Source of the DNA: Stagnimonas aquatica
GTDB taxonomy: Bacteria; Pseudomonadota; Gammaproteobacteria; Nevskiales; Nevskiaceae
Reading direction: 5' to 3'
Length of the DNA stretch: 64,000 bases
NCBI RefSeq assembly: GCF_003730135.1
Contig: NZ_RJVO01000001.1
Location: forward strand, 186,001-250,000
Part shown: piece after piece, positions 1 to 64,000 of the stretch
How positions within the stretch are numbered: the stretch's first letter is position 1
Layout of the letters: every line of letters begins with the position of its first letter
The notes under the pieces: generated by a model
Databases searched by the model: none
What the model was told of the DNA's origin: nothing
What the model saw: the letters and a program-made list of their open reading frames with translations, nothing else
Made by a program: the position numbers and the translations under genes

Positions 1-2
1 GC

Positions 3-29
3 TTCCGCTACGATTTTGATCTTCAGTAA
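3..29 (+). CDS. C-terminal end of an upstream gene (possible outer-membrane beta-barrel)
   Basis: The first bases hold one frame ending FRYDFDLQ and then TAA. Alternating aromatic and charged residues at a C-terminus fit the last strand of a TonB-dependent receptor or other beta-barrel, and sulfotransferase genes like the next one often follow such receptors in this bacterial group. Only eight codons are visible, so identity is a guess. Confidence 0.3.
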   Translation, partial: FRYDFDLQ

Positions 30-46
30 GTCCCCGGGGAGGTGGC

Positions 47-1639
47 ATGAAGGCCACCGCCGACACCGCCGCCATTGAGCGGCTGCGCAGCCAGCTTGAA
101 GGGCTGCTGGAAGCGCGGCGTTACGCCGAGGCAGAGCAGAGCTGCCAGCGCCTGCTGCAGCTGGCACCGAGCCTGGCTGAGGCACACTTCCTGCGCGGCA
201 TGCTGGCGACCGAACTGCGGCAGTGGTCGCCCGCCATCACCGCGCTTCGCCAAGCCCTGTCCATCGACGCGGCGCAGGAGCGCTACTGGACACAGCTGGC
301 GCGCCTGTTGGCCCTGAGCCAGCGCATCCCGGAGGCCTTGGATGCCGCCGAGCAGGCGCTGCGCCTGCAGCCGCAGCAGGCCTGGAGCCTGGATACCCTC
401 GGGGTCGTCTACAGCCGTGCCAATCTGCATGCTAGGGCGGCGACGCTGTTCCGCCAGGCCTGCGGACTGGAGCCGGGCAATCCCCACTATCAGTTCAATC
501 TCGCTAGCGCCCTGAAATTTCTCGGCGATTTCGACTCCGCCGAAACCGCCTACGAGGCCTGCCTGTCGGCCGATCCCGGCTACTGGAAGGCCTATCCGCC
601 GCTGTCGCAGCTGCGCACGCAGACGCCGGAACGCAATCACCGGGCACGCTACGAGGCCCTGCTGCCAAGAGCGGACTCGGTGGACGCGCAACTGCAACTG
701 CACATGGCCCTGGCCAAGGAGTGCGAGGACCTCGGCGAGCCGAATCTGGCGTTCCAGCATCTGCTTCGCGGCAAGTCGGCGAAACGCGCCAGCCTGGCCT
801 ACGACTGCGCCGAGGACGCAAGACTGTTCTCCGCCCTGCACCAGTATTTCGCCGGTGCCGGGCTGCATGGCGAGGGCGTGGCGAGCCCCGAACCGATCTT
901 CGTGGTCGGCATGCCGCGCACCGGGACGACTCTGGTCGAGCGCATCCTGTCCAGCCATACCCAGGTCCATTCCGCCGGCGAGCTGCAGAACCTTGGGCTG
1001 GCGATCAAGCGCGCCAGCGGCAGCCGCACGCCGCGTCTGCTCGATGCCGAAACCCTGGCCGGCCTGCATGGCACGCCGGCCAGGCAGATCGGCGAGGCCT
1101 ACCTCGCCAGCACCCGCCCCGGCACCGGCCACACGCCGCGCTTCGTCGACAAGATGCCGCTCAATTTCCTGTACGCCGGCTTTATCGCCCAGGCGCTACC
1201 GAAAGCGAAAATCATCTGCCTGCGCCGACATCCGCTCGACACCTGCCTGTCCAACTTCCGGCAGCTATTTGCGCTGCAGTTCTCCTACTACAACTACTCC
1301 TACGACCTGCTCGACACCGGTCGCTACTACCTGCTGTTCGAGCGCTTGATGGAGTTCTGGCAGCAGCGCTTTCCGGGCGCGATTCTGGAACTGCAGTACG
1401 AAGCCCTGGTCGCCGCGCCCGAAGCAGAAACACGCCGGCTGCTCGACTGGTGTGGGCTGCCCTGGGAGGACGCCTGTCTGCACTTCGAACGCAACGCGGC
1501 TCCGGTTTCCACCGCCAGCGCGGTGCAGGTGCGGCAGCCGATCTATCGCTCGTCGGTGGATCGCTGGAAACAACTGGCGACCGAACTGCAACCCCTGAGG
1601 CAGTTACTGCTGGCCGGCGGCGTCCGCGTGTCGGACTGA
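47..1639 (+). CDS. TPR-repeat sulfotransferase
   Basis: A 530-residue two-part protein. The N-terminal half (about residues 10-250) is a run of helical tetratricopeptide repeats with the usual spaced Ala, Gly, Tyr and Leu pattern. The C-terminal half is a PAPS-dependent sulfotransferase domain. The 5'-phosphosulfate loop GMPRTGTTLVERIL lies near residues 287-300, and the 3'-phosphate region RRHPLDTCLSNF near residue 393. Such enzymes transfer sulfate from PAPS to an acceptor; the acceptor cannot be read from sequence. The ATG follows a GGGGAGG ribosome site six bases upstream. It ends 10 bases before the convergent gene, with no terminator seen. It may be co-transcribed with the truncated gene at the window edge. 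Confidence 0.88.
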   Translation: MKATADTAAIERLRSQLEGLLEARRYAEAEQSCQRLLQLAPSLAEAHFLRGMLATELRQWSPAITALRQALSIDAAQERYWTQLARLLALSQRIPEALDAAEQALRLQPQQAWSLDTLGVVYSRANLHARAATLFRQACGLEPGNPHYQFNLASALKFLGDFDSAETAYEACLSADPGYWKAYPPLSQLRTQTPERNHRARYEALLPRADSVDAQLQLHMALAKECEDLGEPNLAFQHLLRGKSAKRASLAYDCAEDARLFSALHQYFAGAGLHGEGVASPEPIFVVGMPRTGTTLVERILSSHTQVHSAGELQNLGLAIKRASGSRTPRLLDAETLAGLHGTPARQIGEAYLASTRPGTGHTPRFVDKMPLNFLYAGFIAQALPKAKIICLRRHPLDTCLSNFRQLFALQFSYYNYSYDLLDTGRYYLLFERLMEFWQQRFPGAILELQYEALVAAPEAETRRLLDWCGLPWEDACLHFERNAAPVSTASAVQVRQPIYRSSVDRWKQLATELQPLRQLLLAGGVRVSD

Positions 1640-1649
1640 ACCAGCCGGC

Positions 1650-2000
1650 TTAGTCCGCCTCGCGCAGCAGGATGGAGTTGGCGATCCAGCTCAGGACGCC
1701 GAACGCGAGAGCGCCCCACAGCGCCGGCCAGAAGCCATCGACCCCGAAGCCACGAATCAGAAAAGCGGCCAAGCCGAACATCGCGGCGTTGATCACGAAG
1801 CTGAACAGGCCCAGGGTCAGCAGGGTGATCGGCAAGGTGAGCAGCGACAGGATCGGCCGGATCAGGGTGTTGACCACTCCCAGCACCAGGGCGCCGATCA
1901 GGGCCGAGCCGAAGCCGGTGATGTGCACGCCCGGCACCAGCGTCGCTACGGCCAGCAGGCAAAGCGCGTTGACCAGCCAGACCAGCAAGAGCTTGAGCAT
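1650..2000 (-). CDS. Small four-helix membrane protein, phage-holin-family fold (YvlD/DUF360 type)
   Basis: A 116-residue, very hydrophobic protein with four predicted membrane segments. The NTLIRP motif followed by LLTLPITLLTLGLF is typical of the YvlD-like 'phage holin family' (4-TM superfamily). The start chosen is the ATG at 2000, giving the usual N-terminus MLKLLLVWLVNAL; an upstream in-frame extension has no membrane-protein character. Despite the family name these are ordinary chromosomal proteins of unknown function, and nothing nearby suggests a phage. It lies 43 bases downstream of another membrane protein on the same strand. Confidence 0.8.
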   Translation of the reverse strand: MLKLLLVWLVNALCLLAVATLVPGVHITGFGSALIGALVLGVVNTLIRPILSLLTLPITLLTLGLFSFVINAAMFGLAAFLIRGFGVDGFWPALWGALAFGVLSWIANSILLREAD

Positions 2001-2043
2001 CGCAGGACTCCGCAACGGGCCGGGACCGGCCGAAGCCCTCACC

Positions 2044-2589
2044 TTACGGCGCAGCAGGCTCGGCGGGAAGGGTGTCGGGCTGCCGACCACGGCGCAGCAG
2101 CCCCAGGCAGTAGGCGAAGAAGTAGCCAAGCACCAAGCCGAGCAAGGCCATGGTCAAGGCGCTGCGCGAACCGGACATGGCGCTGCGCAGCGCCGCGCCG
2201 CCGCCGCTTTCATTGGCCGCCTGCAAGGCCGGCAGCAGTACCAGCAGGCGGTAGCCGATACGCGCCAGGAACAACAGCGAAAGGCCGACGCCGAGGGCGG
2301 TGTTGGGCGTGTAGAAACGCCCGTCGGGCAGGGTCTCGAAGCGGGTCAGACGCACGCCCAGCCGCGCCAGCAATACCCCGGCCACGGTGCCGGCGATCAT
2401 CGCCAGCGCCAATGCCGGCTCGAATGCCGGCCAGCGCAGCAGAGCGAAGAAGATCAGCGCGATCACGCCGCTGCGGATCCACAGCCGCAGCGGCCGATAG
2501 GGCTGGCGACCGATGTTGCGACGCACCCGCCGGTAGGCGCTGAAGGCCAGCAGCGGCGCCGCGTAGGCCAGCACCGGCAGGTGCGTCAC
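2044..2589 (-). CDS. Multi-pass membrane protein of unknown function (DUF1453/CcdC-like)
   Basis: A 181-residue protein with about five hydrophobic segments separated by Arg-rich turns (RRVRRNIGRQPYRPLRLW) and a conserved-looking loop RFYTPNTALGVGL. The layout resembles DUF1453/CcdC-like membrane proteins, but I make that match from memory and it is tentative. The start is a GTG at 2589, five bases after the gltD stop; longer in-frame starts would read into gltD. Its position suggests the 3' end of the gltBD transcript. No function is proposed. Confidence 0.6.
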   Translation of the reverse strand: MTHLPVLAYAAPLLAFSAYRRVRRNIGRQPYRPLRLWIRSGVIALIFFALLRWPAFEPALALAMIAGTVAGVLLARLGVRLTRFETLPDGRFYTPNTALGVGLSLLFLARIGYRLLVLLPALQAANESGGGAALRSAMSGSRSALTMALLGLVLGYFFAYCLGLLRRGRQPDTLPAEPAAP

Positions 2590-2594
2590 GGGGG

Positions 2595-8500
<5,906 letters not shown>

Positions 8501-8515
8501 TGCGAATCCCACGAG

Positions 8516-8546
8516 AAAAAACTTGGGGCGGCGAAACCCTCGCCGC
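8516..8546 (-). promoter_or_regulatory. Terminator-like hairpin in the gltB leader
   Basis: In the transcript a 7-bp stem (GCGGCGA/UCGCCGC, plus-strand arms 8528-8534 and 8540-8546) is followed six bases later by six U (8516-8521), 15 bases before the gltB ATG. It resembles an intrinsic terminator, though the stem-to-U gap is longer than ideal. It could be an attenuator or simply a 5' stem-loop. Confidence 0.35.
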
Positions 8547-8660
8547 AGGAGGCGCGGCAGCTTAAGGAAGTTTCGAGGGAGTCCCGACCCGATTCGTAGT
8601 AAACGAAAGGGAGGCGGGGTCTTCAGGAAAGACGACGGCTTCGCTGCGGTGCAACATTCG

Positions 8661-8688
8661 ATTATAGGAACGTGAACACCGGCGTCAA
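8661..8688 (-). promoter_or_regulatory. Sigma-70 promoter for gltBD
   Basis: On the minus strand TTGACG (8683-8688) is separated by 16 bases from a perfect TATAAT (8661-8666). It points at gltB and predicts a leader of roughly 150 bases. It is the best -10/-35 pair I noticed in the window. Confidence 0.75.
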
Positions 8689-8713
8689 TCTGAACCGCAA
8701 TTTTTCTTTGCAA

Positions 8714-9868
8714 TCAACGCAATCGGCGCGGGTCGAACAATCGCTCCCATTCATCGAGTGCATAACGATCCGTCATACCGGCGATGTAGTCGGCAACGAT
8801 CCGCGCCCTGCCCTGCTCGCCCTCTGCCGCCTCGGCGCGCTGGGCCTGGCGGTATTCCTGCGGCGGCAGCAGACGGGCATCGGCCATGAAAGCGTCGAAC
8901 AGCTCGCGCAGCAGCCGTTTGGCCTTCTGCATCACCCGGTAGACCTGCTGATGCTGGTAGAGCTGCTCGCGCAGGAAGCGCTTCAGCACACGGTTTTCCT
9001 CGGCCAGCTCCGGGCTGTAGCCGATCAGCAGCTGTGGCGCGGTACGCACTGCCTGCGGACTATCGAGCGCCGCCGCCTGCAGGCGCCCGCGCGAAGCCTG
9101 CACCAGATCATCGACCAGGGTGCCGATGATCCGGCGCACGGTCTCGTGGCGCATCTGCTTGGCCGTGGCCTGCGGGTAGCGCCGCAGCACCTCATCGTGA
9201 TGGCGTGCAAACAGCGGCACCTCGCGCAACTGCTCCAGCTCCAGCAGGCGGGCGCGGATGCCGTCGTCGATGTCGTGGTTGTTGTAGGCGATCTCGTCGG
9301 CCAGATTGGCGACCTGCGCCTCCAGGCTGGGCTGACCGCCATCGAGAAAGCGCCGCGCCACCTCGCCCAACCGCTCCGCGCGCGGCCGCGAGCAGTGCTT
9401 GAGGATGCCCTCGCGGGTCTCGAAAGTGAGGTTGAGGCCCAGGAACTCGGCGTACTTGTCTTCCAGCTCGTCCACCACCCGCAGCGACTGGGCGTTGTGC
9501 TCGAAGCCGCCGTAGGGCTTCATGCAGGCATTCAGTGCGTCCTGTCCGGCGTGGCCGAACGGGGTGTGGCCGAGGTCGTGGGCCAGGCAGATCGCCTCGG
9601 CCAGGTCCTCGTTGAGCCGCAGGGTACGGGCGATGGTACGGGCGATCTGGCCGACTTCCAGCGTATGGGTCAGCCGGGTGCGGAACAGATCGCCCTCGTG
9701 ATTGACGAAGACCTGGGTCTTGTACTCCAGGCGCCGGAACGCGGCGCTGTGGATGATGCGGTCGCGGTCGCGCTGGTACTCGCTACGACTGGTCGGCGGC
9801 GGCTCCGGGTGGCGTCGGCCGCGCGAGTTCTGCGGGGTCGAGGCGTAGGGCGCGAGGCCGTGGCTCAT
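8714..9868 (-). CDS. dgt: Deoxyguanosinetriphosphate triphosphohydrolase-like protein (HD domain)
   Basis: A 384-residue HD-superfamily phosphohydrolase. Metal ligands of the HD domain are visible as RLTHTLEV (His), [11 protein letters not shown] (His-Asp) and a later Asp in [15 protein letters not shown]. The family cleaves dNTPs to deoxynucleosides and triphosphate. At this length it belongs to the short dGTPase-like type rather than the 505-residue E. coli Dgt, so exact substrate is uncertain. Its ATG overlaps the aroB stop (ATGA, 9865-9868), giving the translationally coupled string aroK-aroB-dgt. Confidence 0.9.
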
Positions 9869-10965
9869 GCCGGGCGGCAGTAGTGCTGCAGACAGGCGGA
9901 CAGCGCCGCGTCGTCGAAGTCGGCGGTCAGCACCGCTTCGCCGAGCGCACGCAGCAGCACCAGCCGCAGCTGGCCGCCGGCAACCTTTTTGTCACCGGCC
10001 ATCAGCCGCCGGAAATCTGCGGGAGTCATGCCTTCGGGCGGCAGCAACGGCAGGCCGGCAGCGGCGACCAGCGCGGTGCAGCGCTCGGCCTCGGCGCGGC
10101 TGATCCAGCCCAGGCGGGCGGAGAGGTCGGCAGCCATCACCAGCCCCAGGCCAACGGCCTCGCCGTGCAACCAGTGGCCATAGCCGGCAAAGGTTTCCAC
10201 CGCGTGGCCGAAGGTATGACCGAGATTGAGCAGGGCGCGCGGACCGCCGGCCACCGCCTCGCGCTCGTCGAGGCCGACGATGCGCGCCTTCAGCGCGCAG
10301 CAGCGCTCGACCACCGCCGCCGGAGTCTCGCCGTCCAGGGCCATCAACGCCGCCAGGCCGCCCTGTTCCAGCTCGGCGAAGAAGGCGGCATCGCCGAGCA
10401 TGCCGTACTTGATGACTTCGGCGGCACCGGCCGATAGCTCGCGGCGCGGCAGGGTCTTGAGGCTATCGAGGTCAGCAATCACCGCGCGCGGCTGGTGGAA
10501 GGCGCCGATCAGGTTCTTGCCGCGCGGATGGTTGACGCCGGTCTTGCCACCGACGCTGGAATCGACCATCGCCAGCAGGGTGGTCGGCACCTGTACGAAG
10601 TCGATGCCGCGCTGGTAGATGGCGGCGCAGAACCCGGCCAAGTCGCCGATCACACCGCCACCGAGGGCGATCAGCACCGCATCGCGCGCCAGCCGCTTCG
10701 ACAGCATCCAGTCCAGCACCCGTTCGGCGCTGTCCCAGTTCTTCACCGCCTCACCGGCATCGACAACCAGGCAGTCGTCCTCGGTCAGGCCCAGGGTCGC
10801 GAGCACGGCGGGCAGATGCAGGGCCGCGACGTGGCGGTCGGTGACCAGGACGCGGCGGCGGCCGGCAAGGCTGTCCCAGCATTCCGGCCGGGCCAGCAGG
10901 CCGCGACCAATCTGGATCTCGTAGGCGCGCTCGCCGAGCGCGACCGGCAGACGTCGCAGGCTCAC
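9865..10965 (-). CDS. aroB: 3-dehydroquinate synthase
   Basis: A 366-residue NAD- and metal-dependent enzyme that cyclises DAHP to 3-dehydroquinate, step two of the shikimate pathway. The NAD-binding signature [14 protein letters not shown] and the metal-ligand region [11 protein letters not shown] and [11 protein letters not shown] are all present, and length is typical. Both ends overlap neighbours by four bases (aroK upstream, dgt downstream), showing a tightly coupled operon. The aroK-aroB pair downstream of pilQ is conserved in gammaproteobacteria. Confidence 0.97.
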
Positions 10966-11492
10966 ACCTCTTCTCCGGGCGGGGTCAGCAGCGCGTCCTG
11001 GATTTCGCGCGCCAGCTGGCGGGCATTCTTGCCGTCGGTTTCCACCACCAGATCGGCCACCTCGCGATACAGCGGGTCGCGGTGCTCGAACAGGCGGATC
11101 AGGGTCTCGCGACGATCACCGTGCATCAGCAGCGGCCGGTGCTCGCTGCGCTCGGTCCGCGCCAGCTGCTGCTCCAGGCCGGCGTGCAGATACACCACCA
11201 GGCCACGGGCGGACAGATGGGCCCGGTTCTCCGGCAGCAGCACCGCGCCGCCACCGGTCGCCAGCACGATGCCGCTGCGGGTGGTGAGGTCGGCGAGCAC
11301 CGCCTGCTCACGACGACGGAAACCCTCTTCCCCTTCCTTCTCGAAGATGTAGGGGATGTCGACACCGGTGCGAACCTCGATCTCGTGATCGGAGTCGACG
11401 AACTCGAGGTTGCAGATCTCCGCCAGCTTCTTGCCGATGGTGGTTTTTCCGGCCCCCATGGGGCCGACCAGGAACAGACTTTTTCGATTCAC
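10962..11492 (-). CDS. aroK: Shikimate kinase
   Basis: A 176-residue P-loop kinase phosphorylating shikimate with ATP. Walker A is GPMGAGKTTIGK near residue 9; the shikimate-binding Asp is in FVDSDHEIE; the GGGAV loop and the lid RTERSEHRPLL follow. I chose the GTG at 11492 because it leaves the usual short strand before the P-loop; longer in-frame starts would extend into the upstream lipoprotein gene. The stop overlaps the aroB start by four bases. It lies 11 bases after the Ig-like lipoprotein stop rather than directly after pilQ, which is the usual neighbour. Confidence 0.95.
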   Translation of the reverse strand: MNRKSLFLVGPMGAGKTTIGKKLAEICNLEFVDSDHEIEVRTGVDIPYIFEKEGEEGFRRREQAVLADLTTRSGIVLATGGGAVLLPENRAHLSARGLVVYLHAGLEQQLARTERSEHRPLLMHGDRRETLIRLFEHRDPLYREVADLVVETDGKNARQLAREIQDALLTPPGEEV

Positions 11493-11503
11493 GGAATCCG
11501 CAA

Positions 11504-14317
11504 TCAGGGAGTGGGCTGCTGAACAATGACCGTCCGCGTGCTGCAGAACACCGCGTCCGGGTCGGAACCGCTGCGTCCGCGCACGCAACCCTGGATCTCC
11601 ACCTGGCAACTGGTCCCGTTGGCGAGCTGCGGGCTGAAGTTGGGGACGAAGTACTGGGTGGTCGCGGTGCCATTGGCGTTGGTGGTACCGCCGCCCGGGA
11701 ACACACGTTCGTTCAAGGCGCCGGCGCAGCTGACCGGGCTGGTGATGGTGAAACTCACCGGCGCACCGTCGATCGGCTGGTAGGCGTTGTTGCGGACGTC
11801 CAGAGTCAGGGTGGCGGTGCGCTGAGCGCCGCTGCTGTCCGGCGAGGTCAGTACCCGCACCGGCGCGCTGAGGTCCACGCAGTTGCGGCCGTCGCTGGTG
11901 GTTCCGCAGACCTCGTCGAAGAACTGCACGCCGGTGGTCGCGGTGAGCGGGCCGCTGGCGGTGGCGGCGCAGCCACGGTTTTCGCGAGCGGTGATCTCCA
12001 GGAAACCGGAACGGTCGCTATACACCGAGATCGGCGTCGAGAAGGCACCACTGGCATTGAGCTGGGCGCGCCGCTTCTGCGTCTGCGGCGTCGGATCGCT
12101 GCCGACAATCAGTCCGTAGGAGGCATCGCCGGCGCCGGTGAAGCTGACGCTGAGGTCGACGCATTCGGCAACGCTGCTGCCGTCCGCCGTCTGCCAGGCA
12201 AAGTTCAGCGCCTGGGCATTGGCGCTGCCCACCGCCACCGCCGCGCCGTACAGCGGCGCGGTGAACTGGAAGCGGTCCTTGCGGACGGTGACGTTGCTGC
12301 TGCGGCTGCAGACCGCATCGGCATTGCTGCTGCATTCGGCGCTGAGCGCCTGCCCGCTGGCCACTGCGGCGGTGATGACCGCCGTGGTGTCGCTGGACAG
12401 GCTGCTGCTCGGCGTCAGCGAGAAGCTGAGCTTGCCGGTGGCATCGGTAGCCAGGGCGGTGACGCCCGGACGCGGCGTGCCGGCCTCGTAGACAGTGACC
12501 GTGCCATTGCTGGCCGTGAGGTTCACGGTGGTGCCTTGCACGGCGGTCCCGTCAAGCCGTTGCAAGCGGGCTACATAGCCGGTGCGCTCGATGCCCGGCG
12601 AGGCTTCTCCGGGACCACTGAGGGTCAGTACTGGTGCCGAGGGCGGCGTCGGCGGCACCAGCAGGACGCGGTAGCTGCCGCTGAGCGCGCGGCCATCCAC
12701 CGTACCGCTGGCGGTCAGCGTCGCGCTGCCCTCTTCGGCGATGGTGCTGGGCGCCACGTAGTCGATCAGCAGGCTGCCGTCGGCGCCGGTGGCGGCGGTA
12801 CTAGCCCCCGGCGAACCGGGAATCTCGATGCGGCCGCTGCTCGCGCTCAGCGAGATCGCGACATCGGGGACGGCATTGCCGCGTCCGTCCAGGGCCCGTA
12901 TCACCAGGCTACCGATCTCCTCCTGCCCTAGGCTGATGCCGCCGCTGGGCTCGCCGCTGTCGCCCAGCAGCACCAGGCTGCCGGTGCCCTTCTGCTGCAC
13001 CTGCAGGGTCTTGCTGGTGGCGGTGGAGCGTATGCAGAGGCTGTCGTCACTGGCGCCGGCGGTGAGCGTGACGGTCTGGTTGCTGCGCAGTCCGGACTCC
13101 GCCTGGTAGTTGAGGGTCAGGCTGCCGCTGGAGGAGGCGGGCAAGGTCAGCGGGTTTCCGAAGTCACCGGTCACCGGTTCGATGAATTTGCCCACCGGCG
13201 TCGAGATGCCGTTGGTGACCACGGCCGCCTGGACGGTGATCGGGGTGGCAGCAACGCTGCCGCCACCGCTCCGCACCAGGCGGTAACTGATGCCCTGCAA
13301 GGTGTCGCCGGAATAAAAGGCGCTGCCGCCAGACGGCAGGGTGATGCTGAGCGTGGTGGCACGGCGCACGACGTTGAGGTTGTACTCCTGCTCCACCGGC
13401 TGGCCGCCGACGGTGGCGGCAGCTGTCAGCGTCACCACCTCGGTGGTGGCTGCGGAGTCCGGACAACCGCCCTTGTAGCCGAAGTTCAGCACACCACGGC
13501 TGTTCACCGTCCCGCCCGAGGCGGTGGTGCCGACGATGTCGCCCAGGCTGCTGGTCAGACGCACGAAAGGACGCGGACTCGGCAGGCTGGCTCCGGCCTC
13601 GGAAGCCAGGGTGGCGGTGAAGCCGCTCAGGGTCTCGCCAGCCCCGACCGTGGCCGCGTCGGTGGGCTCGCCATTGGGGCCGGCGACGGTCAGGGTGTAA
13701 CTGTTGGACGGATTCTCGACGTACAGCGCGAAGCTGTCGCGCACGGCGGTGACGCTGGTCGAGCCGGCGGTGGTGGGCAGGAAAGCCGAGGCGCGCAGGC
13801 TCAGCGCCAGCTCATCGCCGGCATCGACCTCCGAGGTCGGGGGTGCGACAAAGCAGAAGGTCACCTCGCCGCTGGCATCGGTGGTCGCGCCACGGGCGCC
13901 GCCGGTGGCGGGGCAGACGCCGTCGGAACTCAGCACCACGCTGCGCGCCTTGGTGTAGGCGGTGCCGCCGGAGAGCACGTCGAGGTTGATGTCGTAGCCG
14001 GCCAGCGGACGCGGATTGTTGGTGTTGCGGATGTCTTCCAGCCGGGCGACGAAGCCCAGGGTGCGGCTGGACGGTGCCAGCACCAGTTGTCCGGAGCCGT
14101 AGCGGGTTCCGGTGGCATCGTTGACCGGCCCCAGCACCTTCAGCCGGGATTTGGCGGCGGTGACTCCGCTATTGCTGCCGCCACTGCTGCCACCGCTACT
14201 GGAGCCCCCGCAGAGGTCGGGGATCAGGCAGCTGCTGTCGCCACCACCACCGCCGCAGGCGGAAACCAGGCCGGCCAGGGCCAGCAGTGCGGCGCGCAGG
14301 CTCGCTTTGGAAGTCAT
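11504..14317 (-). CDS. Large lipoprotein with tandem bacterial Ig-like (Big/invasin-type) domains
   Basis: A 937-residue exported protein. The ATG at 14317 gives a signal peptide ending in LVSAC, with lipidated Cys near residue 20 followed by a Gly-rich and Ser-rich tether. The rest is a series of roughly 100-residue beta-rich units, each with a recurring theme: short hydrophobic strand, 'G..V.g..V.l....G', then 'T.a.G.......P', as in Big_1/invasin Ig-like folds; I count about seven. Paired cysteines in several units suggest disulfides. It sits between pilQ and aroK, 79 bases after pilQ and 11 before aroK, so it may act at the cell surface with the pilus, but that is inference from position only. 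An adhesin or structural surface protein is the broad alternative. Confidence 0.8.
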   Translation of the reverse strand: MTSKASLRAALLALAGLVSACGGGGGDSSCLIPDLCGGSSSGGSSGGSNSGVTAAKSRLKVLGPVNDATGTRYGSGQLVLAPSSRTLGFVARLEDIRNTNNPRPLAGYDINLDVLSGGTAYTKARSVVLSSDGVCPATGGARGATTDASGEVTFCFVAPPTSEVDAGDELALSLRASAFLPTTAGSTSVTAVRDSFALYVENPSNSYTLTVAGPNGEPTDAATVGAGETLSGFTATLASEAGASLPSPRPFVRLTSSLGDIVGTTASGGTVNSRGVLNFGYKGGCPDSAATTEVVTLTAAATVGGQPVEQEYNLNVVRRATTLSITLPSGGSAFYSGDTLQGISYRLVRSGGGSVAATPITVQAAVVTNGISTPVGKFIEPVTGDFGNPLTLPASSSGSLTLNYQAESGLRSNQTVTLTAGASDDSLCIRSTATSKTLQVQQKGTGSLVLLGDSGEPSGGISLGQEEIGSLVIRALDGRGNAVPDVAISLSASSGRIEIPGSPGASTAATGADGSLLIDYVAPSTIAEEGSATLTASGTVDGRALSGSYRVLLVPPTPPSAPVLTLSGPGEASPGIERTGYVARLQRLDGTAVQGTTVNLTASNGTVTVYEAGTPRPGVTALATDATGKLSFSLTPSSSLSSDTTAVITAAVASGQALSAECSSNADAVCSRSSNVTVRKDRFQFTAPLYGAAVAVGSANAQALNFAWQTADGSSVAECVDLSVSFTGAGDASYGLIVGSDPTPQTQKRRAQLNASGAFSTPISVYSDRSGFLEITARENRGCAATASGPLTATTGVQFFDEVCGTTSDGRNCVDLSAPVRVLTSPDSSGAQRTATLTLDVRNNAYQPIDGAPVSFTITSPVSCAGALNERVFPGGGTTNANGTATTQYFVPNFSPQLANGTSCQVEIQGCVRGRSGSDPDAVFCSTRTVIVQQPTP

Positions 14318-14340
14318 GATTTTTTGCTCGCAGAAACGAG

Positions 14341-14375
14341 AAACCCCGGGAGTATAGCCAAGCACCCCCGGGGCT
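14341..14375 (-). terminator. Possible terminator after pilQ
   Basis: In the minus-strand RNA a 9-bp stem (5' arm from 14375-14367, 3' arm 14350-14342, with one G-U pair) with a long loop is followed by a short U-rich stretch UUUCUCGUUU. It lies between pilQ and the Ig-like lipoprotein gene. The U-run is weak, so partial read-through is likely. Confidence 0.4.
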
Positions 14376-14396
14376 CCGATGCCAAGGACTGTCGAT

Positions 14397-16574
14397 TTAA
14401 TTCACCTTCAGCCCTTCGGTGATGATCCTCGGGGTGATGAAGATCAGCAGTTCCGCCTTGGTCGAGACGTTGGAGCGGAACTTGAAGGCATTGCCCAGGA
14501 ACGGCAGATCGCCCAGGAAGGGGATCTTGTTGACGGTATCGCGATTGGTCTGCTGGTAGATGCCGCCCAGCACCACGGTCTGACCATTGTCCACCAGCAC
14601 CTGGGTGTTGATCTTGCGGGTGTCGATGGAGGGCGCCAAACCGCCGTTGCCGGTGTTCACGTCCTGGCCACGGCTGTCGTTGTTGACCTCCAGGTCCATG
14701 ATGATCTTCTCATCCGGGGTGATCTGCGGCAGCACCTTCAGCGACAGCACCGCCTTCTTGAACGACACCGAGGTCGCGCCGCTACTGGTCGCCTGCTGGT
14801 AGGGAATCTCGATGCCCTGCTCGATGGAGGCCTGCTTGGCGTTGGCGGTAATGACACGGGGATTCGACATGACCTCGCCACGGCCTTCGGTCTGCAGGGC
14901 CGACAGCTCCAGATCCAGCAGGTAGTCCGCGCCCAGCAGCGCGAAGGCGATGCGGCCGGCATTGGCCGAGGCCGGCAGGTTGACGTTGTAGCGGTCGGTC
15001 GCCGGCGTGCCGGTGCCCACCGGGCCGGGCAGATTCACCGGGAAGCCGCCATTGAGATAGTCGTTGACGATGGTGTTGGTGCCAGCGGCAGAGCCGGTGC
15101 TGGTGACGATGCCGTTATTGCCGTTGCGGCCAACGGTGGTGGCGCCGAAGCGGGCACCCAGCTCCTTGGAATAATCGTCGTTGGCGACCACGATGCGCGA
15201 CTCGATCAGGACCTGCCGCACCGGGATGTCGAGCCGGCTGATCAGCTCGCGGATTTCCGCCAGCTTCTCGCGCGACTCCAGCACCAGCAAGGTATTGGTG
15301 CGGTCGTCGACGGTGATGCGGCCGCGCTCGCTCATCAGCGAGTTTTCGCCGGATTTCAGCAGCGCCGCGATCTCGCTGGCCTTGGCGTAGTTGATCTGGA
15401 TGATCTCGGAGCGCAGCGGCGACAGCGTGACCTTGGCCTTTTCCGCCTCGGCCTCGCTCTTCTCGCGCTCGGCCAGCTCGCCCATCGGCGCCACCAGCAT
15501 GACGTTGCCCTGCCGGCGGATGCCCAGCCCCTTGGTGCGCAGGATGATGTCCAGCGCCTGGTCCCAGGGCACGTTCTGCAGCCGCATGGCGATCTCGCCG
15601 GATACCGAGTCACTGACCACCATGTTGGTGCCGGCGACGTCGGCAATGATCTGCAGCAGCGAGCGCACATCGACGCTCTGGAACGACAGCGAGATGCGCT
15701 CGCCGGTGTAGAGCGGCTCGTTGCGGCGCTTCTCTTCCAGCCGCTCCGAAGTCAGTGGTTGCAGCTCCAGCGTGAACAGCTCGCCAGACTGGTAGGCGAG
15801 CTGCTCGAAATCGGCGCCGCTGATCGGAGTGACAGTCAGCACGGTGTTGATGCCCTCGCGGGCGACGTCGATGAACTTCACCGGCGTGGCGAAATCGAGC
15901 ACATCGAGGCGGCGCAGCAGCTTCTCGGCCGCGCGGGCGTTCTTGAAGCGGACCACCACCTTGCCGCTTTCTTCCTTGACGTCCACCGCTGTGCGCGGGT
16001 CGCCGAGTGAAACCACGATCCGGCCCTCGCCCTTTTCGCCACGGCGGAAGTCGACGGCGTTGACCGTGCCTCCGGCGGCTTCCGGCATCGTCGCGGCGGC
16101 CACGCTGGGCGCCACCGTCCTGCCCGCCACAGCGCCGCCACCGGCGGCCAGTTCCAGGAATACCTTGTTGCCGTCGACCCGCACCGTGTACGCCGTGGTT
16201 TCGGTCAGCTCGACCACTACCCGGGTACGGCCCTTGGCCTCGGCGGCGGCCACCGCGCGCGCCTTGCCGATGCCGATCTTCTTGTAGCGCTCAGCCAGCG
16301 CCAGGCGGGTATCGGCGAGATCCAGCGACAGCCGCGCCGGCTTGTCGATGGTGAATACCGTCGGTTCCGGGGCCGGCTGCGACAGCGTCAGGGTCAGCAG
16401 CAGGCGGTCGCCATCGAGGTTGACGAAGTCCACCGATTGCAGCGCCCGGTCCGACTGCGCGCGGGCCAGAGGCGCCGCCATCAGCAGTGAAAGACCGGCC
16501 AGGAGCAGGAACGCCCGGACCACGAGCTGGAGCGGGTACCGCGGTTCGTTTCGGGTCATCAGTGCGCTGAGCAT
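14397..16574 (-). CDS. pilQ: Type IV pilus secretin PilQ
   Basis: A 725-residue outer-membrane secretin through which the pilus fibre exits. The signal peptide (residues 1-about 36, ending APLARAQ) is followed by two AMIN peptidoglycan-binding regions (SVDFVNLDGDRLLL and AVDFRRGEKGEGRI), the N0/STN-like domain (ISLSFQSVDVRSLL), an N1 KH-like domain and the C-terminal secretin domain with VLIESRIVVANDDYSKELG and a closing ELLIFITPRII. The ATG at 16574 has an AGGGAG site eight bases upstream. It follows pilP with a 19-base gap as the last gene of pilMNOPQ. Confidence 0.96.
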   Translation of the reverse strand: MLSALMTRNEPRYPLQLVVRAFLLLAGLSLLMAAPLARAQSDRALQSVDFVNLDGDRLLLTLTLSQPAPEPTVFTIDKPARLSLDLADTRLALAERYKKIGIGKARAVAAAEAKGRTRVVVELTETTAYTVRVDGNKVFLELAAGGGAVAGRTVAPSVAAATMPEAAGGTVNAVDFRRGEKGEGRIVVSLGDPRTAVDVKEESGKVVVRFKNARAAEKLLRRLDVLDFATPVKFIDVAREGINTVLTVTPISGADFEQLAYQSGELFTLELQPLTSERLEEKRRNEPLYTGERISLSFQSVDVRSLLQIIADVAGTNMVVSDSVSGEIAMRLQNVPWDQALDIILRTKGLGIRRQGNVMLVAPMGELAEREKSEAEAEKAKVTLSPLRSEIIQINYAKASEIAALLKSGENSLMSERGRITVDDRTNTLLVLESREKLAEIRELISRLDIPVRQVLIESRIVVANDDYSKELGARFGATTVGRNGNNGIVTSTGSAAGTNTIVNDYLNGGFPVNLPGPVGTGTPATDRYNVNLPASANAGRIAFALLGADYLLDLELSALQTEGRGEVMSNPRVITANAKQASIEQGIEIPYQQATSSGATSVSFKKAVLSLKVLPQITPDEKIIMDLEVNNDSRGQDVNTGNGGLAPSIDTRKINTQVLVDNGQTVVLGGIYQQTNRDTVNKIPFLGDLPFLGNAFKFRSNVSTKAELLIFITPRIITEGLKVN

Positions 16575-16593
16575 GGTCGAGCTCCCTAATCCG

Positions 16594-17109
16594 TTATTCC
16601 GTGAGAGCCAAGTTGGCGGGGCGTTCCATGAAACCACCAAAGCCGTCCGGCACGATCTCGACCAGATCCACCTTGGACTCGGAGATCTTCACGATCTTCC
16701 CGTAGTTCTGGCCCATGTGATTGCCCAGGGTGACGCGGTGCACCACCCGGTCGGGGGCCTTGACCAGGGCATAGCTGTCGCTGCCTTTGTTGATCACGCC
16801 GAGCATGCGCAAGCTGTCGAGCGGAAACTCCTCCAGCGGCTCGCGGTTGCGGCTCAGGTCTGGGCGCAGCGCGCTGGCCGGCGCGGCGGCATCGCGTGGC
16901 GGCTCGGCGCGCACGAAGGGGTCGCGGCGCTCGGGCGGAGCCAGATAGGCGAATGCCTCGTACTGCTTGATCTGCGGGATCGGCTCGATCGCCCGGGTCT
17001 TGCGGCCCTTGACCTCGGCGACGTAGGCCTCGAGGTCGTCATTGCTGCCGCCGCAGGCGGCCAGCAGCGTGGACAAGGACAGCAGCAGGGCGAGTAGCTG
17101 GCGGTTCAT
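16594..17109 (-). CDS. pilP: Type IV pilus inner-membrane lipoprotein PilP
   Basis: A 171-residue lipoprotein linking the PilMNO platform to the PilQ secretin. The signal peptide ends in the lipobox LLAAC with Cys at residue 19. A disordered stretch with the PilO/N-interacting region follows, then a C-terminal HR domain (residues about 95-165) with FPLDSLRMLGVI and VTLGNHMGQNYGKIV, typical of PilP. Its start overlaps the pilO stop by four bases. Confidence 0.95.
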   Translation of the reverse strand: MNRQLLALLLSLSTLLAACGGSNDDLEAYVAEVKGRKTRAIEPIPQIKQYEAFAYLAPPERRDPFVRAEPPRDAAAPASALRPDLSRNREPLEEFPLDSLRMLGVINKGSDSYALVKAPDRVVHRVTLGNHMGQNYGKIVKISESKVDLVEIVPDGFGGFMERPANLALTE

Positions 17110-17741
17110 TTTCCGCCTCCCTTGCCCGGCGCCGGCAGTTCGGAGTCATCGAGATAGCGGTAGGTCTTGGCCAGCGCCGACATCCGCAACTCGCCCTTGC
17201 CGGTCTGTCCGCCAGCGGGCTTCAGATCGACCTGGTCGATGGTGACGATCCGCGGCAGGGCGGCGACGGCGCTCACGAACTGCCCCATCTCGTGATAGCT
17301 GCCGGTGACCACGATCTTGTTCGGCACCTCGGCGTAGAAATCGCGCGGCACCTCGCCCTGCGGCTCGAACAACTCTTCTTCCAGCGAGGCCTGGGCGCGG
17401 GTCTGGGAGATGTCCTGCAAGAGGTTGGCGACCTCGGTCTTGCTCGGCAGCTGCCGCAGCATGGCGCCAAACGAGCGCTCCATCTCCGCCAGCTGATCCT
17501 TGTAGGCGTCGAGCGCCGCGACCTTCTTCTGCTTGCGCTCGAACTGCTCACGCAGGCTCACTTCCTTGGCCTGCTCGTCCTGCAGCTCCTCGTACACCGG
17601 CTTGATCAGGAACCAGGTGCCGGAGGCCACCAGCAGGATGGCCACCAGGATCACCGCCGCCGTACGCGCCCAGCCCGGCCAGGCGCCCGGATTCTGGGCG
17701 TCGAGCGATTGCAGTTCCTTCAGGACGTCCTGAACGTTCAC
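17106..17741 (-). CDS. pilO: Type IV pilus inner-membrane protein PilO
   Basis: A 211-residue bitopic membrane protein with one transmembrane helix (about residues 27-47, AAVILVAILLVASGTWFLI), a charged coiled coil (residues 50-90) and a ferredoxin-like periplasmic domain. It pairs with PilN to form the alignment subcomplex between PilM and PilP. Four-base overlaps with pilN upstream and pilP downstream show coupled translation. Confidence 0.95.
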   Translation of the reverse strand: MNVQDVLKELQSLDAQNPGAWPGWARTAAVILVAILLVASGTWFLIKPVYEELQDEQAKEVSLREQFERKQKKVAALDAYKDQLAEMERSFGAMLRQLPSKTEVANLLQDISQTRAQASLEEELFEPQGEVPRDFYAEVPNKIVVTGSYHEMGQFVSAVAALPRIVTIDQVDLKPAGGQTGKGELRMSALAKTYRYLDDSELPAPGKGGGK

Positions 17742-18334
17742 GGCTTGCCTCCGGCGCTGGCGGCCTTCGCCTTTTCCTGCTCTTCCTGGGTCTGCTTGGT
17801 GAGATTGCGGACCTGCAGGGTGAACTGGCCTTCGCGCTGACGGTTCTGCTCACTGGTCTTGATCACCACCAGCTTGGGATCGTCGAACCAGGGCGAGGCT
17901 TCCAGATTCTTCATGTAGGTGGAGATGCGGCCGTTGGACTCGGCGATGCCGTTGATCTGCACCTTGTCGCCGTTCTGCTGGACACCGGTCAGGGTGATGC
18001 CGTCCGGCAGGGTGTTCACGATCTCGTCGAAGAAGTGCACCGTCGCCGAACGCGAACTCTGCAACTGCTCGATCACCCGCATGCGCGCCAACAGGTTCTG
18101 CTTGACCTTCTCCAGCTCCTCGATCTCCTTGATCTTCTGGTCGATCTCGGCGATCTGCTGGGTCAGATAACTGTTGCGCTCCTGCTGCCGGCTGACGGCA
18201 TTGCCCATCATCATCCAGCCAAGCGCGACCAGACCCAGTGCCGCGACGATGCCCAGGCCCATGCGGGCGACGAATTCCTGACGGCGTTTTTCGCGCCGTG
18301 CGGCGCGCCAGTCCAGGAGGTTGATCTTGGTCAT
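17738..18334 (-). CDS. pilN: Type IV pilus inner-membrane protein PilN
   Basis: A 198-residue protein. Its cytoplasmic N-terminus TKINLLDWRAARREKRR is the conserved INLLPWR-type peptide that docks in the groove of PilM; Asp replaces the usual Pro. One membrane helix (about residues 27-45) is followed by a coiled coil and a periplasmic ferredoxin-like domain (TLPDGITLTGVQQNGDKVQI). It follows pilM with a 10-base gap and overlaps pilO by four bases. Confidence 0.95.
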   Translation of the reverse strand: MTKINLLDWRAARREKRRQEFVARMGLGIVAALGLVALGWMMMGNAVSRQQERNSYLTQQIAEIDQKIKEIEELEKVKQNLLARMRVIEQLQSSRSATVHFFDEIVNTLPDGITLTGVQQNGDKVQINGIAESNGRISTYMKNLEASPWFDDPKLVVIKTSEQNRQREGQFTLQVRNLTKQTQEEQEKAKAASAGGKP

Positions 18335-18344
18335 GCCCGGTCTC

Positions 18345-19433
18345 CTAGTCGGCCTCGTCGAAGGCGCGCCAGGCCAGGCCGCAGGCGATCAGCAGCGCCG
18401 CCTCGTCCTTGGCCAGCAAGGCGGGGCGCGCCCGGGAGGACACCGACATGCGGGCGAACGGCCGCGCCAGCACGGTGGGGATCTGCAGACGGTCCTGGAT
18501 CGCCTGATCGACGCCGGGGATGTGGGCACAACCGCCGGCCAGGATGATCTGGTCGATCACCGAGTGGGTGGCCGAGGCGGCGAAGAAAAACTGGAAGCTG
18601 CGGTCGATCTGCTGCGCCATGTCGGACAGGAAGTGCGCCAGCACCTCGCTCTCGTAACCCTCCGGCAGATCGCCGGTGCGCTTGGCCTTGCCGGCATCCT
18701 CGTAGCTCATGCCGTAGTGACGCATGATGTCTTCGGTGAGCTGCTTGCCACCGAAAGCCTGCTCGCGGGTGTAGACGGTCTTGTTGTCGTGCAGGACCAG
18801 CACCGAAGTGGTCGAAGCCCCCATATCGACGATGGCGACGGTCTTGCCGGCGCCTTCATTGGGCATCTGGTGGCTGAGGAACTGGCAGGCGCTTTCCAGC
18901 GCGTAGGCCTCGATGTCGACCACCACCGGCTTGAGCCCGGCCAGTTCGGCGGCGGCCACCCGCTGATCGACCTGCTCGCGCCGGCAGGCGGCAAGCAGCA
19001 CGTCGACCGCGCCGGCATCCTTGTCGGACACCCCCAGCACCTGGAAGTCCATGTTGACCTCCTCGATGGGATAGGGGATGTACTGGTCGGCTTCGACCTT
19101 GATCTGTTCTTCCATGTCCACCTCGCTCAGCGAAGAGGACATCTGCACGATCTTGGTGATGACCGAAGACCCGGCCACCGCCACCGCGACGTTCTTGGTG
19201 CTGGTGCCGGCCCGCTGGAAGGCTTTTTTGACCGCCTCGGCGACCAATTCCGGCTGGTTGATCTGCTTGTCGGTGACGGCGTCCACCGGCAACGGCTCGA
19301 CCGCGTAGGACTCGACCACATAGCGGTCACCGCGACGGGCCAGTTCCAGCAGTTTTACGGCGCTCGAGCTGATATCGAGCCCGACCAGCCCGCGGCTGGC
19401 GCCCTTGCCCATCAGCTTATCTAGGATCGACAT
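18345..19433 (-). CDS. pilM: Type IV pilus actin-like ATPase PilM
   Basis: A 362-residue cytoplasmic actin/FtsA-like nucleotide-binding protein. Phosphate-1 loop GLDISSSAVKLLEL (near residue 18), phosphate-2 loop VDMGASTTSVLVL and adenosine motif ILAGGCAHIPGVDQ are visible. It recruits PilN and links the assembly motors to the inner-membrane ring. First gene of pilMNOPQ; a sigma-70-like promoter lies about 90 bases upstream. Confidence 0.96.
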   Translation of the reverse strand: MSILDKLMGKGASRGLVGLDISSSAVKLLELARRGDRYVVESYAVEPLPVDAVTDKQINQPELVAEAVKKAFQRAGTSTKNVAVAVAGSSVITKIVQMSSSLSEVDMEEQIKVEADQYIPYPIEEVNMDFQVLGVSDKDAGAVDVLLAACRREQVDQRVAAAELAGLKPVVVDIEAYALESACQFLSHQMPNEGAGKTVAIVDMGASTTSVLVLHDNKTVYTREQAFGGKQLTEDIMRHYGMSYEDAGKAKRTGDLPEGYESEVLAHFLSDMAQQIDRSFQFFFAASATHSVIDQIILAGGCAHIPGVDQAIQDRLQIPTVLARPFARMSVSSRARPALLAKDEAALLIACGLAWRAFDEAD

Positions 19434-19520
19434 AACGTCAGCCCCGCCCCCAGCACCGGTTGACCCGCATTCCCCTGCACCGCACTCCAGGCGCCAGACC
19501 TGAAACCGGTGGCTAAACTT

Positions 19521-19548
19521 ACTATAACGGAAACGACCTGCGACGCAA
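19521..19548 (-). promoter_or_regulatory. Sigma-70 promoter for pilMNOPQ
   Basis: Minus-strand TTGCGT (19543-19548), a 16-base spacer and TATAGT (19521-19526). It faces pilM and predicts a leader of about 80 bases. Confidence 0.55.
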
Positions 19549-19588
19549 CTAGAACTACATCAGCCAAGTGCCTGATGTCGCTGTTAAT

Positions 19589-19607
19589 CCGGTTTTGAGG
19601 AAACCGG
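19589..19607 (-). terminator. Hairpin after the cfa operon, weak terminator
   Basis: A 7-8 bp inverted repeat (CCGGTTT/AAACCGG with a 4-base loop) lies 48 bases past the DUF1475 stop. No proper U-run follows, so this is only a possible termination site between the lipid cluster and the pilM promoter. Confidence 0.3.
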
Positions 19608-19654
19608 CCGCAGAGCGGTGCAAGAAGCCGGCCAGAGCCGGATCGGGGTGGGTT

Positions 19655-20017
19655 TCAGCGGGGGCCGGGGCGCCGGCGCAGCAGGAAGTCCTCGACGCTG
19701 CTCCCCCTGGGCAGGCGCAGCAAGACCAGCAGGGCGTAGGCCGCCATCGCCATGTTGCCCAGGCCGAGGATCAGCAACAACCAGATCAGGCGGGCGCTCC
19801 AGCGCACTTCCTTGTAGGCCACCCACAGCCAGAACCAGAGAAAGCCGAAGTAGGCGTCGGCGAGAGTGGCGATGAACCAGGGGTTGTTGCCGGCAGACGG
19901 CTGAGTCAGCAGCTCGCGGATCGCCGGCACGATGCTCTGCAGGCCGCTGGCCCAGACCGAGACCGCGATCAGCCCCAGCAGCGACGCCAGGGCGAGTGTG
20001 ACGATTGCCGGTTTCAC
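19655..20017 (-). CDS. DUF1475 family membrane protein
   Basis: A 120-residue protein with three or four membrane segments. The central stretch WFIATLADAYFGFLWFWLW followed by VAYKE and a later WLLLILGLGNMAMAAY is characteristic of DUF1475. The GTG start overlaps the cfa stop (GTGA, 20014-20017), so it is translationally coupled to cfa. Function is unknown; its placement suggests a role in membrane lipid modification. It is the last gene of the cluster. Confidence 0.82.
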   Translation of the reverse strand: MKPAIVTLALASLLGLIAVSVWASGLQSIVPAIRELLTQPSAGNNPWFIATLADAYFGFLWFWLWVAYKEVRWSARLIWLLLILGLGNMAMAAYALLVLLRLPRGSSVEDFLLRRRPGPR

Positions 20018-21303
20018 GCTTTCTTCAGGCTGATGTGCATGAGGTCGATACTGCCGGTGCGGAACCCGCACTCGCAATAGGCCAGGTAATAGCGCCACAT
20101 GCGGTAGAAGCGCTGGTCGAACTGGCCGACGATCTGCTCGCGCACCGCCTGCACATTGCGGTCCCAGTGCGCCAGGGTGTCGGCGTAGTCCTTGGCGAAG
20201 AACTCCGGCCGGTGCGAACTCAGGCCGGCGGTGCCGGCCAGCACCTGGAACAGCTCCGGGGTGCAGAGCATGCCGCCCGGGAAGATGTACTTCTGGATGA
20301 AGTCGCGCTTGCTGCGGTACTGATCGAAGATCTTCGGGCTGATGGTGATGCCCTGCAGGGCGGCGATGCCGCCGGGCTTCAGGGCCTTGGCGATGGCCTC
20401 GAAATAACCGGGCCAATATTCCTCACCCACCGCCTCGTACATCTCGATGGAGACCACCCGGTCGTAGCTGCCGCTGACATCCCGGTAGTCGCGCAGCTCG
20501 AAACTCACCCGATCAGCCACTCCGGCCTGCTCGGCGCGCAGACGGGCTTCCGCCAGCTGCTCCTTGCTGAGGGTGATCGAATGCACCCGGCAGCCGGCGT
20601 GTTTGGCCGCGTAGATGGCGAAACCGCCCCAGCCGGAGCCAATCTCCAGCAGATGGTGCTCGGGCTTCAGCTCCAGGCGCTCGAACATCAGCCGGAACTT
20701 GTTCAGCTGGGCGTCCATCAGGGTCTCGTTCGGCTGGATGAACATGCCGGACGAATAGGCCATGGTGTCGTCGAGCCACATCTTGTAGAACTCGTTGCCG
20801 AGGTCGTAGTGGTACTCGATGTTCTCGCGCGCCTTGGCCTTGGTGTTGGCGCGGCGGCGATGCTGCCAGTAGCCGTAGATGCGGCCGAGCAGGTTCTTCT
20901 CGAACGGCCCCTTGTAATAGGGCTCGTTGAGGTAGAGCACCGCCAGCAGGCGCGCCAGATCGGGCGAGTCCCAGCAGTCGTCGAGATAGGCCTCGCCGAA
21001 GCCGACTTCGCCGCCACGCAGTACGTGGCCAATCACGCGGTCGCTCTTGATCCGCAGCACCCCGTGCGGCCCCGGCCGCGTGCCTTCGAAGCGTCGGGTG
21101 GCGCCGTTCGGCAGGCTCAGATCCAGGCTGCCGACCTGCAGGCCGGACAGCATGTAGGTGAACAGCTTCAGCCCCCAGGACAAGCCTCGGGTGCTGCCGG
21201 CGCTGCTGAAATCACTGGGCAGGTCCGGCGAAAAGCCGTCGCGGCCGAGAATCCGCTGAAAATCCGCCTGCAGGGGTTGCTGCTGTTGTTCTTGTTCCTT
21301 CAC
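20014..21303 (-). CDS. cfa: Cyclopropane-fatty-acyl-phospholipid synthase family methyltransferase
   Basis: A 429-residue SAM-dependent enzyme that methylenates the double bond of unsaturated phospholipid acyl chains. The SAM-binding motif LLEIGSGWGGFAIYAA lies near residue 208; the substrate-domain motif HYDLGNEFYKMWLD near 165; the C-terminal YYLAYCECGFRTG carries the Cys aligned with the E. coli catalytic Cys354. The N-terminus is Gln-rich and longer than in E. coli Cfa. It overlaps both neighbours by four bases. Related enzymes next to DUF1365/FAD proteins may make products other than plain cyclopropanes, so the exact lipid is open. Confidence 0.92.
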   Translation of the reverse strand: MKEQEQQQQPLQADFQRILGRDGFSPDLPSDFSSAGSTRGLSWGLKLFTYMLSGLQVGSLDLSLPNGATRRFEGTRPGPHGVLRIKSDRVIGHVLRGGEVGFGEAYLDDCWDSPDLARLLAVLYLNEPYYKGPFEKNLLGRIYGYWQHRRRANTKAKARENIEYHYDLGNEFYKMWLDDTMAYSSGMFIQPNETLMDAQLNKFRLMFERLELKPEHHLLEIGSGWGGFAIYAAKHAGCRVHSITLSKEQLAEARLRAEQAGVADRVSFELRDYRDVSGSYDRVVSIEMYEAVGEEYWPGYFEAIAKALKPGGIAALQGITISPKIFDQYRSKRDFIQKYIFPGGMLCTPELFQVLAGTAGLSSHRPEFFAKDYADTLAHWDRNVQAVREQIVGQFDQRFYRMWRYYLAYCECGFRTGSIDLMHISLKKA

Positions 21304-22109
21304 GTCGCCTCCAGATCGGGGGGGCTGGGCTTGCGGTGAAACTTCGCTCCGCGCAACCAGATCTTCAATGCCTGCCAGTGGATGGCGGCGACGACCTTGA
21401 AGGCCTGCACCGGCATCCGCAGCAGCTGCCCAAGGAGGACGGCGTCCTTCAGCTCCCGGCGTTCGCCCGCCATCGCGGTGTCGATCAGCGGCGCCCCGTC
21501 ACGGGTCTCGTTGAGCACCACCCGGAGGCGCTGCCCCGGTTCGGAGAACCGGAAGTGGTAGCGGCCTCGCAGATCGAACAGCGGCGAGACGTGGAAGCAT
21601 TTTTCCTTGGTCAGCTCGAGCTCATACGGCAGGCCCGCGTCCGCAGATGCAAAGCTAGCCTCCGCAGAAGCGGCGGTCAGCACATAGCTGTGCCGTTCGC
21701 CAAAGGTGTTGTTGACCTCGGCGATCACCGCCCGCAGGCGGCCATCGGCGTGCTCGCAGTACCAGAAGCTGACCGGATTGAAGCCCCAGCCCAGCATGCG
21801 CGGCTGGGTCAGCAGGCGGATGCGGCCGCCGGCCAGCTCGACCCCCTGCCCGGCCAGCACCGATTCCGCCCAGCGCCGCAGCCCGCCCGGCTCGCCACGG
21901 CCGTGATCGCGGTCGTGGAAGGAAATGAGGCCGCGCCGGTTGTAGCCGAAGCAGCGCAACCGCCGATCCAGCTCCGGCAGGCGGTCGATATCCAGCAGCA
22001 GATAGAACAGGCGGTAGACGAAGCGGTACTCGGGCGCCACCCGCCGGCGGTGCATCACCCGCAACGTGTAGAGCACGCCGTCCTCGGCGTGGACTTCCGC
22101 GGCCTTCAT
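21300..22109 (-). CDS. DUF1365 domain protein
   Basis: A 269-residue protein matching DUF1365: MHRRRVAPEYRFVYRLFYLLLD at the N-terminus, RLLTQPRMLGWGFNPVSF in the middle, then KCFHVSPLFDLRGRY. I chose ATG at 22109 (AGGGG eight bases upstream) over an in-frame GTG at 22118 that sits directly against the ribosome site. Members nearly always lie between an FAD oxidoreductase and a Cfa-type enzyme, as here, and are thought to act in lipid modification; biochemical function is not known to me. It overlaps cfa by four bases. Confidence 0.9.
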   Translation of the reverse strand: MKAAEVHAEDGVLYTLRVMHRRRVAPEYRFVYRLFYLLLDIDRLPELDRRLRCFGYNRRGLISFHDRDHGRGEPGGLRRWAESVLAGQGVELAGGRIRLLTQPRMLGWGFNPVSFWYCEHADGRLRAVIAEVNNTFGERHSYVLTAASAEASFASADAGLPYELELTKEKCFHVSPLFDLRGRYHFRFSEPGQRLRVVLNETRDGAPLIDTAMAGERRELKDAVLLGQLLRMPVQAFKVVAAIHWQALKIWLRGAKFHRKPSPPDLEAT

Positions 22110-22177
22110 CGCCGCCACCCCTGCCCGCCGGCTTGCCGACCGGCCGCAGGTCCTGCGCAGCGGCGCTGGCAGCGCAT

Positions 22178-23458
22178 CTAGACCCCGCTCACCCAGGCCG
22201 GCAGACAGGCCGGATCAATACCCCGCACCACCCGCAGGCCGGACTTGAGGCCGTCCTCGTGGAAGCCGTAGGCGGTCCAGGCGCCGGCCCACCAGAGGCC
22301 GGAACGGCCCTGGATGTCGGGCAGTCGGTCGTGGGTCAAGCGGCTGCCGGGGCCGTAGTGCGGGTGCTCGTAGGAGAGATCGGCGATCAGGCTGCCGGGC
22401 GCCGGCTCCCGGCGCGGATTGAGGCTGACGATGTACTGGCGCTCACCGGGGATGCCCTGCAGCAGGTTCATCCAGTAGCTGCCGGAGATCGGCTCATCGT
22501 GGACCTCCGAGACCGGGTGGGTGTAGTTCCAGCTCGCCCAGGCGGCGCGGCGGCGCGGCAGGAAGGAAGTGTCGCTGTGCAGCAGCACCCGGCTGTGGTT
22601 GTAGGGAATGCCGGCCAGCACCGCGCGCTCGTCCTCGGCCGGATCCGCCAGCAGCCGCAGGGCCTGGTCAGAGTGAGTGGCGCAGATCACCTGGTCGTAA
22701 CGGGCGCTGCCCTCGCCGCTGCGCAGCTCGACCCCGCCGTCGACCCGCCGCAGCCCGAGCACCGGACTGTGCAAGCGGATCTGCCCCCGGTAGCGCTCAA
22801 GCAGGCGCTTGACGTAGCTGTGACTGCCGCCGATCACCGTATGCCAGGTCGGCTGCTGGGTAGCGGTGAACAGGCTGTGGCTGTCGAAGAAGCGCATGAA
22901 ATCGTCGACCGGGTACTCCGCCGCCTTCTGCGGCGAGCAGCTCCAGATCAGGCCGGCCATCGGCAGCAGGTAGTCGCGGCGCAGCTCCTGCGAGAAGCCG
23001 GCGCTGTCCAGCCAGTCGCCGAGGCTGCCGGTCGGCAACCGGCCCGAACGCAGGGCGGCATTGGCGACGCGGTTGAGGCGCAGGATGTCCAGCAGCATGC
23101 GGATGTGGCCGGGCCGGAACAGGTTGGACGGCTGGGCGAACACGCTCCACAGCTGGTCGCTGCCCTTCCATTCGTAGCGGCCGTCGCCGATCGACACTGC
23201 GAAGGACATGCTGGTCGGCCGGGTCTGCACGCCCAGTTCGCCGAACAGCGCGGTGAGGTTGGGATAGTTGACGCCGTTGTAGACGATCCAGCCGGTATCC
23301 ACCGGCTGCAGGCCGCCGTCCGCCAGCGGCACTTCGACGGTGTGGGTGTGACCGCCGACCCGCCCGTCCTGCTCGAACAGGGTGACTTCGTGGCGCTGAG
23401 CCAGGAAGTAGGCAGCGGAAAGACCGGAGATACCGGAACCGACGACAGCGATTTTCAT
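22178..23458 (-). CDS. FAD-dependent amine-oxidase-like oxidoreductase
   Basis: A 426-residue flavoprotein. The N-terminal FAD fold VVGSGISGLSAAYFLA begins at residue 5, followed by the GG doublet DGRVGGHTHTVEV and the C-terminal FAD contact GLWWAGAWTAYGFHEDGL. It resembles the NAD/FAD-binding proteins that accompany DUF1365 and Cfa enzymes. The ATG at 23458 places the dinucleotide fold at the extreme N-terminus as in relatives. It lies 68 bases upstream of DUF1365. Probably it oxidises or desaturates an acyl chain before or after methylation; this is inference. Confidence 0.88.
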   Translation of the reverse strand: MKIAVVGSGISGLSAAYFLAQRHEVTLFEQDGRVGGHTHTVEVPLADGGLQPVDTGWIVYNGVNYPNLTALFGELGVQTRPTSMSFAVSIGDGRYEWKGSDQLWSVFAQPSNLFRPGHIRMLLDILRLNRVANAALRSGRLPTGSLGDWLDSAGFSQELRRDYLLPMAGLIWSCSPQKAAEYPVDDFMRFFDSHSLFTATQQPTWHTVIGGSHSYVKRLLERYRGQIRLHSPVLGLRRVDGGVELRSGEGSARYDQVICATHSDQALRLLADPAEDERAVLAGIPYNHSRVLLHSDTSFLPRRRAAWASWNYTHPVSEVHDEPISGSYWMNLLQGIPGERQYIVSLNPRREPAPGSLIADLSYEHPHYGPGSRLTHDRLPDIQGRSGLWWAGAWTAYGFHEDGLKSGLRVVRGIDPACLPAWVSGV

Positions 23459-23521
23459 GAGAGCGAGAGGTGATGGTGCGCCGATGGTACGTCGCGAGCC
23501 CGCCAAAGGATGCAACCGGAC

Positions 23522-23947
23522 CTACTCGTCGATGGAATCGAAGGCGACGCGCAGCTGCTCGACACGGGCGCGGTTGATGCCGAAGTCGCTAAGGCCCAGC
23601 CGCGCTGCGGAACGGACGTGGATCAGCGAGTCCGCCGACGCCAACAGGAATTCGGCGTCATCGACAAAGCCCAGCAGGGCCGACTGGAATTCGGCGTGGA
23701 TATAGGTCGGGGAAGTGCTGACCAGCCGGCAGCGCGGCTGTTGCAGCAGCACCGCCAGCAGCCGGGTCATGGCGTCGCCGGCGTTGCCGGAATAACGGAA
23801 CGGCTGCACGTGATTGGGGTCGCGAGCGCCGCGCGGGTGCTGGCTGCAGACACAGTTGCCGGCGCCCGGACGACAGGCCCTCAGGCTACCGTCGGCCTGC
23901 ACGCCCAGATTCCGGGGTCTGGCCCCGGTCAGATTCAACCACGCCAT
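23522..23947 (-). CDS. DUF1499 family protein
   Basis: A 141-residue protein with DUF1499 hallmarks: a CVCSQ motif near residue 33, TYIHAEFQSALLGFVDDAEF, and IHVRSAARLGLSDFGINRAR. It has no signal peptide. A GGGAGAGG ribosome site precedes the ATG. It lies between oxyR (75 bases upstream) and the FAD oxidoreductase (63 bases downstream) on the same strand, so it may be the first gene of the lipid cluster. Function unknown. Confidence 0.85.
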   Translation of the reverse strand: MAWLNLTGARPRNLGVQADGSLRACRPGAGNCVCSQHPRGARDPNHVQPFRYSGNAGDAMTRLLAVLLQQPRCRLVSTSPTYIHAEFQSALLGFVDDAEFLLASADSLIHVRSAARLGLSDFGINRARVEQLRVAFDSIDE

Positions 23948-24022
23948 TTGCCTCTCCCAAGGCCAGGCCAGCTCAGGGCCGCGTGCGCCGATCCGGCGCA
24001 GCGGTCCACCGCCGGTTTCGAT

Positions 24023-24964
24023 TCAGTGCGGTCCCGACTCGGCCGGGGTGCTGTCCGGCAACCAGCGTACGCCGCGCATGCCCGAGGCCAGCACCGCCTC
24101 GCGCAGTACCCGCACCGCCTGCATGCGCGGGAAGCCGCGCCGGAACAGGATCGCCACCTGCCGCCCCGGCGCCGGCTCGGCGAGATCGACAGCCACCAGG
24201 CCGGCGGCATCGCGGTTTTCCATCGCCGCCCGCGGCGCCACGGTGATACCCAAGCCGGAGGCCACCATGTAGCGGATGGTCTCCAGCGAGGAGCCCGTCA
24301 GCGCCCGGGCGCCGGCGTTCTCCGGCTCGATGCACTTCGGACAGGCCTGCACCACCTGGTCGCGGAAGCAGTGTCCGGGGCCGAGCAGCAGCAGGTGCTC
24401 CTCGGCCAGCCGCTTGGACGGTAGCGCGGGCAGCTGCGCCCAGCGGTGGCCCTCCGGCAGCACGGCGACGAAGTCCTCGTCATAGACCGGCCAGGCGACC
24501 AGCCCGGTGAGATCGACCGGCAGGGCGAGGATGGCGACGTCCAGCTCGTTGTCGCGCAACTGCTCCAGCAGCTTGGCGGTGAAGTTCTCCTCGATCACCA
24601 GCGGCATCTCCGGCGCCCGCGCCTTCAGCACCGGCACCAGTCCGGGCAACAGGTAGGGACCGACGGTGTAGATCGCGCCCAGGCGGATGGGGCCAACCAA
24701 CTCGTCCTTGCCTTCGCGGGCAAGGTCTTCCACCAGCTTGGCCTCGGCCAGTACCCGCCGGGCCTGGCCGACGATGCGCAGGCCGACATCGGTGGGCCGC
24801 ACCTCGCCACGGGTGCGCTCGAACAGGATCACCCCCAGCTCGTCTTCGAGCTTCTTCACCGCCACCGACAGCGTCGGCTGGCTGACAAAGCTGCGCTCGG
24901 CGGCCCGCCCGAAGTGCCGTTCCTTGTCGAGGTTGACGATGTAACGCAGCTCGGTGAGGGTCAT
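24023..24964 (-). CDS. oxyR: Peroxide-sensing LysR-family regulator OxyR
   Basis: A 313-residue regulator with an N-terminal winged helix-turn-helix (HFGRAAERSFVSQPTLSVAV) and a sensor domain. The redox pair is in GHCFRDQVVQAC, two cysteines eight residues apart as in E. coli Cys199/Cys208, and SSLETIRYMVASGLGITVAP matches OxyR closely. A third cysteine (CPKC) follows three residues later. Probable targets in this window are katG and ohr. No Shine-Dalgarno is seen: the start ATG is preceded by GAA and five 7-bp repeats. Confidence 0.95.
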   Translation of the reverse strand: MTLTELRYIVNLDKERHFGRAAERSFVSQPTLSVAVKKLEDELGVILFERTRGEVRPTDVGLRIVGQARRVLAEAKLVEDLAREGKDELVGPIRLGAIYTVGPYLLPGLVPVLKARAPEMPLVIEENFTAKLLEQLRDNELDVAILALPVDLTGLVAWPVYDEDFVAVLPEGHRWAQLPALPSKRLAEEHLLLLGPGHCFRDQVVQACPKCIEPENAGARALTGSSLETIRYMVASGLGITVAPRAAMENRDAAGLVAVDLAEPAPGRQVAILFRRGFPRMQAVRVLREAVLASGMRGVRWLPDSTPAESGPH

Positions 24965-24967
24965 TTC

Positions 24968-25002
24968 GATTGCGGATTGCGGATTGCGGATTGCGGATTG
25001 CG
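24968..25002 (-). repeat. Heptamer tandem repeat upstream of oxyR
   Basis: Five perfect copies of GATTGCG (CGCAATC on the oxyR strand) fill 24968-25002 and end three bases before the oxyR start codon. They occupy the position where the ribosome site should be. Seven is not a multiple of three, and such arrays can change copy number by strand slippage. Confidence 0.95.
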
Positions 25003-25007
25003 GAAGG

Positions 25008-25394
25008 CTAGCCAAGCTGGTGGCCGGCGCGGGCGATGGCTTCGCGGGCACGCTCCAGATCCACCTCCGGCACCAGCACGAAATCGGTTTCGTAGCTGTT
25101 GACGGCAAAGATGCTGACGCCGGCCGCCGCCAGCGGTTCCGCCAGGGCCGCGAGCACGCCGGTTTCGGAGAACGCGAACGGCCCTGCGATCTCCAGCGCG
25201 CGCCAGACCAGGCCCTGGTCACGCGCGTGCACTTCGCGCACCACGGTCACCGATTCCGCAGAGCGCACCACGGCGCCAAAGCCCTCGGCGCCGAGCGTGT
25301 CCACCGCGTCGCGCAGCGGCGTCGCAGGCGGCAGCCGCGCCACCACCAGGCGCCAGGGGTGCACCATCAGCCGCAGCCGGCGCAGCCCGCTCAC
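25008..25394 (-). CDS. ACT-domain protein (COG3603 type)
   Basis: A 128-residue protein with two small alpha/beta ACT-like modules. The C-terminal half [20 protein letters not shown] then [16 protein letters not shown] is typical of the stand-alone ACT proteins thought to bind an amino-acid-like ligand. A GTG at 25394 overlaps the hemF stop (GTGA); an internal ATG nine codons later is the alternative start. It lies 43 bases upstream of oxyR on the same strand, separated by the heptamer repeat. Confidence 0.75.
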
Positions 25395-26323
25395 AGCCAA
25401 TCCTTCGCGATCAGGTAGTCGCTCATCAGTGCCGCCTCCGGACTGCCGGGTTCTGGCTGGAAATCGTAGCGCCACTCGACTCTGGGCGGCATCGACATCA
25501 GGATCGACTCGGTGCGGCCACCGCTTTGCAGGCCAAAGTGGGTACCACGATCCCAGACCAGGTTGAATTCGGCATAGCGGCCGCGACGCAGCCGCTGCCA
25601 GCTGGTCTCCCGCTCGCCATAGGCTTGGTGCTGGCGCCGCTCGACGATGGGCGCGTAGGCATTCCAGAAGCCCTCGCCCACCCGCTGCATCAGCGCGAAG
25701 CCGGCGGCAAAGCCACCCTCGGTGAAATCGTCGTAGAACAGCCCGCCGACGCCGCGCGGCTCCTGCCGGTGCGGCAGGTAGAAATACTCGTCGCACTGGC
25801 GCTTGAACGCCGGATACAGGGCCTCGCCCACCGCCGCCCGCGCCGCCGCGTGCCAGCCGCGCACGTCCTCGGCGTAGCCGTAATAGGGGGTCAGATCAAA
25901 GCCGCCGCCAAACCACCAGGCCGGCGCGCCCTCGCCACCGACGCTGAGCAGTCGGACGTTGCAGTGGGTGGTCGGTACGTGCGGATTGCGCGGGTGGAAT
26001 ACCACCGACACGCCCATGGCGGTGAATGGCCGCCCGGCCAGTTCGGGGCGCAGCTTGGTCGCCGAAGGCGGCAGCGCCGGCCCGCGTACCAGCGAGCGGG
26101 CTACACCGGCGCGCTCGAACACCCGCCCCTCGGCGAGCACGGCGGTGTCGCCCTCGCCCTGCAACTTGGCGTCGGCAGGCTTGCTCCAGCGGTCGCGCAG
26201 GAAGCGCGCCTCGCCGTCGGCGGCCTCGACGCGGGCGCACAGCCAGTCCTGATAGCCGCGCAGCCAGGCTTCGACTGCGGCCGGATCAGGACCGGCGTCG
26301 GGAATAGTGGAAGTTGGACTCAT
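25391..26323 (-). CDS. hemF: Oxygen-dependent coproporphyrinogen III oxidase
   Basis: A 310-residue enzyme of aerobic haem synthesis. Family signatures are visible: [34 protein letters not shown], and GGLFYDDF, with the C-terminal [20 protein letters not shown] close to the normal end. Length is typical. It lies 28 bases after tsaC and overlaps the ACT gene by four bases. A Cys replaces the common Ala in the HCNVR segment. Confidence 0.96.
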
Positions 26324-26350
26324 GCGCCGATTGTAGGCGCCCGCCAGCGC

Positions 26351-26902
26351 TCAGCGCCGCAGGATGTGGCCGGTCGCCGCCTCGCGGATGCTGGTGGGCC
26401 GCTGCATGCCACCCAGAGCGCCGGGCACCGCCGGCAGCTGGGGACCGAAGCGCAGGCGCAGCTCGGCGATGCTGCGCACCGGCGGCTGGCCGGCGCGGTT
26501 GGCGCTGGTGGATACCAGGGCGCCACCGTAGCGACGGCACAGGGCCGCCAGCAGCGGATGCGCGGTGACCCGCACCGCGATGCTGTCGTGCTCGCCGCTG
26601 ATCCAGATCGGCGCCGTCGGCGCCGCCGGGAACACCCAGGTGGCCGGCCCGGGCCAGGTCTGGCGGGCCCGCTTGAGCGCCATCGAGGACGGAATCTCGA
26701 TGAACGGCGCCAGAGCGTCGATCTCGCTGGCGACCACGATCAGACCCTTGCGCCAGTCGCGCTCCTTGAGCCGCAGCAGACGCTCCACCGCCGCGCGGTC
26801 GAAGGGATTGCAGGACAGGCCCCAGACCGCCTCGGTGGGCACCGCCACCACCGCACCGGCACGCAATTGCCGGACCGCGCGCCGCAGCGCCAAGTCGCTC
26901 AT
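26351..26902 (-). CDS. tsaC: Threonylcarbamoyl-AMP synthase (YrdC/Sua5 family)
   Basis: A 183-residue protein making threonylcarbamoyl-AMP from threonine, bicarbonate and ATP for the tRNA t6A37 modification. VPTEAVWGLSCNPFDR, the KxR-type KERDWRKGLIV and the STSANRAGQPP motif are all in place, and length matches E. coli TsaC. It follows topA with a 10-base gap, an arrangement shared by related bacteria. Confidence 0.95.
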   Translation of the reverse strand: MSDLALRRAVRQLRAGAVVAVPTEAVWGLSCNPFDRAAVERLLRLKERDWRKGLIVVASEIDALAPFIEIPSSMALKRARQTWPGPATWVFPAAPTAPIWISGEHDSIAVRVTAHPLLAALCRRYGGALVSTSANRAGQPPVRSIAELRLRFGPQLPAVPGALGGMQRPTSIREAATGHILRR

Positions 26903-26912
26903 ACGTCGGTTC

Positions 26913-29345
26913 CTACTTCTTGCTGGCCGGCTTGCGCTTGGCCGCGGCTTTCTTCGCCGGCGCCTTCTTGGCGGCAGCCTTCTTGGTCGCCGCCTTCGGA
27001 GCCGCTTCGCCCTCGGCCTTGGCGGCCTTGCCCTTGGCGCCCTTCTTCACCGGCTTCTTCGCCGCCTCGGCTTCGGCCAGATAGGCCTCGGCCTCGAACA
27101 CGGTGACATCTTCCGGCTCGCGCTTCTTGGGCAAGTTGGCCTTGCGCGTGCCATCGGTGATGTAGGCGCCGAAGCGGCCCTTGATGATGCGGATGCCGGT
27201 GTCGCCGAAGGTCTTCAGCGTCGCGGCATCGAGTGCGGCGGCCTTCTGCTCGATCAGCTCGATGACCCGAGGCAGCTCGATGGTCATCACGTCGTCGTCC
27301 TTCTTCAGGCTGACGAAGTTCTTGCCGTGGCGGGCATAGGGACCGAAGCGGCCGATGTTGACCTCGACCTCGTCGCCATTAGGCAGATGACCGAGCTTGC
27401 GCGGCAGCTTGAACAAATCCAGGGCTTCCTGGACGGTGATGGTGTCGATGCGCTGGCTCGCCTTCAGGCTGGCGAAGCGCGGCTTCTCACCGTCCGGGTC
27501 GTCCTTGCTGCCGATCTGCACGAACGGCCCGTAGCGGCCCAGGCGTGCGGTCATCGGCTTGCCGCTGACCGGATCGACGCCGATCACCCGCGCGTCGGAC
27601 ACCGCGTCCTGGCGCTTGAGCTCCATCTTCTCGTCGACCTGGGGCTTGAAGCTCTTCCAGAACTCGGCGAGCAGCGGCACCCATTCCTTCTCGCCACGCG
27701 ACACCGCGTCGAGGTCGTCCTCAAGGCCGGCGGTGAAGCCGTAGTCGACGTAGCGGTTGAAGTGATCGGTGAGGAAGCGGTTGACGATCATGCCCACGTC
27801 GGTGGGATTGAAGGCCTTGCCCTCCAAGCGCACGTACTCGCGCGCCTGCAGGGTGCTGATGATGCTGGCGTAGGTACTCGGACGACCGATGTCGTATTCC
27901 TCCAGCGTCTTCACCAGACTGGCTTCGGTGTAGCGCGGCGGCGGCTCGGTGAAGTGCTGTTCCGGGGTGACGTCGACCAGGCGCAGGCTCTCGCCGACTT
28001 CCAGCGGCGGCAGGCGCTTGTCGTCGTCCTCGTCGTCCGGGGTGTCCTTGCTGTCGGTATAGACGGCGATGAAGCCGGGCTCCACCAGCACCGAGCCATT
28101 GGCCTTGAAGGCGTGCTCGCTGCCAGCGCGCAGCTCGGCGGCCACGGTGTCGAACACCGCTTGCGTCATCTGGCAGGCGACAGTGCGCTTCCAGATCAGC
28201 TCGTAGAGCTTGGCCTGATCGGGCGTCAGATAGGGCGCCACCTGCACCGGCAGGCGCATGGCGCTGGTCGGGCGCACCGCTTCGTGCGCTTCCTGGGCGT
28301 TCTTCGACTTGCTCTTGTAATAGCGCGGCTCTTCCGGCACCGCCTTGGCGCCGTACTGGTTGCCGATGACGCGGCGGATCTCGGCGATCGCCTCCTGCGC
28401 CAGGCTCACCGAGTCGGTACGCATGTAGCTGATCAGGCCGATGGTCTCGCCGGCGATGTCGACACCTTCGTACAGCTGCTGCGCGGTGCGCATGGTGCGG
28501 GTCGAGGTGAAACCGAGCTTGCGGTTGGCTTCCTGCTGCAAGGTCGAGGTGGTGAACGGCGGCGAGGGATTGCGGCGACGCTGCTTCTTGTCGACGCTGG
28601 CCACCTTCAACTGGCCGCGCGCGGCGGCTTCCAGCGCCAGCCGGGCGGCGGTCGCCTGCTCGCCGCTGGTGATGCTGAACTGCTCGACCTTCTTGCCGTG
28701 CAGCTCGACCAGCCGGGCCAGGAACAGGCTGCCCTGCTTGTCGGCGCGGGCGCTGAGCGTCCAGTACTCGCGGGCGATGAAGGCCTTGATCTCTTCCTCG
28801 CGCTCGCAGATCAGCCGCAGCGCCGGCGACTGCACGCGGCCGGCCGAGAGGCCCGGCTGCACCTTGCGCCAGAGCAGCGGCGAGAGGTTGAAGCCGACCA
28901 GATAGTCCAGCGCGCGGCGCGCCTGCTGGGCGTTGACCAGGTCAGCGGCCACTTCGCGCGGATGCGCCAGCGCATCCTGCACCGCCGCCTTGGTGATTTC
29001 GTGGAAGACGATGCGGCGCACCGGCTTGTTCTTCAGCAGGCCCTTGTCCTTGAGCAGCTCGGAAAGATGCCAGCTGATCGCCTCGCCCTCGCGATCAGGG
29101 TCGGTGGCGAGGTAGAGCGCATCGGCCTGCTTGAGTGCGCGGGCGATGGCGTTGACGTGCTTCTCGTTCTTGTCGATCAGCTCGTACTTCATCTCAAAGC
29201 CGCGCGTGGGATCGACCGCGCCGTCCTTGGGCACCAGGTCGCGGACGTGGCCGTAGCTGGCCAGGACTTCGAAGTCCGGTCCGAGATACTTCTGGATGGT
29301 CTTGGCCTTGGCCGGCGACTCGACGATGACGAGGTTCTTGCTCAT
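26913..29345 (-). CDS. topA: DNA topoisomerase I
   Basis: An 810-residue type IA topoisomerase relaxing negative supercoils. The TOPRIM domain at the N-terminus has VESPAKAKTIQKYLG (catalytic Glu) and the acidic triad LATDPDREGE; the catalytic Tyr is in ISYMRTDS near residue 312. The C-terminal part carries Topo_C repeats (RLGRYGPFVQIG, NIGRFGPYARHG, IKGRFGAYITDG) in place of the four-cysteine zinc fingers of E. coli TopA, and ends in a Lys/Ala-rich tail of about 50 residues that should bind DNA non-specifically. The ATG at 29345 is used because MSKNLVIVESPAKAK is the family N-terminus. Confidence 0.96.
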   Translation of the reverse strand: MSKNLVIVESPAKAKTIQKYLGPDFEVLASYGHVRDLVPKDGAVDPTRGFEMKYELIDKNEKHVNAIARALKQADALYLATDPDREGEAISWHLSELLKDKGLLKNKPVRRIVFHEITKAAVQDALAHPREVAADLVNAQQARRALDYLVGFNLSPLLWRKVQPGLSAGRVQSPALRLICEREEEIKAFIAREYWTLSARADKQGSLFLARLVELHGKKVEQFSITSGEQATAARLALEAAARGQLKVASVDKKQRRRNPSPPFTTSTLQQEANRKLGFTSTRTMRTAQQLYEGVDIAGETIGLISYMRTDSVSLAQEAIAEIRRVIGNQYGAKAVPEEPRYYKSKSKNAQEAHEAVRPTSAMRLPVQVAPYLTPDQAKLYELIWKRTVACQMTQAVFDTVAAELRAGSEHAFKANGSVLVEPGFIAVYTDSKDTPDDEDDDKRLPPLEVGESLRLVDVTPEQHFTEPPPRYTEASLVKTLEEYDIGRPSTYASIISTLQAREYVRLEGKAFNPTDVGMIVNRFLTDHFNRYVDYGFTAGLEDDLDAVSRGEKEWVPLLAEFWKSFKPQVDEKMELKRQDAVSDARVIGVDPVSGKPMTARLGRYGPFVQIGSKDDPDGEKPRFASLKASQRIDTITVQEALDLFKLPRKLGHLPNGDEVEVNIGRFGPYARHGKNFVSLKKDDDVMTIELPRVIELIEQKAAALDAATLKTFGDTGIRIIKGRFGAYITDGTRKANLPKKREPEDVTVFEAEAYLAEAEAAKKPVKKGAKGKAAKAEGEAAPKAATKKAAAKKAPAKKAAAKRKPASKK

Positions 29346-29379
29346 TACCTTCTTTTTGGGGGCGCAGGGGCGCAGCAGC

Positions 29380-29406
29380 AAAACGCCCGGGGGGTTAACC
29401 GGGCGT
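29380..29406 (-). terminator. Terminator between smg and topA
   Basis: Minus-strand stem of eight pairs (arms 29399-29406 and 29383-29390) followed by UUUU. It lies about 50 bases past the smg stop, overlapping the predicted topA transcription start. Confidence 0.5.
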
Positions 29407-29409
29407 CAG

Positions 29410-29439
29410 CTTATAAGCGCTGGCTTGCCGTCAATGCAA
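29410..29439 (-). promoter_or_regulatory. Candidate topA promoter
   Basis: Minus-strand TTGCAT (29434-29439), 18-base spacer, TATAAG (29410-29415), about 65 bases upstream of the topA ATG. Its start site would fall within the adjacent terminator hairpin, which weakens the call. Confidence 0.35.
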
Positions 29440-29455
29440 CCGGCAGCCGCCGGAA

Positions 29456-29920
29456 TCAGTGCAGGAACGGCCCCGGCGCGTAGACCATGTCTTCCAGATG
29501 CCAGGCCGACTCTTCCTCACCCGGCTGGCTGACCAGCACCAGCAGGCAGACCCATTTCACCCGCTCGAGGTCGATGTCGCTTTCCAGGCTCAGCAGACGC
29601 TCGATCACCAGCTCGCGCGACTCGGCGGTGAGGATGCCCAGCTGCTCCAGGTAGAACAGGAAGCCACGGCATTCGGTGCTGAGCACCGCCATTTCTTCCG
29701 GGGCGTAGACCCGGATCGAGCCTCGGCTGCCAATCGCCGGCGCCTGCCGCTGCTCTTCCAGGCCGCCCAGCCAGGCGAAGGCGTGATTGACCTCGTCGAC
29801 CGGAAAGCCGGCGGCGGTGAGTTCGTCACGCAGGGTGTCCTGGTTGTCGTCGTCGTGGACCTCCGTGTCGTGATAGTTCTCGAACAAGAACATCAGCACA
29901 TCCAGCACGGTTTCTTTCAT
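29456..29920 (-). CDS. smg: Smg family protein (DUF494)
   Basis: A 154-residue acidic, helical protein of the Smg/DUF494 family: VLDVLMFLFENYHD at the N-terminus, then GFPVDEVNHAFAWLGGL and CRGFLFYLEQLGIL. The ATG at 29920 is preferred over an in-frame GTG nine bases upstream because it gives the conserved MKETVLDVLMFLFENY. Members lie beside dprA and topA in many beta- and gammaproteobacteria; molecular role is unknown. It is about 80 bases downstream of dprA. Confidence 0.93.
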   Translation of the reverse strand: MKETVLDVLMFLFENYHDTEVHDDDNQDTLRDELTAAGFPVDEVNHAFAWLGGLEEQRQAPAIGSRGSIRVYAPEEMAVLSTECRGFLFYLEQLGILTAESRELVIERLLSLESDIDLERVKWVCLLVLVSQPGEEESAWHLEDMVYAPGPFLH

Positions 29921-30000
29921 GACGCACACCCAATTGGTTGTGGAGTCCAGACAGCCTGGACACTACCTATAGTTGCCAGCAGTTGCAAACGGGTGACGAT

Positions 30001-31119
30001 TCAGCGGTCCCGGCGCTGATAGCCGCCGGCATGCACCGCCACCCGCCCGAGCAACTCCAGTTGGGTAAGCAAGATGCTGACCCGCTGCACCGGCAGGCCG
30101 CTGGCGGCGACCAGATCGTCGATGCCGCGCGGCGCGTCGGAGAGCAGGCCCAGCAGCCGCGCAGACTCTGCATCCGGGGCCGGCGGCTCCATCGCGCTGG
30201 GATTCGGGCTCGGCGGCGGGGCCGGCTGCGTTTGCAGCCAGGCGCTCAGCTGCGGCGCCAGTTCCAGCAGGATGTCGTCGATGCTCTCCACCAGCTTGGC
30301 GCCCTCGCGGATCAGCCGGTGACAGCCCTTGGCCAGCGGGTTGTGGATGGAGCCGGGGATGGCGAACACCTCCCGCCCCTGCTCGGCCGCCAATCGGGCG
30401 GTGATCAATGAGCCGGATTCGGTCGAGGCCTCGACCACCAGCACCCCCAGACTGAGTCCGGCGATCAGGCGGTTGCGGCGGGGAAAATGCTCGCGCCGCG
30501 CACCGGCGCCGGGAGCCAGCTCGGAAACCAGGGCACCGCCGCGCTCGACCAGGGCATGAGCCAAGGCTTTGTGGCGCGCCGGGTAGACCCGGTCCAGGCC
30601 GGTACCGCAGACCGCCAGCGTGGCGCCACCGCCATCCAGCGCGCCCTGGTGGGCAGCGCCGTCGATGCCCAGGGCCAGACCACTGGTGACGATCAGGCCA
30701 CGACGCGCCAACTCGGCGGCGAAGGCGCGGGCATTGTCCAGACCCTGCGGGGTGGCGGCCCGGCTGCCGACCATCGCCAGCTGCGGTTGCGCCAGCAGGC
30801 CGAAGTCGCCGACCACGAACAAGGCCAGCGGCGGATTGCCGATGTCGCGCAGGCGCTGGGGATAGGCCGGGTGCTGCCAGTCGATCAGATGCCGGTTGCC
30901 GGCACCGGCCAGCCAGGCCAGATCGGCCTCGACCTGAGGGTCCTCCGGGCCCGGGACCGGCTGCTTGCGCTCGACGCCGGCGCGTAGCCAGGCTGAGGGA
31001 CTGGCATCGACAGCCGCCTGGGCAGATCCGAAATGGGTAACCAGCCGCAGCGCGGCGGCGTTGCCGAGCGCTTCGCTGCGGATCAACCGCAACCAGGCGC
31101 TGGCGGAGTCCGGCGCCAT
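30001..31119 (-). CDS. dprA: DNA-processing protein DprA
   Basis: A 372-residue protein that loads RecA on incoming single-stranded DNA during natural transformation. An N-terminal helical domain (SAWLRLIRSEALGN) precedes the Rossmann core with VGSRAATPQG, GLIVTSGLALGIDGAAHQGAL, FPRRNRLIAGLS and ASTESGSLITARLAAEQGR. A C-terminal winged helix (ARLLGLLSDAPRGIDDLVAA) completes it. The ATG at 31119 is chosen because reading further upstream in this frame enters the LysM gene out of phase. With type IV pili also encoded, the organism may be competent; this is inference. Confidence 0.95.
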   Translation of the reverse strand: MAPDSASAWLRLIRSEALGNAAALRLVTHFGSAQAAVDASPSAWLRAGVERKQPVPGPEDPQVEADLAWLAGAGNRHLIDWQHPAYPQRLRDIGNPPLALFVVGDFGLLAQPQLAMVGSRAATPQGLDNARAFAAELARRGLIVTSGLALGIDGAAHQGALDGGGATLAVCGTGLDRVYPARHKALAHALVERGGALVSELAPGAGARREHFPRRNRLIAGLSLGVLVVEASTESGSLITARLAAEQGREVFAIPGSIHNPLAKGCHRLIREGAKLVESIDDILLELAPQLSAWLQTQPAPPPSPNPSAMEPPAPDAESARLLGLLSDAPRGIDDLVAASGLPVQRVSILLTQLELLGRVAVHAGGYQRRDR

Positions 31120-31139
31120 CGGCGGCCGGCGGCCCGGGT

Positions 31140-32339
31140 TCAGCGGCCGGCGGCCGGGTCGGGCTTTTCGACCAGGTCCAGCACGTGGATCGGCCGCTCG
31201 GCGTCCATCACCAGGGCGTAGGCGATCTGCGCCGACACCTTGAACACCATCAGCTGGCCGGCCTTCTGCGGCGGCAGCTTGACGGTCTTCTTGGTGTAGG
31301 GATCGGTGACCGCCCGGCGCGACTGCAGGATGTTCAGCACATGGCCGGCTTCCAGGCCGGCCTTGGCGCCGCGGTTGAGGGTGACGATCTGGTACTGGCC
31401 AATCTGCGAAACCCCGTTGAACACAGCGATGATCTTGCCGCCCACCGCCCGCGTCGGCGCGTGCGGGTAGAAGTTGGCGAGGAAGTTGTCCTTCTCCAGC
31501 GGCAGCAGGCGGTCGCCACGCAGCACTTCCTGGAAGGCCTTGGTGATCATGCCCTCGGCGGGGCTGCCGAAATTGCGCAGCTCCACCTCGCCGGTCGGCA
31601 GCGCCTCGTAACCGAGAATCTCGCGGCTGTCGGGGTCGCGATAGACCACGCCCTTGCGCACCACCGAGAAGGCGGTGCCAGCGTCCTTGCCGAGCTGCTG
31701 GATGAACACGCCCATGTCCGGTCCGCCGATCACGTGCGCGTCGGTGAATTCCAGGATGTAGGGCGCGCGGTTGAGGGTATCGGCGTCCACCACCCGCGGC
31801 CCGCGCAGGAAGTTGCGGATGGTGTCGATCGGGATCGCCGGCAGCGCCGCGTCCAGTGGCAGCTCGCGCACCTGCGGGCTCACCCGCTCCAGGCCGGAGC
31901 CGCCGCGTGCCAGCACCGGCCGCCCCTTCAGATAGGCCAGTTCCAGCACATCGCCGGGATAGATCAGGTGCGGGTTGGCGATCTTGCCGTTGACGTACCA
32001 CAGCTCCGGCCACTGCCAGGGGTCGGCGAGGAATTTCTTGGCCACGTCCCAGAGGGTGTCGCCCTTCTTGACCACGTAGCGCAGCGGCGCATCCTCGCGC
32101 AGGCCGATCTCGGGAGCGATCTCGCGGGCATTGGCCAAGCTCTCGACCGGCTCCAGGCCTTCGTCAGGCGCTGAGGAGGACAAGGCGGTGGTGCTGATCT
32201 CGGAGACTTCGGCGCTGCGCGCCGGCACGGCTAGCGTGTAGACCGGGTCGGCGACTTTCGGCTGCGAAGCACAAGCGGCTAGCGCAAACGCGGTGGCGCT
32301 CACGGCAGCGACGCGGGCGTAGGCTTTATACTGCGTCAT
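31140..32339 (-). CDS. tsaP: LysM-domain lipoprotein, TsaP-like (secretin-associated)
   Basis: A 399-residue exported protein. The signal peptide ends in LAAC (Cys near residue 23). A LysM peptidoglycan-binding module spans about residues 85-135 (YVVKKGDTLWDVAKKFL, then NPHLIYPGDVLEL). A long C-terminal beta-rich region follows with GTAFSVVRKGVVYRDPDS and TLNRGAKAGLEAGHVL. This architecture and the place next to dprA and def match the TsaP family, which anchors the PilQ secretin to peptidoglycan in Neisseria and relatives. The symbol rests on family and synteny memory. It lies 20 bases upstream of dprA and is divergent from def. Confidence 0.78.
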   Translation of the reverse strand: MTQYKAYARVAAVSATAFALAACASQPKVADPVYTLAVPARSAEVSEISTTALSSSAPDEGLEPVESLANAREIAPEIGLREDAPLRYVVKKGDTLWDVAKKFLADPWQWPELWYVNGKIANPHLIYPGDVLELAYLKGRPVLARGGSGLERVSPQVRELPLDAALPAIPIDTIRNFLRGPRVVDADTLNRAPYILEFTDAHVIGGPDMGVFIQQLGKDAGTAFSVVRKGVVYRDPDSREILGYEALPTGEVELRNFGSPAEGMITKAFQEVLRGDRLLPLEKDNFLANFYPHAPTRAVGGKIIAVFNGVSQIGQYQIVTLNRGAKAGLEAGHVLNILQSRRAVTDPYTKKTVKLPPQKAGQLMVFKVSAQIAYALVMDAERPIHVLDLVEKPDPAAGR

Positions 32340-32459
32340 CTCGGCGGCTCCCTCGGCAGCTGCGGCGATTGTGGCACAAGTCCCTTCGCCGTCAAACGCT
32401 TGCGGAGGGAACTGCAAGCCCTTTCGCAAATGCTGTCCGTTTTTTGGGAGGCCACTGTC

Positions 32460-32969
32460 ATGGCCCTGCTGACCATCCTCCACGATCCCGATCCCCGGCT
32501 GCGCATCAAGGCCAAGCCGGTCACCGTTTTTGACGCCGCGCTGCAGCGGCTGATCGAGGACATGTTCGAGACCATGTACGACGCCCCCGGCGTCGGCCTG
32601 GCCGCGACCCAGGTTGGCATCGCCCAGCGCATCGCGGTGATGGACTGCGCCGACAAGGACCAGCCGCCCGAGAAGCTGGTGATGATCAACCCCGAGTTGA
32701 GCGACGCCGAAGACCCGCAGGAGATGGAAGAGGGCTGCCTGTCGATCCCGGAGTACCGCGACAAGGTGCGCCGCTACAACAAGCTGCGGATGCGCGCGCT
32801 CGACGCCCAGGGCCAGCCCTACGAGCTGATCGCCGAGGGTCTGCTGGCGCAGGCGATCCAGCACGAGATCGACCACCTCGACGGCAAGCTCTACATCGAC
32901 CATCTGTCCTCGCTGAAGCGCGAACGCTACAAGAAGAAGCGCGAGAAGCTCGCCAAGCGCGTCGCATGA
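32460..32969 (+). CDS. def: Peptide deformylase
   Basis: A 169-residue Fe/Zn hydrolase removing the formyl group from nascent proteins. Motif 1 [10 protein letters not shown], motif 2 EEGCLSIP (Cys ligand) and motif 3 QHEIDHLDG (two His ligands and catalytic Glu) are intact. The ATG has a GGGAGG site eight bases upstream; an earlier in-frame ATG would add about 20 residues unlike the family. It lies 25 bases before fmt. Confidence 0.97.
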
Positions 32970-32994
32970 GCCGGCGCCCTGCCGGAACCCGCGC

Positions 32995-33930
32995 ATGAGG
33001 TTGGTGTTCGCGGGCACGCCGGAATTCTCGGTCGCCGCACTCGACGCCCTGGTCGCCGCCGGTCACGAGATCGTCGGCGTCTACACCCAGCCGGACCGGC
33101 CGTTCGGACGTGGCCAGAAGCTCACCCCCTCGCCGGTCGCCCAGCGCGCCAGCGCGCTCGGCCTGGCGGTGCACAAACCGGTTTCGCTGCGCAAGGAGCC
33201 GGAGGCATTGGCGACCCTGCGCGCTCTGGCCCCGGAGGCGATGGTGGTGGTCGCCTACGGCCAGATCCTGCCGCAGAGCGTGCTCGACATCCCCCGCCTG
33301 GGCTGCCTCAACATCCACGCCAGCCTGTTGCCGCGCTGGCGCGGCGCGGCGCCGATCCAGCGCGCCATCCTGGCTGGCGATGCCGAAACCGGCGTCACCA
33401 TCATGCGCATGGACGCCGGTCTCGACACCGGCCCGATGCTGCTCTGGGAGTCCCTGCCAATCGGCGAGATGACCGCCGGTGAACTGCACGACGCACTGAT
33501 GCCAATGGGTGCGCGCCTGATCGTCGAGGCCCTGCGTCGCCTGGAAGCCGGCACCTTGCCCGATGTGCCGCAGCCGGCCGAGGGCGTGACGTACGCGACC
33601 AAGCTCAGCAAGGACGAGGCACGCATCGACTGGTCGCTGCCGGCGGAGGAAATCGCCCGCCGCATCCGTGGCTACAACCCAGTGCCCGGTGCCTGGAGCC
33701 TGCTGGCTGGAGAGCGGATCAAGCTATTGCGCGCGAACGCCCTGCCCGGCACTGAAGCAGCCGTCGCAGGCGCGGTGCTGGCGAATGACAAGGGCGGCTT
33801 TCGTGTCGGATGTGGTTCCGATCAGCTATTGGTCACCGAGCACCAACGCCCCGGAGGACGTCCTCAGGGCGGGCCATTGTCCGGGGAAGCGGGGGAAAAT
33901 AACTTGCGTTTTGAAAGCGCGAGCCAGTAA
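32995..33930 (+). CDS. fmt: Methionyl-tRNA formyltransferase
   Basis: A 311-residue enzyme formylating initiator Met-tRNA. The N-terminal transferase domain has [15 protein letters not shown] and the folate site [20 protein letters not shown]; the C-terminal tRNA-binding domain begins after [15 protein letters not shown]. The last 30 residues (after [11 protein letters not shown]) are unlike the usual family end, although overall length is normal (E. coli 315). The end overlaps the predicted promoter of the next gene. It normally precedes rsmB directly; here a lipoprotein gene intervenes. Confidence 0.95.
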
Positions 33931-33940
33931 CCCCTACACT
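33911..33940 (+). promoter_or_regulatory. Candidate promoter of the Ser/Gly-rich lipoprotein
   Basis: TTGAAA (33911-33916), 18-base spacer, TACACT (33935-33940), overlapping the fmt stop and 67 bases before the lipoprotein ATG. It would let the inserted gene, and rsmB behind it, be transcribed separately from def-fmt. Confidence 0.4.
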
Positions 33941-34006
33941 GGTCGCACCTCGGCAATTTGGGATTTGCCGAACAGACAAACCGCCTACAAAACTCGGGTC
34001 CCCCTC

Positions 34007-36217
34007 ATGTTGATTGACCGTCTGCGGCCGATGGCCGCAAGCCTCGCTCTATCTGTCCTTCTCGCAGCCTGCGGTGGCGGAGGCCCTGGCAGCGACGCTG
34101 GCGGTGGGACATCGTCGGGAGCTTCGTCGTCCTCGGGGAGCGGCTCGTCCAGTGGCAGCTCCGGCAGTGGCAGCTCCGGCAGCGGCAGCTCCGGCAGCGG
34201 CAGCAGTTCGGGGGGAAGCACGTCCTCCTCGGGAGGCTCCAGCAGTTCCTCAAGTGGTGGCGACACTTCCAGCAGCGGTTCGTCCAGCGGCAGCTCCGGC
34301 AGCGGCAGCAGCTCGGGAAGCAGCACATCCTCGTCGGGAAGCTCCAGCAGTTCCTCAAGTGGTGGCGACACTTCCAGCAGTGGTTCATCCAGCGGCAGCT
34401 CCGGTAGCGGCAGCAGCTCGGGAAGCAGCACATCCTCGTCGGGAAGCTCCAGCAGTTCCTCAAGTGGTGGCGACACTTCCAGCAGTGGCTCGTCAGGCGG
34501 CAGCAGTGGAAGCTCCTCCGGCGGAAGTACCTCAAGCAGCAGTTCGTCCAGCGGAGGCACCTCAAGCTCGTCTAGCGGCAGCTCCTCCTCGGGAGGCAGC
34601 ACCTCGTCGAGTGGTGGTTCCAGCTCTTCGGGCGGCAGCACATCCAGCAGCGGCGGCTCCGGTTCGGGCGCGACGCTGTCCTACTCCCTGCCCTACCTTG
34701 GCTCCGATGGCATACACACGGTCGACGCGCTGGATTTTTCGCGGGACCGACTGAGGACCACCGACCTGCCGACGCTGACCCTCAGCGCCCCACTGCAAAG
34801 CGGCGAATGGCGTGACGGCATCGTCGAGCAAATCTACCCCGAGCGCATGATTTACCTGTCAAACCAGAAGTGGCGCAGCCTCTCGCTGCGGTCCAACGAG
34901 CTTCCAGCCGACGCCGGGCCTATCGAAACACGTCCAGTCTGCTACGTGCTGGGCGGGTACACCGATTTCGCGCACCCAGGCAACAGCTTGTTCACCTATT
35001 TCATTCAGGGACCGGATGAAGACTGCAACTCCAACAAGGTCGGCACCGCCACCTTCCGCCTCGGGTCGCTAGATACACCGGTTGATCGTGAGCTGTACTC
35101 CCGAACCGGCGGTGCTTTCCTGTTCCGGAACACGGCCGATGGCTCGATCAGATCAGCAATACTGGCCTACGAGAATGGCGACCTGCGCCTCTACTCGCCC
35201 AACCTGGACTCCTATTCGCTGCTGAGCGTCTCGGCAGAAAAACGACCGGTGACAGTCGGGTCGGACAACGATACCCGCTGGCTGACTTGGACCAGTGCGG
35301 CGGGCTCCCCCTCGGTCTACCGCATCGAAGCGGACGGCAGCGTTAGTAAGGTCTACACAGCACCAGAGGCTGGGCGGCTAGGAGTAGCCTTCTGGTCCGC
35401 GACGACGACCTACCTGCTTTTCACGCCGGCCTCCGATTCCCTAAAGACTCAGCTGCTCGCGCTTGATTTTTCAGACAACGCCATTCGGACGATCTACACC
35501 ACCGACCAAGGTTTGTCCCCAATCGCACTGAATCGTGACTCGATGATCTTTGACTCCACCAAGATTGACGGCGAGCCGATGCGGCGCTACCTGCTGCCTC
35601 TTACGGGCGGCGAACCAGTCGCCATCGACGGAGGCGATGCCAACAACCCGCAGGAAATCGTCGCCACCCGTGATGGCGGCTTCATCTACAACGTAGTGCA
35701 GGTCACAAAAACCGGAGGGCGGCTTGTGCACCAGGCTCTGCGCATTGATGCCGCTGGCAAGCTACTTGAGAGCCATGACCAATCGGAATGGATCATCGCG
35801 AAGATTGGCTACGGGACCGACCAGCGCCGACCGGCCGCAGGTGATGTGAATGTCAACGGTGTCGCGGAGTCGGCAATCCGCGTCCAGGGCTTCCTGGGCA
35901 GCCGCGAGGTCAACGGCCATCAGGGGGGAAAGCTGATCCTCCAGAACTTCCTCGCTGAGACTCAGACTGAACTGACGCGGATCGAAGAGCCGGTCGTCAT
36001 CGGCTCCACCTACGAATCGCACGGCGCACCGCTCAGCCGAATCGCAACCTACAGCTCTCCGCAAGTGCTGGTCCCGCTGACTCGCCTGAGCACAAGCACC
36101 ACCGATATCTCCGGCGCGGCGGCTATCGAGGACCTTGACGTCGTCGCAATCGACTGGGTGCAAGGCAGCTACCGGCGCATCACCGACACGCCAGACTTTT
36201 CCGAGCGGACATACTAA
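34007..36217 (+). CDS. Lipoprotein with long Ser/Gly repeat linker and beta-propeller-like domain
   Basis: A 736-residue exported protein. The signal peptide ends in LLAAC (Cys near residue 19), followed by about 200 residues made almost only of Ser and Gly with a few Thr/Asp, partly built from 35-residue repeats. The remaining 500 residues look globular and beta-rich, with repeated hydrophobic-strand/turn patterns (SILAYENGDLRLYSPNLDS, RIEADGSVSKVYTAPEAG, ALDFSDNAIRTIYTTDQG) suggestive of a beta-propeller; I recognise no named family. Base composition is lower in GC than its neighbours. It is inserted between fmt (76 bases) and rsmB (10 bases), genes usually adjacent. A surface-exposed ligand-binding role is possible but not shown. 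Confidence 0.8.
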   Translation: MLIDRLRPMAASLALSVLLAACGGGGPGSDAGGGTSSGASSSSGSGSSSGSSGSGSSGSGSSGSGSSSGGSTSSSGGSSSSSSGGDTSSSGSSSGSSGSGSSSGSSTSSSGSSSSSSSGGDTSSSGSSSGSSGSGSSSGSSTSSSGSSSSSSSGGDTSSSGSSGGSSGSSSGGSTSSSSSSSGGTSSSSSGSSSSGGSTSSSGGSSSSGGSTSSSGGSGSGATLSYSLPYLGSDGIHTVDALDFSRDRLRTTDLPTLTLSAPLQSGEWRDGIVEQIYPERMIYLSNQKWRSLSLRSNELPADAGPIETRPVCYVLGGYTDFAHPGNSLFTYFIQGPDEDCNSNKVGTATFRLGSLDTPVDRELYSRTGGAFLFRNTADGSIRSAILAYENGDLRLYSPNLDSYSLLSVSAEKRPVTVGSDNDTRWLTWTSAAGSPSVYRIEADGSVSKVYTAPEAGRLGVAFWSATTTYLLFTPASDSLKTQLLALDFSDNAIRTIYTTDQGLSPIALNRDSMIFDSTKIDGEPMRRYLLPLTGGEPVAIDGGDANNPQEIVATRDGGFIYNVVQVTKTGGRLVHQALRIDAAGKLLESHDQSEWIIAKIGYGTDQRRPAAGDVNVNGVAESAIRVQGFLGSREVNGHQGGKLILQNFLAETQTELTRIEEPVVIGSTYESHGAPLSRIATYSSPQVLVPLTRLSTSTTDISGAAAIEDLDVVAIDWVQGSYRRITDTPDFSERTY
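34186..34500 (+). repeat. 105-bp tandem repeats in the Ser/Gly linker
   Basis: The marker GGTGGCGACACTTCC recurs at 34256, 34361 and 34466, exactly 105 bases (35 codons) apart. Two full copies (34256-34360, 34361-34465) are nearly identical; partial, diverged copies flank them. The unit keeps reading frame, so copy-number change would alter linker length only. Confidence 0.9.
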
Positions 36218-36227
36218 ATAGCAGCAC

Positions 36228-37565
36228 ATGAACGTCCGAGCCGAAGCGAGCCGCGCCATCCTCAAGGTGATGGGCGGCCAAAGTCTGGACGAAGCCCTGC
36301 TGGCCCTGCCCAAAGCGCTACCCCCTCGCGACGCTGCCTTCGCAAAAACCCTCGCCTACGGCGTGCTGCGCGAGCACCGTCTGCTGTCCTGGCTGATCGC
36401 ACAACTGCTCGACAAGCCGCTGCCGGCCACCAGCGCTGCGCACGCCCTGCTCGCGGTCGGACTGCACCAGTTGCGCACGCTGGGCACGCCGCCGCACGCG
36501 GCGGTGGGCGAGACCGTCAACGCCACCGATGCGCTCGGCATCGCCAAGGCGCGCGGACTCATCAACGCCATCCTGCGCCGCTACCAGCGCGAGTCGGCGG
36601 CGCTGGAAGAGCGGCTGCCGGCCGACCCGGCGATCCGCCATTCCTATCCGGACTGGTTGTCGCAGGCGGTCTGGCGCGACTGGGGCGAGCAGCACGCGGC
36701 GGTGCTGGAGGCCGGCAACGAGCCGGCGCCGCTCACCCTGCGCGTCAACCGCCGGCGCGGCAGCCGCGAGGACTATCTGCGCCGCCTGGCCGAGGTCGGC
36801 ATGCAGGCCGAGCCGCTGCCCGGCCTGCGCGATGCCCTGCGCCTGGCCGAGCCCTGCCCGGTCGAGCAACTGCCCGGCTTCGCCGATGGCCTGGTGTCGG
36901 TGCAGGACGCTTCGGCCCAGATCGCCGTGGACCTGCTGGAACTGCGCCCGCGCCCGCGCCAGCGCCTGCTCGACGCCTGCGCGGCGCCGGGCGGCAAGAC
37001 CGCGCAGGCGCTGGAACGCCAGGAAGAACTGTTTCTCACCGCGCTCGACAAGGACGCCAAGCGGCTCGCCCGCGTGCGCCAGAACCTCGACCGTCTGGGC
37101 CTGTCCTGCGTCGGCTTTGCTGCCGATGCCGCCGACACCCGTGGCTGGTGGAACGGCGAGATGTTCGACCGCATCCTGCTCGACGCGCCTTGCAGCGGCA
37201 GCGGCGTGATCCGCCGTCACCCGGACATCAAGTGGCTGCGCCGCGCCGACGACATTCCCAAGCTGGCCGCGCAGCAGACGCGCCTGCTGGAGGCGCTGTG
37301 GCCGACACTGGCGCCCGGCGGCGTGCTGGTCTACGCCACCTGCTCGATCCTGCGCGCCGAGGGCGAGGAAGTAGTGCGCAGCTTTCTGGTGAAGACGCCG
37401 GATGCGCAGGAGAAGAAGATCGACGCCCGCTGGGGCGAGCCACGCAGCGTCGGCCGCCGCATCGCGCCGGGCGCGCTCAACGACTTCGACGGCGACGGCT
37501 TCTACTACGCGCGGCTGGTCAAGCGCAGCCCGGGCGCTTCGCCCGAAGAGTCCGCACCGAGCTAG
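36228..37565 (+). CDS. rsmB: 16S rRNA (cytosine-967-C5)-methyltransferase RsmB
   Basis: A 445-residue enzyme with an N-terminal NusB-like helical RNA-binding domain (residues 1-about 140) and a C-terminal Rossmann methyltransferase. SAM site DACAAPGGKTAQALE, the catalytic region DAPCSGSGVIRRHPDIKW and YATCSILRAEGEEVV carry the two conserved cysteines. It ends in a four-base convergent overlap with corA. Length is normal for the family. Confidence 0.96.
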   Translation: MNVRAEASRAILKVMGGQSLDEALLALPKALPPRDAAFAKTLAYGVLREHRLLSWLIAQLLDKPLPATSAAHALLAVGLHQLRTLGTPPHAAVGETVNATDALGIAKARGLINAILRRYQRESAALEERLPADPAIRHSYPDWLSQAVWRDWGEQHAAVLEAGNEPAPLTLRVNRRRGSREDYLRRLAEVGMQAEPLPGLRDALRLAEPCPVEQLPGFADGLVSVQDASAQIAVDLLELRPRPRQRLLDACAAPGGKTAQALERQEELFLTALDKDAKRLARVRQNLDRLGLSCVGFAADAADTRGWWNGEMFDRILLDAPCSGSGVIRRHPDIKWLRRADDIPKLAAQQTRLLEALWPTLAPGGVLVYATCSILRAEGEEVVRSFLVKTPDAQEKKIDARWGEPRSVGRRIAPGALNDFDGDGFYYARLVKRSPGASPEESAPS

Positions 37566-38536
37566 AAGTAACCGCGCCGCTTGAACCAGAGCATCAGGCC
37601 GCCACCGACCAGCACCAGCACCGCCAGCACCGCGTAGTAGCCGTAGTGCCAGTGCAGCTCCGGCATGTGCTCGAAGTTCATGCCGTAGATGCCGGTGACC
37701 AGGGTGAGCGGAAAGAAGATCGCCGACAGCACCGTCAGCGTCTGCACAATCTTGTTGGTGCGGTGGGCAACGCTGGAGAAGTGAAGCTGCATGGTCACTT
37801 CAATGTCCTTCTGGATTGAGTCGGCGTGGCGTTGCAGACGTTGCAGATGCTCGCGCAGGTCGTTGAGGCGCACCCGCTGGGCGTCGGTCAGCTCCACCCG
37901 CATTTCCCGCGCCCAGGTATCGAGGGAAATGCGGTTCTGTTCGCAGAGCAGTTCCAGGGCATGCGCCTGCTTGCGCTGCGAGAGCAGCTCGTGCCAGTCC
38001 TCGAAGGGGTTCTTCGGGTCCAGCAGCATGTCCTGCAAGTGTTCCAGGCGCGCTTCCAGCTCGTTCACCACCGGTAGCGAACGGTCCACCATGGTGTCGA
38101 GCAGCACATGCACCAGGCCGAACGGCGTCGACGGGAAGCGCAGCTTGGTCTCGCAGAACTTGCGCTTGACCAGGCTGAAGGAAGCACTGTCTTCCGCATG
38201 CACGCTGACCAGCAGGCGGTCGAACAGGAAGAAGGCGGCGGACTTGGTGACGATCAGGTCCTTGTGGCTCTCGCAGTCTTCCGGCACCAGGCCCTGGAAG
38301 ATCAGCATGTCGTAGTCCTCGGTGCCCTCGAACACCGAGGGATGGTCGCCGTTGTAGCTGTCGGCGACGTGATCCTCGTGCACCTTGAAACCGGCCAGTT
38401 GCTCGACCCGCTTCGGCCAGCTCTGCGCTTCGTGGCGGGTGAAGTCCAGCCAGACGAAGCCCTCCTCGGGAAGCGCTTCGACGCTGTCGAGGCGCTGGGG
38501 CACCTCACCTTGGCGGGAGAAGAGATAGATCTGCAT
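37562..38536 (-). CDS. corA: Magnesium/cobalt transporter CorA family
   Basis: A 324-residue inner-membrane channel subunit. A soluble N-terminal domain and a long stalk helix (RLNDLREHLQRLQRHADSIQ) lead to two C-terminal transmembrane helices, with the selectivity motif GMN in IYGMNF and the conserved MPEL loop nearby. A basic C-terminus (WFKRRGYF) faces the cytoplasm. The ATG at 38536 gives the normal start MQIYLF. It lies after the mdh terminator, so it is probably transcribed on its own. Confidence 0.94.
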   Translation of the reverse strand: MQIYLFSRQGEVPQRLDSVEALPEEGFVWLDFTRHEAQSWPKRVEQLAGFKVHEDHVADSYNGDHPSVFEGTEDYDMLIFQGLVPEDCESHKDLIVTKSAAFFLFDRLLVSVHAEDSASFSLVKRKFCETKLRFPSTPFGLVHVLLDTMVDRSLPVVNELEARLEHLQDMLLDPKNPFEDWHELLSQRKQAHALELLCEQNRISLDTWAREMRVELTDAQRVRLNDLREHLQRLQRHADSIQKDIEVTMQLHFSSVAHRTNKIVQTLTVLSAIFFPLTLVTGIYGMNFEHMPELHWHYGYYAVLAVLVLVGGGLMLWFKRRGYF

Positions 38537-38552
38537 TCCGCATTCTGCAACG

Positions 38553-38583
38553 AAAAAAGGCGCGGCTGGAGGGCCGCGCCTTT
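38553..38583 (-). terminator. Intrinsic terminator after mdh
   Basis: Minus-strand perfect 8-bp GC stem (GGCGCGGC/GCCGCGCC, 38559-38566 with 38573-38580, 6-base loop) followed by six U (38553-38558), about 20 bases past the mdh stop. Confidence 0.85.
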
Positions 38584-38604
38584 GAAAGATCACGCCGGAG
38601 CGGA

Positions 38605-39591
38605 TCAGGCCTTGAGCAGCTCCTCGATGGCGGCGCGCTCTTCGCGCAGCTCGGTCTCGGTGGCCAGCATCTTGGCGCGGCTGAACTCGTTCACGTCCAG
38701 GCCCTGGACGATCTCGTACTGGCCGTTCTTGCAGATGCAGGGGTAGCCGTAGACCACGCCCGGGGCGATGCCGTAGCTGCCGTCGGAGGGCACACCCATC
38801 GACACCCACTTGCCGTTGGAGCCCAGCGCCCAGTCGCGCATGTGGTCAACGGCGGCGGAGGCAGCGGAGGCAGCGGAGGACAGGCCGCGCGCCTTGATGA
38901 TGGCGGCGCCGCGCTGCTGCACGGTGGGGATGAACTCGTTGGCGTACCAGGCCTGGTCGATCAGCGACAGCGCCGGCTTGCCGCCGACGCTGGTGTTGTG
39001 CAGGTCGGGGTACTGGGTGGAGCTGTGGTTGCCCCAGATGATGACCTTCTCGATGTCGTTGCCGTGCACGCCGGTCTTGCCGGAGAGCAGGCTGACCGCG
39101 CGGTTGTGGTCGAGGCGGACCATGGCGTGGAACTGCTTGGGGTCCAGACCCTTGGCGGCGGTGGCGGCGATCAGGGCGTTGGTGTTGGCCGGGTTGCCGA
39201 CCACCAGCACGCGCACGTCCTTGCTGGCGTTGGCGGCGATGGCCTTGCCCTGCGGGCCAAAGATGCCGCCGTTGGCGGTGAGCAGATCCTTGCGCTCCAT
39301 GCCGGGACCGCGCGGGCGGGCGCCGACCAGGAAGGCGTAGTCGGTGCCGCTGAAGGCCTCGTTCATGTCACCGGTGGCGGTGATGCCGCTGACCAGCGGG
39401 AAGGCGCAGTCCTCGACTTCCATCACCGTGCCCTTGAGCTTCTCCAGCACCTCCGGCACCGGCACTTCCAGCAACTGCAGATGCACCGGCTGATCGGGGC
39501 CGAACAGCGAGCCGGAGGCGATGCGGAAGATGAGCGAGTAGGCAATCTGGCCGGCGGCGCCGGTGACGGCGACCTTGACGGGCTTTTTCAT
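38605..39591 (-). CDS. mdh: Malate dehydrogenase
   Basis: A 328-residue NAD-dependent enzyme of the TCA cycle. NAD-binding [18 protein letters not shown] at residue 10, substrate Arg segments [15 protein letters not shown] and [14 protein letters not shown], and the catalytic His in [13 protein letters not shown] are present. It belongs to the cytosolic-type group (about 328 residues), not the 312-residue E. coli type. GGAG lies five bases before the ATG. Monocistronic, with its own terminator. Confidence 0.97.
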
Positions 39592-39696
39592 GAAAGCTCC
39601 CATGGGGGTTGGACGAGTGCTGCGCGAAAGGGCGCACATTTTAGCCAGATCGGCGCGGCGCGGCCGGGCCGCCGCTACGACCTTGGAATGAGCCCC

Positions 39697-42168
39697 TCAA
39701 CCCAGCACTGCGCGCGGCGGGGTGTTCAGCACCCGCCGCATCGACAGCCAGCCCAGCCCCGTCACCAGCGCGGTGCCGGCCAAGGCCCCCAGCAGCCAGA
39801 GCAGGGGCCGGGGTCCGTAGGGGATGTCGAACACCCCGGCGGCGAGTCCCCAAGCCACACCCTGTGCGGCGGCGGCGGCGACCAGGCCGGCCAGCAGACC
39901 CAGCAGCGCGTACTCGGCGAGCAGCCCCGCGAGCAGCGTCGAGGACCGCGCGCCCAGCGTCCGCAGCAGTGCGGTCTCGCGCATGCGCTCGCCACGGGTG
40001 CCGTCGATCGCCGCCAGCAGCACCAGCAGGCCGGCCAGGAGCGCGAACAGGAAGACGAACTCCACCGCCCGCACCACCCGGTCGACGATGCCGCGCACCT
40101 GCTGGATCGCCGCCTCCAGATCCAGCGCGGTGACATTCGGGAAGGCCTGCACCAGCTCCGACAGCAGGCCGCGCTGCGCCGGCTCCAGACGGAAGCTGGT
40201 CAGCCACTGGCGCGGCGCGGCATCCAGCGTGCCGGGCGGAGTGACCAGGAAAAAGTTGGGTTTAAAGCTGTCCCAACTGACCTTGCGGGTGTTCTTCACG
40301 GTCAGCGTGTAGGTCTGGCCGGCGATGTCGAGACCCAGGGTATCGCCCAGCTTGAGCTTGAGCCGCTTCACCGCGTAGTCGTCGGCCGACAGCCAGGGCT
40401 GGCCCCGCGCGGAGGCATCCCACCAGTCGCCGCTGAGCAATTCGTTGTCGCCGCCGAAGTGGTCGGTCCAGCTCAGATTGAACTCGCGATTGATCCAGCG
40501 CCGCGTCTCGGGATCGTCGAAGGATTCCTCGCTGACCGGCTGGCCGTTGAGCGCCACCAGCCGGCCACGCGCCATCGGCCACAGCAGCAGCTCGCCGTAG
40601 CCGCGTTCGCGGAAGAAGGTCTTGAGCGGCTCCACCTGCTCGCTCTGGATGTTGATCAGGAACTGATTGGGGATGTCCGCCGGCAGCTTGTCGCGCCAGC
40701 TTTCCAGCAGGTCCTGGCGCACCACCGAGATCAGCAGCAGGGCCAGCAGCGCCAGGCCCAGAGCCACCACCTGCCCCACCGTCGCCGCCTGCCGGCGCGC
40801 GACATTGGCGAGGCCAAAGCGCCAGGCCGAGCCGCCGCGCTGGCGCAGCGGTGCCAGCGCCCGCACCAGCAGCCAGGCCAGCAGCGCCAAGGCGCCGCAG
40901 GCCAGCGCGGCGCCGACCAGGACGATGCCGGCCAGATCCGGCGCGCCGGTCTGCCAGAGCAGCAGGCCGATCACCGCCAGCAAAGCCAAGCCCGGCACCC
41001 AGCGACTGGGGCCGGCGCTCAGCTCGCGCGCCAGCACCCGCAAGGGCGGCGTGCGCACTGCTGCCAGCACCGGCGGCAGCGCGAAGCCGAGCAGCATCAC
41101 CAGGCCCAGCGCATAGGCGGAGAACAACGGCGCCAGCGGCGGCGCCGGGAGCTCCACTTTCATCGCCTCGCTGAGCAGGGCGCCGATCACCGCCTGCCCC
41201 AGCAGCGCCACCAGCGCACCCGCCAGTCCGGCGATCAGGCCCAGCAGCAGTAGTTGCAGACTCAAGCTCTGCAACAGGAAGCGCCGGCGCGCGCCCAGGG
41301 TCTTGAGCAGCGCCACCTCGTCGCGCAGCGCGGCACCGTGGCCGCGCGCGGTGAGCGCCACCGCCGCCGCCGCCAGCAGCGCGGCGGCGAGGCCGGCGAT
41401 GTCGAGGAACCGGCCGGCGCGATCCAGCGCCGAGCTGAGTTCGCGACGGGCGTCGCGCGGCGTCTCGAACTTCTGCGCCGGCGCCAGCTTGAGCTGCTGC
41501 GCGGCTGCGATCTGCCCGGCGCTGCCGGCCAGCAGCAGGTTGTAGCTGGCGCGGCTGCCGAGGGTCAGCAGGCCGGACTCCGGCAGGTCGTCGGCATTGA
41601 TCATCAGCCGTGGCGCGAGATCGGAAAAGCCGCCGCCGCGATCCGGCTCGAAGGCAATCAGCGCGCTGGCCTTGAGCTGCAGGCGCCCCAGTTGCAACGG
41701 GGCGCCGACGGCGATGCCCAGCTCCTGCAGCACCCGCGCATCCACCCAGGCCTCGCCGCGCGGCGGCACGCCGGGCGCCGGCTGCGGCGCGCCGAAGGCC
41801 TCACGGGCGATGCGCAACTCGCCGCGCAGCGGGTAGCCGGCCTCGACCGCCTTCACCGACACCAGGCTGGTGTTGTCGCCGACCACCGCGACGCTGGGGA
41901 AGACGGTGACCGCCGCCGCGCGCAGGCCCAGAGCCTCGACCTGCGCACGCAGGGCCGCCGGCAACGGATCGCGGCTGCCGAGCAGGGCGTCGGCGCCCAG
42001 GGCCTCGCCGCTCTGCCGCTCCAGCGCCAGCCGCACCCGCTCGGTAAACAGGCCGACGCTGCCGACCGAGGCCACTGCCAGGGCGATGGCGAAGCCGAGA
42101 ATCAGCAGCCGCCCGGAGCGCCAGCCGCGCAGCAGGCTGCGCAGGGCGTGAGAAAAGGCATTGTTCAT
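39697..42168 (-). CDS. ybbP: ABC transporter permease, FtsX/LolE-like (YbbP type)
   Basis: An 823-residue membrane protein with one N-terminal helix, a large periplasmic domain, about nine further helices and a second periplasmic domain (about residues 480-660), ending in three helices. Two FtsX-like permease modules are seen (near residues 250-370 and 690-810). It resembles E. coli YbbP, partner of the YbbA ATPase encoded 1.2 kb away on the same strand, and related exporters of lipid-linked substrates. Substrate unknown. Here the partner genes are separated by an opposite-strand gene. Confidence 0.88.
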   Translation of the reverse strand: MNNAFSHALRSLLRGWRSGRLLILGFAIALAVASVGSVGLFTERVRLALERQSGEALGADALLGSRDPLPAALRAQVEALGLRAAAVTVFPSVAVVGDNTSLVSVKAVEAGYPLRGELRIAREAFGAPQPAPGVPPRGEAWVDARVLQELGIAVGAPLQLGRLQLKASALIAFEPDRGGGFSDLAPRLMINADDLPESGLLTLGSRASYNLLLAGSAGQIAAAQQLKLAPAQKFETPRDARRELSSALDRAGRFLDIAGLAAALLAAAAVALTARGHGAALRDEVALLKTLGARRRFLLQSLSLQLLLLGLIAGLAGALVALLGQAVIGALLSEAMKVELPAPPLAPLFSAYALGLVMLLGFALPPVLAAVRTPPLRVLARELSAGPSRWVPGLALLAVIGLLLWQTGAPDLAGIVLVGAALACGALALLAWLLVRALAPLRQRGGSAWRFGLANVARRQAATVGQVVALGLALLALLLISVVRQDLLESWRDKLPADIPNQFLINIQSEQVEPLKTFFRERGYGELLLWPMARGRLVALNGQPVSEESFDDPETRRWINREFNLSWTDHFGGDNELLSGDWWDASARGQPWLSADDYAVKRLKLKLGDTLGLDIAGQTYTLTVKNTRKVSWDSFKPNFFLVTPPGTLDAAPRQWLTSFRLEPAQRGLLSELVQAFPNVTALDLEAAIQQVRGIVDRVVRAVEFVFLFALLAGLLVLLAAIDGTRGERMRETALLRTLGARSSTLLAGLLAEYALLGLLAGLVAAAAAQGVAWGLAAGVFDIPYGPRPLLWLLGALAGTALVTGLGWLSMRRVLNTPPRAVLG

Positions 42169-42242
42169 GCAAGCTCTTGGGCCGAACGGCCGCAGTTCCT
42201 AGAATTCACGGCCAGCCCCAGCCCCGCCGCACCCACATCTCG

Positions 42243-43394
42243 ATGACCCGCCACGCCGAACTCGATGCCCTGCGCGGACTGCTGCTGGTGCTGATGACGC
42301 TGACCCATCTGCCGACCCGCTACTCGGCCTACAGCAGCCAACTGTTCGGCTTCGTGTCGGCGGCGGAGGGTTTTGTCTTCCTCTCCGGCCTGGTGGCGGG
42401 ACTGGTGTATTGGCGCATCCGCCAGAGCCAGGGCGAGGCGGCCTTGCGCCAACGCCTGCGCCGGCGCGCCTGGCAGCTCTACGGCGTGCATCTGGCCCTG
42501 CTGCTGTTCCTGTTCACGGTCGGCGCGGCGCTGGGCCATTTCGGCGAACGGCCGATGCTGCGCAATCTGCTCAGCTTCTATTTCGAGCAGCCGCTGGTGG
42601 CGCTCTGGGCCGGGCCGCTGCTGCTCTACCAGCCGCCGCTGCTCGACATCCTGCCCACCTACATCGTGCTGCTGCTGGCCACCGGCTTCTGGATGCGCCT
42701 GGCCGCCCGTCGCGGCTGGGCCACGGCACTGGGTCTGAGCCTGTTGCTCTGGGCCTTCGCGCAACTGCACGGCCGCGCCTGGCTGCTGGCGCTGTTCAAC
42801 CGCGCCACCGGCGACACCGTGCCCAATCTGCCCCTGCCGGTGCTCGGCTACTTCGACGACTTCGCCTGGCAACTGCTCTGGGTGTCCGGACTCTGGGTCG
42901 GCCACTTGCTGGCGGAAGGTCGCGGACAGGAACTGCGGCCCCGCCCGGCGCTGGCCTGGGCGGCAATCGGCGCCACGGCGTTCGCGCTGGCCTGGTTCCA
43001 CCGCTGGCTGCCGCCCAGCCTGGGGCTGCCCGTGGTGGATGCGGAGTTCTGGCTGCAATGGGTCGACAAGGTGCTGCTGCGTCCCTTGCGGCTCAGCCAG
43101 TTCCTGCTGCTGGCGGTGAGTCTGGCCTGTCTGAGCCACTGGCTGCGGCCGGTGGCGCTGGCGGCGCCCGGCCGGATGCTGGCCGGACTCGGCCGCGCCT
43201 CGCTGCCGGTGTTCAGCGTGCACCTGCTGCTGGTGCTGCTGAGCCTGGGCCTGATCCAGCAGGAGGAAGTGCCGCTGTCGGCGCCGGCCGAACTGGCCCT
43301 GGTGATCGGCACCTTGGCGGCAATGGCGGCCAGCGCCTGGCGGCACGGCCGGCGCGGCACGCTCAGCCATCCAGGCGCCCTTCGCGCAGCCTGA
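42243..43394 (+). CDS. opgC: OpgC-like multi-pass membrane acyltransferase
   Basis: A 383-residue protein with about ten transmembrane segments. The N-terminus TRHAELDALRGLLLVLMTL has the RxxxLDxLRG signature of the OpgC/acyltransferase-3 type, then FVSAAEGFVFLSGLVAG, typical of OpgC domain proteins that add succinyl groups to periplasmic glucans. Whether glucans are the acceptor here is unknown; no opgG/H is in the window. It lies in opposite orientation between the YbbA and YbbP genes and its last 32 bases overlap ybbA. Confidence 0.82.
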   Translation: MTRHAELDALRGLLLVLMTLTHLPTRYSAYSSQLFGFVSAAEGFVFLSGLVAGLVYWRIRQSQGEAALRQRLRRRAWQLYGVHLALLLFLFTVGAALGHFGERPMLRNLLSFYFEQPLVALWAGPLLLYQPPLLDILPTYIVLLLATGFWMRLAARRGWATALGLSLLLWAFAQLHGRAWLLALFNRATGDTVPNLPLPVLGYFDDFAWQLLWVSGLWVGHLLAEGRGQELRPRPALAWAAIGATAFALAWFHRWLPPSLGLPVVDAEFWLQWVDKVLLRPLRLSQFLLLAVSLACLSHWLRPVALAAPGRMLAGLGRASLPVFSVHLLLVLLSLGLIQQEEVPLSAPAELALVIGTLAAMAASAWRHGRRGTLSHPGALRAA

Positions 43395-44037
43395 GGGTGC
43401 GTCCGCAGCGCGCCGCCAGTTGCGCGTCGTGGGTCACCAGCACCAGGGTCGCGCCGCGTTCGCGGTTGAGCGCGAACAGCAGGTCGATGATGCGCGCGCC
43501 GGTGGCGGTGTCGAGGTTGCCGGTGGGCTCGTCGGCGAACAGGATCTTCGGCTCGGCGGCGAAGGCGCGCGCCAGCGCCACGCGCTGCTGCTCGCCGCCG
43601 GAAAGCTGCTGCGGATAGTGACTGAGCCGTGCGCCCAGCCCGACCGACTCCAGCGCGGCGACGGCGCGCTCGCGGGCGTCGCGACGGCCGGCCAGCTCGG
43701 CGGGCAGCATCACGTTCTCCAGCGCGGTGAAGCCGGCCAGCAGCTGGAACGACTGGAACACGAAGCCGACCCTGCCGGCGCGCAAGGCAGCGCGGGCATC
43801 CTCGCTCTTGTCCTCCAGGGTCTCGCCGTCGAGGCGGATGGAACCGGCACTGGGAGTGTCCAGCCCGGCCAGCAGCGACAGCAGGGTGGTCTTGCCGGAG
43901 CCGCTGCTGCCGACGATGGCAACGCTCTCGCCGGCTTGAATCTGCAACTCCAGCCCCGACAGGATGGTCAGTGGTTCCGCTCCCTCGCCGCTGGTCACCC
44001 GCTTGACCAGCCCCTTCGCCTCGATGGCCGATGTCAT
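43363..44037 (-). CDS. ybbA: ABC transporter ATP-binding protein (YbbA/LolD type)
   Basis: A 224-residue ATPase of the MacB/LolD class. Walker A GSSGSGKTTLLSLLAG, Q-loop VFQSFQL, signature LSGGEQQRVALARA, Walker B ILFADEPTGNLD and the H-loop THD are complete. It should energise the YbbP-like permease. Its ATG (44035-44037) overlaps the tesA ATG (44036-44038) on the other strand by two bases, so each promoter must lie in the other's coding region. Confidence 0.94.
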   Translation of the reverse strand: MTSAIEAKGLVKRVTSGEGAEPLTILSGLELQIQAGESVAIVGSSGSGKTTLLSLLAGLDTPSAGSIRLDGETLEDKSEDARAALRAGRVGFVFQSFQLLAGFTALENVMLPAELAGRRDARERAVAALESVGLGARLSHYPQQLSGGEQQRVALARAFAAEPKILFADEPTGNLDTATGARIIDLLFALNRERGATLVLVTHDAQLAARCGRTLRLREGRLDG

Positions 44038-44656
44038 GACTCGTTTCTTCTCGGTAGTGCTGCTGTGTCTGTACTCGGCCCTGGCCGCCGCCGCGCCGGC
44101 GACGCCGCCGGTGATCCTGGTGCTGGGCGACTCGCTGTCGGCCGGCTACGGCCTGCCGCGCGAATCCGGCTGGGTATCTCTATTGGAGCAGCGGCTGAAG
44201 ACTCAAGGCTATCCGCACCGGGTGGTGAACGCCTCGATCTCCGGCGACACCAGCGCCGGCGGCCTGAGCCGCCTGCCCGCCGCCTTGGAGGCGCAGCGGC
44301 CGAAAATAGTTCTGATCGAACTCGGCGCCAACGACGGTCTGCGCGCGCAACCGGTGAAGGCCCTGCGCGGCAATCTCGAAAAGCTGGTGGGCCTGAGCCG
44401 CGCCGCTGGCGCCACGCCGGTACTGTTCGAGATGCGCATCCCGTCCAACTACGGCCCCGCCTACACCGAGAGTTTCGCCGGCGTGTTCGCTGATACCGCG
44501 CGGGCGCTGAAGACGCCGCTGGTGCCGTTCTTCCTCGCGGCCATCGCCGCTGACCCCCAGCAGTTCCAGGACGACGGCATCCATCCCAACCTCGCGGCGC
44601 AGCCCAAGCTGCTCGACGCGGTCTGGCCGACGCTGAAGCCGCTACTGGCGCGCTAA
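44036..44656 (+). CDS. tesA: Periplasmic acyl-CoA thioesterase I / lysophospholipase (GDSL)
   Basis: A 206-residue GDSL hydrolase. The signal peptide (about residues 1-20, ending ALAAAAP) is followed by block I VLGDSLSAGYGL (catalytic Ser), block III GANDGLR and block V DDGIHPN (Asp and His). Length and motif spacing fit TesA. It is divergent from ybbA, the arrangement also known in E. coli; an in-frame ATG four codons upstream is an alternative start. Its end overlaps the convergent gene by 15 bases. Confidence 0.94.
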   Translation: MTRFFSVVLLCLYSALAAAAPATPPVILVLGDSLSAGYGLPRESGWVSLLEQRLKTQGYPHRVVNASISGDTSAGGLSRLPAALEAQRPKIVLIELGANDGLRAQPVKALRGNLEKLVGLSRAAGATPVLFEMRIPSNYGPAYTESFAGVFADTARALKTPLVPFFLAAIAADPQQFQDDGIHPNLAAQPKLLDAVWPTLKPLLAR

Positions 44657-45667
44657 GGATTCCAGCGAGCCGCGCTGGTCGCGCTGGTACTGGGCGAGGG
44701 CGCGCTGGGTGCGGACGCCGAGCAGGCCATCGACCGGACCAGGGTCGTAGCCTTCCGCGCGCAGCGACTGCTGCACCCGAGCGATCACTTCCGGGGTCAT
44801 GTTGGTCGGGCACAGCACCGAGCGCCATTCGTAGCGCTCGGGCGTCAGCAGCTCGCGTTCCCAGCGGGTCTCCAACTGCGCCGGCACCTGCACGCGCTCG
44901 ACGCTGCCCGGGTCGATCAGGCGCGCCGCCGGGCGGCTGGCCATCTGCTCCGGCACCACCACCCGGCGCAGGCCGGAGGGCGCTTTCTGCACCGGGCGGC
45001 TCACCGTGCGGTAGACCGCCGGTTCCTCGACCAGGCAGTAGATGTCGCCAGTGGCCTGGTCGATGCGCTGCACCGGTCCGCTGCCGCGCTTCCAGACCAG
45101 CCGCGCCGGCTGCTCCAGCACCTGTTCGCTGAGCAGCTCATAGCCGCCACGGCTGCCGGCCGGTTCCAGCTCGGTCTGCTCGTAGGCCTCGCGCTGCACG
45201 TAGCGCTCGCTACTCAGCGCGTAGCGGCGCGGGCGGACCTCCAGCGACTCGCTGGCCGGGCTCTGCTGCACGACCTGCAAGCGGTCCCGGTACTGCGCCG
45301 GCACCCGCACCAGGGCGAAACATTCGCCCGGGCGGGCGGGCGGCAGCATCGGCAGCTCGGCCTCGGCGGCCCCAGCGGCCTCGGGGCTGCCGACCCCGGT
45401 CAGGGTCGCTCCCGCCGTCGCGGGCGGCGGCACCGGCGGCAGGCGGGCGGAATCCAGTCTGTTCACCGGCGCTGGCGCCGGGCGGGCGAGCAGCGCCTTC
45501 TGCTGCTCGATCAGCAGATCGGCGGTGCGCTGCTGCTCGATCTGTCCCTGCGAGCGCGGCAGGAAGGCCGGCGAGCCGCTGTCCGCGCGGGCAGGCGCTT
45601 GCGCGTGGAGCGGCGCGGACAGACCGGCGACCAGCAGGACCGACAGCAGGCGCTGAAGCAGAACCAT
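44642..45667 (-). CDS. Exported protein with C-terminal peptidoglycan-binding (PG_binding_1) domain
   Basis: A 341-residue secreted protein. Residues 1-23 form a signal peptide ending LSAPLHAQ. A Gln/Pro/Ala-rich region follows, then three related segments: GECFALVRVPAQYRDRL, GDIYCLVEEPAVYRTV and VERVQVPAQLETRWERELL with a following SVLCP, each pairing a Cys with a V-P-A-x-(Y/L) motif. The C-terminus (PEVIARVQQSLRAEGYDPG, then PVDGLLGVRTQRALAQYQ) is a clear PG_binding_1 fold. Likely a periplasmic cell-wall-associated protein; catalytic activity is not evident. GGAG lies six bases before the ATG. Confidence 0.8.
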   Translation of the reverse strand: MVLLQRLLSVLLVAGLSAPLHAQAPARADSGSPAFLPRSQGQIEQQRTADLLIEQQKALLARPAPAPVNRLDSARLPPVPPPATAGATLTGVGSPEAAGAAEAELPMLPPARPGECFALVRVPAQYRDRLQVVQQSPASESLEVRPRRYALSSERYVQREAYEQTELEPAGSRGGYELLSEQVLEQPARLVWKRGSGPVQRIDQATGDIYCLVEEPAVYRTVSRPVQKAPSGLRRVVVPEQMASRPAARLIDPGSVERVQVPAQLETRWERELLTPERYEWRSVLCPTNMTPEVIARVQQSLRAEGYDPGPVDGLLGVRTQRALAQYQRDQRGSLESLARQ

Positions 45668-45781
45668 GGAGGTCTCCGGAAAGACGGGCGAGTGCAGGGC
45701 CGAGTTTAGCGGCAGGCGGACCATCACCACGCGAGAACGCCGACGCGGAGGGCGGGAGACAACAGAGATTGCCGACCCGGA

Positions 45782-46054
45782 CTAGGGCCTGTCACCCATT
45801 AGAACGCCGCTGCGGCGGAAGGCGGTTTTGGGGCAGTGCAAGGAAGCAAGAGTGCGCAATAGCGGGTCTATTGAAACTCTTGCTGACGTAGCAATGCCCC
45901 AAAACCGTCCCGCCCCGAAGGGTTGCTGGCCGAAAGCGCGTCATGCGGCGTTGCCCGCCTAGCGAAGGCAACCAGCCTTCGCGTCGGCAGGCGCCTTGCC
46001 TGACGCGCTTTCGGCCGGCAACGCAGCGACGTTCTAATGGGTGACAGGCCCTAG
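45782..46054. mobile_element. 273-bp MITE-like element with perfect 25-bp terminal inverted repeats
   Basis: Bases 45782-45806 are the exact reverse complement of 46030-46054 (25 of 25, outermost bases CTAG). Two internal stem-loops fill the element: 45823-45907, with 13-bp arms CGGTTTTGGGGCA/TGCCCCAAAACCG, and 45922-46022, with 22-bp arms differing at one base and a nested GCGAAGGC/GCCTTCGC stem. No convincing open frame or transposase is present. This fits a non-autonomous palindromic element; the CTAG ends could be a palindromic target duplication. With 45668-45781, where I see nothing, it makes up the 383-base stretch without a gene. Confidence 0.85.
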
Positions 46055-46845
46055 CGCAGCAGCATCAGCAAGCCCACCGAAGCCAGCAGCAGGGCGAAGG
46101 CGCGCTTCAGGGTGCGCGCCGGCAGGGCGTGCGCGAGTCGTGCGCCGAACGGTGCGGTCAGCACGCTGGCCAGCGCCAGTCCGAAAAACGCCGAGAGGCT
46201 GATGTAGCCCAGGTGAGCACCGACCAGCCCGGGCGCATCCCAGCCGCTCACCGCAAAGCCCAGCGCGCCGCCCCAGGCGATGGGAATGCCACCGGCGGCG
46301 GCGGTGCCCACCGCCTGCTGCATCGACACTCCACGCCAGGACAGGTAGGGCACGGTCAGCGAGCCGCCGCCGATGCCGACCAGCGCCGACAGCAGGCCGA
46401 TGCCACCGCCGGCGACCAGCAACTCGCCGGCCGGCAGACGATGACCGCCGGCGCGCGGCGGCGGCTGGGCGCCGAAGAACATCTGCGCCGCCACCAGCAG
46501 GGCGCCGGTGCCGACGGTGTTCTTGAGGGCATCGCCCGACAGCAGGTGCGCGACGAAGGCACCGCCGAGGGCGCCGAGGGCAAGGCCGGGAGCGAAGCTG
46601 CGCAGCAAGTCCCAGCGCACCGCGCCGCGCTGGTGGTGGGCGCGGGTGGAGGAGATCGAAGTGGCGCCGATCACCGCCAGCGAGGTGCCGATGGCGACCT
46701 GCATCACCACCGCCGCCGGCACTCCCAGCGCCGGCAGCACGAAGGCCAGCGCTGGCACCATGATCAGCCCGCCACCGACCCCGAACAGCCCGGCCAGGAC
46801 GCCGGCCGCCGCGCCGGTGGCGGCAAAGATCAACAGGGTGAGCAT
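46051..46845 (-). CDS. TSUP family permease (TauE/SafE, sulfite exporter type)
   Basis: A 264-residue membrane protein with about eight helices in two halves, each opening with the family motif: GLFGVGGGLIMVPAL near residue 20 and ALVGIGGGSLTVPYL near 159. TSUP proteins move sulfite, sulfoacetate or related organosulfur anions; substrate cannot be assigned. The stop codon TAG (46051-46053) is formed by the outer end of the neighbouring inverted-repeat element, so the C-terminus may have been altered by its insertion. It starts 26 bases from the divergent slt gene. Confidence 0.9.
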   Translation of the reverse strand: MLTLLIFAATGAAAGVLAGLFGVGGGLIMVPALAFVLPALGVPAAVVMQVAIGTSLAVIGATSISSTRAHHQRGAVRWDLLRSFAPGLALGALGGAFVAHLLSGDALKNTVGTGALLVAAQMFFGAQPPPRAGGHRLPAGELLVAGGGIGLLSALVGIGGGSLTVPYLSWRGVSMQQAVGTAAAGGIPIAWGGALGFAVSGWDAPGLVGAHLGYISLSAFFGLALASVLTAPFGARLAHALPARTLKRAFALLLASVGLLMLLR

Positions 46846-46871
46846 GGGCGCTGGACCTACAATGGCGGCAA

Positions 46872-48851
46872 ATGAGCGCGCATCCTAATTCCCTCTCCCG
46901 CCCCCTGCTGAGCCTGGGCCTGCTGGCCGGCCTGATGCTGGGCCTCGTGCCGCGCAGCCAGGCCGCCGAAGACTCACGCGCCGCCGGCCGCAGCGCCTTT
47001 GTCGCCGCCTATGCGCTGGCCGGAGCCGATCCGGCCGCCGAGGCCGGCGACAGCGCCGCGCTGCGTGCCTATCCGCTCTACCCCTGGCTGCGCGCCGCGC
47101 GGCTGAAGGCGCAACTGGCGGCCGGACAGCCGCAGGCCGAGGCCGCCGTCGCCGCCTTCCTCGGCGAGCAGGGCGAGGCGCCGGCCGGTCGCGAGCTGCG
47201 CCGGCTGTGGCTGGCCAAGCTGGCCGAGCGCCAGGACTGGACCGCCTTCCTCGCCGCCTGGCGCGAAGACCTGGGCGACGAGACCCTGCGCTGCCGCGCG
47301 CTCGACGCCTGGCTGGCGACCGGTCCGACGCCCGAGCTGGCGCAGAGCCTCGCCGAGCGCTGGGTCAGCGAAGCCGAACTGCCGGCCGCCTGCGGCAACG
47401 CCCTGGCCTGGCTGCGCCGGCAGCCGGTCTACACGGCGGCGCTGGTCGAGCGCCGGGCCCGCAACCGACTGGTGGAGGGCGACAGCGCCCGCGCCAAGCC
47501 GCTGCTCGCCGAGCTGCCGGCCGCGCAACGGCCGGCGCTGGAAGCCTGGCTGGCGCTGCTCGACAACCCGGCCGCCGGCTTCGCGCAACTGGCGGCCGGC
47601 GGCGCCAGCGCCATCGACGACCAGGGCCTGCGTGAAACCTGGCAGCGCTATGCGCGCCGCAACACCGATGCCGCCGCCGCGCTGCTGCCGCGCCTGCTGG
47701 TGGCGCTCAAGCCCTCGATGGCGACCACCGAGGCGCTGACCCTGAGCGCCGCGCTGCCGCTGGCCTGGAGCCGCGACCCCAGCGCCCTGGGGCTGTTCCA
47801 GTCGGCGGCCCAGAGCGGCCAGCCGCTCGACGACCGGGCGCTGGAATGGCGCCTGCGCGCGGCCTTGTGGAACGGCGAGTGGCTGCAAGTGCTGGCCTGG
47901 ACCGATGCCCTGCCGGCGACGCTCGCCAACCAGCCGCGCTGGCGCTACTGGCGCGCCCGTGCCCTGGAGACGCTGGGCAAGTCCGAACAGGCACGGCCGC
48001 TGTACCGCGCGCTCACCGGCGAATTCGATACCTACGGCCTGCTCGCCGCCTGGCGGCTCGGCCAGGCCTGGACCCCGCCCTCGCGGCGGGTGGCGGTGGT
48101 CAGTCCAGAGGCACGCGCCGCGCTCGCCGCCCTGCCCTCGTTTGCCCGCGCCGAAGAGGCCTGGGCGCTGCAACTGCGCAGCATCGCCTCGCTGGAGTGG
48201 CGCGCCAGCTTCGACGCGCTGGAGCCGAAGCTGCGGCCGGCGCTGGTCGCCATCGCCGGGCAATGGGGCTGGCACGACCAGGCGGTGGTCACCGCCACCC
48301 GCCAGGGTCTGTTCGACGACGTGCCGGCGCTGTTCCCGCGCCCCTACGAGGGCGAGGTGCGGCGCGCGGCGGCCTTGTCCGGCACGCCGCCGATCTGGAT
48401 CCACGGGGTGATGCGCAAGGAAAGCGTGTTCAAGGCCGACGCGGTCTCCGCCGCCGACGCCATCGGCCTGCTGCAACTGCTGCCCTCCACCGCCAAGCTG
48501 GTCGCCAAGCGCTACCAGCGGCCGGCGCCCAGCCGCGAGCAGTTGTTCGACCCGGCGGTGAACGTGCCGCTCGGCGCGCTGCATCTGCGCGAACTAGCCG
48601 ACCAGTACCAGGGCCGCTGGATTCTGGCGCTGGCCGCCTACAACGCCGGTGCCCGCGCCGCCGAGCGCTGGCGGCCCACCGACGGCGCCCGCGACGCCGA
48701 TGTCTGGATCGAGAACATCCCCTACAACGAGACCCGGGTGTACGTGCAGCGCATCCTGCTGCATGCCGCCGCCTACGACTGGCTGGAAACCGGCAAGCCG
48801 GTGCGCGCCGCCGCCTGGCTGCCGCCGGTGACGCCCTCGGGCTCGCCTTGA
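46872..48851 (+). CDS. slt: Soluble lytic murein transglycosylase
   Basis: A 659-residue periplasmic enzyme cleaving peptidoglycan to 1,6-anhydro products. A signal peptide (ending SQAA, about residue 32) precedes a long helical superhelix of TPR-like repeats forming the Slt70 ring. The C-terminal SLT lysozyme-like domain has the catalytic Glu near residue 517 ([20 protein letters not shown]), [15 protein letters not shown], and [16 protein letters not shown]. The common GLMQLMP is GLLQLLP here. A TACAAT -10-like box lies 10 bases upstream of the ATG. The gene is 16 bases ahead of cca. Confidence 0.93.
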
Positions 48852-48867
48852 ACCTGGGTCGCCGCCC

Positions 48868-50160
48868 ATGAAGCGCTATCTGGTGGGCGGCGCAGTCCGT
48901 GACGCCCTGCTGGGCTTGCAAGCCCGCGAGCAGGACTGGGTAGTGGTCGGCGCCAGCCCGGAGGACATGGTCGCCGCCGGCTACCGGCCGGTGGGCAAGG
49001 ACTTTCCGGTGTTCCTGCACCCGGAGACCAAGGAAGAACACGCGCTGGCGCGCACCGAGCGCAAGAGCGGTCGCGGCTACCACGGCTTCACCTTCCACAC
49101 CGGCCCGGAGGTGACGCTGGAGGAGGATCTGATCCGCCGCGACCTCACCATCAACGCCATCGCCCGCGACGACGACGGCCGCCTGGTGGACCCCTACGGC
49201 GGCCAGCGCGATCTGCAGGCGCGGGTGCTGCGCCATGTTTCGCCGGCCTTCGCCGAAGACCCTTTGCGGGTGCTGCGGCTGGCGCGCTTCGCCGCCCGCT
49301 TCGCGCCGCTGGGCTTCAGCGTGGCGCCGGAGACCCTGGCGCTGTGTCGACGACTGGTCAACGAGGGCGAGATCGACCATCTGGTCGCCGAGCGGGTCTG
49401 GAAGGAAACCGAGCGGGCGCTGATGCAGACGCTGGCGCCGCCGCTGTCCGAAAGCGCGGCAGTGACGCCTGCGCAAGCAAGCCGGCCATCGGTGTACTTC
49501 GAAATCCTGCGCGCCTGCGGTGCGCTGGCGCGGCTGTTCCCGGAATTGGAGGCGCTGTTCGGCGTGCCGCAGCGCGCCGACTACCACCCGGAGGTGGACT
49601 CCGGCGTGCACACGCTGATGTGCATCGACGCCGCCGCGCGACTGGGTTTTGGCCTGGAAGTGCGGGTGGCGGCGCTTTGCCACGACTACGGCAAGGCGCT
49701 GACCCTGCCCAGCCGCTGGCCCAGCCATCACGGTCACGATCTCGCCGGCCTGCCGCTGGTGGAGCGCTTCTGCGAGCGCCTGCGGGTGCCCAAGGTCTGC
49801 CGCGAGGTGGCGCTGATCCACACCCGCGAGCACCTGCTGGTGCACCAGGTCCGGCAACTGCGGGCCAAGACCCTGCTGGAACTGCTGGAGCGGATGAAGG
49901 CCTTCAAGGACGAGCGCCAGTTCGCGCTGGTCTGCGAGGCCTGCCTCTGCGACGCGCGCGGCCGGCTCGGCTACGAGGACTGCGACTACCCGCAGCTCGA
50001 CTACCTGCGCGCAGCGGCGGCGGAAGCAGCCCAGTTGCAGGCGCGCGCGGTGATGGCCGAGGGCATCGTCGGCGCTGCCATCGGCCCGGCGCTGGCGGAA
50101 ATGCGCACCGCGCGCCTGGGCGAGTGGCTGAGCCGGCAACGGAAGACGACGAGCGGCTAA
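48868..50160 (+). CDS. cca: Multifunctional CCA tRNA nucleotidyltransferase / HD phosphohydrolase
   Basis: A 430-residue class II enzyme that builds or repairs the tRNA 3' CCA. Motif [12 protein letters not shown] is followed by [10 protein letters not shown]: the first of the two metal-binding carboxylates, Asp21 in E. coli, is Glu21 here, while Asp23 is kept. [13 protein letters not shown], the neck segment [14 protein letters not shown] and the C-terminal HD domain ([23 protein letters not shown]) follow, as in the E. coli three-activity form. Length is slightly above E. coli (412). Confidence 0.95.
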
Positions 50161-50240
50161 CTGCGATTCACCCCGGATTCAGCGCCCGGGCGCAGACTGG
50201 CAACCGCCATCTTCGTGGCGACCATTTCCTGGAGTGCATC

Positions 50241-50474
50241 ATGAACAAGAACATCGCCCTGCTGCTGTTGATCGCCGCCCTCGGCGCCACCACCACCGCC
50301 TGCAAGAAGGAAGAGCCCAGCGCCGTCGAGCAGTTGGAAGACAAGGTGAAGGACGGCCTCGACCTGCGCGAGAACGAGAAGCTGAAGGACGCCGGCGAAA
50401 GCGCCGCCGACGCGATCAAGGAAGCCGGCGAAGCCGCCAAAGAGGCGGTGACCCCGGAAGAAAAGCCCAACTGA
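50241..50474 (+). CDS. Small Lys/Glu-rich lipoprotein
   Basis: A 77-residue exported protein. A hydrophobic signal (residues 3-17) ends in TTTAC, an imperfect lipobox, at Cys21, followed by KKEEPSAVEQLEDKVKDGLD and an amphipathic helix rich in Ala, Glu and Lys (AADAIKEAGEAAKEAV). GGAG lies seven bases before the ATG and a strong terminator follows. It resembles small envelope or stress lipoproteins in general; no family recognised. Confidence 0.72.
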   Translation: MNKNIALLLLIAALGATTTACKKEEPSAVEQLEDKVKDGLDLRENEKLKDAGESAADAIKEAGEAAKEAVTPEEKPN

Positions 50475-50494
50475 TCGGGCGTCTCGCTGCAAAC

Positions 50495-50524
50495 AGCCGG
50501 TGGCCCAGCGCCACCGGCTTTTTT
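50495..50524 (+). terminator. Intrinsic terminator after the small lipoprotein
   Basis: Perfect 9-bp stem AGCCGGTGG/CCACCGGCT (50495-50503 with 50511-50519, 7-base loop), followed by T5. It ends transcription before the convergent uppP. Confidence 0.88.
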
Positions 50525-50535
50525 GTGGGCGCCGC

Positions 50536-51321
50536 TCAGAGCGCCAGCAGCAGCACCGCGCCCAGCGCCAGACGGTACCAGGCGAACGGCACGAAGCTGT
50601 GGTTGCCGATGAACCCCAGCAGCCAGCGCACCGCCGCGAAGCCGGTGATCGCGGCGACCACGAAGGCCAGTCCCAGCTGCCCCCAGGGCTCGGCGGCGAC
50701 CGCTTCGCCGGACTTCAGCACTTTCAGCAGTTCGTAGCCGGTGGCCGCGAACATGGTGGGAATGCCGACCAGGAAGGCGAACTCGGCGGCGCGCGGCCGC
50801 AGCGTCAGCCCCGCCAGCATGGCGGCGAAGATCGCCGCTGCCGAGCGCGAGGTGCCGGGAAACACGCCGGCCACCACCTGCGCCACGCCCACCGCCACCG
50901 CCACTTTCCAGGTCAGCTCGGCCATCGCCGGCTGGCGCTTGGCCCAGGCTTCCACCGCGAAGATGACGAAGGCACCGACGATCAGCGCGACCGCGATGGG
51001 CGTCACCGTATCGGGCAGCTCGGCACCGAGCTTCTTGGCGATCAGCCCCAGCACGGCGGTGATGCCGAAAGCCACCGCGATCTTGCTCAGGTAACCGAAA
51101 GCCTCGGGCTGGCGCCAGTCGCGCGCCAGTTGCAGCAGGCGCGTGCGGTAGACCAGGCAGACCGCCAGAATCGCGCCGGCCTGGATCGCGACATTGAACA
51201 GGTCGCTGCGCCGGCCCAGCCATTCCTCGGCGATCAGCAGATGTCCGGTCGAGGAGATGGGGAGGAATTCCGTGAGGCCCTCGATCACACCCAGCAGCAC
51301 AGCCGTCAGCCAGTCGTTCAC
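50536..51321 (-). CDS. uppP: Undecaprenyl-diphosphatase UppP (BacA family)
   Basis: A 261-residue membrane enzyme recycling undecaprenyl pyrophosphate for cell-wall synthesis. Signature 1 EGLTEFLPISSTGHLL (near residue 14) and signature 2 PGTSRSAAAIFAAMLAGL (near 155) hold the catalytic Glu, Ser and Arg; about eight helices are present. The GTG at 51321 (MNDWLTAVLLGVIEGL after initiation) is the family-like start; longer in-frame starts run into the divergent gene. It ends facing the terminator of the small lipoprotein. Confidence 0.95.
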   Translation of the reverse strand: MNDWLTAVLLGVIEGLTEFLPISSTGHLLIAEEWLGRRSDLFNVAIQAGAILAVCLVYRTRLLQLARDWRQPEAFGYLSKIAVAFGITAVLGLIAKKLGAELPDTVTPIAVALIVGAFVIFAVEAWAKRQPAMAELTWKVAVAVGVAQVVAGVFPGTSRSAAAIFAAMLAGLTLRPRAAEFAFLVGIPTMFAATGYELLKVLKSGEAVAAEPWGQLGLAFVVAAITGFAAVRWLLGFIGNHSFVPFAWYRLALGAVLLLAL

Positions 51322-51363
51322 ACTTACGATCCGAATCGAAAAAATGAGTGCGGAGACTAGCGC

Positions 51364-52119
51364 ATGAACGAAGCTCCTGTAGCCCTGGTAACCGGCGCCG
51401 CGCGGCGGGTGGGCGCCGCCATCGTCCGCCGCCTGCACGCCGACGGCTGGCGGCTGGCGATCCATTGCGGCAGCTCGCGCGAGGAGGCCGATGCGTTGGC
51501 CGCGCAGCTCAACACCGAACGGCCGGCGAGCGCGCAGGTGTTCTCCGCCGACCTGCGCCGCGAACAGGCCCCAGCCGAGCTGATCGACGCGGTGCGCCTG
51601 CGTCTGGGTCCGCCGACGGCGCTGGTCAACAACGCCTCCTCCTACCACCCGACGCCGCTGGCGAGCCTGACCCCGGCGCAGATCGACGAGCTGGTGGCGA
51701 CCAATCTGAAAGCGCCGCTGCTGCTGATCCAGGCGGCGCTGGCCGCCGGCGCACTGCGCCAGGTGGTGAACCTGCTCGATGTCCACACCCGTCAGCAGCC
51801 GCGCCCGGGGCTGTCCGCCTACAACGCCGCCAAGGACGGCCTCTGGGCGCTGACCGAAACCCTGGCGGTGGAACTGGCGCCGGCGGTGCGCGTCAACGGC
51901 GTCGCCCTCGGCCACATCGCCGCCGAGGTGCGCGCCGAGCCCAGCGAGGCGGAGCGCCAGGATCTGATCGACAAGGACGCTCAGTTGCCGCACATCCCGA
52001 TGCGCCGCTTCGGCACCCCGGCGGAGGTGGCGGCGGTGGTGAGTTGGCTGCTCTCCGAGCAGGCCGGCTATCTGGCCGGCGCGGTGATCCCGGTCGACGG
52101 CGCGCGGCGGCTGGTCTAG
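51364..52119 (+). CDS. folM: Pteridine reductase / FolM-like short-chain dehydrogenase
   Basis: A 251-residue SDR. The cofactor motif TGAARRVGAAIVRRLHADG (TGxxxRxG type) with IHCGSSREEA near residue 37 indicates NADPH preference and is typical of pteridine reductases (PTR1/FolM), as is LVNNASSYHPTPL. The catalytic Asp and Tyr-Lys are in NLLDVHT and YNAAKDGL. It would reduce dihydro-pterins or dihydrofolate. The symbol is by resemblance. It is divergent from uppP, with 42 bases between starts. Confidence 0.82.
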   Translation: MNEAPVALVTGAARRVGAAIVRRLHADGWRLAIHCGSSREEADALAAQLNTERPASAQVFSADLRREQAPAELIDAVRLRLGPPTALVNNASSYHPTPLASLTPAQIDELVATNLKAPLLLIQAALAAGALRQVVNLLDVHTRQQPRPGLSAYNAAKDGLWALTETLAVELAPAVRVNGVALGHIAAEVRAEPSEAERQDLIDKDAQLPHIPMRRFGTPAEVAAVVSWLLSEQAGYLAGAVIPVDGARRLV

Positions 52120-52126
52120 CGCCCCG

Positions 52127-52882
52127 CTAGCCGGCGAGCGCGCTACGACCGAGCGCCAGGCCGTCCGGCCCGAAGCGGCGTTCTTCGAAGCGCCAGCCCT
52201 CGGGGCCGACCAGCACCACGCTGGAAGCGCGGGTGCCGTAGCGCGCGCTGCGGATGAACGGCGGCGCCAGCAGCCGCTCCATCGCCAGCCCGACACCGGT
52301 GTCCGGCAGTTCGGCGTCGTCCGGCACGCGGGTATCGGCGAGCGCGTCGAAGAGCGGTTCCAGCTCGGTCTCGCCCTGCTCCAGCCAGCCTTGCAGGGCG
52401 GCGCGCAGGCGCAGGGTCTTCGGCCAGGGGGTATTCAGGCCGGCGTTGGAGAGGCCGTGCACGCCCGGCGTCACCGCCTGCCAACGCGGCTCCGGCCGGT
52501 TGCTGGCATAGCTCAGCGACTCGCCATCGCTGAGCAGCAGGTTGAAGGCGCCGAAGCCGGCGGCCTCGGCCATCAGACCCTGCGCCGCCGCCGGTGCCGG
52601 CATCGCGCCGCGCAGGAAGCCGGTGGCCAGCGCGCCGCGCGAGCGTAGACCCGCCGCCGGCGGCTGTGGCTCACGGACATTGGTCACCGCCGCCAGCCGG
52701 CCGCCGGCGCCGAGCGCCAGCCAGGCACCGCCGGCGCGCAGGTCACGGCCGCCGTAAAGGCCGGGCGCGTCCGGCCATTCGGCCAGCGGCGCGGCGGGAC
52801 GGTCGTGGAATTCGTCGCGGTTGGCAACCACGATCAGGGGGTAGCGCGGGTGGGCGCGCCAGGCCAGGGCGATCAGACACAT
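52127..52882 (-). CDS. NRDE family protein (TANGO2-like)
   Basis: A 251-residue protein starting MCLIALAWRAHPRYPLIVVA, then NRDEFHDRPAAPL, the NRDE motif naming the family; Cys2 would become the N-terminal residue after Met removal, as in Ntn-hydrolase folds. Further family points are GGRDLRAGGAWLAL, AAVTNVREP and GLSNAGLNTPWPK. Bacterial members have no settled function; animal TANGO2 has been tied to haem and lipid handling. Convergent with folM (7 bases apart) and divergent from the EcsC gene. Confidence 0.88.
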   Translation of the reverse strand: MCLIALAWRAHPRYPLIVVANRDEFHDRPAAPLAEWPDAPGLYGGRDLRAGGAWLALGAGGRLAAVTNVREPQPPAAGLRSRGALATGFLRGAMPAPAAAQGLMAEAAGFGAFNLLLSDGESLSYASNRPEPRWQAVTPGVHGLSNAGLNTPWPKTLRLRAALQGWLEQGETELEPLFDALADTRVPDDAELPDTGVGLAMERLLAPPFIRSARYGTRASSVVLVGPEGWRFEERRFGPDGLALGRSALAG

Positions 52883-52940
52883 GTCGGCATGGTATTGATT
52901 GCCACCACCGCCAGTCGATGCCAGCTGCCGCCCAGACACC

Positions 52941-53861
52941 ATGACCAAGCCAGCACCGCCCAAATCCGAGCTGCCCGGGCACGATCTGCCTGCCAGCGTC
53001 CGTGCCTGGCGCGACCGGCCGCCGGCCGTCGAACTGCGCGGCATGCCCAAGGTGGCGGTGCCGGCGGTCGGGCTGGTGCGGCGGCTGATCCCGGAACACG
53101 GCGCGCAGCGGCTGCTGGCGCTGTTCTACCGCAATGCCCTGCGGCTGGCGCCGGCGCGCGTGGTGTTGCGCGCCGCCGACGCCGCCAGTCTGGACGAGCT
53201 GCGCGCCCGGCCGCTGGCGGAGGCGCAGGCGCTGGCGCGGCGCCTGGGGCGCAGCGACCTCGGCTGGGCCGCCGGTTCCGGCACGGTGCTGGGCATCGCC
53301 GGCGCCGCCGGCCTGGCCGCCGACGCGCCGGCGCTGGTGCTGCTGTCGATGCGCCTGCTGATCCGCATCGGCTACTGCTATGGCGAGGCGCCGTCACCGC
53401 AGCTGGCGGCGGCGCTGTTCGCGCTTGCCTCCGCCGACAGCGTCGAGGAGAAGCAGCTGGCCTGGCGCGCCGCGCTCAGCGCGCGGGGCGGCGTCGAGGT
53501 CGGTGAAACCATCGCCGACGAGGCGCTGCGCGACGGCCTGGAGCGCGCCGCCGAGCGCGAGTTCGCCAAGCAGGCCCTGGCCAGCAGCATCAACAAGCTG
53601 AGCCTGACCCTGGTGCAACGCCTGGGCTGGCGCAAGGCGGCGGGCGCGCTGCCGCTGATCGGCGCAGCAGTCGGCGGCGCGGTCAACGCCCGCTTTCTGG
53701 CGCAGTTGTCGGAGGCGGCGCAGATGGCCTTTGCCGCGCGCCGACTCGCGGCACAGGGCGAGGACTTGCTGGCGCCGGTACCCGGCAAGACGGCGGGCCC
53801 GGCCGGCAAAACGCCGAAGCCACGGCTGCGCAAACCAGCCAAACCGCGCAAGCCGGCCTAG
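52941..53861 (+). CDS. EcsC family protein
   Basis: A 306-residue protein resembling the EcsC family: a Gly/Ala-rich amphipathic segment (VLGIAGAAGLAADAPALVLL, then MRLLIRIGYCYGE), then helices ending in LPLIGAAVGGAVNARFLAQL, which is typical of the family. The C-terminal tail is rich in Lys, Pro and Arg (GKTPKPRLRKPAKPRKPA). The role of stand-alone EcsC proteins is unclear. The start chosen is the ATG at 52941; an earlier in-frame start would add 14 residues of low complexity. Convergent with ntrC. Confidence 0.8.
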   Translation: MTKPAPPKSELPGHDLPASVRAWRDRPPAVELRGMPKVAVPAVGLVRRLIPEHGAQRLLALFYRNALRLAPARVVLRAADAASLDELRARPLAEAQALARRLGRSDLGWAAGSGTVLGIAGAAGLAADAPALVLLSMRLLIRIGYCYGEAPSPQLAAALFALASADSVEEKQLAWRAALSARGGVEVGETIADEALRDGLERAAEREFAKQALASSINKLSLTLVQRLGWRKAAGALPLIGAAVGGAVNARFLAQLSEAAQMAFAARRLAAQGEDLLAPVPGKTAGPAGKTPKPRLRKPAKPRKPA

Positions 53862-53873
53862 TGGCGAACGGCG

Positions 53874-53901
53874 GCCAGCCAGGCGGCCGGCCTGGGCTGG
53901 C
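53874..53901. terminator. Hairpin between convergent EcsC and ntrC genes
   Basis: A 7-bp inverted repeat GCCAGCC/GGCTGGC (53874-53880, 53895-53901) lies in the 48-base gap between two converging stops. No U-run on either strand, so termination here is only possible. Confidence 0.3.
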
Positions 53902-53909
53902 GGACGCGA

Positions 53910-55430
<1,521 letters not shown>

Positions 55431-55463
55431 CGGTAACTCGCTGGCCTTCCGAGCGCACATGAC

Positions 55464-56558
55464 TCAAGGCGTGCTTCCCGGCTCGAACGGCAGATAGATG
55501 GAAAAGATGGTTTGCCCAGGGCGGCTGGCACACTCGATCAGACCGCCGTGGCTATGAACCATGTACTGAGCAATCGGCAGGCCAAGTCCGGTGCCATCCG
55601 GGCGGCCGGTCACCATGGGATAGAAAATCTTCTCGAACAGCTCGGCGGGAATGCCGGGGCCGTTGTCCTCGACATCAATCTGCGCCACCAGCCGGTGGCG
55701 CACGCCGGCGATGGTGAACTGCCGCTTGGCGCGGGTACGCAACTGGATGATGCCCCGGGTGCCGGGGCGGGCCGCCAGCGCCTGCATGGCGTTGCGCACC
55801 ACGTTGAGCACCGCCTGGATCAGCTGCTCGCGGTCGGCGACCAGATCGGGGATGCTGGGATCGTAGTCGCGCAGCAGGGTGATGTTCTCCACACCCTCGG
55901 CCTGCACCAGCTGGCGCACGTGCTCGACCACCTCGTGGATATTCAGCGAGGTCTTCTTCGGCAGGCGGTTGGGGCCGAGCAGGCGGTTGACCAGGTTCTG
56001 CAGCCGGTCCGCCTCCTTGATGATGACCTGGGTGTACTCGCGGTGCTGGCTGTCGGGGAATTCCCGCTCCAGCAACTGCGCGGCGCCACGAATGCCGCCG
56101 AGCGGATTCTTGATCTCGTGGGCAAGCCCGCGGATCAGCTCGCGGCTGGCCTGGTGCTGGGCGGCCAGCCATTCGTCGCGGGTGATGCGCAGGTGGCGGT
56201 CCAGCGGCAGCAGCTCCAGCAGCAGGCCGCGCAGCTTGCCGTCCATGAACGGGGTCACCCGCCAGTCGACGGTGATCGGCGGCTCGCCGTGGCGCGAGAG
56301 CCGGCTCTCGCGCTCGATGAAACCGGCGAAGTCACTCAGCGCCTGGGTGATGCGCGGCAACTGCGGTGCGAAATGCGGGATCGCCTGCACCAGCAGCTCG
56401 TTCACCGCATGCTTGCGGCCGACGCCGAACAGGTTCTCGGCGGCGGAATTGAGGCCAGCGATGCGCAGGTTCTGGTCGACGCAGATCACCGCCGTGGTGA
56501 GGCCGTCGAGCAGGGAATCCGCCCTGACGCGGGCCGCGGTACGAGGGAGCAATGCCAT
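55464..56558 (-). CDS. ntrB: Nitrogen regulation sensor histidine kinase NtrB
   Basis: A 364-residue cytoplasmic kinase/phosphatase for NtrC. A PAS domain (LTTAVICVDQNLRIAGLN, near residue 20) precedes the H-box RGLAHEIKNPLGGIRGAAQL (His near 146). The ATPase domain has N-box NVVRNAMQAL, G1 DNGPGIP and G2 GTGLGLPI. No transmembrane helix, as expected for NtrB, which is controlled by PII. It ends 33 bases before ntrC. An NtrC-type palindrome lies about 85 bases upstream of its start. Confidence 0.96.
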   Translation of the reverse strand: MALLPRTAARVRADSLLDGLTTAVICVDQNLRIAGLNSAAENLFGVGRKHAVNELLVQAIPHFAPQLPRITQALSDFAGFIERESRLSRHGEPPITVDWRVTPFMDGKLRGLLLELLPLDRHLRITRDEWLAAQHQASRELIRGLAHEIKNPLGGIRGAAQLLEREFPDSQHREYTQVIIKEADRLQNLVNRLLGPNRLPKKTSLNIHEVVEHVRQLVQAEGVENITLLRDYDPSIPDLVADREQLIQAVLNVVRNAMQALAARPGTRGIIQLRTRAKRQFTIAGVRHRLVAQIDVEDNGPGIPAELFEKIFYPMVTGRPDGTGLGLPIAQYMVHSHGGLIECASRPGQTIFSIYLPFEPGSTP

Positions 56559-56643
56559 ACGCTATGCAAGCAAGGCTCAGGCCAGTGGCAACCGCAGCCT
56601 GCGCACTATTGGGGCGGAAAAACCAGCCGGAACCCGGCCGGAA

Positions 56644-56660
56644 TGCACATCAATAGTGCA
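56644..56660 (-). promoter_or_regulatory. NtrC-type binding site upstream of ntrB
   Basis: TGCAC-N7-GTGCA, a 17-base match to the NtrC consensus half-sites, lies between the DUF4124 stop and ntrB. An imperfect inverted copy of one half (GCACTATTG) occurs at 56603-56611. It suggests that ntrBC is autoregulated, as glnL is in E. coli. Confidence 0.6.
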
Positions 56661-57197
56661 TCAACGGGCGACAGGAGGCATCTGGTAGATGCGCACTGCA
56701 CCAGAACGGACCAGCTCGCGGCCGTCCTTGTCGACCACGGCGGCGCTCAGCCGGTGCTCGCCGCGTTCCACCTCGGTGAGCGTGTAGTTCGCGGCCTGCC
56801 AGGGCTTCTTGTTCTGCGCCAGGCCGTCCAGGTAGTAGATGTAGCCGCCGCCGTCCGGCAGCGCTGGGCTGAGCGCCAGACTGACCGGCACCAGCCCCTG
56901 GGGATCGCGGAAGGTCTCGTCGGCCACCGGCGCGGTGATGCGCAGCTGGTAGTCCGCCACCTGGGTGGTCGTCGTGGCAGCCGTCGCCGCTGCCGACACC
57001 GAGGGAGCGTTCACCAGGGGAGGGCGGCCGGAACGGTAGGTTTGTATCTCCGGCAGGGTCGCCGGCTTGGCGTCCTTGCTGGGCGGCTGCGAGCCGTAGT
57101 GGATGACGCCATTGGCGTCGACCCAACGGTAAATCTCGTCCTTGGCAGCCAGGGGCTGGGCCAGCAGCAGGAGAGCAAGGCAGGCGAGAGCGCGCAT
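56661..57197 (-). CDS. DUF4124 domain exported protein
   Basis: A 178-residue secreted protein. A signal peptide (ending QPLAAKD) is followed at once by the DUF4124 motif EIYRWVDANGVIHYGSQPP, a short beta-rich module, then a Thr/Ala linker and a C-terminal Ig-like beta domain (LRITAPVADETFRDPQGLVP, with a later YTLTEVERGEHRLSAAVVD). Such proteins commonly lie beside glnA-ntrBC in this bacterial group; the function is unknown. It begins 10 bases after the PAP2 gene, so the two are probably co-transcribed. Confidence 0.88.
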   Translation of the reverse strand: MRALACLALLLLAQPLAAKDEIYRWVDANGVIHYGSQPPSKDAKPATLPEIQTYRSGRPPLVNAPSVSAAATAATTTTQVADYQLRITAPVADETFRDPQGLVPVSLALSPALPDGGGYIYYLDGLAQNKKPWQAANYTLTEVERGEHRLSAAVVDKDGRELVRSGAVRIYQMPPVAR

Positions 57198-57207
57198 GGC
57201 AGGAAGA

Positions 57208-58140
57208 CTAGCCCTGCGGCGATGGCGGCGCAATGAACAGACTCGCGTCGGCGCGGGCGGCGGTTTCCGAGGCCTGGTAGCGGTGCATCACCCACAGCGC
57301 CAGGACCGCCACGGGCAGCCCGGCCAGCAGGTCCACCAGATAGTGGTAGCGCAGGTACACCGTCGATAGCCAGAGCCCGAGGACCGGTGCCAGCCATAGC
57401 CAGAACCGGCGCCGGTAATGCCACCAGTCGAACAGCAGCAGGTAGAACGAGGCGGTGAAGTGGATGCTGGGGAAGACATCCACGCCATTGCTGCCGCCGA
57501 CAATCAGCGGATGCATCCACTGGGTCAGCGGTCCAGCCGGCAGCGGCGGCAGCTCCGGCAAGGCCCGGAACGGCCCGCTGGCTGGCAGCGCCACATAGCC
57601 GGCAAAGCCCAGGGCGTAGAGCACGAACAGGCCGACGATGCAGGCGCGGAAGCGGGCCAGATCGCGCCAGCAGTAGTGGCCGGGCCCGACCAGCAGCACC
57701 ACGAAGAAGAACAGGTAGCAGACCGTCAGCAGGTCGCTGAGCGCCGGCGAGGCGATGGCCTGCAGCAGCTCGGCGGCCGGCCGGCCGAGCAGACCCCGGT
57801 CGATGGCCGACAGCCGGGCATCGGCGTTCGGCCGCCCGAGCGCAGCAACCGCCCCAGGCAGGGCATAGAACGACAGCCCCATGGCGCTCGGATACCAGAG
57901 CAGGCGCAGGCGCCAGCGCAGCGGCGTCGGTCGGCGCTGACACCAGGCGATCAGCGCGAGACTGAGTACCGCGCAGGCCAGGAACAACTGACTTTGCAGG
58001 CTGCCCGGCCCGGCGACCCACAGCAGCCAGACCGCCATCGCCGCCAGCCAGCCGCCGAAGGCGTACTCGTGCGGCAGCACGCCCCAGCGGGCGGCGCGAT
58101 CCGTGAAGGCGGAGAAAACCGGGGGACGTTCCAGGCGCAT
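57208..58140 (-). CDS. PAP2-family membrane phosphatase, inositolphosphotransferase-like
   Basis: A 310-residue protein with about seven transmembrane helices. The PAP2 catalytic pieces are VFPSIHFTASFYL (His) and STVYLRYHYLVDLLAG (Arg and His). Their form, S-x-H-F and R-Y-H-Y-x-x-D, matches the IPC-synthase/aureobasidin-type branch more than the plain lipid phosphatases. Substrate is unknown. It lies between glnA (upstream, past a terminator) and DUF4124, in a spot where DUF4124 would usually follow. Confidence 0.82.
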   Translation of the reverse strand: MRLERPPVFSAFTDRAARWGVLPHEYAFGGWLAAMAVWLLWVAGPGSLQSQLFLACAVLSLALIAWCQRRPTPLRWRLRLLWYPSAMGLSFYALPGAVAALGRPNADARLSAIDRGLLGRPAAELLQAIASPALSDLLTVCYLFFFVVLLVGPGHYCWRDLARFRACIVGLFVLYALGFAGYVALPASGPFRALPELPPLPAGPLTQWMHPLIVGGSNGVDVFPSIHFTASFYLLLFDWWHYRRRFWLWLAPVLGLWLSTVYLRYHYLVDLLAGLPVAVLALWVMHRYQASETAARADASLFIAPPSPQG

Positions 58141-58216
58141 CCGGCAAGCATGCCGAGCCGGTGGCGCAAAAGAAAATGCCTGCGGCTAGAGGCCGGCGTG
58201 GTCGCGCCAGAGACGG

Positions 58217-58248
58217 CAAAAAGAAACCCCGCCGAAGCGGGGTTCTTT
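58217..58248 (-). terminator. Intrinsic terminator after glnA
   Basis: Minus-strand 8-bp stem AACCCCGC/GCGGGGTT with UUCG loop (58225-58244), then UCUUUUU. It lies 20 bases past the glnA stop. Confidence 0.88.
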
Positions 58249-58263
58249 CAAAGCAGACCGCAC

Positions 58264-59679
<1,416 letters not shown>

Positions 59680-59754
59680 GGGCTTTCTCCTGCGTGGGGG
59701 TTGAAAAGCATTGGCGAAACCGGAGCGCCGTCTGTGCGGCGCGCCCTATTTTGA

Positions 59755-59770
59755 AGCAGCAAGCGTGCCA
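59755..59770 (-). promoter_or_regulatory. Sigma-54 promoter of glnA
   Basis: Minus-strand TGGCACGCTTGCTGCT. The GG and GC elements are ten bases apart, as required at -24/-12; the -12 core is CTGC rather than TTGC. It would start transcription about 65 bases before the glnA ATG. The presence of ntrB/ntrC nearby supports it. Confidence 0.75.
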
Positions 59771-59787
59771 GTGGCGGCCCTGCGCCA

Positions 59788-59813
59788 CAAAAAAGGGCGG
59801 GTGACCCCGCCCT
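59788..59813 (-). terminator. Intrinsic terminator after psiF
   Basis: Minus-strand 8-bp stem AGGGCGGG/CCCGCCCT (59806-59813 with 59794-59801, 4-base loop), followed by a run of U (from 59793 down). It lies between the psiF stop and the glnA promoter. Confidence 0.85.
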
Positions 59814-59844
59814 CAGTGGCGACAAGCGCCGCTCTACCCCGGGC

Positions 59845-60108
59845 TCAGGATTTGGCAGGCTTGGCGGGCTTGGCCGGCTCGGCGGCGGGCGCCGCCTCGA
59901 CCTTGCCGGCGGAGAGGCAGGTTTTCATCCAGGCCTTGCGATCATCGCCCTTCAGCCCCTTCTCCTTGGCCTCGGCGCTGCAGTCCTTCATCCGCTGCTG
60001 CTGGGCCAGTTGCTTCTCGCTGAACTGCTTCTTCCCTTCCTCCGCGTGCAGCGGACTGAGCGTGGCCAGACTCAGAAACACCACAGCCACCAGCTTTCTA
60101 GTGCTCAT
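59845..60108 (-). CDS. psiF: PsiF repeat family protein
   Basis: An 87-residue exported protein: signal peptide (cleavage near SPLHA-EEG), one PsiF repeat (QQRMKDCSAEAKEKGLKG, then DDRKAWMKTCLSAG) with two conserved cysteines, and a Lys/Ala/Pro-rich tail. E. coli PsiF is phosphate-starvation-inducible, but I see no Pho box upstream here. AGGGAGG lies six bases before the ATG. A palindrome CCGCGC-N5-GCGCGG at 60131-60147 lies in its upstream region. Confidence 0.88.
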   Translation of the reverse strand: MSTRKLVAVVFLSLATLSPLHAEEGKKQFSEKQLAQQQRMKDCSAEAKEKGLKGDDRKAWMKTCLSAGKVEAAPAAEPAKPAKPAKS

Positions 60109-60263
60109 CGTGCCCTCCCTAGGACGACGGCCGCGCGAATTGCGCGGTTAAAAAACTAGCACTTTGATCCCAGCCGTCCAGAACCGGCCGTCGGCCCACC
60201 GCCACTGGCGGCGAGGCCCCCGCCAGCACCTACAATGTGCGCCCGCTCCGGCCGACCGCCCCG

Positions 60264-61157
60264 ATGACCTTCCAAGACCTGATCCTGACGCTGCAGACCT
60301 ACTGGGCGAAGCAAGGCTGCGTGATCGTGCAGCCGATGGACATGGAGATGGGCGCCGGCACCTTCCACTGGGCGACCTTCCTGCGCGCGCTCGGCCCCGA
60401 GGCCTGGAACACCGCCTACGTGCAGCCCAGCCGCCGCCCCACCGACGGCCGCTACGGCGAAAACCCCAACCGCCTGCAGCACTACTACCAGTTCCAGGTG
60501 CTGATGAAGCCGAGCCCGCCGAACATCCAGGAGCTGTACCTGGGTTCGCTGCGTGAGCTGGGCTTCGACCTGCTCACCCACGACATCCGCTTCGTCGAGG
60601 ACAACTGGGAATCCCCCACCCTCGGCGCCTGGGGCCTGGGCTGGGAGGTCTGGCTCAACGGCATGGAAGTCACCCAGTTCACCTACTTCCAGCAGGTCGG
60701 CGGCATCGAATGCCGGCCGGTGGCGGGCGAGATCACCTACGGCCTGGAACGCCTGGCCATGTACATCCAGAAGAAGGAGTCGGTCTACGACCTGGTCTGG
60801 AGCGATACCGGCGGCCGCGTCGTCACCTACGGCGACGTCTACCACCAGAACGAGGTCGAGCAGAGCACCTACAACTTCGAGCAGGCCGACACTGCAACGC
60901 TGTTCGAGCGCTTCAACAAGGCCGAAGCCGAGTGCCAGCACCTGCTGGCGCTGGAAAAGCCGCTGCCGCTGCCAGCCTACGAACGGGTGGTGCAGGCCAG
61001 CCACAGCTTCAACCTGCTCGATGCCCGTGGCGCGATCAGCGTGACCGAGCGGCAGGCCTACATCCTGCGCGTGCGCACCCTGGCTCGTGCAGTTGCCGAG
61101 GCGTACTTCAACGCCCGTGCGCGCATCGCCGGTTTCCCGGCCCTGAAGGCCGCATGA
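60264..61157 (+). CDS. glyQ: Glycyl-tRNA synthetase alpha subunit
   Basis: A 297-residue class II aminoacyl-tRNA synthetase subunit: [18 protein letters not shown] at the N-terminus, then [19 protein letters not shown], and [20 protein letters not shown] (motif 3 region). It is full length and needs the GlyS beta subunit, whose gene normally follows at once. Here the stop (TGA, 61155-61157) overlaps an ATG of a short frame, and three tandem units repeating the last 17 GlyQ codons follow instead of glyS. A TACAAT -10-like box lies at 60231-60236. Confidence 0.96.
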
Positions 61158-61294
61158 GCCGGACCAGTCACAGTACGACGCCGTTCGCGACGCTAGGATC
61201 CCCGCGCTCCGCGCGGGGGCCCTCCACGCTGCTCGCGGCGCACTTCAACGCCCGTGCGCGCATCGCCGGTTTCCCGGCCCTGAAGGCCGCATGA
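61154..61294 (+). CDS. Micro-ORF 1 ending in a copy of the GlyQ C-terminus
   Basis: A 46-residue frame starting in the glyQ stop (ATGA). It reads [19 protein letters not shown], then a short Ser/Arg linker, and ends [16 protein letters not shown], identical to the GlyQ tail. Whether it is translated is unknown; it could be the remnant start of glyS. Confidence 0.3.
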
Positions 61295-61434
61295 GCCGGA
61301 CCAGTCACAGTACGACGCCGTTCGCGACGCTAGGATCCCCGCGCTCCGCACGGGGGCCCTCCACGCTGCTCGCGGCGTACTTCAACGCCCGTGCCCGCAT
61401 TGCCGGTTTCCCGGCTCTGAAGACCGCCGCATGA
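61291..61434 (+). CDS. Micro-ORF 2 ending in a copy of the GlyQ C-terminus
   Basis: A 47-residue frame coupled by ATGA to micro-ORF 1 and almost identical in protein; most differences in DNA are synonymous, and one extra codon near the end gives ALKTAA. Confidence 0.3.
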   Translation: MSRTSHSTTPFATLGSPRSARGPSTLLAAYFNARARIAGFPALKTAA

Positions 61435-61571
61435 GCCACAACAATCACAGTACGGCGCCGTTCGCGACGCTAGGATCCCCGCGCTCCGCACGGGGGCCCT
61501 CCACGCTGCTCGCGGCGCACTTCAACGCCCGTGCGCGCATCGCCGGTTTCCCGGCCTTGAAAGCCGCCTGA
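61431..61571 (+). CDS. Micro-ORF 3 ending in a copy of the GlyQ C-terminus
   Basis: A 46-residue frame coupled by ATGA to micro-ORF 2. Its N-terminus has diverged (MSHNNHSTAPFATLG) while the GlyQ-like tail is unchanged. It stops five bases before the DUF454 GTG start. Confidence 0.3.
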   Translation: MSHNNHSTAPFATLGSPRSARGPSTLLAAHFNARARIAGFPALKAA

Positions 61572-61576
61572 ACTCT

Positions 61577-61993
61577 GTGGAACCAGCCCAGCCAGCTCCG
61601 GCGCCAACCCTGCGTCCGCGCTGGCAGCGCTGGTTGCTGGCGGTACTGGCCTGGCTGTGCCTGGGGCTGGCGATCGTCGGGGTGATCGTGCCCGGCATGC
61701 CGACCACGGTCTTCGTGCTGATCGCCGCCTGGGCGGCGCTGCACAGTTCGCCGCGACTGCACGACTGGCTGCTGGCGCACCGCCTGTTCGGGCCGATGAT
61801 CCGCAACTGGCGCGCCGAGGGCGCGGTCAGCCGGCGCGCCAAGTGGCTGGCGAGCCTGACCATGACGCTCTGCGCAGCCCTGTTGTTCCTCAGCCACAGC
61901 CCCCGGCCCGTGGCTTACGGCGCCAGCGCGATCATGGCGGTGGTCGCAATCTGGCTGTGGTTGCGCCCGGAGCCGAGGCTGCCGCCGGCCTGA
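61577..61993 (+). CDS. DUF454 (YbaN) family inner-membrane protein
   Basis: A 138-residue protein with three or four membrane segments. The first, RWLLAVLAWLCLGLAIVGVI, leads into VPGMPTTVFVLIAAWAA, and HDWLLAHRLFGPMIRNW with AVSRRAKW follows, the classic DUF454/YbaN pattern. The GTG at 61577 lies five bases after micro-ORF 3, with no clear ribosome site, which suggests translational coupling. Function unknown. A convergent ohr terminator follows. Confidence 0.88.
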   Translation: MEPAQPAPAPTLRPRWQRWLLAVLAWLCLGLAIVGVIVPGMPTTVFVLIAAWAALHSSPRLHDWLLAHRLFGPMIRNWRAEGAVSRRAKWLASLTMTLCAALLFLSHSPRPVAYGASAIMAVVAIWLWLRPEPRLPPA

Positions 61994-61995
61994 AC

Positions 61996-62021
61996 AAAAA
62001 AGGCCGCCCCGAAGAGCGGCC
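61996..62021 (-). terminator. Intrinsic terminator after ohr
   Basis: Minus-strand stem GGCCGC/GCGGCC (62016-62021 with 62002-62007, 8-base loop) followed by six U (61996-62001), 25 bases past the ohr stop. Confidence 0.78.
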
Positions 62022-62045
62022 CCGATTCATGGGCGGCTGAACAGC

Positions 62046-62480
62046 TCAGACCGTCTTCACCGTCACGCTGACCTCGACATTGCCCTTGATCGCCTTCGAG
62101 TAGGGGCAGAACTGGTGCCCCAGCGCGACGATCTTTTCGGCGTCCGCCTGCGACAGGCCGCCGACCAGCGCGGTCAGCGCCACCTGCAGGCCAACGCCGG
62201 TTTCGGTGGTGCCGATGGACACCGCCGACTCGATCACCAGCGAACTGGGCTTGATCCCGTTCTTGGTGGCCATGAAGTCCACGGCGCCGCCAAAGCAGGC
62301 CGCGTAGCCGGCGGCGAACAGGTCTTCCGGCGTGGTCGCCCCCGGCTTGCCGGGCCCGCCCATCGCCTTGGGCACCGAGAGATTGACGTCGACCAGACCG
62401 TCACCGCTGAGGGTGGTGCCGTTGCGGCCGCCTTCGGCGCGGGCGGTGGCGGTGTAGAGAACATTCACTTTTTCAGACAT
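62046..62480 (-). CDS. ohr: Organic hydroperoxide resistance protein Ohr
   Basis: A 144-residue thiol peroxidase of the Ohr/OsmC family that reduces organic hydroperoxides. The peroxidatic Cys is in TTPEDLFAAGYAACFGGA near residue 61 and the resolving Cys in GHQFCPYSKA near 125; the catalytic Arg (EGGRNG) and Glu (PEDLF) are also present. AGGAG precedes the ATG. It follows katG by 57 bases on the same strand, so the two may be co-induced by peroxide. No ohrR repressor is in the window. Confidence 0.95.
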   Translation of the reverse strand: MSEKVNVLYTATARAEGGRNGTTLSGDGLVDVNLSVPKAMGGPGKPGATTPEDLFAAGYAACFGGAVDFMATKNGIKPSSLVIESAVSIGTTETGVGLQVALTALVGGLSQADAEKIVALGHQFCPYSKAIKGNVEVSVTVKTV

Positions 62481-62537
62481 GGAAAAACTCCTGGCTTCTT
62501 GATTGATTGAAAAACTTGAGAGGAAGCGGCCCGCCGG

Positions 62538-64000
<1,463 letters not shown>

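Follow-up and report, generated by a model that had tools for sequence, protein, structure and literature searches.

A 267-bp palindromic element of Stagnimonas aquatica as a probable member of a modular, end-switching MITE superfamily with IS5-type ends

The window, a 64,000-nt stretch of Stagnimonas aquatica contig NZ_RJVO01000001.1 (positions 186,001 to 250,000), contains a 267-bp body at positions 45785-46051 that lies between TA dinucleotides and has no transposase gene of its own. On the sequence comparisons presented here, this body is very probably a MITE of a three-helix superfamily of Pseudomonadota that appears to be built from exchangeable modules and would be moved in trans by an IS5-family transposase. 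We read the superfamily as modular and end-switching, with a plan of end stem, hairpin 1, linker and hairpin 2 that would be fixed across its members. Sequence comparison documents the copies, the TA duplication, the empty sites, the IS5-type ends, the plan and the independent variation of the modules. The window element is organized as follows.

45783..45784, no strand: TA of the target duplication on the left, part of CTAG 45782-45785
45785..45812, plus strand: left end (terminal inverted repeat), with the IS5/IS427-type start GGGCCTGTCACC and a copy-specific inner part
45813..45914, plus strand: hairpin 1
45915..45921, plus strand: linker mini-hairpin CCGAAGG, the place of a further palindrome in enlarged copies
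45922..46022, plus strand: hairpin 2, which looks like an inverted and diverged form of hairpin 1
46023..46051, minus strand: right end (terminal inverted repeat)
46052..46053, no strand: TA of the target duplication on the right

The initial annotation had described an element with perfect 25-bp terminal inverted repeats, two inner stem-loops, a capacity to fold over most of its length and no transposase, and our measurements bear out this description. The first 25 bases of both ends are identical (25/25), and the match is 97% over 33 nt (45782-45814 and 46022-46054). The two inner stem-loops have arms at 45810-45839/45891-45920 (77% complementary) and 45922-45946/45998-46022 (92% complementary), and no ORF of at least 80 aa is found in the interior. 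The predicted RNA fold consists of an end stem that encloses the two hairpins and, in the linker, a very small one; it reaches -204 kcal/mol, compared with -112.6 +/- 5.9 kcal/mol in 200 dinucleotide shuffles, none of which is as low (z = -15.6). With up to three mismatches allowed, the end pattern GGGCCTGTCACCCATTAGAACG matches only two places in the window, both of them element ends, and is absent from 100 shuffles. The neighbouring genes, both on the minus strand, encode a peptidoglycan-binding-domain protein (44642-45670) and a TauE-family protein (46051-46845). The TauE-family gene ends in a TAG stop codon that is the complement of 46051-46053 and coincides with the border TAG of the element; in the related genome G001, which lacks the element at this site, the gene stops at the same codon. 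Just beyond the element, AGAACGCCGACGCGGAGG (45734-45751) shows 83% similarity to the left end at its inner border (45801-45818), which may be due to chance or mark a remnant.

The element is multi-copy and dispersed in its own genome. BLAST of the host genome (G000; 3.80 Mb, 15 contigs, 99.8% complete) located 14 near-full, 3 enlarged and 5 partial places, and all five genomes of the genus carry copies. The exact core pattern, a scan that is uninformative on more distant relatives, occurs in the species genomes as 28 stretches in four assemblies named Stagnimonas sp. or Nevskiaceae bacterium. The 102 core hits were reduced to 70 non-redundant ones and 66 aligned copies, which sample only part of the genus copies; L059, L062, L082 and L155, which lie at a contig edge or showed no near-perfect ends, were excluded from the alignment. 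In enlarged copies from the host (L084, L085 and L086), G001 (L089-L092) and G018 (L211), a nested palindrome of ~100 nt (…CGACACGGTGTTTGCG…CACCGTGTCGCGAGCC…) sits between hairpin 1 and the linker, and in L087, L090 and L091 the hairpin 1 stem is partly swapped for another palindromic stretch (GCGCACTCGGCTTAACGCGGCTGGCC… type).

Relatives of the host also preserve sites without the element. In G001, the element is absent at the orthologue of its window site, where the flanks align in order (86.5% over 845 nt; 72.9% over 575 nt) and the empty junction reads GTTTAGCGCAGCAGC in place of the CTAG-body-CTAGCGCAGCAGC of the host. Both flanks are likewise aligned in order around an absent element in G004, and in G002 the TauE side alone aligns, with no element beside it. 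Orthologous places without the element were found for five more host copies (L005, L008, L009, L010 and L011), the exact join being clean in only some of them, and the junctions of L003, L006 and L007 are too different in the relatives to be read. Two copies of G004, L052 and L055, have element-less counterpart sites in G003 and at the start of the window. At the L013 site in G001, two CTAG motifs lie a short distance apart and may represent a scar. Dispersed copies, empty orthologous sites and TA duplications within YTAR agree with the MITE or similar non-autonomous mobile unit that the initial annotation had suggested, and they differ from the single copy fixed in place by which it would have recognized a regulatory RNA.

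The borders of the copies define the target. TA is present on both sides in 40 of the 66 genus copies, as it is in the window element, on one side in 18 and on neither in 8; the 26 copies without TA at one border or at either count against the MITE reading. All 40 copies with two TA borders have YTAR targets (CTAG in 25, TTAA-type in 6, mixed in 9). We take TA as the duplicated unit because only 25 of these 40 copies fit a 4-bp duplication. The CTAG target duplication proposed at first is retained as a favoured target and rejected as a duplicated unit: TTAG/CTAA and TTAA targets also occur, only TA is duplicated, and the CTAG at either end comprises target and element border together. The preference for CTAG is strong because this site is scarce in the window, with 31 occurrences outside the element in 64 kb against 188 expected from base composition (TA occurs 743 times). 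By a rough ORF rule, the border TAG or TAA closes an ORF in 22 of the 45 copies with enough flank, compared with 8 of the 31 window CTAG sites. Many copies are located at gene ends; we claim only this and make no claim of a preference for TAG stop codons.

Which enzyme would move such an element? The copies share their end motif, GGG(C/T)(C/G)TGT(T/C)(A/G)nCA, with elements of the IS5 family, IS427 type, and on this basis the ends of the element family are assigned to the IS5, IS427 type. ISPssp5 (IS5/IS427, 837 bp) is described with the ends GGGTGTGTCATCAATTA and GGGCGTGTCATCAATTA and the direct repeat TA (PMC6514802). These 17-bp ends recur letter for letter in sister copies of the element, GGGTGTGTCATCAATTA in the host copies L011 and L012 and GGGCGTGTCATCAATTA in L032 of G003 and at one of the two ends of L049 in G002, and the window ends GGGCCTGTCACCCATTA are a few bases off the ISPssp5 ends. 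ISAba31 (pfam13340 and pfam13586) is reported with GGGTGTGTTGACACTT ends and a 2-bp duplication (PMC4776018), and the L071 end GGGTGTGTTGACACTAAATACC is ISAba31-like. Because the ends are shared with autonomous insertion sequences, we infer transposition in trans. In this mechanism, an IS5-family (IS427-type) DDE transposase would recognize GGG(C/T)(C/G)TGT-type ends, move the element in trans and insert it at YTAR sites, preferably CTAG, with duplication of TA.

Profile searches of the host assembly gave no IS5-type transposase (no match for PF13340, PF01609 or NF033580), so that the host has no resident driver as far as its 15 contigs show; this absence weighs against the proposed mechanism. 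Among the five genus genomes, G003 alone passes the cut-offs of these three profiles, and a PF13340 match is present in 13 of 58 genomes of the host's family. An IS630 driver, suggested by the TA target, was rejected with zero PF13358 matches in the host. Like ends bordered by TA were seen at some of the 25 loci tested, for example CTAGGCTGTGTCGTCACGAGAT (G036) and TAGAACTCATCTCATAAAT (G031), the latter resembling the MITE ends TAGAACTTGTCCGTAAAT in G004; for many of the 25 loci the terminal scan gave no ends. Furthermore, an 818-bp stretch of a Paraburkholderia replicon has the ends GGGCCTGTTCACACTA and TGGCCTGTTCACACTA and a 126-aa ORF that matches DDE_Tnp_1 and scores 107.4 with NF033580, just under the 110-bit cut-off. 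In G036, the IS5-type IS copies L132 and L148 lie directly beside ACAGGCCCTA, which is like the end of a MITE copy, and are placed as if inserted at the border CTAG of a MITE. A Thioclava plasmid (L256) carries a single CTAGGGCCTGTTAACACTAT ~100 bp before an IS481-annotated transposase gene, with no inverted partner in 3 kb, and single end matches that lack an inverted partner also occur in Photobacterium, Enterobacter and Pandoraea records.

The palindromic symmetry of the element is maintained while its sequence changes. In the 66 copies, the end stem comprises 25 pairs. Watson-Crick pairing accounts for 94.7% of its cells, each pair occurs in 3.0 types on average, and 24 of the 25 pairs have at least two types; most copies have a mismatch at the core-adjacent pair (column 35/275). 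Changes that are matched across the two sides of the stems, the very stable fold, the gene-end position and an excess of G-U over A-C in hairpin 1 could indicate a structured regulatory RNA or terminator under RNA-level selection. We regard this explanation as highly improbable, given that the copies are dispersed, carry target duplications, have empty sites and end in sequences that match IS5 ends. In addition, Rfam offers no match near a gathering score (best isrG, 14.4 against 100 bits), and the numbers of G-U and A-C come close to balance in the end stem (24:16) as well as in hairpin 2 (55:53). A fixed regulatory RNA was rejected on the Rfam result, the empty sites and these counts, which omit two columns in which a non-Watson-Crick state prevails. 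We take the upkeep of pairing as acting mainly at the DNA level, hairpin 1 apart, where some RNA-level selection may operate because G-U exceeds A-C (40:18).

How would the two arms of a DNA palindrome stay alike? In E. coli, template switching mends quasi-palindromes, and such switching could keep both arms of the element alike. Repair, template switching or a need at transposition may each preserve the symmetry, and both this upkeep and the mechanism of module exchange discussed below are inferred. The two hairpins also resemble each other in inverted orientation. Hairpin 1 compared with the reverse complement of hairpin 2 beats all 50 mononucleotide shuffles in 46 of the 66 copies, with a mean score of 54 against 33 for shuffles and 40 for the same-strand control; this score is only supportive because the hairpins resemble their own complements. 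The likeness of hairpin 1 to inverted hairpin 2 is plain by eye in L246, L247 and L235.

In the sequence comparisons, the ends and each of the two hairpins vary independently of one another. Across the 66 genus copies, inner ends show 7.4% mismatch within a copy against 57% difference between copies, and the cores differ by 23% on average. Cores are less than 5% apart in 21 copy pairs, nine of which (0.43) have inner ends more than 40% apart. The cores of L057 and L048 are 5.0% apart and their inner ends 93%, the corresponding values for L071 and L004 are 3.2% and 53%, and L032 and L049 have identical left inner ends on cores that are 21.6% apart. The hairpins behave in the same manner: L010 and L080 are 0% apart in hairpin 1 (~100 nt) and 30% in hairpin 2, and L076 and L077 are 1% apart in hairpin 2 and 25.5% in hairpin 1. 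Altogether, hairpin 1 is less than 6% apart with hairpin 2 more than 15% apart in 23 pairs, and the reverse holds in 13. The borders of exchange in the pairs shown lie near helix junctions in several cases and inside hairpin 1 in others. We propose that ends and hairpins are swapped as modules through recombination or gene conversion between copies, whereby one core would acquire different ends and may fall under different IS5-type transposases. As judged from these pairs, gene conversion over the shared core would be the simplest mechanism of exchange.

The main rival to gene conversion is fast symmetric drift. An ordinary IS5-type MITE could have rapidly drifting ends, with its arms kept alike and no module exchange between copies. 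In favour of this rival, some ends form graded series, for example TGTTGACATATGAATGG, TGTTGACATACGAATGG and TGTTGACATATAAATGA, and hairpin 1 and hairpin 2 distances still correlate over all pairs (r = 0.43). We consider it unlikely in view of unrelated ends on cores only 3-5% apart, identical inner ends on strongly diverged cores, an unchanged hairpin 1 next to a hairpin 2 of a different sequence, and two IS5 kinds of ends on one core plan. Copies that share a core and differ in their ends would also arise if the core alone were mobile and inserted mid-palindrome into pre-existing host palindromes. This scenario has hardly any probability: readable empty sites lack both the core and the end stems, TA borders the ends, which are termini of the IS5 type, and 19 of the 21 matches of the end pattern in the host lie in listed copies, the other two being single ends, one with a core-border piece. 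Core insertion into host palindromes was rejected on the empty sites without end stems and on the confinement of almost all end matches to listed copies.

The core extends far beyond the genus. A covariance model of the linker and hairpin 2 (R1), built from 28 genus copies and one from Halomonas, was searched across Pseudomonadota with few candidates scored per genome and rough E-values. R1 has matches in 69 of 85 genomes and 20 of 21 genera of the order (E <= 1e-3), in 82 of 369 genomes and 66 of 272 genera of the class (E <= 1e-5), and in 50 of 249 genomes of the phylum, 33 of these 50 lying outside the class and 26 of the 33 in one family. Among 15 loci of the order, near-perfect ends were evident at once in 11, including an enlarged element of 366 nt. 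We also examined the full length of 42 distant loci, mostly the best-scoring place per genome and not a random draw; 35 have ends that match at 17 or more of 20 bases, and 7 showed no near-perfect ends. The 35 elements include 33 of 265-276 nt and 4 from the single family outside the class, but under a strict rule only 17 are bordered by TA at either end alike; this shortfall and the 7 loci without such ends count against the reading. An element of 270 nt in Halomonas sp. PA16-9, for instance, follows the same plan and has perfect ends of 21 bp (CTAGGGCCTGTTGACGTTTCA), and IMG/VR holds whole elements on two viral contigs and an edge piece on a third.

The distant copies extend the range of ends. 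L239, L240 and L249 have ends of the GGAAACGCTGATTAAT kind, a second IS5 kind. Imperfect ends of this type also flank transposase genes annotated as IS5 in Polaromonas and Variovorax (spans of 1,168 and 1,194 bp); the ends of L235 could not be assigned to a kind. Two motifs, chosen after the sequences were seen, recur in the 35 distant elements. AAGG(C/A)(G/A) is found in 27 first halves and, read in reverse, in 26 second halves (shuffles ~4), and its partner AACGC(C/A/T)(G/T) in 20 first and 19 second halves (shuffles ~2); all four occurrences coincide in 8 of the 35. In the regions of L262, L264 and L265 (G500, G563 and G496), R1 matches twice on opposite strands with overlap, as at G500:C1:3870855-3870977 (plus) and 3870757-3870879 (minus), as if both hairpins were of one type. 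Tentatively, the core may be an old selfish module of Pseudomonadota that has outlived its transposases by helix-wise recombination with several kinds of IS5 ends, each time using the transposase then available, and the conserved motif AAGGCG/AACGCCG, which lies partly unpaired in both hairpins, may be a protein or exchange site.

A single element of this family is ordinary; what is uncommon is the combination of paired but hypervariable ends with independently varying hairpins. MITEs are usually assumed to rely on the IS from which they derive. A fold-keeping core with ends of different IS5 kinds, if true, would explain the wide persistence of a gene-less element. Moreover, many palindromes with co-changing arms make up a natural test set for the upkeep of palindrome symmetry in bacteria, and the repeat is worth annotating in gammaproteobacterial genomes. 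Among the open-licence papers listed, no description of the repeat family was found by topic or by repeat DNA words, for which ISPssp5 and ISAba31 were the only relevant matches. These two insertion sequences have the terminal motif and a 2-bp duplication in common with the element (TA, reported as AT for ISAba31). However, as described, ISPssp5 (837 bp) and ISAba31 (858 bp) are autonomous and encode a transposase, whereas the element is 267 bp long, encodes none and has an interior of unrelated hairpins. The bacterial MITEs Correia, NEMIS and RUP are alike in being short, gene-less, inverted-ended, target-duplicating and stably folding. QMITE2 of Coxiella is likewise described as short and gene-less, with inverted ends, a target duplication and a stable fold (PMC10969869). 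The family of the window element has a core that is better conserved than the inner ends, many kinds of ends and independent hairpins, features that may set it apart from QMITE2, Correia, NEMIS and RUP. REP palindromes are dispersed as the element is, but they are described as 20-40 bp in length (PMC3733652), whereas the element measures 267 bp, ends in IS5-type termini and has a TA duplication.
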